The translations under genes were made by a program, and so were the position numbers. DNA of 32,117 nucleotides, from the NCBI GenBank assembly GCA_020832465.1, contig JAFIER010000166.1, positions 1-32,117 of the forward strand. The letters run 5' to 3'. The DNA is from Bernardetiaceae bacterium (GTDB taxonomy: Bacteria > Bacteroidota > Bacteroidia > Cytophagales > Bernardetiaceae). A model generated the notes under the pieces. The model did no database searches, was not told where the DNA came from, and worked only from the letters and a program-made list of their open reading frames with translations. Shown piece after piece: positions 1 to 32,117 of this stretch; the first letter of the stretch is position 1; each line of letters starts with the position of its first letter.

Positions 1-234
1 ACTTACTGCTTAATACAGCCAAGTATTAAATATCAAATGGGTTAGACTACAAACCCCACGCTATACAAAAATGTATAACAGCAGGTGGCAAAATAAAATA
101 TAGGCACTATTTTGTTAAATTAAAACAAATGTTATATCTTGGTATGGCTAAAAGCACTCGAGTTAGAACGCAAAAAAAGCGACATAGGTTGTATAAAAAA
201 CTATCATACACAAAATAATGCCTTAAAACAACAA
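1..234. other. Left-edge non-coding stretch
   Basis: I see no convincing gene here. The reading frame of the next gene is open back to a TTG at 139, but the extra 32 residues are polar, unlike a signal peptide, and would place the hydrophobic segment well inside the protein. No clear TAnnTTTG promoter match is visible. Confidence 0.4.
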
Positions 235-1452
235 ATGATGAAAAAGCCCAATACCAAAAAATGGCTACAAAACTGCCAAAAAGGCTTTGGTTATATCATT
301 TTATTATTTGCAATTACTACTTGCAAAACGCTCACTTACAAAGCAGAGAATTTTGCCTATATATATGCCATGCACAAAGATATGCACAGTAGTAGCGCAA
401 TTTTTGAACAAGGAGACTCCCTACTGCTATGCATTAGCATAGAAATACTATCAAACCACAGCGAATTAACGCAAATCAAAATCGAATACCTCAGCCACAT
501 ATATGCCGAATCTCCATTTAAAGTGCAATACTACCCTATCAATTCTATTCAAAAAAAACAATATTTTACCCATGCTATAAATCTAAAACAACATACACTC
601 TATAACGATGCCTTCTGCCGTATCAATTTTGAAAACAAACAAGGACAAAATATCATGCAACGCATTCAAAAATATGCAGACCGCAAACTGATTCCTATTC
701 CTATAAAGGATTTCTACCGCATCGGCGATAGCCTACAGCTACGCATAAACGAAAATCATAACATAGATAGCCTTGCCCTTTTTCATACAGACCAATACTT
801 CCTGCCCGCCTCGCCACCTATGCAAATTTATACCAAGCAAAAACAACTACTTGCCCAAAAAAAATATTTTTATTTGTATAAAAATCAGGCTGTTGGCATA
901 GAAAATATAGGCTTTTATTTCTATAAAAAGCAAAATAAAACCATAGGCTTTTCCGTCTGGAACAAAGAGTATCCTCAAAATCATAGTTTGAACGAACTGC
1001 TCGAGCCGCTCCTTTATCTATCCACAGACAAAGAGCAGCAAGAACTTGCCGATGCCAAAGAACTCAAAAAAGCAATGGACTACTACTGGCTACAAAAAGC
1101 AGGGGGCGATAAAGCATTAGCTAAAGCTCGCATTAAAAAATTTTATAGGCAAGTAGAAGAAGCCAATAGGTTATTTACAAACTACAAAGCAGGGTGGAAA
1201 ACCGATAGAGGTATGATTTATACCGTATTAGGAGAACCACAAGAGGTAGCCTTCTCTGCATATAGCGAAACGTGGACATACGAACCCAAACCTTGGCGAA
1301 AACAATCATTATCTTTTCGTTTTATAAAACAACCCAATGATTTTCAATACGCAGAATACAAACTTATAAGGCAATCTCACTACGCCTCAGGCTGGTATAG
1401 AAGTGTTGAGTTTTGGCGAAACCCTACTATGGAAAGCCACATGATTGAATAA
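235..1452 (+). CDS. GWxTD domain-containing probable envelope protein
   Basis: The C-terminal part carries the GWxTD signature (GWKTDRGMIYTVLGEP) followed by a WTYEP block, which defines the GWxTD family found mainly in Bacteroidota. The biochemical role of the family is unknown. I chose the ATG at 235 (a second ATG follows at 238) because it gives a lysine-rich start, a hydrophobic run (YIILLFAI) and a Cys at residue 30 in a weak lipobox-like context (ITTC, with Thr at -1). The frame also has a TTG at 139. The middle (about residues 60-280) is beta-rich by appearance and without recognised motifs. The gene stands alone, about 240 bp before the T9SS plug gene. The family call is firm; lipidation is uncertain. 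Confidence 0.8.
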   Translation: MMKKPNTKKWLQNCQKGFGYIILLFAITTCKTLTYKAENFAYIYAMHKDMHSSSAIFEQGDSLLLCISIEILSNHSELTQIKIEYLSHIYAESPFKVQYYPINSIQKKQYFTHAINLKQHTLYNDAFCRINFENKQGQNIMQRIQKYADRKLIPIPIKDFYRIGDSLQLRINENHNIDSLALFHTDQYFLPASPPMQIYTKQKQLLAQKKYFYLYKNQAVGIENIGFYFYKKQNKTIGFSVWNKEYPQNHSLNELLEPLLYLSTDKEQQELADAKELKKAMDYYWLQKAGGDKALAKARIKKFYRQVEEANRLFTNYKAGWKTDRGMIYTVLGEPQEVAFSAYSETWTYEPKPWRKQSLSFRFIKQPNDFQYAEYKLIRQSHYASGWYRSVEFWRNPTMESHMIE

Positions 1453-1499
1453 ATTAGCATAAGAACAAAGCTATATAAATATATAGGGCAGATTCATAG

Positions 1500-1555
1500 A
1501 GCACTAACATTGCCTTTTAGTGCAGCCTGCAAATATTGAATAAAATGTTAGTCCT
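1500..1555. repeat. Interrupted copy of the 33-bp palindrome family
   Basis: The left half-site AGCACTAACATTGCC (1500-1514) and right half-site TAAAATGTTAGTCCT (1541-1555) match the two halves of the dispersed 33-bp palindrome, but are separated by 26 bases instead of 3. A local inverted repeat, GCACTAA/TTAGTGC, lies at 1501-1523. It is in the 236-bp space after the GWxTD gene, where nothing else is evident. Confidence 0.45.
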
Positions 1556-1688
1556 AAGTTTTATTTTGAACAGACACGGTAGGCTTCTCCTTATTTGTTT
1601 TTTAGCTAAAAAATCGTTTTCTTTGTGAAGGCTTCTTTACGTAGTAAACAAAAAATGTAAAAAATACCTACTCAAACCCCTTGATTTT

Positions 1689-3062
1689 ATGCAATATTAT
1701 ATGCCTTATTTTTATCGTTTCAATTTTTTGGCATTCATTTTTTTATGCCTTAGCCTCAACGCCTGCTTACCGCCTCCAAGCACTAGCGGTAGCCGTAGCA
1801 CTTCAAGCTCTACAGACTACCGCAATACAGAAATAAGAGACTACCCTTACTATAAAGATATTGAATTTCGTACAGAAGACTGGACTTATGATGATTACAT
1901 ACGTACGGTTATGCTTTTTCCACGTGGCGGTGGCATTCAAGCGCAACGTGTGCCTCCGATAGTGCCGTTAGCAGAAGTACCGCTTTTAGAATTGCATTTT
2001 GATGAGCTGGGCAATAGCCCCCACGATTATGAAGTAAAAATTATAAGTTGCGATATGGACTGGAGCATTTCGGATAGGCAAGATATGGAGTTTTTAGATG
2101 ACTACAATGAGTTTCCTATTCGGGATTATGAGCTTTCTTTCAATACAAAAACGCCTTTTGTACATTATCGTTTTTCGCTTCCACCGCTCAAACTACCAGG
2201 CAATTATGTCATTAAAGTTTATCACAACGACGAAGAAAATGTAGTCCTATCGCGCCGTTTTATGGTTTATAGCCAAGATGCTGGTGTGAGTTTAAGTCGA
2301 GGTGTTGTATCAGGAGGCGAGCATGCCTTATCTAATCAGCAATTAGAGTTTCAAGTAAACTACGGTAGGCTTCAGCAGGTTTTTAGTCCTAAGGAACAAA
2401 TCAAAGTTGTGCTAAGACAAAATTATCGCTGGGATAATGCAATTTATGGCTTAGAACCTGCTTTTGTGCGTGCGCATGAAAGAAGCCTTGATTATCGTTT
2501 TGTCAATTTTGAAAATAATTTTCAGGGTGGTAATGAGTTTCGTATGTTTAATGCACAAAACCTACGGCAATTTGGATTTTGGATAGATAGCATTAGAGTT
2601 GGAGAGCGTGTAGATGAAATTTTTTTACGCCGAGACCAGCCCCGTGCTGACTTTGCCTATACAAGGCGATTCAATGACATAAATGGTTATTTTTGGGTAA
2701 ATAACGAGCTAGGGCAAAACCCTTTTCTACAAAGCGACTACCTCAAAGTACACTTTTTTCTTTATACCGTACAGCCACTACCTGGCGATGTATATGTATA
2801 TGGGCAAATGTCGGATTGGCGCACTCAAGAGCGGTTTAAAATGCAATTTGATGCCCGTCGTGGTGTGTATAGCGCAGAAGTTTTGCTCAAACAAGGACTT
2901 TATAATTATATGTACACCTTAGTACGACCAGATGGAACCCGTGATGACTATGCCATTGAAGGGAGCTATTTCCAAACTGAAAATGAATACGATATACTCG
3001 TATATTACCGACCGCCAGGCGAACGTAGCGACCTACTCGTAGGATACGGACGAAATAGATAA
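1689..3062 (+). CDS. Type IX secretion system plug protein (DUF5103 family lipoprotein)
   Basis: The 457-residue product matches the DUF5103/T9SS plug family, which in Flavobacterium was found bound to the SprA translocon and proposed to close its outer-membrane pore. An N-terminal hydrophobic stretch ends in LSLNAC with Cys26, a good lipobox. The body starts with a conserved DYPYYKDIEFRTEDW-like segment and includes YEVKIISCDMDWS and an immunoglobulin-like C-terminal region (VYVYGQMSDW). The start is ATG 1689; ATG 1701 gives an equally good signal peptide. It is apparently monocistronic: no other T9SS genes are adjacent, which is usual because these genes are scattered. It implies that the organism exports proteins by the type IX route. 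Confidence 0.85.
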   Translation: MQYYMPYFYRFNFLAFIFLCLSLNACLPPPSTSGSRSTSSSTDYRNTEIRDYPYYKDIEFRTEDWTYDDYIRTVMLFPRGGGIQAQRVPPIVPLAEVPLLELHFDELGNSPHDYEVKIISCDMDWSISDRQDMEFLDDYNEFPIRDYELSFNTKTPFVHYRFSLPPLKLPGNYVIKVYHNDEENVVLSRRFMVYSQDAGVSLSRGVVSGGEHALSNQQLEFQVNYGRLQQVFSPKEQIKVVLRQNYRWDNAIYGLEPAFVRAHERSLDYRFVNFENNFQGGNEFRMFNAQNLRQFGFWIDSIRVGERVDEIFLRRDQPRADFAYTRRFNDINGYFWVNNELGQNPFLQSDYLKVHFFLYTVQPLPGDVYVYGQMSDWRTQERFKMQFDARRGVYSAEVLLKQGLYNYMYTLVRPDGTRDDYAIEGSYFQTENEYDILVYYRPPGERSDLLVGYGRNR

Positions 3063-3099
3063 ACAAAGTACATACTGCACTATATGGAAAAATGAGCCT

Positions 3100-3132
3100 A
3101 TAAATAACATTGCTCAAAGAAATGTTATTTCT
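3100..3132. repeat. 33-bp palindrome, TAACA type A
   Basis: The left 15-mer is ATAAATAACATTGCT, the spacer CAA and the right 15-mer AGAAATGTTATTTCT. The two halves pair with each other apart from two positions. It lies 38 bp after the plug gene, so it could end or protect that transcript, but it has no clear T-tract. Confidence 0.8.
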
Positions 3133-3187
3133 GGCTAGCGATTTAATCTTTTTGGTAGTCTTAAAGATGTAATGCTCAAAGTCTTTC

Positions 3188-3220
3188 AAAACTAACAGTT
3201 CTCAAAGAACTGTTAGTTCT
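3188..3220. repeat. 33-bp palindrome, type B
   Basis: The left 15-mer is AAAACTAACAGTTCT, the spacer CAA and the right 15-mer AGAACTGTTAGTTCT. It is the second element in the same 296-bp intergenic space. Relative to type A, the stem bases change on both strands so pairing is preserved. Confidence 0.8.
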
Positions 3221-3358
3221 AAGCATTACTTGTTATACACTACCATCTTTTTGTTTACTTCGCTTAGCCCTGAGGTATTGATACTAAAAAGTATGACTTT
3301 TGCTTGTTATTTCCATATTATCTATTTTTTAGTTTACAACATCAAACTCACCAAAAGT

Positions 3359-3970
3359 ATGTATAGTTTTGTATTGATTTTTATTCTGACTTCGCTTTTT
3401 TTTGTCAGCGGTATGGCACATGCGCAAAATAAATCTGAGGGTACGATTCGCATAGATAAAATTCCGACCTCAGTAGAGGAGTTTATTCAAATGCGCGACA
3501 AAATTGCTACTACGCCAGCGGGCGGTGCAGCCACCATGATTGTTGCTCTTTTGATTTACGCAGAAAAACCCGAGTTAGGCTTACCTTGCTTAACTATTGC
3601 CATTGATAGAAACCAACTTAGCACAGGCAGTGGCGGCTATAAAGGATTCGTACCAAGTGCGGGGGATTTAAGAACAATTAAAGACCAGCTTGCACGTGCG
3701 CCCTACTTACCCAAATCGTATTTTGCAGGTACTTCTAACCAAAATGGATACGCACTACCCCAAAAATTAGAAATGCACTTCTCGAGCAATGCCTACAGTG
3801 GCAACGCTGCTGATGGTGCGATCAAAGTCTTTGTGCCATCTTCAGGCGCAGATAGTCCACGCCCTATCAATATGCAAGTAAACAACAGAGGACTTTGGAA
3901 AGCGAGTAGTTGGAGTTCGTTGCTCGTTGGCATTCGCAAACCCATAGTAGAAAATGATGATGACTTTTAG
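3359..3970 (+). CDS. Secreted DUF6935-like hypothetical protein
   Basis: I chose the ATG at 3359 because it begins a clean signal peptide (MYSFVLIFILTSLFFVSG, cleavage probable after AHA). The frame is open further upstream, to 3230, but that region contains a palindromic repeat. The mature protein begins with a conserved-looking block (TSVEEFIQMRDKIATTPAGG, then AATMIVALLIY) that resembles the DUF6935 family as I remember it. The C-terminus is acidic (ENDDDF). No catalytic motif is visible and the role is unknown. The product should be periplasmic or surface-located. Family assignment is from memory, so moderate confidence; the gene itself is well supported by the signal peptide and open frame. 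Confidence 0.65.
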   Translation: MYSFVLIFILTSLFFVSGMAHAQNKSEGTIRIDKIPTSVEEFIQMRDKIATTPAGGAATMIVALLIYAEKPELGLPCLTIAIDRNQLSTGSGGYKGFVPSAGDLRTIKDQLARAPYLPKSYFAGTSNQNGYALPQKLEMHFSSNAYSGNAADGAIKVFVPSSGADSPRPINMQVNNRGLWKASSWSSLLVGIRKPIVENDDDF

Positions 3971-3980
3971 TATATGCTAC

Positions 3981-4016
3981 AGCACTAACAGCGCTCACAG
4001 AACTGCTGTTAGTGCT
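3981..4016. repeat. 33-bp-family palindrome with a 3-bp insertion, type C
   Basis: Arms AGCACTAACAGC (3981-3992) and GCTGTTAGTGCT (4005-4016) pair perfectly. The centre is 3 bp longer than in other copies. It lies 10 bp after the DUF6935-like gene. Confidence 0.75.
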
Positions 4017-4056
4017 AAAATTTACGTTATAGCTGTCAAACGATTTATATGACTTT

Positions 4057-4200
4057 CTACTCGATTAATCCCCTAAATTTATTTGTGGGAAAGCGTATTT
4101 CCGTATAAAGTTTAGAAGAATCCATAAAAATAGCATCAGCATACTCTCCTGCCCTTGCTGGCAACAGAAGAAGAAACAACAACAACAGTTGCTTTGCAAT
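4057..4200 (-). pseudogene. Possible remnant of a small secreted protein, no standard start
   Basis: The 380-bp space 3971-4350 holds no gene with a normal start. On the minus strand a 47-codon open stretch from an ATT at 4200 to TAG at 4057 reads as a signal-peptide-like leader (KQLLLLFLLLLPARA) followed by GEYADAIFMDSSKLYTEIR and a short tail. A stop codon immediately precedes the ATT. It may be a gene remnant, or chance coding from the GTT repeats around 4165-4190. I do not recognise a family. Confidence 0.2.
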
Positions 4201-4248
4201 TTAACGATAAAATAATGACTTTATAGGTCTTTTTTGGTGCTTTTTTGT

Positions 4249-4256
4249 TATCTTTG
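4249..4256 (+). promoter_or_regulatory. Bacteroidota-type -7 box upstream of ackA-pduL
   Basis: TATCTTTG matches the Bacteroidota -7 consensus TAnnTTTG about 95 bp before the ATG of the fusion gene. No well-spaced -33 TTG/TTTG box is visible, so support is moderate. Confidence 0.45.
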
Positions 4257-4350
4257 AACCTCACTGAGGGCAGTTTCTATTGCAGATTTTGCCATCCAAT
4301 AAATAACAAAAAAATAAAATTTACCGTTTTTTATCGAACCATTTACTTAT

Positions 4351-6165
4351 ATGCAAATTGCAGTCATCAACTGTGGAAGTTCTTCTATCAAAGCCGAGAT
4401 TATAGATGTTTCAACTTCAAAAACCGTTATTTCTTTTCAAGCAGAGCGTTTAGGCAGTAGCTCTCCACAGCTTTTATGGGCTGATGGTAGCAGTGAGGCT
4501 ATCCCACAAGGCAATTATGAAGAGAGCCTATCTATTATTTTTAAAGCCGCTGCTAATCGTGTAGATACTGCCGCAATTAAAGCCTTTGGGCATAGAGTAG
4601 CGCACGGCGGTACAGACTTTACTACGGCTACCCTTATCGATGCCGAAGTCGAAAAAAGTATAGAAAAACTCAGCGAACTCGCCCCGCTACACAATCCGCT
4701 TAATTTAGCGGGTATAAGGCAAGCCAAAAAAGCATTTCCAAACCTACCTCACGTAGCCGTTTTTGATACCGCTTTTCATTACACACTACCCCGAAGGGCC
4801 CAACATTATGCTTTGCCCAAAGTATGGGTAGAAAAATATGGTATCAGAAGATACGGATTTCACGGCACAAGCCATCAGTTTGTCGCCCAACAAGCTGCTA
4901 ACTTTTTAAAAACACCTGTAGAGCAACTCCGTCTGATTAGCTGCCACTTAGGCAGTGGCGCCAGCGTAGCCGCTATTGAGTTTGGACGCTCCGTAGAAAC
5001 CAGTATGGGTATGACACCGCTCGAAGGACTTGTTATGGGCACTCGTTCTGGTGATCTAGACCCCGGCATTATACTAGACGTCATGCAAAAAGAAAATCTA
5101 ACCGTCTCGGAAATGTCTGAAATGCTCAATAAAGAAAGTGGATTAAAAGGCTTCTCAGGCATTGGTAGTGATATGAGAGACTTACAAGAACAAGCTGCTC
5201 AAGGCAACGATGACGCAAGGCAAGCTATTCATGTATTCAATCACCGCTTGCGAAAATATATTGGTGCTTATGCCGCTATTATGGGAGGCGTAGATGCAAT
5301 TATTTTTACAGGTGGAATTGGCGAAAATAGCCAAACCATACGCCATAGCGCCAGCCAAAGATTAGACTTCTTAGGGGCAATCATAGACGAAGAAGCCAAC
5401 CACGACGCACGCCTCAGCGCAGATAAACCTGTTATTGATATTTCTATGCCCAATAGCAGATGCAAAATTTTGGCTATAAGAACTGACGAGCAACGTGCTA
5501 TTGCCGAGCAAACCGCCGACTTTATAAGCGAAAAATACAAAGTAAATACTATACTGCAAATTCCCGTAGCCGTATCAGCAAGGCATGCACATCTGACACA
5601 AAAAACCGTAGAAAAACTCTTCGGAAAAGGCTATCAACTTACTAAGTTTAGAGACCTTTCGCAACCCGGACAGTACGCATGCCAAGAAACTCTTACCCTT
5701 ATCGGTCCGAAAAATAATATTGAAAAAGTTAGGATTTTAGGACCTACGCGCCCTGAAGACCAAATCGAAATTTCACGTACTGATGAGTTTATCTTAGGCA
5801 TAGATGCACCCGTGCGAGCCTCTGGTCATATTGAAAACACGCCTGGGATTATCCTCGAAGGCACTGAAGGACGGCGAGTCAATTTAAAAGAAGGCGTAAT
5901 TTGTGCTTGGAGGCACATACACATGCACCCCGATGATGCCGTAAAATTTGGCGTAGAAGACAAAGATGTCGTAGAAGTAGAAATTGATAACAAAGGCAGA
6001 AGTTTGATTTTTGGTGATGTACTCGTGCGCGTCTCTCCGCAGTTTAATTTAGAAATGCACATAGATACGGACGAAGCAAACGCTGCTGAAATCAGACCCG
6101 GCGATACAGGTGCCCTAAGGCATACAGGTTCAGAAGGGCATTTGCTCAAAAGAAAAATTAAGTAA
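4351..6165 (+). CDS. Fused acetate kinase - PduL-type phosphotransacylase
   Basis: Residues 1-395 are a full acetate kinase: the NCGSSSIK phosphate loop, Arg82, Asp139 (VFDTAFH), His171 (GFHGTSH), Arg232 (MGTRSGDLDPG) and Glu380 near the end of the kinase part. Residues 400-600 are a PduL-family phosphotransacylase, with the two His-rich metal-binding segments ARHAHLT (410-416) and RHIHMH (521-526). Together they would convert acetyl-CoA to acetyl phosphate and then to acetate plus ATP, or run in reverse, in one polypeptide. Acetate kinases are usually about 400 residues and separate from the transacylase, so the 604-residue length reflects a true fusion; the join near residue 396 has no stop. 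The gene stands alone between palindromes. The acyl chain could be propionyl rather than acetyl. Confidence 0.92.
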   Translation: MQIAVINCGSSSIKAEIIDVSTSKTVISFQAERLGSSSPQLLWADGSSEAIPQGNYEESLSIIFKAAANRVDTAAIKAFGHRVAHGGTDFTTATLIDAEVEKSIEKLSELAPLHNPLNLAGIRQAKKAFPNLPHVAVFDTAFHYTLPRRAQHYALPKVWVEKYGIRRYGFHGTSHQFVAQQAANFLKTPVEQLRLISCHLGSGASVAAIEFGRSVETSMGMTPLEGLVMGTRSGDLDPGIILDVMQKENLTVSEMSEMLNKESGLKGFSGIGSDMRDLQEQAAQGNDDARQAIHVFNHRLRKYIGAYAAIMGGVDAIIFTGGIGENSQTIRHSASQRLDFLGAIIDEEANHDARLSADKPVIDISMPNSRCKILAIRTDEQRAIAEQTADFISEKYKVNTILQIPVAVSARHAHLTQKTVEKLFGKGYQLTKFRDLSQPGQYACQETLTLIGPKNNIEKVRILGPTRPEDQIEISRTDEFILGIDAPVRASGHIENTPGIILEGTEGRRVNLKEGVICAWRHIHMHPDDAVKFGVEDKDVVEVEIDNKGRSLIFGDVLVRVSPQFNLEMHIDTDEANAAEIRPGDTGALRHTGSEGHLLKRKIK

Positions 6166-6221
6166 TAGAGCGTATAAGTACTTGTGCTAAAATAGTTTAT
6201 ACGCCTGATTAAAGCAACCTA

Positions 6222-6254
6222 AGCACTAACAGTGCTCAAAAAACTGTTAGTGCT
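6222..6254. repeat. 33-bp palindrome, type C
   Basis: The left 15-mer is AGCACTAACAGTGCT, the spacer CAA and the right 15-mer AAAACTGTTAGTGCT. It lies 57 bp after the ackA-pduL stop. Confidence 0.8.
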
Positions 6255-6329
6255 ACAATGATTCAAAAAAAAACCATATCTATGTAATATGCACAAACAG
6301 AATCTAAAACTCATAAATAATCTAACTCA

Positions 6330-6860
6330 ATGGAAAAAGAACAAGGCATAATCAATAAAGTAGCACAAAGCAGTGTGCAAACAATAGATTTAGAAGAGCT
6401 TTACCCGCAAGGAGAGCGCATTTTATACGATATAAAAGACAATCTTTTTGAGGGTATAATTCTCAAAGAAAAAGATTTTCGGGCTTTTGTCAAAGGGCAT
6501 AATTGGGCTGATTATGCGGGTAAGCACGTCGCTATTTGCTGTTCAGTAGATGCCATTGTACCGACTTGGGCGTATATGGTATTAGCCGCAGAGTTGCAAA
6601 ACTATGCCAAGACAATTGTTTTTGGAGATTTAGCTACCTTAGAAACTCGTATTTATCAAGACTTTTTCGAGAGCTGGGATGCCGAAGCCTACCGCCAAGC
6701 GAAGGTTGTTATCAAGGGGTGTAGCAAGCGTGAAGTACCCATAGCAGTGTATGTTGAAATTACAAGAAGGCTTGCACCTATTGCCAAACTTATCAGTTTT
6801 GGAGAGGCTTGTAGCAGTGTGCCTGTGTACAAAAACAAAAGTACGGGCAAGCTAAAATGA
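6330..6860 (+). CDS. DUF2480 family protein
   Basis: The 176-residue soluble protein matches DUF2480, a Bacteroidota family of unknown function. Recognisable blocks are IDLEELYPQGERILYDIKDNL, FRAFVKGHNWADYAGKHVAI, DAIVPTWAYM and a C-terminal KGCSKREVPIAVYVE segment with FGEACSSVPVYK. There is no signal peptide or membrane segment, so it is cytoplasmic. The conserved Cys residues (CCS near 70, KGCSK, GEACS) are notable; in related proteins neighbours are often iron-sulphur assembly genes, but none are nearby here. It is followed by a strong hairpin. Confidence 0.82.
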   Translation: MEKEQGIINKVAQSSVQTIDLEELYPQGERILYDIKDNLFEGIILKEKDFRAFVKGHNWADYAGKHVAICCSVDAIVPTWAYMVLAAELQNYAKTIVFGDLATLETRIYQDFFESWDAEAYRQAKVVIKGCSKREVPIAVYVEITRRLAPIAKLISFGEACSSVPVYKNKSTGKLK

Positions 6861-6893
6861 ACATGCTTTAAATCAAGACGCAACAAGTTCACG

Positions 6894-6947
6894 TTTAGCT
6901 ATTAGAACTGACATTTTTTTGAAATATGTCAGTTCTAATAGCTAAAT
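6894..6947. terminator. Long hairpin containing a 33-bp-family element (terminator)
   Basis: A 21-bp arm (6894-6914) pairs with 6926-6946, with T-rich sequence after the right arm. Its core 6904-6936 follows the same 6-3-6-3-6-3-6 plan as the dispersed palindromes, here AGAACT/GAC with GTC/AGTTCT. The inner bases AT also pair. It probably ends the DUF2480 transcript ahead of rpsA. Confidence 0.8.
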
Positions 6948-6998
6948 TTTTATACTAAAAAAAATGCCTTTAAAATTCTGTTTTTCAAATAGATTCAT

Positions 6999-7006
6999 TA
7001 TCTTTG
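6999..7006 (+). promoter_or_regulatory. Promoter -7 box of rpsA
   Basis: TATCTTTG, followed by CAG, is a textbook Bacteroidota -7 element (TAnnTTTG). The start of transcription would lie a few bases downstream, giving a leader of about 170 nt before the rpsA ATG. The -33 region is not clear. Confidence 0.6.
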
Positions 7007-7015
7007 CAGTCCGTT

Positions 7016-7160
7016 TGATACGACTTATTTTGCGAAGCCATTGAAAAACCTTCTTAGAAAGGGTTCGTATCAGTTTTATTTAAATTTATGTTACACTTAA
7101 AAATGCGGTAGCTTCGGTTATCGTGCGGTGCAAAAGCCTTTCTTCTGACAACTTTTGTAC
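7016..7160 (+). promoter_or_regulatory. Structured 5' leader of rpsA
   Basis: Three nested or successive stems can be drawn. The outer stem TGATACGA (7016-7023) pairs with TCGTATCA (7065-7072), enclosing AACCTTCT against AGAAAGGGTT. A hairpin GGTAGC (7107-7112) with a TTCG tetraloop pairs with GTTATC (7117-7122). GTGCAAAAG (7128-7136) pairs with CTTTTGTAC (7152-7160). Leaders of ribosomal-protein genes are often autoregulatory; that this one is bound by S1 is an inference. Confidence 0.5.
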
Positions 7161-7185
7161 GGCAAATTTTAATCTTACATTTATA

Positions 7186-8988
7186 ATGATTGAATCAACA
7201 CAAGGCGTAGGCGACATTAATTGGGACGAACTCGAGCAAGACCGTGGTTTCGGTGCGGAGTATTCAGATGCCAAACAAGAAGAGATGGTAAGTCTTATAG
7301 ACGATACCATGCGCGAAATTAGCGAAAATGAAGTACTTGACGGTACGATTGTAGGTATTTCAGACCGCGAGGCAATCGTAAACGTGGGCTTTAAATCAGA
7401 TGGATTAGTTCCTATTTCAGAATTTAGAGATCTACCCGAGCTCAGTGTAGGCGATGTAGTAAAAGTCTATATCGAGAAACAAGAAGATGCTAACGGGCAG
7501 ATTATTCTTTCTCGTAAAAAAGCCATGGCTGTAGAGGCTTGGCGACAAATAGATAAGACTTATCGCGAAGATGAGATTATCGAAGGTGTTATCAAAAGAC
7601 GCACAAAAGGCGGTTTGATTTGCGATATTTTTGGTATCGAGGCATTTTTGCCCGGTTCGCAGATTGATGTAAAGCCTATTCGTGATTTTGATGTATATGT
7701 AGGTAAAAAAATGGAACTTAAAGTTGTGAAAATCAACTACGCTAATGATAACGTAGTCGTTTCTCACAAAGTACTTATCGAGAAAGATCTCGAGAAGCAA
7801 CGCCTTGAAATTCTCAATAACTTAGAGCGTGGACAAGTCCTTGAAGGTGTTGTCAAAAATATTACTAACTTCGGTGCATTTATAGACTTAGGTGGTGTGG
7901 ACGGTTTGTTGCACATTACAGATATATCTTGGGGACGCATCAGCCACCCAAGCGAAGTACTCGATTTTGATGACCAAGTCAATGTAGTAGTTTTAGACTT
8001 CGACGAAGAGAAAAAACGTATTTCCTTAGGTATGAAACAACTTCAAGAGCACCCTTGGGATTCGCTCGACGAAGGTATTGACGTAGGTACAAAAGTACAA
8101 GGACGCATTGTAAATGTAGCTGATTATGGCGCATTCTTAGAAATTAAACCAGGCGTAGAAGGCTTAATTCACGTCTCTGAAATGTCATGGTCGCAGCATT
8201 TGCGCAATCCACAAGAGTTTATCAGCGTAGGAGATGAAGTAGAAGCTGTCATTCTTACCGTAGATAGAGAAGAGAGAAAAATGTCATTAGGCATCAAACA
8301 ACTCACACAAGACCCTTGGACAAATCCTGATATTCATCAAAAATATTCACAAGGAAGTAAGCACACCGGCGTAGTAAGAAATCTTACAAACTACGGTCTT
8401 TTCTTAGAACTCGAAGAGGGTATCGACGGCTTAGTCCATATCTCCGACCTCTCTTGGACTAAAAAAGTAAAGCACCCTTCTGAATTTGTCAAAGTTGGTG
8501 ATACGCTTGAAGTTGTTGTTATCGAACTCGATACCGAACAACGCCGTCTTGCACTTGGGCACAAACAACTCGAAGAAAATCCTTGGGATACATTCGAAAC
8601 CATATTCGTACCTAATACCGTACATAAAGGCACTATCGTTGCCAAAAACGACAAAGGTGCATCTATTGAATTGCCTTACGGTTTGCAAGGTTTTTGCTCT
8701 AACAAACACTTAGCACAAGAGGACAACTCTAAATCTGAAATGGGCGATACCTTAGACTTTAAAGTCGTAGAGTTTTCAAAAGATGAGCAACGAATTATTC
8801 TGTCTCATATCGCTACTTACAAAGAAAAAGTAGCTAAAAAACCTAAGAAAGAACAAGACGCAACTGCCGAAGACGCAGAAGTAACAGCTAAAAAACAAGA
8901 CAACAAAGCGGGTAATACTACCTTAGGAGATGTCTCTGAATTAGCTAAACTCAAAGAAGAAATGGATAACCCCGAAGCAAATAACTAA
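7186..8988 (+). CDS. rpsA: 30S ribosomal protein S1
   Basis: The 600-residue product (ATG 7186; an in-frame GTG at 7123 lies inside the structured leader and is unlikely) has six S1 RNA-binding repeats at about residues 48-112, 130-198, 215-285, 300-372, 387-457 and 475-545. Repeats 3-5 show the classic pattern GxVxNxTxxGAFxxLxxGxxGLxHxSDxSW and end in SLGxKQL. The first two and last are more divergent, as in E. coli S1. A Lys/Glu-rich tail follows. S1 binds mRNA and helps initiation on the small subunit, which matters in a phylum where Shine-Dalgarno sequences are weak. It has its own promoter, leader and strong terminator, so it is a single-gene unit. Confidence 0.97.
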   Translation: MIESTQGVGDINWDELEQDRGFGAEYSDAKQEEMVSLIDDTMREISENEVLDGTIVGISDREAIVNVGFKSDGLVPISEFRDLPELSVGDVVKVYIEKQEDANGQIILSRKKAMAVEAWRQIDKTYREDEIIEGVIKRRTKGGLICDIFGIEAFLPGSQIDVKPIRDFDVYVGKKMELKVVKINYANDNVVVSHKVLIEKDLEKQRLEILNNLERGQVLEGVVKNITNFGAFIDLGGVDGLLHITDISWGRISHPSEVLDFDDQVNVVVLDFDEEKKRISLGMKQLQEHPWDSLDEGIDVGTKVQGRIVNVADYGAFLEIKPGVEGLIHVSEMSWSQHLRNPQEFISVGDEVEAVILTVDREERKMSLGIKQLTQDPWTNPDIHQKYSQGSKHTGVVRNLTNYGLFLELEEGIDGLVHISDLSWTKKVKHPSEFVKVGDTLEVVVIELDTEQRRLALGHKQLEENPWDTFETIFVPNTVHKGTIVAKNDKGASIELPYGLQGFCSNKHLAQEDNSKSEMGDTLDFKVVEFSKDEQRIILSHIATYKEKVAKKPKKEQDATAEDAEVTAKKQDNKAGNTTLGDVSELAKLKEEMDNPEANN

Positions 8989-9018
8989 AAAACTGCTCAA
9001 GTATATCCATGTTATAGC

Positions 9019-9066
9019 TTATCAAAAAGACCGTAGCAAGCAATTGCTACGGTCTTTTTTGATAAA
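9019..9066 (+). terminator. Rho-independent terminator of rpsA
   Basis: Stem TTATCAAAAAGACCGTAGCAA (9019-9039) pairs with its complement ending in TTTTTTGATAA (to 9066), with loop GCAA-like centre and a run of T in the right arm. It lies 30 bp after the rpsA stop. Confidence 0.88.
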
Positions 9067-9112
9067 TGACTGAAACTCTTCATAATAAAGTAACAAAAAC
9101 CCAGTTGTATAA

Positions 9113-9144
9113 TTTGTATATGCAAATCATTTTTAGTAATTTTG
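9113..9144 (+). promoter_or_regulatory. Promoter of the dksA-like gene
   Basis: TTTG at 9113-9116, a 20-bp spacer, then TAATTTTG at 9137-9144. This fits the Bacteroidota promoter (TTTG, about 19-21 bp, TAnnTTTG). The coding ATG is 58 bp downstream. Confidence 0.6.
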
Positions 9145-9202
9145 CAAAAAAAACAAAAACAGTCTTCGTTACTTGATTACATCGTATATAGACAAGGATT
9201 AT

Positions 9203-9589
9203 ATGGCACAACAGAAAGAAAAAAAAGAGGTATTGCACTACTCGCAAGAAGACCTCAGAGAATTTGAAGTGATTATCAATGAAAAGCTCGCTAAGTCCCG
9301 AGATGAGCTCGAACACCTTAAATCCTCAATCCTACGCGCTGAGGGTGAAAGCAATCGCAGCACCTTAGGTAACTTTGATGACGGTGCCGATGCCTTAGAA
9401 AAAGAACAGCTCAACCAACTCGCAGCCCGTACGCAAAAATTTATTGCAGGTCTCGAACGTGCGCTTTTCAGAATCAAAAATGGAACCTATGGAATCTGCA
9501 TAGATACAGGAAAACTTATTCCAAAAGAACGCTTACGTGCAGTCCCACATACACAGCAGTGTATTGAGGCTAAAATGAACCGTAAGTAG
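9203..9589 (+). CDS. TraR/DksA-family transcriptional regulator, two-Cys variant
   Basis: The 128-residue protein has a long N-terminal coiled-coil (about residues 10-90, LREFEVIINEKLAKSRDELE) with a central FDDGADALEKEQL loop like the DksA acidic tip, and a C-terminal domain GICIDTGKLIPKERLRAVPHTQQCIEAK. DksA-type proteins enter the RNA polymerase secondary channel and adjust transcription with ppGpp. The usual four zinc-binding Cys are reduced to Cys99 and Cys120, so zinc binding may be lost; such variants are common in this phylum. Start ATG 9203 was preferred over an in-frame TTG at 9173, which lies too near the promoter. Single gene with a hairpin after it. Confidence 0.85.
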   Translation: MAQQKEKKEVLHYSQEDLREFEVIINEKLAKSRDELEHLKSSILRAEGESNRSTLGNFDDGADALEKEQLNQLAARTQKFIAGLERALFRIKNGTYGICIDTGKLIPKERLRAVPHTQQCIEAKMNRK

Positions 9590-9604
9590 TAAGCAATAAG
9601 GCAA

Positions 9605-9645
9605 GTTCAACTTTGGTAAAGTTCGTAACTTTGCCAAAGTTGAAC
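9605..9645. repeat. Palindrome with the same 33-bp plan but different sequence
   Basis: Core 9609-9641 reads AACTTT, GGT, AAAGTT, CGT, AACTTT, GCC, AAAGTT: exactly the 6-3-6-3-6-3-6 layout of the TAACA family, with unrelated bases. The pairing is extended by GTTC (9605-9608) and GAAC (9642-9645). It follows the dksA-like stop by 15 bp and may act as its terminator. Confidence 0.75.
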
Positions 9646-9713
9646 AATTGCGCAATCAAAATATCAAATTACTTACTACAAATATTTCGTTATAGCAATA
9701 GCTTTTTAATGTT

Positions 9714-10301
9714 TTGGAAAATATAGCACCTCATATAGAAGCACTTATTTTTTGTGCTGAAGCACCTATTGCACTTGCTGAAATCAAACAATGCTTGGAA
9801 GAAAAACTCCAAACTAATGTCCCTGATAATCATATAAAGGAAGCAGTAGAGTTACTTATGCAAAGATACGAAGCAGAAGAGTTTGCTATACAAATAAGAA
9901 AAGTAGCCGGAGGATACTGCTTTAGAAGCAAAAATCAATACGAAGCCGTAGTATCTACATTATTGAGCCAAAGGGCAAGGAGAAGGCTATCCAAAGCTGC
10001 CTTAGAAACATTAGCCGTAATCGCTTATAAGCAACCCGTAACAAAATCTTTTATAGAACAGTTAAGAGGTGTAGGCTGCGATTATAGCATTCAAAAACTT
10101 TTAGATAAAGAGCTTATCATTATCAAAGGAAAAGATAAAAGCCCAGGAAGACCATTGCTTTATGGTACGTCCGAAAAATTTATGCACTATTTTGGAATAG
10201 ATAACCTCAACGACCTACCGCTACCACAAGACGTTGATAGCGAGAGCCCATTAGCAGACTCAGATCAAGAAGGCACGCCCACTGCTTCTAATAATGCCTA
10301 A
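9714..10301 (+). CDS. scpB: Segregation and condensation protein B
   Basis: The 195-residue protein has the two winged-helix domains of ScpB: an N-terminal IEALIFCAEAPIALAEI block and a second with LSKAALETLAVIAYKQPVTKSFIEQLRGVGCDY, ending KSPGRPLLYGTS before a low-complexity acidic tail. ScpB with ScpA and SMC forms the bacterial condensin complex for chromosome segregation; scpA is not in the window. The only start compatible with the conserved N-terminus is TTG at 9714. An ATG at 9709 is out of frame and ends after five codons, overlapping the TTG. Confidence 0.92.
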   Translation: MENIAPHIEALIFCAEAPIALAEIKQCLEEKLQTNVPDNHIKEAVELLMQRYEAEEFAIQIRKVAGGYCFRSKNQYEAVVSTLLSQRARRRLSKAALETLAVIAYKQPVTKSFIEQLRGVGCDYSIQKLLDKELIIIKGKDKSPGRPLLYGTSEKFMHYFGIDNLNDLPLPQDVDSESPLADSDQEGTPTASNNA

Positions 10302-10444
10302 GAAAATCCAAAACATAAGACAAACGCTAAAAATAAAAGCGTAAGAAAATCCAACATACACACAAATGCAATATGGATAACGATAAAAAATGAATAAGTC
10401 ATATCCATTATTATTTCTCTCTAACCTCATTTATCCAAAGTACA

Positions 10445-11572
10445 ATGGAATCTAATTCAGAAAAAAATAACGATAGCAACAACGATAAAAGGTCTAAATC
10501 TCCAAGACAAGAAAGACAAAACGTAAGAAAATTTAGCAAAAGAAGCAGACCACTCAAAAACCGAGACTCGGCAAAACAACAAGTGGCTGAAAAAACAAAT
10601 ACAAAAAGGCGACGAAACAACGACGAGCGTGCAAATAACGATGAAAATCCGAAAAGACCGCTCAGACAAAGCAGAACGCCCAAATATGCTAAAAAGAAAA
10701 CAAACGAAATACAAGAAAATACAAGAGACAGACAGCCTAAAAGCGAGGTAGCAACATCAAAAAGAAGGGTAGCTAACAGACAAGATAAAACAACAAAAAA
10801 CCGAAAAACACCCAGAAAAGAAGCCGAAGTAGCAAAAAACGAGGAAAACCTCAACCTAAGTATAAGGCTCAATCAATATGTCGCTAACTCAGGGCTATGC
10901 TCAAGAAGAGAAGCTGATAAAATTATCGCACAAGGGCTCATTTCTATCAATGGAAAAGCCGTTACTGAAATGGGAGTAAAAGTAAAACAAGGCGATATCG
11001 TTAAATACAAAAACAAATTGCTCAAAAGAGAAAAACCCGTTTACGTACTGCTAAACAAACCTAAGGACTTTATAACCACGACAAAAGACCCACAAGGACG
11101 AAAAACCGTCATGGACTTAGTCAAAGAAGCATGCGAAGAACGAATATATCCCGTAGGGCGTTTGGATAGAAATACCACAGGGCTTTTGCTTTTTACCAAC
11201 GACGGAGACTTGGCTAAAAAACTCTCGCACCCCTCACATAGGGTACAAAAAATTTATAAAGTTACGCTCGATAAACCCATTACAGAGGAGCACCTCGAGA
11301 TTATAAGAGCTGGATTAGAACTCGAAGATGGCTTCGTCAAAGCAGATGGCATTGCACAACTCTCGCCCGACGGACTCGAAGTAGGCATAGAGTTGCACGT
11401 AGGTAGAAACCGAATCGTAAGGCGTATTTTTGCACGATTAGGATACGAAGTCATGAAGCTCGACCGAACAGTATATGCAGGTTTTACCAAAGAAAATATC
11501 GGAAGGGCTCAATGGCGTTACCTCTCAGAGCGTGAAGTAATCAAAATTAAGTTTTTTACGAGCCGTAAGTAA
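10445..11572 (+). CDS. RluB/RsuA-type rRNA pseudouridine synthase with long basic N-terminal extension
   Basis: Residues 140-195 are an S4 RNA-binding domain (IRLNQYVANSGLCSRREADKI), and residues 198-370 are an RsuA/RluB catalytic domain with GRLDRNTTGLLLFTNDGD, where Asp241 is the expected catalytic residue. Products of this subfamily make pseudouridine in 23S or 16S rRNA; an RluB-like 23S activity is most likely but substrate is inferred. Residues 1-135 are low-complexity and rich in Lys, Arg, Asn and Gln, a disordered RNA-binding tail that is common in Bacteroidota homologues. The start ATG 10445 follows scpB by 143 bp with no hairpin between, so the two could be cotranscribed. Confidence 0.93.
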   Translation: MESNSEKNNDSNNDKRSKSPRQERQNVRKFSKRSRPLKNRDSAKQQVAEKTNTKRRRNNDERANNDENPKRPLRQSRTPKYAKKKTNEIQENTRDRQPKSEVATSKRRVANRQDKTTKNRKTPRKEAEVAKNEENLNLSIRLNQYVANSGLCSRREADKIIAQGLISINGKAVTEMGVKVKQGDIVKYKNKLLKREKPVYVLLNKPKDFITTTKDPQGRKTVMDLVKEACEERIYPVGRLDRNTTGLLLFTNDGDLAKKLSHPSHRVQKIYKVTLDKPITEEHLEIIRAGLELEDGFVKADGIAQLSPDGLEVGIELHVGRNRIVRRIFARLGYEVMKLDRTVYAGFTKENIGRAQWRYLSEREVIKIKFFTSRK

Positions 11573-11589
11573 TCGACTTAGGTAGTTTC

Positions 11590-11622
11590 AGAACTAACAG
11601 TTTTTCGGAAACTGTTAGTTCT
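11590..11622. repeat. 33-bp palindrome, type B
   Basis: Left 15-mer AGAACTAACAGTTTT, spacer TCG, right 15-mer GAAACTGTTAGTTCT, fully self-complementary as one stem. It is 17 bp after the pseudouridine synthase stop. Confidence 0.82.
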
Positions 11623-11640
11623 TGATGCTTAGCACATTAT

Positions 11641-11673
11641 AGAAATAACATTTCTCAAAGAAATGTTATTTCT
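11641..11673. repeat. 33-bp palindrome, type A consensus copy
   Basis: Left 15-mer AGAAATAACATTTCT, spacer CAA, right 15-mer AGAAATGTTATTTCT. It is the second element of a tandem B-A pair; the space after the plug gene carries the pair in the order A-B. It is identical to the copy at 22539. Confidence 0.85.
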
Positions 11674-11768
11674 GGGCTTATTTAGCAAAGTTGTCGTACA
11701 CCCTAAACAGTAGCACCCGCTGAAATAATAAAAAAGCACTGGTGCTTAGCTAAGGCAAAGCCTCAAAA

Positions 11769-11849
11769 ATTTTAGATCATAATTTTTATTAGCAATCAGG
11801 TATGAGCAATAGCATGCCGTAGCGCAATGGTATTGCTCTTATCTAAAAT
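11769..11849. repeat. Nested inverted repeat abutting the permease frame
   Basis: ATTTTAGAT (11769-11777) pairs with ATCTAAAAT (11841-11849), and inside it GAGCAATAGCAT (11804-11815) pairs with ATGGTATTGCTC (11827-11838) with one mismatch. A smaller hairpin AAGCAC/GTGCTT is at 11734-11747. The right outer arm contains the in-frame stop that bounds the permease frame. It could be a leader structure or an inserted small element. Confidence 0.5.
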
Positions 11850-11930
11850 ATAAAAACTATCAGAGAGCAAAATTTTTCATATTACGTTAGTCAGCGTATT
11901 TCCCGTCAGCGCGGGAGTGCCTTTTCTGTA

Positions 11931-13091
11931 TTGATAAAGCGCATAGCCATTGGTAGCATTTCGCTCGGATTGGCTGTGATGCTTATTTCTTTTTGTATTT
12001 TTGGAGGTTTCAAGCAAGTAATTAGGGATAAAATTATCAGCTTTACGGGGCATATTCAAATCACAAAATATGACCTGAGCAACTCCTACGAAGAAATCCC
12101 ACTCTCTACCCAACATGAGTTTTTTCAAAAAGCCCAAAATAAGCAAATCCCACATATTGCCCATATACAAACCTTTTCGCGCAAAGCAGCACTACTTAAA
12201 ACCGATAGTGAAGTCGCAGGGGCCGTACTCAAAGGCATTGATAAATCATATCAAAATCATCTCTTTTTAGCTAATATCATTGAAGGACGAATGCTTGAGT
12301 GGCAAGACTCTGCTTATACTAATGAAATCGTATGCAGCAAAAAAATTGCTAATGCACTTGAGCTCGCCATAGGCGATGAGATTTTATGCTATTTTTTACA
12401 AGAGCAATACAGAGTGCGCAAACTCCAAATTGTAGGAATTTATGAAACAGGAATAGAAGATTTTGACGATAAACTTGTCTATTGTGATAACAAACTCATA
12501 CAGCGCATCAACAACTGGGAGCCTAATCAAGTCGGTGGTTTTGAAATCTTAGTCCAAGATTTTACAAAGCTAAACCCTAGCTCAAGAGCTATCCTTGAGT
12601 ATCTTGAATATGATATGTATTTGGATAGAGTAACCGATATGTATCGTCATTTTTTTGACTGGTTTGCTATGCTGGAGCGCAATGTTGTTATATTTTTGGC
12701 TGTTATTTTGTTTGTAGCTGCTTTCAATATTGTATCGGTTTTGCTCATTATGATTACGGAGCGCACCGAAATGATTGGTGTTTTGAAGGCACTTGGCGCA
12801 CGCAATAAGCAAATTAGGCGTATATTCCTCTTCAACGGACTCGAGCTCATTGGCAAAGGTCTTTTATTTGGCAACCTGCTCGGGCTTGGGCTCTGCGCTT
12901 TGCAATACTATTTCCAAATTATACCCTTAGACCCCCAAAACTATTACATGAGTAGCGTACCTATACAATGGGACTGGCAAATGATTATTTTTTCTAATCT
13001 ATTTACGATTTTGCTTGTGCCTATGATTTTGCTGCTCCCTACTTGGTTCGTTACTCGTATATCTCCGATTAAAGCACTGCGTTTCGACTAA
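11931..13091 (+). CDS. FtsX/LolC-type ABC transporter permease, start codon unclear
   Basis: The product has the MacB/FtsX layout: TM1 (about residues 3-26), a large extracytoplasmic domain (30-240), then three TM helices near 245-272, 300-328 and 350-375, ending in the conserved RISPIKALRFD. It is most like LolC/LolE permeases that extract lipoproteins from the inner membrane with an ATPase LolD; no ATPase gene is nearby. The TTG at 11931 is the first ordinary start, but coding clearly continues upstream: the codons 11871-11930 read NFSYYVSQRISRQRGSAFSV, matching the N-terminus expected for this family. The frame is closed by TAA at 11844, and only ATA (11850) or ATC (11859) could serve as starts upstream. 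Either a rare start is used or the 5' end is damaged. Confidence 0.85.
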   Translation: MIKRIAIGSISLGLAVMLISFCIFGGFKQVIRDKIISFTGHIQITKYDLSNSYEEIPLSTQHEFFQKAQNKQIPHIAHIQTFSRKAALLKTDSEVAGAVLKGIDKSYQNHLFLANIIEGRMLEWQDSAYTNEIVCSKKIANALELAIGDEILCYFLQEQYRVRKLQIVGIYETGIEDFDDKLVYCDNKLIQRINNWEPNQVGGFEILVQDFTKLNPSSRAILEYLEYDMYLDRVTDMYRHFFDWFAMLERNVVIFLAVILFVAAFNIVSVLLIMITERTEMIGVLKALGARNKQIRRIFLFNGLELIGKGLLFGNLLGLGLCALQYYFQIIPLDPQNYYMSSVPIQWDWQMIIFSNLFTILLVPMILLLPTWFVTRISPIKALRFD

Positions 13092-13095
13092 AAAT

Positions 13096-13128
13096 AGAAA
13101 TAACATTTCTTTGAGAAATGTTATTTCT
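13096..13128. repeat. 33-bp palindrome, type A, between convergent genes
   Basis: Left 15-mer AGAAATAACATTTCT, spacer TTG, right 15-mer AGAAATGTTATTTCT. The spacer is the complement of the usual CAA, so the element is in reverse orientation. It occupies the 49-bp gap between the convergent permease and glucosaminidase genes, with a T-run after it, a position suited to a two-way terminator. Confidence 0.85.
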
Positions 13129-13140
13129 ATGCGCTTTTTT

Positions 13141-14157
13141 TCAATGGTCTAAGAGGTCAAGGCAATATCTTTCGATAATTTTCTTGAGCAGTTCTCCATA
13201 AATCGGTGAGGTAGCATAACCTACACCGCCGTATTTAGTAGAGCCTATTCTGTCTGCCCAGGCGCGGTAGTCCTTACCTTTTGTAAAAAGTGGCGAGTAG
13301 CGCAAATTTTGATGCAAAAACACGGAGTGTGCTCTGAAAGATTCCCAAGGTGTTTTGTATCCTGCAAAGGAATCTTTGATTTTGCATTTATAAAGCGTCC
13401 TTCCATTTTTTTCTATACGCTTCGAAGAGATAATTTTACTTTTATTGAGTTTCATCTCATCTTCGTTATAGTACTCTGTTGTTATCGTAGGCTCAGTGCT
13501 ATTATTTTTATCTTTGATACCAAAGAAATTATTATGTACAATATAGCGTCCGTAAGCCGTTTCTAATGCCGCTTGCGAGAGTTTGATAGAAGCGGGTATA
13601 TTAAATTTTACCTGTTCCATCAGTGCTGTTTCTATTTTACGCAGGTTTGTCGTATCAGTCAAGAAATGATACACGTGCTTTTCTGTTTGAATTTTATCGA
13701 GCACTCCCACAATAAAAAGCTGGCTAATTTCACGGTTAAGGGTGAGCAATTCGCTATCTTTGAGTTGCTCGAGCCTTGCTACTTTATTTTTGATAAGGTA
13801 GTCTGTAATAAGCAATTGCTTTTGCATCAAAAACTTATTCTTTTGGGCTTCAAACTCACTCGCTATTTCCTCTGTATTGAGGTTTTCGTAATAAGCAAGG
13901 CTGTAGCCTATGGCATCGTCCTGAAATTTAGGATTACTGGGTTCGACGAGGCGAACTTGCTCTATTTGTGTATGCTGCGTAGGACGCACAAACTGCGTAA
14001 GTGCGACAAGGGTCAGTGCAATCGAGAAGATTACAATTAAGCGGTCATTGATAACAAGCTGTAAGCTCACACGCTTACGCCAAATTGGTATCTCGAACGC
14101 AATTACACGTGAGATATAAGGCTTGTCTGAAAAGGGATTAATTCGTATAAGTGCCAT
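13141..14157 (-). CDS. Membrane-anchored glucosaminidase (peptidoglycan hydrolase)
   Basis: Residues about 180-335 form a glucosaminidase domain of the FlgJ/LytG type: PASIKLSQAALETAYGRY with Glu199 as the likely catalytic acid, HNNFFGIKDK, a YKTPWESFRAHSVFL block and YATSPIYGELLKKIIE at the end. It cleaves N-acetylglucosaminyl bonds in the peptidoglycan. The N-terminus has about 38 cytoplasmic residues rich in Arg/Lys, then one TM helix (40-57), so the enzyme is tethered to the inner membrane facing the periplasm. The region 60-175 is a helical linker with no known domain. ATG at 14157 is the obvious start. Confidence 0.88.
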   Translation of the reverse strand: MALIRINPFSDKPYISRVIAFEIPIWRKRVSLQLVINDRLIVIFSIALTLVALTQFVRPTQHTQIEQVRLVEPSNPKFQDDAIGYSLAYYENLNTEEIASEFEAQKNKFLMQKQLLITDYLIKNKVARLEQLKDSELLTLNREISQLFIVGVLDKIQTEKHVYHFLTDTTNLRKIETALMEQVKFNIPASIKLSQAALETAYGRYIVHNNFFGIKDKNNSTEPTITTEYYNEDEMKLNKSKIISSKRIEKNGRTLYKCKIKDSFAGYKTPWESFRAHSVFLHQNLRYSPLFTKGKDYRAWADRIGSTKYGGVGYATSPIYGELLKKIIERYCLDLLDH

Positions 14158-14186
14158 TGTTGTTTGTTCTTTTTAAGAATTTTATA

Positions 14187-14297
14187 ATGATTTTCTTACT
14201 TTTTTGCATTACAGTATTTTTGACTGCATGCTTTGCACTCTGCGGCATCAACCTACTCAAATGCGAGCGGGCTGTGCAAATTCTATCCTTGGGCTAA
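14187..14297 (+). CDS. Possible 36-residue hydrophobic Cys-containing peptide
   Basis: An ATG-started frame encodes MIFLLFCITVFLTACFALCG and a short tail with a further Cys (KCERAVQ). A lipobox-like LTAC lies at residues 12-15. It is divergent from the glucosaminidase gene. Such a short frame may be chance; there is no promoter match. It could be a tiny membrane or lipoprotein peptide. Confidence 0.2.
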   Translation: MIFLLFCITVFLTACFALCGINLLKCERAVQILSLG

Positions 14298-14658
14298 TAA
14301 CTGTGTGCGCACAGCTAAGCCTATGGAGGTTAGTTTAATGGTAAATCTGATAAAGTAAAAAGGAAGCAGCGATGCTATAAAAATTTATAGCGATAGTAGG
14401 CGTAGAGAAAAGCCCATAGAGATAGAAAATGGAAGTAGTAGGGCGAATACAAAAATCGCCTGCTCAGAAGAGCATGTGTACTGTAAAAGCAAGGCACAAT
14501 GCCATGCGGGACGGCGGCTACCGACCGGGCGCAAATCACCAGCTTCGATTTTTGCTAAGTTTTGCGCATCAAAACGCTGTGCGTCTTTCGGTGATACAAA
14601 TAATGGGAGCATTTTTTTTTGCAATTTTTTACCTAATAACTTGATTTTTAGAAAAATA
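14298..14658. other. Intergenic region with small hairpins and a GC-rich patch
   Basis: I find no supportable gene. Hairpins occur at 14301-14314 (CTGTG/CACAG) and 14374-14391 (GCTATAAA/TTTATAGC). A patch around 14508-14550 is distinctly GC-rich compared with the rest of the window and could mark a foreign fragment or a small RNA; open frames through it look like chance. Confidence 0.35.
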
Positions 14659-14700
14659 ATCGCTAATATTGTTAGCGATTGCTAATATTGAATGCAATAT
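14659..14700. promoter_or_regulatory. Operator-like palindrome array before the XRE/S24 regulator
   Basis: A perfect palindrome ATCGCTAA (14659-14666), TATTG, TTAGCGAT (14672-14679) is followed by a second copy of GCTAATATTG (14681-14690; the first is 14662-14671, 19 bp earlier) and by ATATTG/CAATAT (14685-14700). It lies 46 bp before the regulator's ATG, consistent with autoregulation by the encoded protein. Confidence 0.55.
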
Positions 14701-14745
14701 ACAATCAAAAAATCAAATTGCCAAATTTTTTAGCAAAAAAATATT

Positions 14746-15573
14746 ATGTTTTTAAGCAAAAATTTAAAATACCTCCGAAAGTCGCAAACTAAATTTAGCC
14801 AAACTAAATTTGCAGAGGCTATTTCAGCCCTTTCAAGCGACATTGATGTAACAAGAAGTGCCTATAGCTCCTATGAAGAAGGCAGGGCTGAGCCTAAACT
14901 CGAGCTCATTAATATTATTGCTAATTATTTTAGCATAAGTATTGACGAACTGCTCAACCAAGATTTGGAAAATACGCAAGAGCTCAGAGCAAGGCGAAAA
15001 GAAGACTTGCAAGACTATGCTAAAGGCAATAGGCAACGCGTCCTTGCCATTACCGTAGATAATGATAACCAAGAAAACATCGAACTCGTACCAGAAAAAG
15101 CCGCTGCCGGCTACACAAAAGGTTATGAAGATGTACAGTATATCAGCGAACTGCCCAAATATAGGCTACCATTTTTAGCACGTGAGAAAACTTATAGGGC
15201 TTTTGAAATATCAGGCGACTCGATGCTGCCGCTTACTTCAAAAACAATTATAATCGGTGAGTATGTAGAAAACTGGAACGAAGTCAAAGAGGGGCAAGTA
15301 TGTATTGTCGTCTCCCGAACCGCAGGTGTAGTCTTGAAAAGAGTACATAGCAGAGTGGTAGAGCGACAAACACTTTTGCTCAAATCTTTTAATATCAACT
15401 ACCGACCTTACGAAATTCCGATTGATGAAGTACTTGAAATTTGGAAATTCGCTGCTTATATTAGCCGAGATTTACCACAGCCACAAGTACAAGCCGAAGA
15501 TCTCAAAGAAAGCTATGAGTATTTGCAAAACGAATTGCATGAACTTAAAGCTAATTATATGCGCACAAGGTAA
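14746..15573 (+). CDS. XRE-family regulator with LexA/S24-type self-cleavage domain
   Basis: Residues 5-72 are a Cro/CI-type helix-turn-helix domain (NLKYLRKSQ, TRSAYSSYEEGRAEP). Residues about 115-235 are a LexA/UmuD-like S24 domain with an Ala121-Gly122 cleavage-site candidate, EISGDSMLP with Ser159 and VVLKRV with Lys198 as the Ser-Lys dyad. The dyad and site are intact, so RecA-stimulated self-cleavage upon DNA damage is plausible. A C-terminal coiled-coil tail (240-275) is an addition. Such proteins act as LexA substitutes or prophage-type repressors in Bacteroidota. No phage genes are adjacent, favouring a host SOS-like role. An operator-like array lies just upstream. Confidence 0.87.
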   Translation: MFLSKNLKYLRKSQTKFSQTKFAEAISALSSDIDVTRSAYSSYEEGRAEPKLELINIIANYFSISIDELLNQDLENTQELRARRKEDLQDYAKGNRQRVLAITVDNDNQENIELVPEKAAAGYTKGYEDVQYISELPKYRLPFLAREKTYRAFEISGDSMLPLTSKTIIIGEYVENWNEVKEGQVCIVVSRTAGVVLKRVHSRVVERQTLLLKSFNINYRPYEIPIDEVLEIWKFAAYISRDLPQPQVQAEDLKESYEYLQNELHELKANYMRTR

Positions 15574-15649
15574 GAACAAAAGTAGGATATTGATAATGAA
15601 TAGATTAACAGCAAATTTAAAAAAATAAGGCAGAAAATACAGTTTTTGC

Positions 15650-15680
15650 TTGCTTAAAACAAAAACACTCCTTATATTTG
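15650..15680 (+). promoter_or_regulatory. Promoter of tRNA-Leu
   Basis: TTG at 15650-15652, a 20-bp spacer and TATATTTG at 15673-15680 match the Bacteroidota promoter. The tRNA begins 14 bp later. Confidence 0.65.
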
Positions 15681-15694
15681 CATTCATATTAGTA

Positions 15695-15778
15695 GCCCAG
15701 ATGGCGGAATTGGTAGACGCGTTGGTCTCAAACACCAATGGTAGCAATACCGTGCCGGTTCGACCCCGGCTCTGGGTA
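15695..15778 (+). tRNA. tRNA-Leu(CAA)
   Basis: Acceptor arm GCCCAGA pairs with TCTGGGT; the D arm includes GGTAGACGC, and the T arm contains GGTTCGACCCC. The anticodon stem TTGGT/ACCAA encloses loop CTCAAAC with anticodon CAA, reading UUG. A long variable arm (GGTAGCAATACCGT region) is typical of class II leucine tRNAs. The 3' CCA is not encoded: the discriminator A is followed by CAA. Confidence 0.95.
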
Positions 15779-15789
15779 CAAAATAACAA

Positions 15790-15820
15790 AAGCCGAGTAG
15801 TCTAAAAACTGCTCGGCTTC
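15790..15820 (+). terminator. Terminator after tRNA-Leu
   Basis: AAGCCGAG followed by a short loop and CTCGGCTT, then CTTTGTTT. Its stem also includes AGT/ACT pairs near the loop. It may serve in both directions for the convergent propeller-OmpA gene. Confidence 0.8.
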
Positions 15821-15867
15821 TTTGTTTATGTCTCTTCTTGTGGCACTCATCAATCGATGCTGGAGGT

Positions 15868-17391
15868 CTATTCCGTATCTAAAATTTTCATCTCGACGCG
15901 TCTATTTTTCTCGGAGTTGAAAGGATAAAGTGGCTCACTTCCACCTAAGGCTTTCTCTATAACCCTTGAAGACTCAATTCCACCATCATATAAAAACTTA
16001 GCCACTTGGGCTACTCTTTTTTGAGAGAGTTCCTTCTGTAGGTTTGCTATTTTGTCATAACTTGGGTGGCTCGGGTCGGGGTCTCTGTCCGTATGCCCTG
16101 CCAGCTCAATGCGTACCGTAGGGTTTTGCTTCATAAATTCTAAAAGCACGGCTACACCTTTTGTATCTTGAAGTTCATAACTTCGAGGTTTAAACCTCAA
16201 ATCAGCAAGCTCGATGCGCTGACCTTTTGCAACAGTTTGTTCTCCTATTTTAAAACTTGTCTGTTTGATTTCCGTGATAGTGAGGTCGGGTTTTGAAGTC
16301 TGTTCTGTTACTTCTAAAAGTTTAATCTGTTGTGGTTTTTCATATTCAAGGGGAGGGTTTTTGGCAATGTACTCCTCCTCGTCAATTTTTTCTACGACTT
16401 TGACAGAAAAAATGCCTTTATCAGCCGTACCTATCCAAAGTTTGCCATCAGTATCGAGGGTCATGCAAGTCGCTTGGCGGCTTGTAAAGTCCGAATTACT
16501 TACGTCATAACGATGCCAATCTTTTTCGGTATAAGTCATAAGACCTTGCCCTGCCCCCCATATCCAACCATCAAAATCAATTACAAAAGCAGCAAAATTA
16601 AATTTACTTTTGCGGGAAGAGCGTTTTGCCAAACGAAAAAGCTCACGATTGCAAGAAAGATACTGCCGACCTTTGCGGTCTAGCGCACCAGCGCATACAT
16701 TATTATCCCTATCCACAACAAGCGCAACTACATCATCCATTAAATCATATACAATCCATTCCTTACCCGTTTCCGTACTAAAAAGCCCCTCAGGTTTGCC
16801 TATCCAAACTGTATTATCCCTATCTACTACTACGGCGTTCACACGGTTATCCACAAACTCGGGTACGTTCGTAAACTCATAAGTGTACCACTTACCTTCT
16901 GTATCGGCTTTCCAAACACCGCCTTCAGCAGTAGCAATCCAAGCATTTCCATTTTTATCTACGGCAATATCGTTGATAAAAAGATTCTTATTCTGAAAAG
17001 CGGGCATTTCTATACGCTTGATAATGTCACCTTTACGGTTCATTTTGATAACGCTAATGCCATTGTAGTAAGAGCCGAGCCATTTATTTTCATCGCTATC
17101 AATAGCAATTGCACTGATATTTTTAAGCAAGCTATCTTTAGGGCTATCAAAAATGCGCCAAGTACCATCTTCGTAGAGGGCGCAAAGGGCGTTATCCGTA
17201 CCTATCCATTTCGTATTGTGCTTATCTATGCGCATACAATTGATGCGATTTTCAGGCAGGGGGGAGTTTTCACTCGATAAATTTTCGAATTGTAAATTAG
17301 GCATTTCATCGCCCTCACGTTGCGCCCAAAGGCAAGCCATAGAATAGCTATGTAGCCATAAAACAAAAACGAAAAAAAAGCATTTTTTCAT
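15868..17391 (-). CDS. Periplasmic beta-propeller protein with C-terminal OmpA domain
   Basis: The 507-residue product has a signal peptide (MKKCFFFVFVLWLHSYSMA) and then 6-7 propeller-type repeats, each with a NxxWIGT/AxxxG pattern (TKWIGTDNALC, NKWLGSYYNGI, NAWIATAEGGV, TVWIGKPEGL, WIWGAGQGL, KLWIGTADKGI), like sensor propellers of hybrid two-component proteins. Residues about 395-505 are an OmpA-like peptidoglycan-binding domain (RIELAGHTDRD, then NRRVEMKIL). It should bind peptidoglycan in the periplasm while the propeller engages another envelope component. The propeller-plus-OmpA order recalls PorE of the type IX system, but a TPR domain and lipobox are not seen. Functional link to T9SS is therefore only a possibility. 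Confidence 0.85.
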   Translation of the reverse strand: MKKCFFFVFVLWLHSYSMACLWAQREGDEMPNLQFENLSSENSPLPENRINCMRIDKHNTKWIGTDNALCALYEDGTWRIFDSPKDSLLKNISAIAIDSDENKWLGSYYNGISVIKMNRKGDIIKRIEMPAFQNKNLFINDIAVDKNGNAWIATAEGGVWKADTEGKWYTYEFTNVPEFVDNRVNAVVVDRDNTVWIGKPEGLFSTETGKEWIVYDLMDDVVALVVDRDNNVCAGALDRKGRQYLSCNRELFRLAKRSSRKSKFNFAAFVIDFDGWIWGAGQGLMTYTEKDWHRYDVSNSDFTSRQATCMTLDTDGKLWIGTADKGIFSVKVVEKIDEEEYIAKNPPLEYEKPQQIKLLEVTEQTSKPDLTITEIKQTSFKIGEQTVAKGQRIELADLRFKPRSYELQDTKGVAVLLEFMKQNPTVRIELAGHTDRDPDPSHPSYDKIANLQKELSQKRVAQVAKFLYDGGIESSRVIEKALGGSEPLYPFNSEKNRRVEMKILDTE

Positions 17392-17468
17392 AATATGACA
17401 GATTTTGAGTTTTTTATTTTTCCTCCGTAGAAATTTTGTGTAACAATAGCATTGATCAAAAAAGCCTT

Positions 17469-17501
17469 AGAAATAACATTTCTTAGAGAAATGTTATTTC
17501 T
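17469..17501. repeat. 33-bp palindrome, type A
   Basis: Left 15-mer AGAAATAACATTTCT, spacer TAG, right 15-mer AGAAATGTTATTTCT. It is 94 bp beyond the 3' end of the minus-strand enoyl-CoA isomerase gene and before the propeller-OmpA gene. Confidence 0.85.
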
Positions 17502-17594
17502 GGCTTGACAAGAAAAAATAAGACGTTTACCATATACGCCTTTTTTTGCTTGTTTTTTTAGTTTTTATGCACCTCACTTGATGATAATTACTAC

Positions 17595-18371
17595 TTACTT
17601 TTTCTTGGCAAAAAGCGAATCAATCAGATGTTTGAGAATAGCACGTGTACGCGGCGACCACCACTGCTTCAAAAGAGGCTCAAGGATAGGAGTTAAATCT
17701 ACATCGAGTGCACGCAGTAGCTCCGTACGGAGGTTTTTCTTACTCATTTGCCAAGTCATGGGGTCAAACTCCAAATAAGTAGCCATTTTTTTCTCTGCAC
17801 GTTTGAGCAAATCCTCTGGCGCTGCCAACTCATCTACCAAGCCGACCTCAAAAGCAGCCTCTGGACTGAGCAACTTACCCTCTAACAAAAATTGATAGGC
17901 TTTGCGCTTACCAATCCAAAAGGCATACAAATCAAAAATAAGCTCGGGTACGACAATACCTACGGGCACTTCGTTGAGTCCGATACCATATCCACCTTTT
18001 GCCATTACACGATAATCACAGCAAGTTGCCATAACGCAACCACCAGCGGGGCTATGCCCACTAATGGCGGCAATAAGAGGTTTAGAAAAACCTACCCAAT
18101 GCTTGGTCATCTCGATAAAAGCAGTCCAAAACTCTGCAACCCCTTCGCTATCAAGGTCATAGAGCTCTATCAAATCTAATCCCGAAGAAAAAAAGCCGTC
18201 CCCCCCAGTCATAATAACACCATAGATTTCTTCATGGGCTTCAAGCGCAAGGGCAGCCTCGTGCAAATCCCGAATCATTTGTCTGTTGATAGGATTCGAA
18301 CGCCCTCTATTGAGCTTCAAAATCGCATAGTTTTTTTTCTGTTCGATGTGTAAAGTTTCAAACTCACGCAT
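17595..18371 (-). CDS. Enoyl-CoA hydratase/isomerase family protein, isomerase-like
   Basis: The crotonase fold is clear: GGDGFFSSGLDL forms one part of the oxyanion hole and SGHSPAGGCVMATCCDYRVMA the other. Glu134 in IGLNEVPVG aligns with the single catalytic Glu of delta3,delta2-enoyl-CoA isomerases, and the second Glu used by hydratases is not evident (VVPELIFDL). So I favour double-bond isomerisation in unsaturated fatty-acid beta-oxidation over hydration. The 258-residue length is normal. No other fatty-acid genes are adjacent. ATG at 18371 fits the family N-terminus. Confidence 0.85.
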   Translation of the reverse strand: MREFETLHIEQKKNYAILKLNRGRSNPINRQMIRDLHEAALALEAHEEIYGVIMTGGDGFFSSGLDLIELYDLDSEGVAEFWTAFIEMTKHWVGFSKPLIAAISGHSPAGGCVMATCCDYRVMAKGGYGIGLNEVPVGIVVPELIFDLYAFWIGKRKAYQFLLEGKLLSPEAAFEVGLVDELAAPEDLLKRAEKKMATYLEFDPMTWQMSKKNLRTELLRALDVDLTPILEPLLKQWWSPRTRAILKHLIDSLFAKKK

Positions 18372-18550
18372 TATGTTATCGTTGTTTTTGTAAAAAAATT
18401 AAAAAGAGGACTGCGGAAAAGCGACTAAGTTTTATTTCAAACACTAAATCAAATGATTTTTTAAGAATTTTCAAAATAAAGTCCATAGAAAATCAAAAAT
18501 TAGTGTGTAGTAGCTTTTATTTTTAGCTTTGCACACATTTACACAAAAAA

Positions 18551-18586
18551 AAAGAGCCTGCTCAAAAGGAATTGAGCAAACTCTTT
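18551..18586 (-). terminator. Terminator after the double-glycine peptide gene
   Basis: AAAGAG and CTCTTT plus the inner GCTCAA/TTGAGC pair around an AAGGAA-like centre. Read on the minus strand, the stem is followed by a run of T (nine A on the plus strand). It is 38 bp after the peptide stop. Confidence 0.75.
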
Positions 18587-18623
18587 ATGCTTGCATATTT
18601 AAGATTTCTAAACGGCGATAATC

Positions 18624-18842
18624 TTAACGCTTTTTTTCGCCACCAGAGCCGTCATCATCTGTAGGTTCTTTCGGTGGCGGGGGAGTCATAGGATCATCAC
18701 CTGCGCCATCATCATCGGGCTTATGGGGGCTGATATCATTGGGATCGTATTTCGAACCGCTTGTACCGCCTTTTACTTTTTTTAATGCCTCTGCATCGAG
18801 TGCATTATTTTTCAAGTTGTCGAGATTTTTTTCTTTGCTCAT
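18624..18842 (-). CDS. Small peptide with double-glycine leader, acidic Pro/Asp-rich core
   Basis: The 72-residue product begins MSKEKNLDNLKNNALDAEAL followed by KKVKGG, which looks like a double-glycine leader (hydrophobic residues at -4, -7 and -12 type positions) as in peptides exported by C39-peptidase transporters in Bacteroidota. After GG comes a 46-residue, highly acidic, Pro-rich segment with two DDDG motifs, no Cys, and a basic GEKKR end. No modification enzyme or transporter is nearby, so it would need distant partners. It could be a RiPP-like precursor or a secreted small protein. The clear terminator supports expression. Confidence 0.65.
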   Translation of the reverse strand: MSKEKNLDNLKNNALDAEALKKVKGGTSGSKYDPNDISPHKPDDDGAGDDPMTPPPPKEPTDDDGSGGEKKR

Positions 18843-19287
18843 AAAATTAGAAAATTTATATTGTATGAAAATAATTTGTAAATCAAGGGCTTTGCAATAT
18901 TTTTACAAAGGCTTTGTTACGTTTAACGCATACTATTGTGCAAGGTTTCAATTTTGCCTAAATAATCCTTGAAAAATAGTTTTTTTAATGGTCTGAAACA
19001 ATCTTTACAAGATTTTAAGACTAACAAGTTTTTGCCCCTGTTTAGATTCTTAGTTATCTGAATCAGAATTTTCGAGATGCAAAGATGAGTAGGATTGAAG
19101 CGATTCTTACGCCGTTGCCTTTCTCGCCACAAACAAACAAGTAGTTTGCGCAACCAAAACATTACCTAAATAGTTCGAGAGTTCGTACGTCTTTGTCCAG
19201 ACAATAAACAGAAAATCAAAACAGCTATCCAATGCAATAATGTCTATTTAATCTTTGATAAAGTTTACCCCACTAATTTCTTTCAAA
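18843..19287. other. Intergenic region with a CTGAATCAG-type repeat
   Basis: No convincing gene is visible; a 79-codon minus-strand frame looks like chance. The sequence TCTGAATCAGAATTTTC at 19059-19075 resembles repeats at 26680-26695 and 28050-28066 in this window, a motif family often seen in intergenic DNA of Bacteroidota. Confidence 0.4.
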
Positions 19288-19923
19288 ATGACGCTTTACG
19301 AACAAGAACTCTACGAAGACTTATCTTCTTTTTTTGCGGTGCGTGAATATCAGCTTGTATCAAACTTCAAGCAATATCGGCAAAATACCGTTTATGGTTT
19401 TAAGAATGTTATTTTTTCCATAAGCGATTATGGCGATGAGCAACGCATAGAAGTTACTTTAGGCATTCGTTATGATTTGGTAGAAAGCATAGCACGTTCG
19501 TTTTTAGAAGGTTTGCGTAGCTTTCGCCCTGAGGGCAATACGATTATTAGCTCCTTAGGCAAACTTAGCAATAAGCCATATTATCGACTTCGGACGCATA
19601 ACCGTAACGAACGGCAGCAAGCAGCTCGCACCATTGAACAATTTCTGTGTGAAACAGGGTTTACATTTTTAGATAAATACGAGCGTCTCGAGTCGCTCGA
19701 TAATCTTTTTAATTCAACGCCCGAGCAGCCCGTAGTGCATCTGTTTAATCAAGACCAGCGCCCCTTTAAGGCAGTGATTATAGCGCACCTTAATCAAAAT
19801 CCAAATCTTACTACACTCAAAAAATATTATAGGCAAAGCATAGCAAAAAATGCACTTTCAAGGCACTTTTTGCCTAAATATGAGCGTTTGATTGCTTATT
19901 TGGAAAACTTATCTTTGAATTGA
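19288..19923 (+). CDS. Hypothetical protein, soluble
   Basis: I do not recognise this 211-residue protein. I start it at ATG 19288 (MTLYEQELYEDLSSFF); an in-frame TTG at 19255 would add 11 residues. It has no signal peptide or TM segment. The N-terminal half (to about 90) alternates beta-type strands (VYGFKNVIFSISDYG, QRIEVTLGIRYDLV); the C-terminal half is helical and basic (KKYYRQSIAKNALSRHFLPKYERL). Codon use matches its neighbours, and it is separated from serS by 150 bp. Function unknown. Confidence 0.65.
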   Translation: MTLYEQELYEDLSSFFAVREYQLVSNFKQYRQNTVYGFKNVIFSISDYGDEQRIEVTLGIRYDLVESIARSFLEGLRSFRPEGNTIISSLGKLSNKPYYRLRTHNRNERQQAARTIEQFLCETGFTFLDKYERLESLDNLFNSTPEQPVVHLFNQDQRPFKAVIIAHLNQNPNLTTLKKYYRQSIAKNALSRHFLPKYERLIAYLENLSLN

Positions 19924-20075
19924 GTTTTTTTTTCCTTAAAAATGCCGTAATTTGCAGCCTTATCATAAGCAAAATACAGCAAAGCCATAGTCTAATACTA
20001 AATGCCATGAGCACTTAGTCTTGTTTTGCTTTTTTTACTTTTTTGCTATCATACTGAAACCTTTTTTCACGTATA

Positions 20076-21350
20076 ATGCTACAACTTAGTTTTATTCAAG
20101 AACATACCGATATAGTCATCGCTGGGCTTAAAAAACGTAAACACGTTGCTCCCGAGACTACAGTGCAGAAAATTCTTACCCAAGATGGGCAACGCAAAAG
20201 TCTGCAAACCCGTCTTAATGACTTGCAAGCCCAAGTAAACCAAATCTCGAAGCAGATTGGTATGCTCATGAGGGAGGGCAAAAAAGAAGAAGCTGAGCAA
20301 GCTAAATCCAAAACCTCTGCCCTCAAAGAAGACATCAAAGCACAGCAAGAGGCTTTGCGCGAAGTCGAAAACTTCTTGAATGAAGCCTTAGCGCATATTC
20401 CGAATATTCCACATGAATCAGTACCCGTAGGAGATTCAGAGGAGGATAACGAAGTTGTGAGCCTCATCGGAGAGCCACCTGCTATCTCGGCAGATGCTCT
20501 TCCACATTGGGAGCTTATCAAAAAATATGATTTAATTGATTTCGAACTCGGTGGAAAAATCACTGGGGCTGGCTTCCCTGTTTATAAAGGTAAAGGCGCG
20601 CGCTTGCAACGTGCAATGCAAAATTTTTTCTTAGACAAAGCTGGGGAAGCGGGCTATACAGAAGTGCAACCGCCTATTTTAGTCAATGAAGCCTCTGGCT
20701 TTGGCACGGGGCAGCTACCCGATAAAGAAGGGCAAATGTATAAAATCGTAGATGAGGATTTGTATTTAATCCCTACGGCAGAAGTGCCTATTACGAATAT
20801 TTATAGAGATGTTATTTTAGAAGAATCTGAACTTCCACGTAAGCATTGTGGTTATACGCCTTGTTTCCGTCGTGAAGCTGGCTCTTGGGGCGCACATGTG
20901 CGTGGGCTTAATCGTTTGCATCAATTTGATAAAGTAGAAATTGTACAAATTGTCAAACCAGAAGATTCTTATACTGTATTAGAAGAGATGCGCGCGCACG
21001 TAGAAAGCCTATTGCAAGCCTTAGGATTGCACTACAGAGTATTGCGGCTTTGCAGTGGAGATTTAGGGTTTACCTCTGCACTTACCTATGATATGGAAGT
21101 TTTCTCCGCAGGGCAAAAGCGTTGGCTAGAAGTAAGCTCTACGAGCAATTTCGAGACCTATCAAGCCAGCCGCCTCAAATTGCGATACAAAGATAAAGAC
21201 AATCAAAAGCATTTAGCCCATACTTTGAATGGTAGTGCTTTGGCTTTTCCACGTATTTTGGCTGCTATTTTAGAAAATAATCAAACCCCCGAAGGTATTC
21301 GCATTCCAAAAGTATTGCAACCTTATTGTGGATTTGATATCATCAACTAA
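20076..21350 (+). CDS. serS: Serine--tRNA ligase
   Basis: The 424-residue class II synthetase charges tRNA-Ser with serine. Residues 1-105 form the long antiparallel coiled-coil arm that binds the tRNA variable arm (RLNDLQAQVNQISKQIG, KTSALKEDIKAQQEALREVE). The catalytic part shows PTAEVPITNIYRD, motif 2 as CFRREAGSWGAHVRGLNRLH and motif 3 as HTLNGSALAFPRILAAILEN. Length and start (MLQLSFIQEH) match the family. It is followed by queA 91 bp later. Confidence 0.98.
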   Translation: MLQLSFIQEHTDIVIAGLKKRKHVAPETTVQKILTQDGQRKSLQTRLNDLQAQVNQISKQIGMLMREGKKEEAEQAKSKTSALKEDIKAQQEALREVENFLNEALAHIPNIPHESVPVGDSEEDNEVVSLIGEPPAISADALPHWELIKKYDLIDFELGGKITGAGFPVYKGKGARLQRAMQNFFLDKAGEAGYTEVQPPILVNEASGFGTGQLPDKEGQMYKIVDEDLYLIPTAEVPITNIYRDVILEESELPRKHCGYTPCFRREAGSWGAHVRGLNRLHQFDKVEIVQIVKPEDSYTVLEEMRAHVESLLQALGLHYRVLRLCSGDLGFTSALTYDMEVFSAGQKRWLEVSSTSNFETYQASRLKLRYKDKDNQKHLAHTLNGSALAFPRILAAILENNQTPEGIRIPKVLQPYCGFDIIN

Positions 21351-21441
21351 ATTACGCATTGCGCCTAAAAACAGTTTCGACATAAGAAACACCCTATTTT
21401 TCAGATTTTCTAAGACCTGATTATTTTTTTAGATACATACT

Positions 21442-22488
21442 ATGAAGCTATCTGCATTTAAATTTGAGCTCCCAGAGGAACTTATTGCCCTATATCCTAC
21501 AGAAACTCGTGACGGCTCGCGCCTTATGGTTGTGCACAAAGATACAGGTGAAATTGAGCACAAACAGTTCTCAGACATTATAGAATACTTTAACGACGGT
21601 GATGTCATTGTGGCAAACGATACAAAAGTTTTTCCTGCCCGCCTTTACGGTCGTAAAGAAAAAACAAATGCCAAAATTGAAGTTTTTCTTTTGCGCGAAC
21701 TCAATCAAGCATCGCATCTTTGGGACGTACTTGTCGACCCCGCTCGTAAAATAAGAGTCGGAAACAAACTCTTTTTTGGCGATGGAGAACTTGTCGCAGA
21801 AGTAATTGATAATACAACATCAAGAGGACGGACTATACGCTTTCTTTATGATGGGGATAACGACGAGTTTTATCGCACACTCGATATGCTTGGCGAAACA
21901 CCACTGCCAAAAGAAATTGGTAGAGAAGCTGAATCCCAAGATAGAGAACGATATCAAACTATTTTTGCTGCCGAAAAAGGAGCAGTAGCCGCACCCACAG
22001 CAGGGCTGCATTTTACGCCACAGCTCGTAAAAAGATTAGCACTACAAGGCGTGCAGCTCGCACCAATCACATTGCACGTCGGACTTGGTACTTTTCGCTC
22101 CGTAGATGTCGAAGACCTTACAAAACACAAAACAGATTCTGAAAATTATAAAGTATCAGAAAAAACCTGCCAAATTGTAAATGAAGCATTAGATAACAAA
22201 AAACGTGTATGCTCAATAGGTACTACAGCTATGCGTGCACTCGAAACTGCCGTCTCGGCGCACCACCGCCTCAAACCCGCTGATGGCTGGACTGATAAAT
22301 TTATTTTTCCACCCTACGATTTCAAAATTTGTAGTGCTTTGGTTACAAATTTTCATAAACCGCAATCTACACTTTTGATGATGGCTTGTGCTTTTGGAGG
22401 TTTCGACCTCGTTATGCGTGCATACGAAGAAGCAGTCAAAGAGCGATACCGATTCTTTACTTATGGAGATGCCATGTTGATTATTTAA
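21442..22488 (+). CDS. queA: tRNA preQ1(34) S-adenosylmethionine ribosyltransferase-isomerase
   Basis: The 348-residue enzyme transfers and isomerises the ribosyl group of SAM onto preQ1 at tRNA position 34 to make epoxyqueuosine. The family blocks are plain: [76 protein letters not shown] and [18 protein letters not shown] near the end. Other queuosine genes are not in the window. It is the nearest downstream neighbour of serS and may share its transcript; a hairpin and a 33-bp element follow. Confidence 0.97.
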
Positions 22489-22498
22489 TCGCTTATAA

Positions 22499-22522
22499 GT
22501 GTTTGGAGAGGACTCCAAACAC
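22499..22522 (+). terminator. Hairpin after queA
   Basis: GTGTTTGGAG pairs with CTCCAAACAC around AGGA. It is 11 bp after the queA stop and has no T-run, so terminator function is tentative. Confidence 0.55.
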
Positions 22523-22538
22523 AGCAAAATAATAAGTC

Positions 22539-22571
22539 AGAAATAACATTTCTCAAAGAAATGTTATTTCT
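22539..22571. repeat. 33-bp palindrome, type A consensus copy
   Basis: Identical to the copy at 11641-11673: AGAAATAACATTTCT, CAA, AGAAATGTTATTTCT. It follows queA and precedes the NuoL-like gene. Confidence 0.85.
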
Positions 22572-22659
22572 AAGACTTTTTTGAAGACAGCCTATTTTTC
22601 TTTTCTAGCACATGCCCTAATTGATTGTAAAAAAAACGTTATTTCGAACCCAATGACTT

Positions 22660-24558
22660 ATGCGTGGCATAGCTGAAGCAATTATAGCACTAACGAGTTT
22701 GCTCTTAGGAATAAGCCTTTGGTTTATGCTTGAGGTATGGACTGCTGATGCCGCTTGGATTTCGGTATATGCTTTTTTGCCTTCCCTTTCTCTTCACAGT
22801 TACTTTGATAAAGCATCAGCGACGATGCTTTTTGTCGTTTCTCTTGTAAGTTTTTCGGTCATGCTTTATACCTATTGGTATGCTTCGCAGCGTGCTAAGG
22901 CGTATCGGATATTTATTTATTTACTACTTTTTTTGGGTGCAATGTGGGCTCTGCTATGGGCAGGCGATTTGCTAAGTTTGTTTTTTGCGTGGGAGTGGCT
23001 CGGTATCTGTTCGTTTTTGCTGGTAGCTTTTGAGCGTCATAAATCGCAATCGGTAGCGATGGCATTGCGTGTTTTTCTTTATAACCGCATTGGCGATATG
23101 GGTTTTTTGCTAGCCATTTTAATGGCTTACGCCGAGTTTGGTACGCTACATCTCGAGACGCTACGCACCTTAACTTTGGCTCAGCCCTGGTCTCTATTTT
23201 GGATAGGCGGTGGTTTAGTATTTGCTGCTTCGGCAAAGTCTGCACAAGTTTTATTTGCCCCTTGGTTGCCTTCGGCAATGGTCGCACCTACGCCTGTTTC
23301 GGCACTGTTGCATGCCGCTACGATGGTAACGGCAGGTGTTTATGTACTGCTTAGGTGTTACTTTTTACTTACGCCCGATTTACTTTTTGTGCTTTCGTTG
23401 TTGGGCGGTATAACGGCAATCTGGGGTGCACTCTATGCCTTTTTTCAATTTCATGCCAAAAAGCTATTAGCAGGCTCTACAGTTTCGCAGCTCGGTTTTA
23501 TGTTTTTAGCTTTGGGCGCGGGTGCACCTTCAGCGGCTTATTTTCATTTGCTTACCCATGCTTTTTTCAAAGCCTTACTTTTTCTTTGCATCGGTGTTAT
23601 AGCCAAAAAAGCGGGTACTTATGATATGCGTAAGATGGGCGGTTTGCGCAAAGCTTTTCCTTTGGTATTCATACTTTATAGCATAGCAGCTGCTTCTATG
23701 GCAGGCTTACCTTTACTTTCGGGTTCGCTTTCTAAGGAATTAATATTGGCGCATTTGCATACACAGGCCTTTGTGCAGGGCGGCTGGAGCTGGATTTTTT
23801 TGGGATTTGGAATCATCTCGGCTTTGCTGACAGTGCTTTATATCGGACGGCAGTTGAGTATGGTGTTTTTAGGAGAGGTAGCGCACACTGCTCCCCTTCT
23901 ATCACTCAAAAAGTATAATATGCCATTTTACTTGACTTTGTCGTTGCTCCTGCTTGCTATCGGCAGTACGGCATTTGTATTTTCTTATCCTCCGCTATCT
24001 CCGCTGGGGAGTCCGTTACTACCACTTTTTTCGGCACGTGCGCTATCGAATAGTAGTTTAGAAATCAGTTTGCTTGTAGCATTGGGTTTGCTGGCTATAG
24101 GAAGTTTTCTTATTTTCAAAGATTACTATCCTCGTAGATCTTACCGTTTGGCTTATCTGTTGGAAGCGCAGCATAGTTTATATGTATGGCTTTTTGTTCG
24201 TCCAGTATTGATCGTAAGTGGTAGCCTCTCTACTTTTGATAGCGACTATTTAGATAGGGGCATTGATGCTGTAGCACTTTTTCATTTGCGTATAGCAAAG
24301 TGGGTACGCAAAGTAGAGGAGCGTATTTTTTATCGTGGAATTCGCATTTTGGGTGAGTCGGCGGTTGTTTTAGGATTTATATTGGCTTGGATTGACCGTT
24401 ATATTATCGATGGCATTATTCATAGTGGATTATGGATTGTGCGCCAGTGCAGTCCACTTATCCATAGCGATAAAAATACGCATATTCAATACTATCTTGC
24501 TTTAAGCCTACTGCTCGCTATACTCGGACTTATTGCTATTGTTTTTGGAGTGGGTTAG
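22660..24558 (+). CDS. NADH-quinone oxidoreductase subunit L-like proton-pumping subunit, stand-alone
   Basis: The 632-residue membrane protein belongs to the NuoL/Mrp antiporter family. Key residues are present: Glu112 (AWEWLG), Lys193 (SAKSAQ), His218 (ALLHAATMVTAGVYVL), Lys267/268 (HAKKLLAGSTVSQLG), His300 (LLTHAFFKALLF) and Lys359 (SKELIL). The long C-terminal segment (DRYIIDG, then a last TM) fits NuoL of complex I better than the shorter DabB-type partners. The N-terminus appears to lack the first helix of usual NuoL; a stop codon lies just before ATG 22660. No other nuo genes are adjacent, so it must assemble with subunits encoded elsewhere, or be a DabB- or Mrp-like paralogue. Confidence 0.88.
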   Translation: MRGIAEAIIALTSLLLGISLWFMLEVWTADAAWISVYAFLPSLSLHSYFDKASATMLFVVSLVSFSVMLYTYWYASQRAKAYRIFIYLLLFLGAMWALLWAGDLLSLFFAWEWLGICSFLLVAFERHKSQSVAMALRVFLYNRIGDMGFLLAILMAYAEFGTLHLETLRTLTLAQPWSLFWIGGGLVFAASAKSAQVLFAPWLPSAMVAPTPVSALLHAATMVTAGVYVLLRCYFLLTPDLLFVLSLLGGITAIWGALYAFFQFHAKKLLAGSTVSQLGFMFLALGAGAPSAAYFHLLTHAFFKALLFLCIGVIAKKAGTYDMRKMGGLRKAFPLVFILYSIAAASMAGLPLLSGSLSKELILAHLHTQAFVQGGWSWIFLGFGIISALLTVLYIGRQLSMVFLGEVAHTAPLLSLKKYNMPFYLTLSLLLLAIGSTAFVFSYPPLSPLGSPLLPLFSARALSNSSLEISLLVALGLLAIGSFLIFKDYYPRRSYRLAYLLEAQHSLYVWLFVRPVLIVSGSLSTFDSDYLDRGIDAVALFHLRIAKWVRKVEERIFYRGIRILGESAVVLGFILAWIDRYIIDGIIHSGLWIVRQCSPLIHSDKNTHIQYYLALSLLLAILGLIAIVFGVG

Positions 24559-24610
24559 AGGGGTTTGCTTATGTATAAAAAATTTGCAAATCTCAAAATT
24601 TTTGTGCTTT

Positions 24611-24644
24611 TTTGTTTATGATTAAATTACACCTTCTAAACTTG
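24611..24644 (+). promoter_or_regulatory. Possible promoter of the SUMF1-domain gene
   Basis: TTTG at 24611-24614, a 22-bp spacer, and TAAACTTG at 24637-24644 (one mismatch to TAnnTTTG). The ATG is 10 bp on, which would give a very short leader. Confidence 0.35.
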
Positions 24645-24654
24645 CAGAATAGCT

Positions 24655-25575
24655 ATGTCATTTTTCACCCAAAATTTAAGATTTGTAGTTGTATGCATTG
24701 CCGTGCTTTTTACTTTGATAATATTTATGCTCTGGTTATTAAAAGATAGTTCTACTGAAAATATTGATTATGTAGAACAGCCTACAGAGTCTGAAAATCA
24801 AGATTCTAAAGCAGAGGACTTAGTAGAAATAGTAAATGCTGATACTAATCAAATTATAGAGGTCAATGATATTGCTTTTGATATGATATGGGTGAAGGGT
24901 GGAATTTTTACAATGGGTTATGATTCTAAGCGTGATGGTAAAAATGTAGATAACTGGGTCAAGACAAAATCTGTACCGCTACGTGAGGTAAAACTTCCAG
25001 ATTATTATATTAGCAAGACCGAGGTAACTCAAAAATTATGGCATGAGGTAATGGGAAGTAGCCCTGGTTCTATATACAACAAAAATTGTGGTGATTGTCC
25101 AATAGAAAATGTAAGTTGGAATGATTGTAAAGCATTTATTGAAAAACTCAATAAACTAACATATAAAAAATTTAGCTTACCTTCTGAAGCTCAGTGGGAA
25201 TATGCAGCACGAGGTGGTGCTAAAAATGCAAACTATAAATATGCAGGTTCTAACAATATTGATGAGGTTGCTTGGTATCTTGGTAACTCTAATAAAATTA
25301 CGCATCCCGTGGGGCAAAAGAAGCCTAACGAACTTGGTATTTATGACATGAGCGGCAATGTTGGGGAATGGTGTGAAGATGATTGGCAGGAGAATTATAA
25401 CAATATACACTTTGATGGCTCTGCTTTAATAAATAAACCTCGTGGTTTGAATAGAGTTATTCGTGGAGGTAGTTTAAAAGATAGCAGAACCGATTTGCAT
25501 ATAGTTTTCCGATCTTACTATAAGCCAATAAATCGGGGCAGTCACGTTGGCTTTCGTTTATGCCTTGTGCCATAA
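24655..25575 (+). CDS. Membrane-anchored SUMF1/formylglycine-enzyme-like domain protein
   Basis: One N-terminal TM helix (about residues 10-30) and an acidic linker precede a SUMF1-type domain (50-306): MIWVKGGIFTMGYDS, ISKTEVTQKLWHEVMG, PIENVSWNDCKAFIEKLN, FSLPSEAQWEYAARGG, MSGNVGEWCEDDW, RVIRGGSLKDS and GFRLCLVP. The two active-site Cys of true formylglycine-generating enzymes are not in the expected RGGSW...GFR region, so sulfatase activation is unlikely; a structural or ligand-binding role outside the inner membrane is more probable. GldJ and GldK of the T9SS are of this fold, but are lipoproteins; this is not a clear match. It converges on the OmpA lipoprotein gene with a 12-bp gap. Confidence 0.85.
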   Translation: MSFFTQNLRFVVVCIAVLFTLIIFMLWLLKDSSTENIDYVEQPTESENQDSKAEDLVEIVNADTNQIIEVNDIAFDMIWVKGGIFTMGYDSKRDGKNVDNWVKTKSVPLREVKLPDYYISKTEVTQKLWHEVMGSSPGSIYNKNCGDCPIENVSWNDCKAFIEKLNKLTYKKFSLPSEAQWEYAARGGAKNANYKYAGSNNIDEVAWYLGNSNKITHPVGQKKPNELGIYDMSGNVGEWCEDDWQENYNNIHFDGSALINKPRGLNRVIRGGSLKDSRTDLHIVFRSYYKPINRGSHVGFRLCLVP

Positions 25576-25587
25576 AATTTTTAACGA

Positions 25588-26430
25588 TTAATGCATTATT
25601 TCCATATAAACTATGGCTTGTATAATAGAAACCCTTCGCTTGGGATTATCAATTGAACCATCATCTACAAGTCCAGGCGGTAGTTTTTCTCCAACGCCTT
25701 TACTATTTATTACAGCATCTATGGAGTAGTTTGCACTCAATTTTGAGAGCTCTTTTTCTAAATAGTCAGCCACTTGAGTAGCGCGCTTTTCAGAAAGAGC
25801 CTGATTTACCTTTATTCTCTTACTGACATTAGGAGAACCTATTAGGTCTGTATGTCCTGTAATACGAATAACAATTTTTTTGGTATCTTCTTTGTAAGTC
25901 CCCTGCTCTTTACTATCCCAATCTAAAATCTGCTTTTCTAAATCTGTTATAATTTCTTGTAAACGTGCATAAGCATATTCTTTTAACTGGTAGCTACCAA
26001 CATCAAAGGAAACGTCAGATGCCAAGACTTCTTCTTTGCGTGCTTCAAAAGCAGCGTCTAAATTATGTATATTTCCTTGTATCTGCTTAACTGTACTGGC
26101 TGCCTCATTGAGTTTATTAATATTATCCTTACGAGATTTAGAAGTCCTCCTTTTTTGTGCTTGAAGTTCAACTTTTCTTCTTGTTTCCTTTATAAGTTCT
26201 TCATTTTTATTTACTTCGGACAAGAGGTCTTTTGCAGGAGAATTTTCATTTTTCTCCACTACAGTTGTAATTTTATCCTTTAGAAGTTCATTATTTTTAT
26301 CTAGTTCTCTTATAACCTCCATTAATTCTTTGTAAGCTACCGATGCTGGTTTACTAGAAGAGCAGGCAGAAATAAAAAGAGTTACAATTATCAATAAAAC
26401 AACTGATAATTTGTTTCTGATTGTTAGCAT
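25588..26430 (-). CDS. OmpA-family lipoprotein with coiled-coil stalk
   Basis: A signal peptide ends in the lipobox ISAC with Cys23. Residues about 35-125 are a charged helical coiled-coil (ELMEVIRELDKNNELLKDK, RRKVELQAQKRR), and residues about 140-280 an OmpA-like peptidoglycan-binding domain with SFDVGSYQLKEYAYARL, IRITGHTDLIGS, the SEKRATQVADYL helix and NPKRRVSI. It should tether the outer membrane to peptidoglycan. It shares no operon with neighbours. The ATG at 26430 is the sole good start. Confidence 0.87.
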   Translation of the reverse strand: MLTIRNKLSVVLLIIVTLFISACSSSKPASVAYKELMEVIRELDKNNELLKDKITTVVEKNENSPAKDLLSEVNKNEELIKETRRKVELQAQKRRTSKSRKDNINKLNEAASTVKQIQGNIHNLDAAFEARKEEVLASDVSFDVGSYQLKEYAYARLQEIITDLEKQILDWDSKEQGTYKEDTKKIVIRITGHTDLIGSPNVSKRIKVNQALSEKRATQVADYLEKELSKLSANYSIDAVINSKGVGEKLPPGLVDDGSIDNPKRRVSIIQAIVYMEIMH

Positions 26431-26595
26431 AGTAGTTCTATTTTGTATTTATTTGTAGAATTTTTAACTGCACGCAAGATACATAGATTTATTTAAAAAT
26501 AAAAAAATCGTTAAAAAATATCTCTAAAATAGTATATATATACCTTGAAAATCCTACTCATAAAATCCGTTTATGTCTGTTGCTAAATAAAGTAT

Positions 26596-26628
26596 AGCTA
26601 TAACATTTCTAGCAGGAGTGTTATGGCT
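26596..26628. repeat. Decayed copy of the 33-bp palindrome
   Basis: Left AGCTATAACATTTCT, spacer AGC, right AGGAGTGTTATGGCT. The layout is preserved but several positions no longer pair. Confidence 0.6.
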
Positions 26629-26702
26629 GGTGTAATTTTTACCCAACGTCTGATTCTCAAATCTGCCACAAATAAAATTATCTGAATCAGGATTTACTCT
26701 CT

Positions 26703-26756
26703 ATTCGTAGTCTCTCACTACGAATCTATGAACTTATTTAAAAGCGTCTCGCTTTT
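26703..26756 (-). terminator. Two hairpins after the Rpn remnant
   Basis: ATTCGTAGT (26703-26711) pairs with ACTACGAAT (26717-26725); AAAAGCG (26740-26746) pairs with CGCTTTT (26750-26756). Both lie just beyond the stop of the minus-strand Rpn fragment and could end transcription of the locus. Confidence 0.6.
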
Positions 26757-26775
26757 ACAACAACAAAAAATCAGT

Positions 26776-27036
26776 TTACTTCTCTTCTTTATCCAAACCG
26801 TCTTTTATCTCTTGTACCTTTTCCTCGCTCAAGCCTGTGAGTTCGGCAGTCATTCCTATAGAAAAACCTTTTGCTAAACAAGCTAAGGCAAACTTAATTT
26901 GAGCTTCTTCTAGCCCAACTCCTTTTCCTTGCAAATAAACCTCATCTTGTTCGATGTCATATCCAATAGTTCCCCTATTTCCTAATTCGTTTTGAATAAT
27001 GTTTGGTAATTGATTTCGCAGACGAGCTAAAATTAA
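26776..27036 (-). pseudogene. Duplicated 3' fragment of an Rpn-family nuclease gene
   Basis: The minus strand reads LILARLRNQLPNIIQNEL and continues for 87 codons to a stop at 26776, parallel to the last third of the intact gene to its right. The first part (26943-27035) differs from 27293-27385 at only three positions at a fixed 350-bp offset; the rest has diverged and lacks the GIEEGKAA repeats, having a short GKGVGLEEAQ instead. There is no start and no nuclease core, so it is a remnant. The intact gene's stop codon lies inside this repeat. Confidence 0.8.
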
Positions 27037-27962
27037 AGGCTACCTGTCTCATTTTTATCCATATCGTCTTTGAGTTTTTGCACCTGTTCTTTGCTCAAGC
27101 CTGTAAGCTCAACGGTCATTTCAAGAGAGAGTCCTTTTAACAAGCAAGAAATAGCAAAATCGAGTTGAGCCTTTTCTATTCCCTTTTCTATTCCCTTTTC
27201 TATACCCTCTTCTATTCCAGCGGCTTTTCCCTCTTCTATTCCAGCGGCTTTCCCCTCTTCTATTCCAGCTCCTTTCCCCTTCAAGTACAATTCATCTTGT
27301 TCGATGTCATATCCAATAGTTCCCATATTTCCTAATTCGTTTTGAATGATGTTTGGTAATTGATTTCGCAGACGAGCCAAAATTAAGAGCTGTCTGACAT
27401 ACTTATTTAACGCTGTTTTATCGCTTTTTAGTTGCGACAAACGTGTTAAAATTTTGCGAACCACAGCCTCACGAGTCTCTTCGCCAAAATCCGCCAGCAC
27501 TGCCATAATGACTTCTTCTGCGTGTTCGGATTCCAAAAACTCTTCGTAAGAATAGTCCCGAAAGGATTTGAGTACGAAGCCCTTAAATATTTCAGAGGGT
27601 TCAAGTGTTGAGCGCATGTTACTCGGCTTTTCGCCTAAATAATACACTACCTGATACACGGGCATTTGATATTTTTTTTGTAAAATAGCATGATACTCTT
27701 GCATACGAAATATCATTTTATCTTCGTCATGCGCCTGAAATTCTAATTGCAGAATAAATTCTTCATTCTCTGTAGTCGTAATTTGCAGCAGAAAATCAGA
27801 CTCTCGCTCCAGCGTAGTTTGCAATTTGTCTTTGATAAAGCGATGCGCTTTTATTTCAAATCCAAACTGACGTTTTGAAAGTTTTAGTACATAAGCTACG
27901 ATATTTTCTTTCAAGATTTTATCGTAAGCATTTTGTTCATTTTTAGGTTTTTCTTTTGCCAT
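27033..27962 (-). CDS. Rpn-family recombination-promoting nuclease/putative transposase
   Basis: The 309-residue protein matches the PD-(D/E)XK (PDDEXK_2) Rpn family: ERESDFLLQI with Asp56 and LQLEFQAHDE with Glu74 and Gln76 form the expected active-site set, followed by RMQEYHAILQKKY, the Y-VVYYLG block and a helical C-terminal region. In E. coli, Rpn proteins nick DNA and promote RecA-independent recombination (established for RpnA-type proteins). Residues 231-264 are a run of GIEEGKAA and GIEKGIEK repeats, ahead of a C-terminal LTGLSKEQVQKLKDD motif. It begins about 20 bp from an RHS core scar and its last codons overlap a partial duplicate of itself. Start ATG 27962. Confidence 0.87.
   Translation of the reverse strand: MAKEKPKNEQNAYDKILKENIVAYVLKLSKRQFGFEIKAHRFIKDKLQTTLERESDFLLQITTTENEEFILQLEFQAHDEDKMIFRMQEYHAILQKKYQMPVYQVVYYLGEKPSNMRSTLEPSEIFKGFVLKSFRDYSYEEFLESEHAEEVIMAVLADFGEETREAVVRKILTRLSQLKSDKTALNKYVRQLLILARLRNQLPNIIQNELGNMGTIGYDIEQDELYLKGKGAGIEEGKAAGIEEGKAAGIEEGIEKGIEKGIEKAQLDFAISCLLKGLSLEMTVELTGLSKEQVQKLKDDMDKNETGSL
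27171..27274 (-). repeat. Micro-repeat inside the Rpn gene (GIEEGKAA/GIEK)
   Basis: Two units of GIEEGKAA are followed by GIEEGIEKGIEKGIEK. The DNA repeats in step (tandem TCTATTCC-type units on the plus strand), so the length can change by slippage. Rpn proteins commonly carry such variable glycine-glutamate-lysine runs. The truncated duplicate to the left has none. Confidence 0.75.
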
Positions 27963-27982
27963 AAAAAGGTATATTAGTGTAC

Positions 27983-28048
27983 AGCATCACGAAGATAATG
28001 CGTTTTTTTCGTAATTGCAACTATTTCGCCCTCGATTTCTTCATTTTT
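27983..28048 (-). pseudogene. 66-bp RHS core scar, identical to part of the RHS gene
   Basis: By eye these 66 bp are identical to 31679-31744. On the minus strand they encode NEEIEGEIVAITKKTHYLRD, the core segment just upstream of the tip junction in the RHS gene. There is no remaining frame. The Rpn ATG lies about 20 bp beyond, so the scar marks a site where RHS sequence once continued. Confidence 0.85.
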
Positions 28049-28049
28049 G

Positions 28050-28140
28050 TTGTCTGAATCAGGATTAACAAGATTAAAGGATTAGCAGGATGGCAAAAAT
28101 CAAGTAAATCTCAAAATCCTGAAAATCTTGATTCTGACAA
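28050..28140. repeat. 91-bp imperfect inverted-repeat element
   Basis: TTGTCTGAATCAGGATT (28050-28066) and AATCTTGATTCTGACAA (28124-28140) are inverted with two mismatches. Internal AAAGGATT-, AAATCCTG-like repeats fit a known style of Bacteroidota intergenic repeat. It abuts the RHS scar by one base. There is no coding capacity; it may be a non-autonomous mobile element. Confidence 0.6.
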
Positions 28141-28190
28141 GATAGCGTCATATTGGTAGCTGATTTCGACATCAAAAAGTGCCTCTTCTC

Positions 28191-28793
28191 TTACTCTTCT
28201 TTTACACTCCTGCGGCACAGAACTGCTTTACCGAGCCTCGTAGGCTTGTAATACTTCTCTTCCTTAGCCTTTAAGGTGTCAGGAACATAAAACATACAGT
28301 TAAGTTCTATTTCTTTAGGAGTGCCTGATATAAATATTGAATTTCCTCTGCGAGGTGGTAGTCTGTAATAGGAAGTGTCATTATCAGGCTTATACCGTAT
28401 TGACCCTATTTTACCCTTGCAAAATAGACTGCGTAAACTATCTCCTTTCTGATTTGATTCTGCATACATTTCATTTGAAAAAGCGAGCTTGGAGTCTCCT
28501 AATAGTTTTACTTTTTTTAAAAAAATCAAGTAATTTACGTATCTATATCCTTGAGCTATAAAAAAATCTTGTTCAAAAGGATTATCGTTGTTATAAATTT
28601 CTTTAAATGCTTTTATTGCAGTTGTATCTAAGTAGCAAAGCTCATAATCGGCTATCCAAGTTCCCGTTTTTATGGCTTCTTCCCGATTTGAAGGAAATCT
28701 TCTAACTGTATGATTCATATAATAAATCAATGCATCCCACATAAATACAAGTAGGCAAATCCCTAAAAATATTTTTAATGTTTTTTTATTCAT
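28191..28793 (-). CDS. Candidate immunity protein for the orphan RHS tip, single TM anchor
   Basis: I start at ATG 28793 (MNKKTLKIFLGICLLVFMW), which overlaps the tip's last codons by 8 bp; ATG 28811 would add six residues. The product (200 residues) has a basic start, one TM helix (about 5-22) and a large, probably extracytoplasmic, domain with no recognised family (GTWIADYELCYLDTT, YRLPPRRGNSIFISG). Overlap with the upstream toxin-like gene is the usual arrangement of toxin-immunity pairs; placement outside the inner membrane suits a toxin acting in the envelope. Function is inferred from context alone. Confidence 0.65.
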   Translation of the reverse strand: MNKKTLKIFLGICLLVFMWDALIYYMNHTVRRFPSNREEAIKTGTWIADYELCYLDTTAIKAFKEIYNNDNPFEQDFFIAQGYRYVNYLIFLKKVKLLGDSKLAFSNEMYAESNQKGDSLRSLFCKGKIGSIRYKPDNDTSYYRLPPRRGNSIFISGTPKEIELNCMFYVPDTLKAKEEKYYKPTRLGKAVLCRRSVKEE

Positions 28794-30024
28794 CTTTACG
28801 GTAGTATTCATATGTTTGAGGAAATTTATGTTTAGAATAGGTACTTTGAGGCGAGTAAGTAGTGTGGGCAGTTCTGAAATAGTTAGTGGTCAAACAACTT
28901 TCCATATGCATAAACTTTACGATAGGGGCATCTTCAAAACCAGGCTTTACGAGAGCAAATATAGAGAATTTTAAAGCTACGGTAGATATTTTAGCAAATT
29001 CATTGATAACGTTGCCAGGGGCAAACGCACCCTTAAAACCGTGAGGTTTTGTCATATAACCTAAGTTGTTTCCCTTAGCATCTGTCCCTGCTGCTAAAGC
29101 CTCATCTACAACGTTGCTACAGTCTTTATTTCCCAAGGTATAAGGTAATGTACAAGCTCCCTTTGCAGCTTCTTTCATTTTTTCATCTGCTTCATGATTT
29201 GTAGTAATTCTAAATGCTTTTGTGTATCTTTTAATATAAGTGGCATCTATATGATCAGATGACATTGCATAATCCTGTAAAAGAATTTGTTTTTTCTCAT
29301 GAGTTTTTTGAAGTTCCGCTGGTAATGCTTCTGTATTTCTATTGTCTTGTGCGTGATAATTACCTTCCTTCAAAACATAATTATGGGGACTATCAAAAAA
29401 ATCTTCCAAAGATGAAAATTTGACCACTGAAAATACGGGTATTCCTGAACCTTCTAAATAAGTTCCACCTCCTGTAACACCTCCTTTTAAAAAAGCATCT
29501 TTTGATATATATGTCCAACCTTTGTCATCATTACCTATCAATACTGCCATGTGCCCAGCCCCACCAGCACCATTGGGATCTAAGAGCACTACAATATCTC
29601 TCCCATCAGGATCAACCGCCCAAAGTGGCATGTTTGCCACAAAAGCATAAGGCGAATAAGCAGGATATTTCGCTTCCAACGGATCTACACTCCAAAAAAT
29701 AGGAATATCTTTATCGTCTCCGATACCGTAGAGACGTGCGCCGAAGTTTTGTGCGCCTGTCTCGAGGTCGGTTTCTTTGCCATTGAAGGTGTAGCGTGCC
29801 GACGAACTGCTACGGCGACCTATCATCAAAGCACCATAACTCAAATAATCTTGACTTGATAAAATTCTATTTTCGTAAGTTGCTGCCACCGCATTGCCTG
29901 TTTTGTTGTCAGAAATGGTAACGAGTACATTGCCTAAATGGTTTGATAAATCATAGGATTTTTTGCCCAAAGTGCGGCGTTTTTTGTCGCCACCCGATTG
30001 ACTGCCTAAGCGTGCGAGATACAA
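28786..30024 (-). CDS. Orphan RHS tip: RHS core end plus permuted papain/NlpC-type C-terminal domain
   Basis: Residues 1-140 are the last part of an RHS core (KKRRTLGKKSYDLSNHLGNVL, RYTFNGKETDLETG, GARLYG, DPLEAKYPAYSPYAFV, DPDGRD) without the body, translocation modules or a normal start: the frame opens from TTG 30024 just after a stop. Residues 145-412 hold GGAGHMAVLIGNDDKGWTYI (His158) and, far downstream, LGNKDCSNVVDEAL (Cys302), the His-before-Cys order of permuted NlpC/P60 papain-like enzymes. So it may be a peptidase/amidase-like toxin. It probably acts as a spare tip that must recombine onto a full RHS gene to be delivered; direct expression is doubtful. An overlapping immunity candidate follows. 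Confidence 0.75.
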   Translation of the reverse strand: MYLARLGSQSGGDKKRRTLGKKSYDLSNHLGNVLVTISDNKTGNAVAATYENRILSSQDYLSYGALMIGRRSSSSARYTFNGKETDLETGAQNFGARLYGIGDDKDIPIFWSVDPLEAKYPAYSPYAFVANMPLWAVDPDGRDIVVLLDPNGAGGAGHMAVLIGNDDKGWTYISKDAFLKGGVTGGGTYLEGSGIPVFSVVKFSSLEDFFDSPHNYVLKEGNYHAQDNRNTEALPAELQKTHEKKQILLQDYAMSSDHIDATYIKRYTKAFRITTNHEADEKMKEAAKGACTLPYTLGNKDCSNVVDEALAAGTDAKGNNLGYMTKPHGFKGAFAPGNVINEFAKISTVALKFSIFALVKPGFEDAPIVKFMHMESCLTTNYFRTAHTTYSPQSTYSKHKFPQTYEYYRKDE

Positions 30025-30072
30025 CCAAATTTATAATGTACAAGAATTATTTTCTTTTTCTTTTCCGTTTTT

Positions 30073-30546
30073 TTATGATGTTAGAAATGTTAAATGTATC
30101 ATACAAAAAAAAGGAGCTAAGAAAAGCATTACTATTAAAATCATTATTGTATAAAACGCATGATCATTAATCTCTTTCACCCCTTTTATGATAAAATAAT
30201 TACATTCTGGGTAATACGTAATATTAACACTGCTTCCTTTGCTTAATTGGTTGAAATTTTTATGATAACTATCCCCCAAACCTTTTTCTAAACGACCTTT
30301 CATTTTTATTGTGTCTAATTCAAATTCAAATATGACTGCCATTGTCTTTTTTTCTTTATCAATCCACAATACCTCACCTGCTAACTCGTAAGAAGCATTA
30401 TTTATTGTACAAAAAACATATTGTCTATTGTATAAAAATAAAGTAAACAACAGTAAAATTATTATAAAATAACCATAACTGCTTCTTAGCAAATGTACAA
30501 ATCGACTATTTACGCTTTTCTTCTCCGATATGTTTGTCTCCTTCAT
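30073..30546 (-). CDS. Candidate immunity protein for the RHS tip, two TM helices (DUF3592-like)
   Basis: I start at ATG 30546 (MKETNISEKKSVNSRF), inside the 3' end of the RHS gene with a 41-bp overlap; an earlier in-frame start at 30591 would add 15 residues. The product (157 residues) has a TM helix (about 25-45), a beta-rich domain (YELAGEVLWIDKEKKTMAVIFEF, VNITYYPE) and a second TM (about 130-150). The layout and the YYPE-then-IKGVKEI pattern recall DUF3592 membrane proteins. Its overlap with the toxin gene supports an immunity role against a membrane or envelope toxin. Family resemblance is by eye. Confidence 0.65.
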   Translation of the reverse strand: MKETNISEKKSVNSRFVHLLRSSYGYFIIILLLFTLFLYNRQYVFCTINNASYELAGEVLWIDKEKKTMAVIFEFELDTIKMKGRLEKGLGDSYHKNFNQLSKGSSVNITYYPECNYFIIKGVKEINDHAFYTIMILIVMLFLAPFFCMIHLTFLTS

Positions 30547-32117
30547 TATACAAAATTTGGTTAATAATTTCAATCGAAACTTCTGTAGCACTCGTGCGTA
30601 TGCTTATATCAATAGTAGAAATATTTTTGTCCGCACTCTCTTTAACAACTCCCCATAACTCTTTATATAGTTTTCGGCTTTGAGCCTTACTATAACCATA
30701 AGCTTCTGCAACACTTTTAGAATATTTACGCACCTCCTTTTTTATATCTCTTTCAGCAGCCTTAAAAGCTTTTATAGCTTTTTTACGTGCATGCTTATTT
30801 AGTTCTCCTTTGGCTTTGCTACCAACAACCCCACCTATCATAGAAGAAGGAATACCTATAACAGCATCTGTTACTACTTCAAGAGTTGAGAATTTTGTCC
30901 TATCTTCAAATAAAAATTCCCAAGCCTGTCCAACTATTGACTGTGCACCACCTGCTGCAAATCCACTAGCACCATTAACAACAATAGCGCTTGTGCCAGT
31001 AAGTCCCACACCAGCAGTTAATCCACCAGCGACAATCCAAGCACCAGAACCAATTATAGTGCCAGCAGTAGCACCCGTTAGAGCTCCTTTTCCAGCACCT
31101 TTTAGCTTTTTTTTGAAGTTGCCTTTTGTAGTAAAAAAGCCAATTACTCCTCCTGCTACACCACCTATTAAAGCTCCTGCACCTGCGCTTACTAAAAGTG
31201 GAACGTCCCCAGCTGGGTCAGCAAAACCAATCGGATTATTGCGATTGACAGCATATGAATTTTCCCATTCCACAAAAACAGGATCCACATTCCATCGCCT
31301 CGCCACCCTGCTATCATACTGCCAAAACTCCGCCGTATAAGTATCGGGCGCAATTTCGGGCGTTTTTTCTTGGGTATTGAATCCAAAACGATACACATCA
31401 AGAGCCACCATCCTCTCCCCCATAGCCATACCAAAAGCATAATAATCGGTTTCCGATACGGCACGGGTAATATAACTATTCGTAGATACCGAACCTTCTT
31501 TGTTGTCCGAGACGACGACCAAGACATTGCCCAAATGATTGGATAACTCAAAGAACTTTTTGCCCAAAGTACGGCGTTTTTTTGGGTTTTCACCACGAAC
31601 CACTCCCAAGCGACTACTCCCATAAACCGTCCACTCCGACAAACTTTCGTCTTCGTAAGTCGCCAGTACATTGCCAGTAGCATCACGAAGATAATGCGTT
31701 TTTTTCGTAATTGCAACTATTTCGCCCTCGATTTCTTCATTTTTTATGATTTTTTTGAGGGAGCGATTGCCCAAAGCGTCGTATTGATAGAATATCTGTG
31801 CTTCGGATTTGGTTACGGAAGCGATTTTGCCGTAGGTGTTCCACTCGATTTCGAGGACATCATCTTCGGGATTGCTCGTGAGATTGCCGATAGCATCGTA
31901 GCTGTAGCTCTGATTGCCAGCTACGCCTGTGGGGTCGCCGCTCAGGTCGTGGACACGGTGGAGGCGATTGTTGAGCAGCGTATTATAATCGTACTGCAAA
32001 TCATCAATCAAATCTTCCAATTTATTTCTACGACTTAGACTTAGAATATTACCATTCGCATCGTAGCTATATCGGCTCGCATAACTCGTCGCTGAGGATT
32101 GACTATGGGCTGTTTTG
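30506..32117 (-). CDS. RHS-repeat protein with C-terminal toxin-like tip, 5' end outside window
   Basis: The frame is open to the window edge: the bases past 32020 still encode YD-repeat sequence (SRYSYDANGNILSLSRRNKLE), so the 5' part lies beyond 32117. Visible RHS/YD units include QSYSYDAIGNL, YQYDALGNRSLKK and the core HYLRDATGNVLATYED, TVYGSSRLG, LSNHLGNVLVVVSDN and RRWNVDPVFVEWENSYAVNRNNPIGFADPAGD. After DPAGD comes a Gly/Ala-rich, TM-like region (about 120 residues), then a basic, mostly helical end (HARKKAIKAFKAAERDIKKE to EEKRK) with no recognised enzyme motif. This is the toxin tip delivered by an RHS shell. It overlaps the downstream immunity candidate. Confidence 0.87.
   Translation of the reverse strand, partial: KTAHSQSSATSYASRYSYDANGNILSLSRRNKLEDLIDDLQYDYNTLLNNRLHRVHDLSGDPTGVAGNQSYSYDAIGNLTSNPEDDVLEIEWNTYGKIASVTKSEAQIFYQYDALGNRSLKKIIKNEEIEGEIVAITKKTHYLRDATGNVLATYEDESLSEWTVYGSSRLGVVRGENPKKRRTLGKKFFELSNHLGNVLVVVSDNKEGSVSTNSYITRAVSETDYYAFGMAMGERMVALDVYRFGFNTQEKTPEIAPDTYTAEFWQYDSRVARRWNVDPVFVEWENSYAVNRNNPIGFADPAGDVPLLVSAGAGALIGGVAGGVIGFFTTKGNFKKKLKGAGKGALTGATAGTIIGSGAWIVAGGLTAGVGLTGTSAIVVNGASGFAAGGAQSIVGQAWEFLFEDRTKFSTLEVVTDAVIGIPSSMIGGVVGSKAKGELNKHARKKAIKAFKAAERDIKKEVRKYSKSVAEAYGYSKAQSRKLYKELWGVVKESADKNISTIDISIRTSATEVSIEIINQILYNEGDKHIGEEKRK

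Follow-up and report, generated by a model that had tools for sequence, protein, structure and literature searches.

The hairpin at positions 9605-9645 of the window, as the whole analysed stretch of 32,117 nucleotides from a Bernardetiaceae bacterium is called here, is probably a miniature REPIN-like element, composed of two inverted 15-nt REP-like palindromes located 3 nt apart and putatively spread by a REP-associated tyrosine transposase (RAYT). This reading draws on the geometry of the element, its over-representation, the variety of sequences found under one layout, the spacing of the doublet and a physical link with RAYT genes in other genomes. A doublet of 15-nt REPs, each with a 6-bp stem and a 3-nt loop, could also fold as a single 15-bp hairpin, and elements of such geometry in the Bacteroidia would represent the non-autonomous repeats of a clade of RAYTs (TnpAREP-type HuH nucleases).

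The sequence of the hairpin reads GTTC-AACTTT-GGT-AAAGTT-CGT-AACTTT-GCC-AAAGTT-GAAC, in agreement with the bases quoted in the preliminary description, and contains a 33-bp unit of the AACTTT family with a 6-3-6-3-6-3-6 plan (9609-9641; hairpins and units are given without strand). GTTC and GAAC, outside this unit, lengthen the stem to 19 pairs around a CGT triloop, with one G.T pair because GGT and GCC are incompletely complementary. Folded as RNA, the segment 9590-9675 reaches -29.3 kcal/mol (z -7.4; none of 200 shuffles was equally good), and the 33-mer folded as single-stranded DNA reaches -11.5 kcal/mol. The left 15-nt arm (9609-9623, plus strand; 6-bp stem) and the right arm, its inverted copy (9627-9641, plus strand), also fold alone as single-stranded DNA, each at -2.3 kcal/mol and with triloops GGT and GCC, respectively. 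The hairpin occupies the gap between two plus-strand genes: a dksA/traR-type zinc-finger gene upstream (9173-9589; PF01258, E 7.6e-11), whose stop lies 19 bp before the 33-bp unit, and scpB downstream (9714-10301; PF04079, E 9.1e-52), with a TTG start 72 bp past it. An Rfam search returned no match over the gathering score, only microRNA models (18-25 bits, with gathering scores of 75-97), and no plan hairpin was present in 5-21 kb each of eight relatives sharing the downstream ScpB, which at 46-60% identity are too distant to inform.

From the perspective of its own genome (4.6 Mb in 289 contigs, the sole genome of its genus in the comparison set), the element is not the one palindrome of its kind that it was first taken for. 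The pattern AACTTTNNNAAAGTTNNNAACTTTNNNAAAGTT matched 11 times in this genome at up to 2 mismatches with free centres (control 0), and the AACTTT arm, AACTTTGNCAAAGTT, has 38 sites at up to 1 mismatch (control 3). ORF calls place 20 of the 21 AACTTT sites inspected between genes and the other within an ORF left open by the end of its contig; four sites consist of a single arm or show another spacing at the register printed. The usual centre of these copies is GAC/GTC, and that of the 9605-9645 copy GGT/GCC.

A second family, named after its TAACA core, shares the plan, and the earlier claim that the AACTTT copy is unrelated to it in sequence holds (4 of 15 arm positions are equal to the TAACA arm). 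TAACA-type cores at up to 1 mismatch number 934 in the window's genome and 11 in a genome of a different genus of the same family (G008), and are absent from nine further genomes searched at that threshold. Within the window, copies of this family are located at 3100-3132 (same plan), 3188-3220 (AAAACT/AGAACT variant), 6222-6254 (AGCACT variant), 11590-11622 and 11641-11673 (first and second of a composite pair), 13096-13128, 17469-17501 and 22539-22571. A degenerate copy with a GAC/GTC centre (6904-6936), seen by eye and under the scan threshold, lies within a longer inverted repeat (6894-6946). TAACA hairpins, among them those of 11590-11673 and of many other loci in the genome, are often flanked by a few exchangeable repeat modules, forming BIME-like composites. 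Such composites resemble enterobacterial BIMEs, named in the available text of Quentin et al. 2018 (PMC6006769), in that palindromic units are joined by defined linker modules, and differ from them in their shorter units, different sequences and lack of a tag. In a sample from the same genome, at least 7 outer pairs extend the stem in 58 of the 210 plan hairpins. Some of these extensions are of apparently locus-unique sequence, which would be compatible with an element placed in the loop of a pre-existing hairpin or with outward growth. Other repeats in the window include tandem 12-bp units and longer repeats in or beside a minus-strand ORF (repeats at 26781-27396, ORF at 27033-27962), and two identical 66-bp stretches 3.7 kb apart (27983-28048 and 31679-31744).

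The preliminary description had argued that the layout itself is under selection or produced by a defined mechanism, and had proposed a search for it, with any bases, against randomised DNA. With a full stem of at least 13 of 15 pairs and arm pairs of at least 10 of 12, this search was positive: the 6-3-6-3-6-3-6 plan gave 163 matches in 794,419 bases of the window's genome and none in three resamplings from a second-order Markov model, although 163 overstates the genome-wide density because the 20 scanned stretches were partly chosen for TAACA copies. When 80 layouts were scanned in the same genome, gaps (3,3) gave 179 matches and the shifts of this layout by one base 126 and 86; the layout ranking next had 11, and none went above 4 in the resampled set. 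Together with the unrelated sequences that keep the plan elsewhere, these results support the argument for selection or a mechanism, for which single copies of two sequences are insufficient.

The arrangement of the TAACA arms is equally strict. TAACA-N13-TGTTA occurs 166 times exactly, against 1, 4, 6 and 1 times for spacers of N11, N12, N14 and N15, respectively, and the inverted order (166) dominates over the direct and outward orders (2 each). Arms occur in pairs in 373 cases, with 18-bp spacing in 355, and alone in 31; with each arm able to fold alone, the elements are inverted doublets in the sense used for REPINs, and copies of both families are, like REPs, repetitive, extragenic and palindromic. 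The two folds put forward in the preliminary description, a single long stem or a pair of triloop hairpins in tandem, correspond to both folds of REPINs in the available text of Bertels and Rainey 2011 (PMC3116915), which proposes that the stable long hairpin is poorly recognised and that a clover of two small hairpins is recognised. Regarding which of these is conserved, 162 distinct TAACA 33-mers evaluated over five position sets gave 461 cases with both stems, 77 with the long stem only, 11 with the arms only and 261 with neither, and the corresponding figures for 66 RAYT-linked hairpins were 330, 37, 0 and 29. Since the long stem outlasts the arms where symmetry breaks (77 against 11), the long hairpin is the stricter constraint and the arm palindromes come second.

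The same plan appears with other bases in other genomes. At up to 2 mismatches CTTTGNCAAAGTTNNNAACTTTGNCAAAG was found in 39 of the 291 genomes of the order (control 0 among the matches listed), and the AACTTT plan, AACTTTNNNAAAGTTNNNAACTTTNNNAAAGTT, in 53 of the 395 genomes of the class (control pattern in 5). The centres of AACTTT copies vary and pair mutually (GAC/GTC, GGC/GCC, TCC/GGA, CCA/TGG, CCG/CGG and ACC/GGT). A class-wide search with free gaps serves here for its gap distribution only, its counts being weak because the reversed control matched many genomes: among the 150 matches listed, in which one palindrome may count as a plus row and a minus row, 86 have gaps of 3,3, 12 have gaps of 3,4 and the next commonest combination has 5. 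Sixty-two of these 86 listed rows carry pyrimidine-N-purine loops. GNC loops, beside YNR ones, accompany AACTTT arms in two genomes (G599 and G619) and are also found among TAACA copies.

Scans free of any sequence requirement recovered ACCGAT-GCC-ATCGCT-TAA-AGCGAT-GGC-ATCGGT four times in 100 kb of one genome (G523), AGACCT-GCC-AGGTTT-TTA-AAACCT-GGC-AGGTCT plus a near copy in 200 kb of another (G224), one (3,3) match in G388 and none at (3,3) in G612. No match with any layout appeared in 100 kb each of G155 and G294 or in 50 kb of E. coli K-12. At one locus (L127, 3103-4571; G198:C8) the gap between two genes contains the same plan hairpin seven times in a row, with a distance of exactly 161 bp in three of the six steps. 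The hairpin clusters had raised the possibility of integron attC sites, an idea dropped because the loci are by eye devoid of a cassette array.

Some plan hairpins lie within or next to ORFs roughly 200 codons long, which encode RAYTs. A profile built from five of these proteins (A2) has relatives in 104 of the 395 class genomes at E<=1e-10, from which 31 RAYT loci were taken (the 30 best-scoring of the 104 positive genomes plus L111). By the sequence-free scan, 30 of the 31 carry a plan hairpin inside the gene or within 150 bp of it, the exception being L231; five of the loci had seeded the profile, and 25 of the other 26 have the hairpin. Ten resamplings of the same loci gave 1 plan match in total, and 30 loci of other Y1 transposases, taken from 18 plan-bearing genomes, have no plan hairpin. 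Repeats like that of the window thus flank RAYT genes in related genomes, with a lower frequency in the sister genus, which belongs to the window's own family: there the plan, with a loop of 3 or 4, is found at 4 of 17 RAYT loci with E<=1e-30 (L248, L249, L259 and L262), and several of the others have hairpins of different geometry, or none over 12 pairs.

According to their position at the 31 loci, 20 hairpins are inside the gene, 16 upstream, 15 downstream, 2 across a gene end and 13 farther away. Their arms vary among loci (AAACCT-TCA-AGGTTT, AACCCT-GAC-AGGGTT, AACTTT-TCC-AAAGTT, ATACTT-CAA-AAGTTT and others). Eighteen of the 20 internal copies share one codon frame, and at the 12 loci with both internal and flanking copies 28-33 of 33 bases agree between the two, and comparison with other loci gives means of 19-23; this agreement was equalled in 0 of 20,000 permutations (p 5e-5). 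At the level of genomes, 38 have both the AACTTT plan and a RAYT, 15 the plan only, 66 a RAYT only and 276 neither, which gives an odds ratio of 10.6 that ignores shared ancestry; 15 of the 53 plan-bearing genomes therefore have no RAYT match at E<=1e-10. At one RAYT locus (L135, 14948-19998; G330:C31), the transposase gene contains an in-frame hairpin and begins directly after a 1544-codon ORF that is Cas9-like as judged by eye.

The proteins are related to known TnpAREP. Three of them (P0003-P0005) match the NCBIfam model REP_Tyr_transpos (NF047646) at E 3e-17 to 3.5e-14, under its curated 80-bit cut-off, and the sole PDB match of a 29-member profile (A3) is TnpArep (4er8, E 2.5e-7). Their subclass is less clear-cut. 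In the available text of Quentin et al. 2018 (PMC6006769), TnpAREP subclass 2.6 (RAYT group 5) carries the signature NH[LIV]H, WQ and YIH[QN]NP, and resembles the present case in being mostly from Bacteroidetes and in having atypical flanking structures that lack GT[AG]G and recur elsewhere in the genome. The 29 proteins depart from that signature, with NHFH in 26, a GSLF-like motif without W and YIH[QN]NP in only 4. Subclass 2.1 (RAYT group 1) is described there by NH[YF]H, FQ and Y[IV]HLNP, and the present proteins resemble it in NH[YF]H and in the F that replaces W (28 of 29; GSLFQ in 2 and YIHLNP in 5). Judged by sequence motifs, they would thus fall outside subclass 2.6 and agree in part with subclass 2.1, for which, unlike 30 of the 31 loci here, the same text reports that REP-like sequences were detected neither automatically nor manually. 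That text regards intragenic REP copies as a peculiarity of subclass 2.4 and does not describe the nested layout.

Regarding the repeats themselves, REPINs are pairs of oppositely oriented REPs that presumably owe their mobility to RAYTs. In the available text of Bertels and Rainey 2011 (PMC3116915) they share with the present elements inverted short REP palindromes in one hairpin, an extragenic location, a predominance of doublets, the link with RAYTs and the two folds. They differ in size, since the elements here have 33 bp in total and a 3-nt gap and in the GI doublet of that study 71 bp separate the first residues of the two 16-mers, as well as in that the arms here are near-perfect 6-3-6 palindromes, GTAG is missing and so is, from the window's genome, a close RAYT of the clade. 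A GTAG-type foot is absent from 9605-9645, where the flanks are GTTC and GAAC, and no GTAG-type motif emerged from the flank profile of 100 oriented copies, so that the foot typical of REPs and REPINs is lacking. GTAG- or CGTC-tagged REPs (Di Nocera et al. 2013, PMC3733652), in the available text, likewise comprise short palindromes, head-to-head dimers and some single-species families, although they are defined by a terminal tag that the present elements miss. The nested palindrome is a REPIN cut to its minimum: a 15-nt REP, 3 nt and an inverted 15-nt REP. No description of the fixed 6-3-6-3-6-3-6 layout was found in the main texts searched, mostly of open-access papers, and within that scope the novelty appears to lie in the fixed nested layout, the REPIN/RAYT kind being already known.

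Plan copies in the window's genome are extragenic, only 3 of 179 being inside ORFs (mechanical calls), and are unevenly distributed among gap types, with 36 in 14.4 kb of convergent gaps and 23 in 31.3 kb of divergent ones (2.5 copies per kb in convergent, 1.6 in co-directional and 0.74 in divergent gaps). Their median distance is 61 nt to gene 3' ends and 170 nt to 5' ends. This placement fits the behaviour of REPs, and it also speaks for an intrinsic, possibly two-way, terminator or an mRNA 3'-end stem behind dksA, repeated through convergence or the copying of a good terminator, as do the location of the window copy 19 bp past the dksA stop and its stable fold. An intrinsic terminator was set aside on account of the absent U-tract: no T-run follows the 9605-9645 stem on either strand, and among 100 oriented copies the mean number of T in the first 10 nt is 3.25 downstream and 3.5 upstream, with A or G predominating at +1 and +2 after the stem. 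A terminator, moreover, has no need of palindromic arms, of a fixed 3-nt gap or of copies in transposase genes, and this explanation as a whole is unlikely.

The REPIN-like reading has to accommodate the lack of a resident RAYT. In the window's genome, profile A2, with 8 of 13 candidates scored, detected no member of the RAYT clade at E<=1e-10, and profile A3, with all 22 candidates scored, found only a partial match on contig C105 (E 4.9e-9). The gene in question is class-2-like, with motifs NHVH and YIIQNP, and no plan hairpin lies around it; a cognate RAYT flanked by the repeat in the same genome, as in typical REP systems, was thus not found. This class-2-like Y1 transposase gene (L126/L042; C105, 1060-1767) adjoins a methylase-like ORF, by eye a possible restriction-modification locus. 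The best RAYT profile match in G008, which shares the TAACA family, has an E of only 0.03, and the RAYT-like loci of Aureibacter, Legionella and Collinsella plasmids have no plan hairpin. The tie of the TAACA family to any RAYT is one of geometry only, and, in a genome without a close RAYT, the 9605-9645 copy is linked to RAYTs by its kind and not via a resident gene.

This situation leaves room for a neutral origin, in which small non-autonomous repeats were moved by another enzyme, IS200-type or unknown, their nested palindromic ends being due to chance and the link with RAYTs to hitch-hiking. Two Y1 genes with a YIxxQxxHH motif in the window's genome, the long modular flanks around many TAACA copies and the missing cognate RAYT are compatible with it. 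IS200-type or other Y1 genes were nevertheless rejected as the cognate, as none of the three Y1 genes of this genome or of the 30 Y1 loci mentioned above has a plan hairpin; the contrast of 0 of 30 with 30 of 31 RAYT loci, and the sequence shared by internal and flanking copies of one RAYT locus, make this origin quite unlikely. Finally, a double operator, with two palindromic 15-bp sites of species-specific sequence bound at 18-bp spacing by a dimeric protein, would account for the palindromic arms and the strict spacing (355 of 373 paired arms), and is highly improbable given that the asymmetric centre is nearly always inverted (166 against 2 direct and 2 outward), which protein sites do not need, that broken symmetry spares the long stem (77 against 11, and 37 against 0 in RAYT-linked hairpins) and that copies favour gene 3' ends and occur in frame inside transposase genes.

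For the REPIN-like element, the RAYT would bind the single-stranded long hairpin or the two small hairpins, cut and re-join, and this cutting and re-joining would spread copies to extragenic sites. The sequence of the repeat may drift in step with its RAYT, and a single layout would then come to carry many sequences. The 9605-9645 copy would then be a resident of an old, orphan population, comprising AACTTT and TAACA copies and without a close RAYT of the clade in the assembly, and a local role, such as one at the dksA mRNA 3' end, would be secondary if it exists. On the scale of the phylum, the prospects are about even that the RAYT clade follows a geometry code, in which every RAYT has as its partner a nested palindrome of 33-34 bp with fixed spacings (6-3-6-3/4-6-3-6) and genome-specific sequence, the in-frame 11-codon copy changes together with the flanking copies, and populations outlast a lost or diverged RAYT.

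The REPIN-like reading ties a high-copy intergenic hairpin of the Bacteroidia, hitherto unexplained, to a named transposase family. Since the rule linking hairpin and RAYT needs no sequence similarity, such repeats can be detected from their geometry alone. The in-frame copy within the transposase gene offers a direct handle on the joint change of RAYT and repeat, and the window's genome, without a RAYT of the clade, may serve as a natural case for asking how such repeats persist.

Follow-up and report, generated by a model that had tools for sequence, protein, structure and literature searches.

The window, i.e., the whole stretch of 32,117 nucleotides analysed, comes from a genome of 4.6 Mb in 289 contigs and is referred to as contig C161 where it is compared with others. 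The locus under study occupies positions 26,776 to 32,117, and all of its features are on the minus strand. Read in that orientation, it begins with the 3' part of an RHS gene (core and tip according to the translation, 32117-30506; Rhs_assc_core match at 31208-31444) that runs off the contig. A small ORF follows, and then an orphan RHS tip with partial core (P0003, 30024-28786; Rhs_assc_core E=6.9e-10). As expected of a tip cassette, P0003 begins in mid-core, has no N-terminal part, and passes from the end of the core into a variable tip. The small ORF behind it (28811-28191) is a probable immunity gene judging by position and translation; a family search with it gave zero matches. Next come a MITE-like dispersed element of 91 bp with imperfect terminal inverted repeats (28140-28050), a 66-bp RHS core scar encoding KNEEIEGEIVAITKKTHYLRDA (28048-27983), an intact gene of an Rpn-type, probable PD-(D/E)XK nuclease (P0001, 27962-27033, 309 aa, ATG at 27962), and a degenerate second copy of the 3' third of Rpn (27046-26776). 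Elsewhere in the window, a palindromic repeat (AGAAATAACATTTCT...AGAAATGTTATTTCT) has nine intergenic copies between 3100 and 26639, and these are probably terminator-like dispersed repeats.

The Rpn protein matched TIGR01784 with 40.5 bits (E=2.7e-10, profile positions 41-273) and did not reach the curated cut-off of 52.1; therefore, the gene is named Rpn-type, as a divergent relative and not a confirmed member of the family. Pfam and PADLOC models did not recognize the protein, no sequence relative was found in PDB, the plasmid collection had no match to the Rpn unit, and the scan of GTDB contigs with the window protein as query gave no match. Residues D56 and E74-F-Q76, which would correspond to the nuclease motif of known Rpn proteins (YhgA-like, TIGR01784, COG5464), are invariant across 10 homologs. 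The best PDB matches of its AF2 model (pLDDT 75) in Foldseek were PD-(D/E)XK restriction and repair nucleases, all non-significant (E>=0.063). The hallmarks described for Rpn toxin-antitoxin genes are four-residue repeats in a C-terminal helix behind an internal Met and an extra C-terminal copy downstream, as in rpnS of E. coli (PMC10327210). Both have counterparts here. Met213 (27324-27326), a possible internal start codon for a C-terminal antitoxin of RpnS type, is invariant in the 10 aligned homologs and is followed in the C-terminal tail by GIEE/GKAA/GIEK repeats, coded by 12-bp tandem units (27176-27283, repeat family D2). The degenerate copy at 26776-27046 represents an RpnS-like tail (88% over 141 nt in repeat D3; 72% and 59% in tblastn), in which the internal Met codon is now AGG. 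The sister genus likewise has the 3' third of Rpn repeated directly behind the gene (L108, 689-1069; L109, 4973-5209). The variable ends and missing terminal inverted repeats also resemble known rpn genes, reported without inverted repeats or target duplications (PMC10327210). Unlike them, the window gene belongs to a divergent subfamily and is fixed within the RHS core.

The sequence-only reading had described the scar as a perfect RHS core copy about 20 bp from the Rpn start. This holds, as 27983-28048 is 100% identical to 31679-31744 in the live RHS core, its partner or source copy, with sharp ends on both sides, and exactly 20 bp separate it from the Rpn ATG. Its placement immediately before the tip junction was imprecise; when the core is intact, about 470 bp (about 155 aa) separate this segment from the junction downstream of it. 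An in-frame fusion of Rpn as an RHS tip is ruled out, as the core frame hits a stop before the Rpn ATG. The scar is found 5' of Rpn in C161, C26, and C31, is shortened in C150, retains only the final 21 bp in C213, and is degraded in C44; because the order of scar and then Rpn is repeated in this way, its position beside Rpn is not due to chance. Near its outer edge, the C161 scar carries the RHS1-type AAAAATGAAGAAATCGAGG, as does the neighbouring live RHS core, and the other copies carry CACAGAAATCGATGG. From these letters, a recent exchange between the C161 scar and the live core 3.6 kb away looks to be the simplest reading. In C44, the degraded scar is joined straight to the C-terminal part of Rpn only (L074, about 3264-3500), a joint that resembles a free-standing RpnS-like ORF retained without the nuclease domain.

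The outer edge of the scar is simply the end of the 91-bp element and not an independent breakpoint. This element has 64 matches in the genome, and each of the closest eight lies either in RHS core or beside Rpn. In C216, C19, and C162, it splits the RHS core at one and the same point (after NLTSNPED, before EIDGEIV), and therefore the scar derived from an RHS copy in which the element was present beforehand.

The RHS piece may also have a role in Rpn expression. A promoter-like TTG-N20-TATCTTCG of the Bacteroidota -33/-7 type was located within the scar (27990-28020) by pattern scan, and Rpn genes of the sister genus have TTTG-N19-TATCTTCA at a like place in their native promoter region. The scan gave 10 matches in the window versus 6.0 in shuffles, and the pattern is only suggestive, because about six such matches occur by chance in a sequence of this size. 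The non-coding flank of the Rpn copies is conserved more than the adjoining coding sequence, which is suggestive of a promoter role and would equally fit repeated exchange with RHS cores. Taking the weak pattern match as the basis, the RHS piece in front of each Rpn probably supplies or completes its promoter.

Across this genome, all close Rpn paralogs (10/10, the window gene and nine other places) are joined to RHS core pieces, a count that overstates the number of events because copies within one genome are not independent. None of the nine distant Rpn paralogs has an RHS piece within 1.5 kb. Many contigs break inside Rpn, a matter of assembly and repeats, and both flanks of one Rpn copy are visible only in C161, C26, and C213. 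C26 reads ...KTYYLRDA in the core, then Rpn, and then LSNHLGNVLV... in the core again (restart at LSNHLGNVLVTLTDN); with core on both flanks, this is an RHS core split by Rpn. On the 3' side of Rpn, the core resumes at one common junction, NVLVTISDNK, in C247, C270, and C59, while C213 and C113 have another RHS core there (LELIAEQTGYVRASLSS...HYYPFGMSLVG), and in C161 this side is free of RHS core. In all, the copies have at least four different 3' flanks. The junctions thus coincide with the RHS core, as the sequence-only reading had asked to be checked. Neither inverted repeats nor target duplications were evident at Rpn, and without common ends or terminal inverted repeats, Rpn is ruled out as an insertion sequence or autonomous transposon. 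The H-repeat (H-rpt) of E. coli rhs loci is likewise an ORF that accompanies rhs; it is transposase-like and of DDE type, unlike Rpn, a probable PD-(D/E)XK nuclease. With RHS orphan-tip arrays (C-terminal displacement in rhs and cdi loci), the locus shares silent tips, partial core, a small gene after the tip, and core repeats as homology; unlike in those arrays, the core pieces of the cassettes enclose an Rpn gene together with a MITE-like element.

The sister genus (G008) has about 17 Rpn relatives with up to 70% identity, and their native upstream region contains no RHS; an orphan tip follows one of these genes at a distance of about 0.6 kb. Elsewhere in the family, the genomes have Rpn and RHS apart. 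Among the 59 genomes of the order surveyed, one further linked case was present in the matches listed, that of the distant relative Thermoflexibacter ruber DSM 9560; the other genomes with coordinates for both families revealed no Rpn-RHS linkage among the matches listed. In T. ruber, Rpn of another subfamily, which does pass TIGR01784 (101.7 bits), stands directly before the RHS core. This joint occurs at least six times (C37, C68, C111, C79, C90, and C27), always at one common point of the core (...FGLGMKG). Ten of 13 places of the close Rpn clade in this species are in RHS arrays, as against none of the seven places of its other Rpn subfamilies. Nearly all orphan tips of T. ruber (L120-L129) start at one core point (YYPFGLGMKG) and are preceded by many kinds of sequence, Rpn among them; this common start suggests a preferred breakpoint. 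T. ruber appears to have captured its Rpn independently. The expectation that Rpn near RHS would be a rule in Bacteroidota failed, as RHS was detected with a home-made profile within 3 kb at only one of 80 further GTDB Rpn loci, that of T. ruber itself, and a general linkage is thereby ruled out. Since the linkage occurs in two lineages and was not seen at the other loci of this set, the association is recurrent but patchy. The proposal that Rpn occupies the place of a tip is thus retained for a position inside the RHS core beside tip cassettes, in this genome and in the close clade of T. ruber, and is dropped as a general rule. A literature search on Rpn and Rhs found no paper linking them, and Rpn fixed inside RHS core is a setting not found in the literature searched.

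Among RHS-embedded Rpn copies, pairwise dN/dS was 0.08-0.13 for this genome and 0.03-0.10 for T. ruber, with dS of 0.27-0.91, and the intact Rpn genes are therefore under strong purifying selection. At least three copies are intact; C150 has a stop at codon 4 (L070, 3758) and C44 is truncated. Recombination tests (PHI-type) within Rpn were mixed, with p=0.001 for the C-termini of this genome, 0.32 for the sister genus, and 0.05, 0.30, and 0.05 for the three sets from T. ruber.

We consider it rather probable that an Rpn gene was captured into silent RHS tip cassettes, was multiplied together with the cassettes by ordinary recombination, and is still functional. According to this capture reading, a gene for a PD-(D/E)XK nuclease whose own C-terminus forms an antitoxin-like part would have entered the core of a silent tip cassette that already bore the MITE-like element, at a point between '...KTHYLRDA' and '...NHLGNVLV'. 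Cassettes with Rpn would then have been multiplied and rearranged by homologous recombination among the repeated core, MITE, and Rpn sequences, with selection retaining functional Rpn genes and the RHS piece in front supplying or completing the promoter of each. T. ruber would represent a separate capture of a different Rpn subfamily. The analysis shows the junctions and their recurrence, the purifying selection, and the exchange-like letters of the C161 scar; from these we infer the order of events and the promoter role, and also that Rpn here may work like its E. coli counterparts, as a nuclease of the toxin-antitoxin or anti-phage kind.

Zhong and co-workers argued that Rpn proteins act as toxin-antitoxin anti-phage nucleases and not as transposases, and that rpn genes tend to occur in groups with defence genes and to confer phage protection (PMC10327210). 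The locus could accordingly be seen as a defence and competition island, in which Rpn, as an anti-phage toxin-antitoxin gene, persists by toxin cassettes because lateral acquisition and selection act on both. The purifying selection on Rpn agrees with such co-selection, which leaves unexplained why the joints lie exactly inside RHS core coding sequence and gives no account of only one affected Rpn clade per genome; we regard it as unlikely. Still more doubtful is a role of Rpn as the driver of tip shuffling, by nicks or cuts near core repeats that would promote RecA-independent exchange between silent tips and live RHS genes, an arrangement that would have evolved at least twice. One report states that E. 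coli Rpn proteins increase RecA-independent recombination (PMC5350276), and different Rpn subfamilies came to lie in the core beside tips on at least two occasions; the seemingly recent exchange of the window scar with the live core and the recombination signal in the Rpn C-termini of this genome would also fit. On the other hand, most genomes that have both keep Rpn and RHS arrays separate, recombination between repeats requires no special enzyme, and the case made against a transposase role speaks against it too. Neutral debris, i.e., a dead RHS copy in which a single Rpn landed, to be passively copied within a repeat-rich graveyard, would suit the broken copies and the degenerate tail in the window and is very improbable, as dN/dS of 0.03-0.13 at large dS with at least three intact copies rules out that the intact ones have long been neutral.

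With a functional nuclease gene kept in the tip cassettes of two unrelated lineages, nature would offer a system for telling an Rpn role in tip swapping from hitchhiking of a defence gene.
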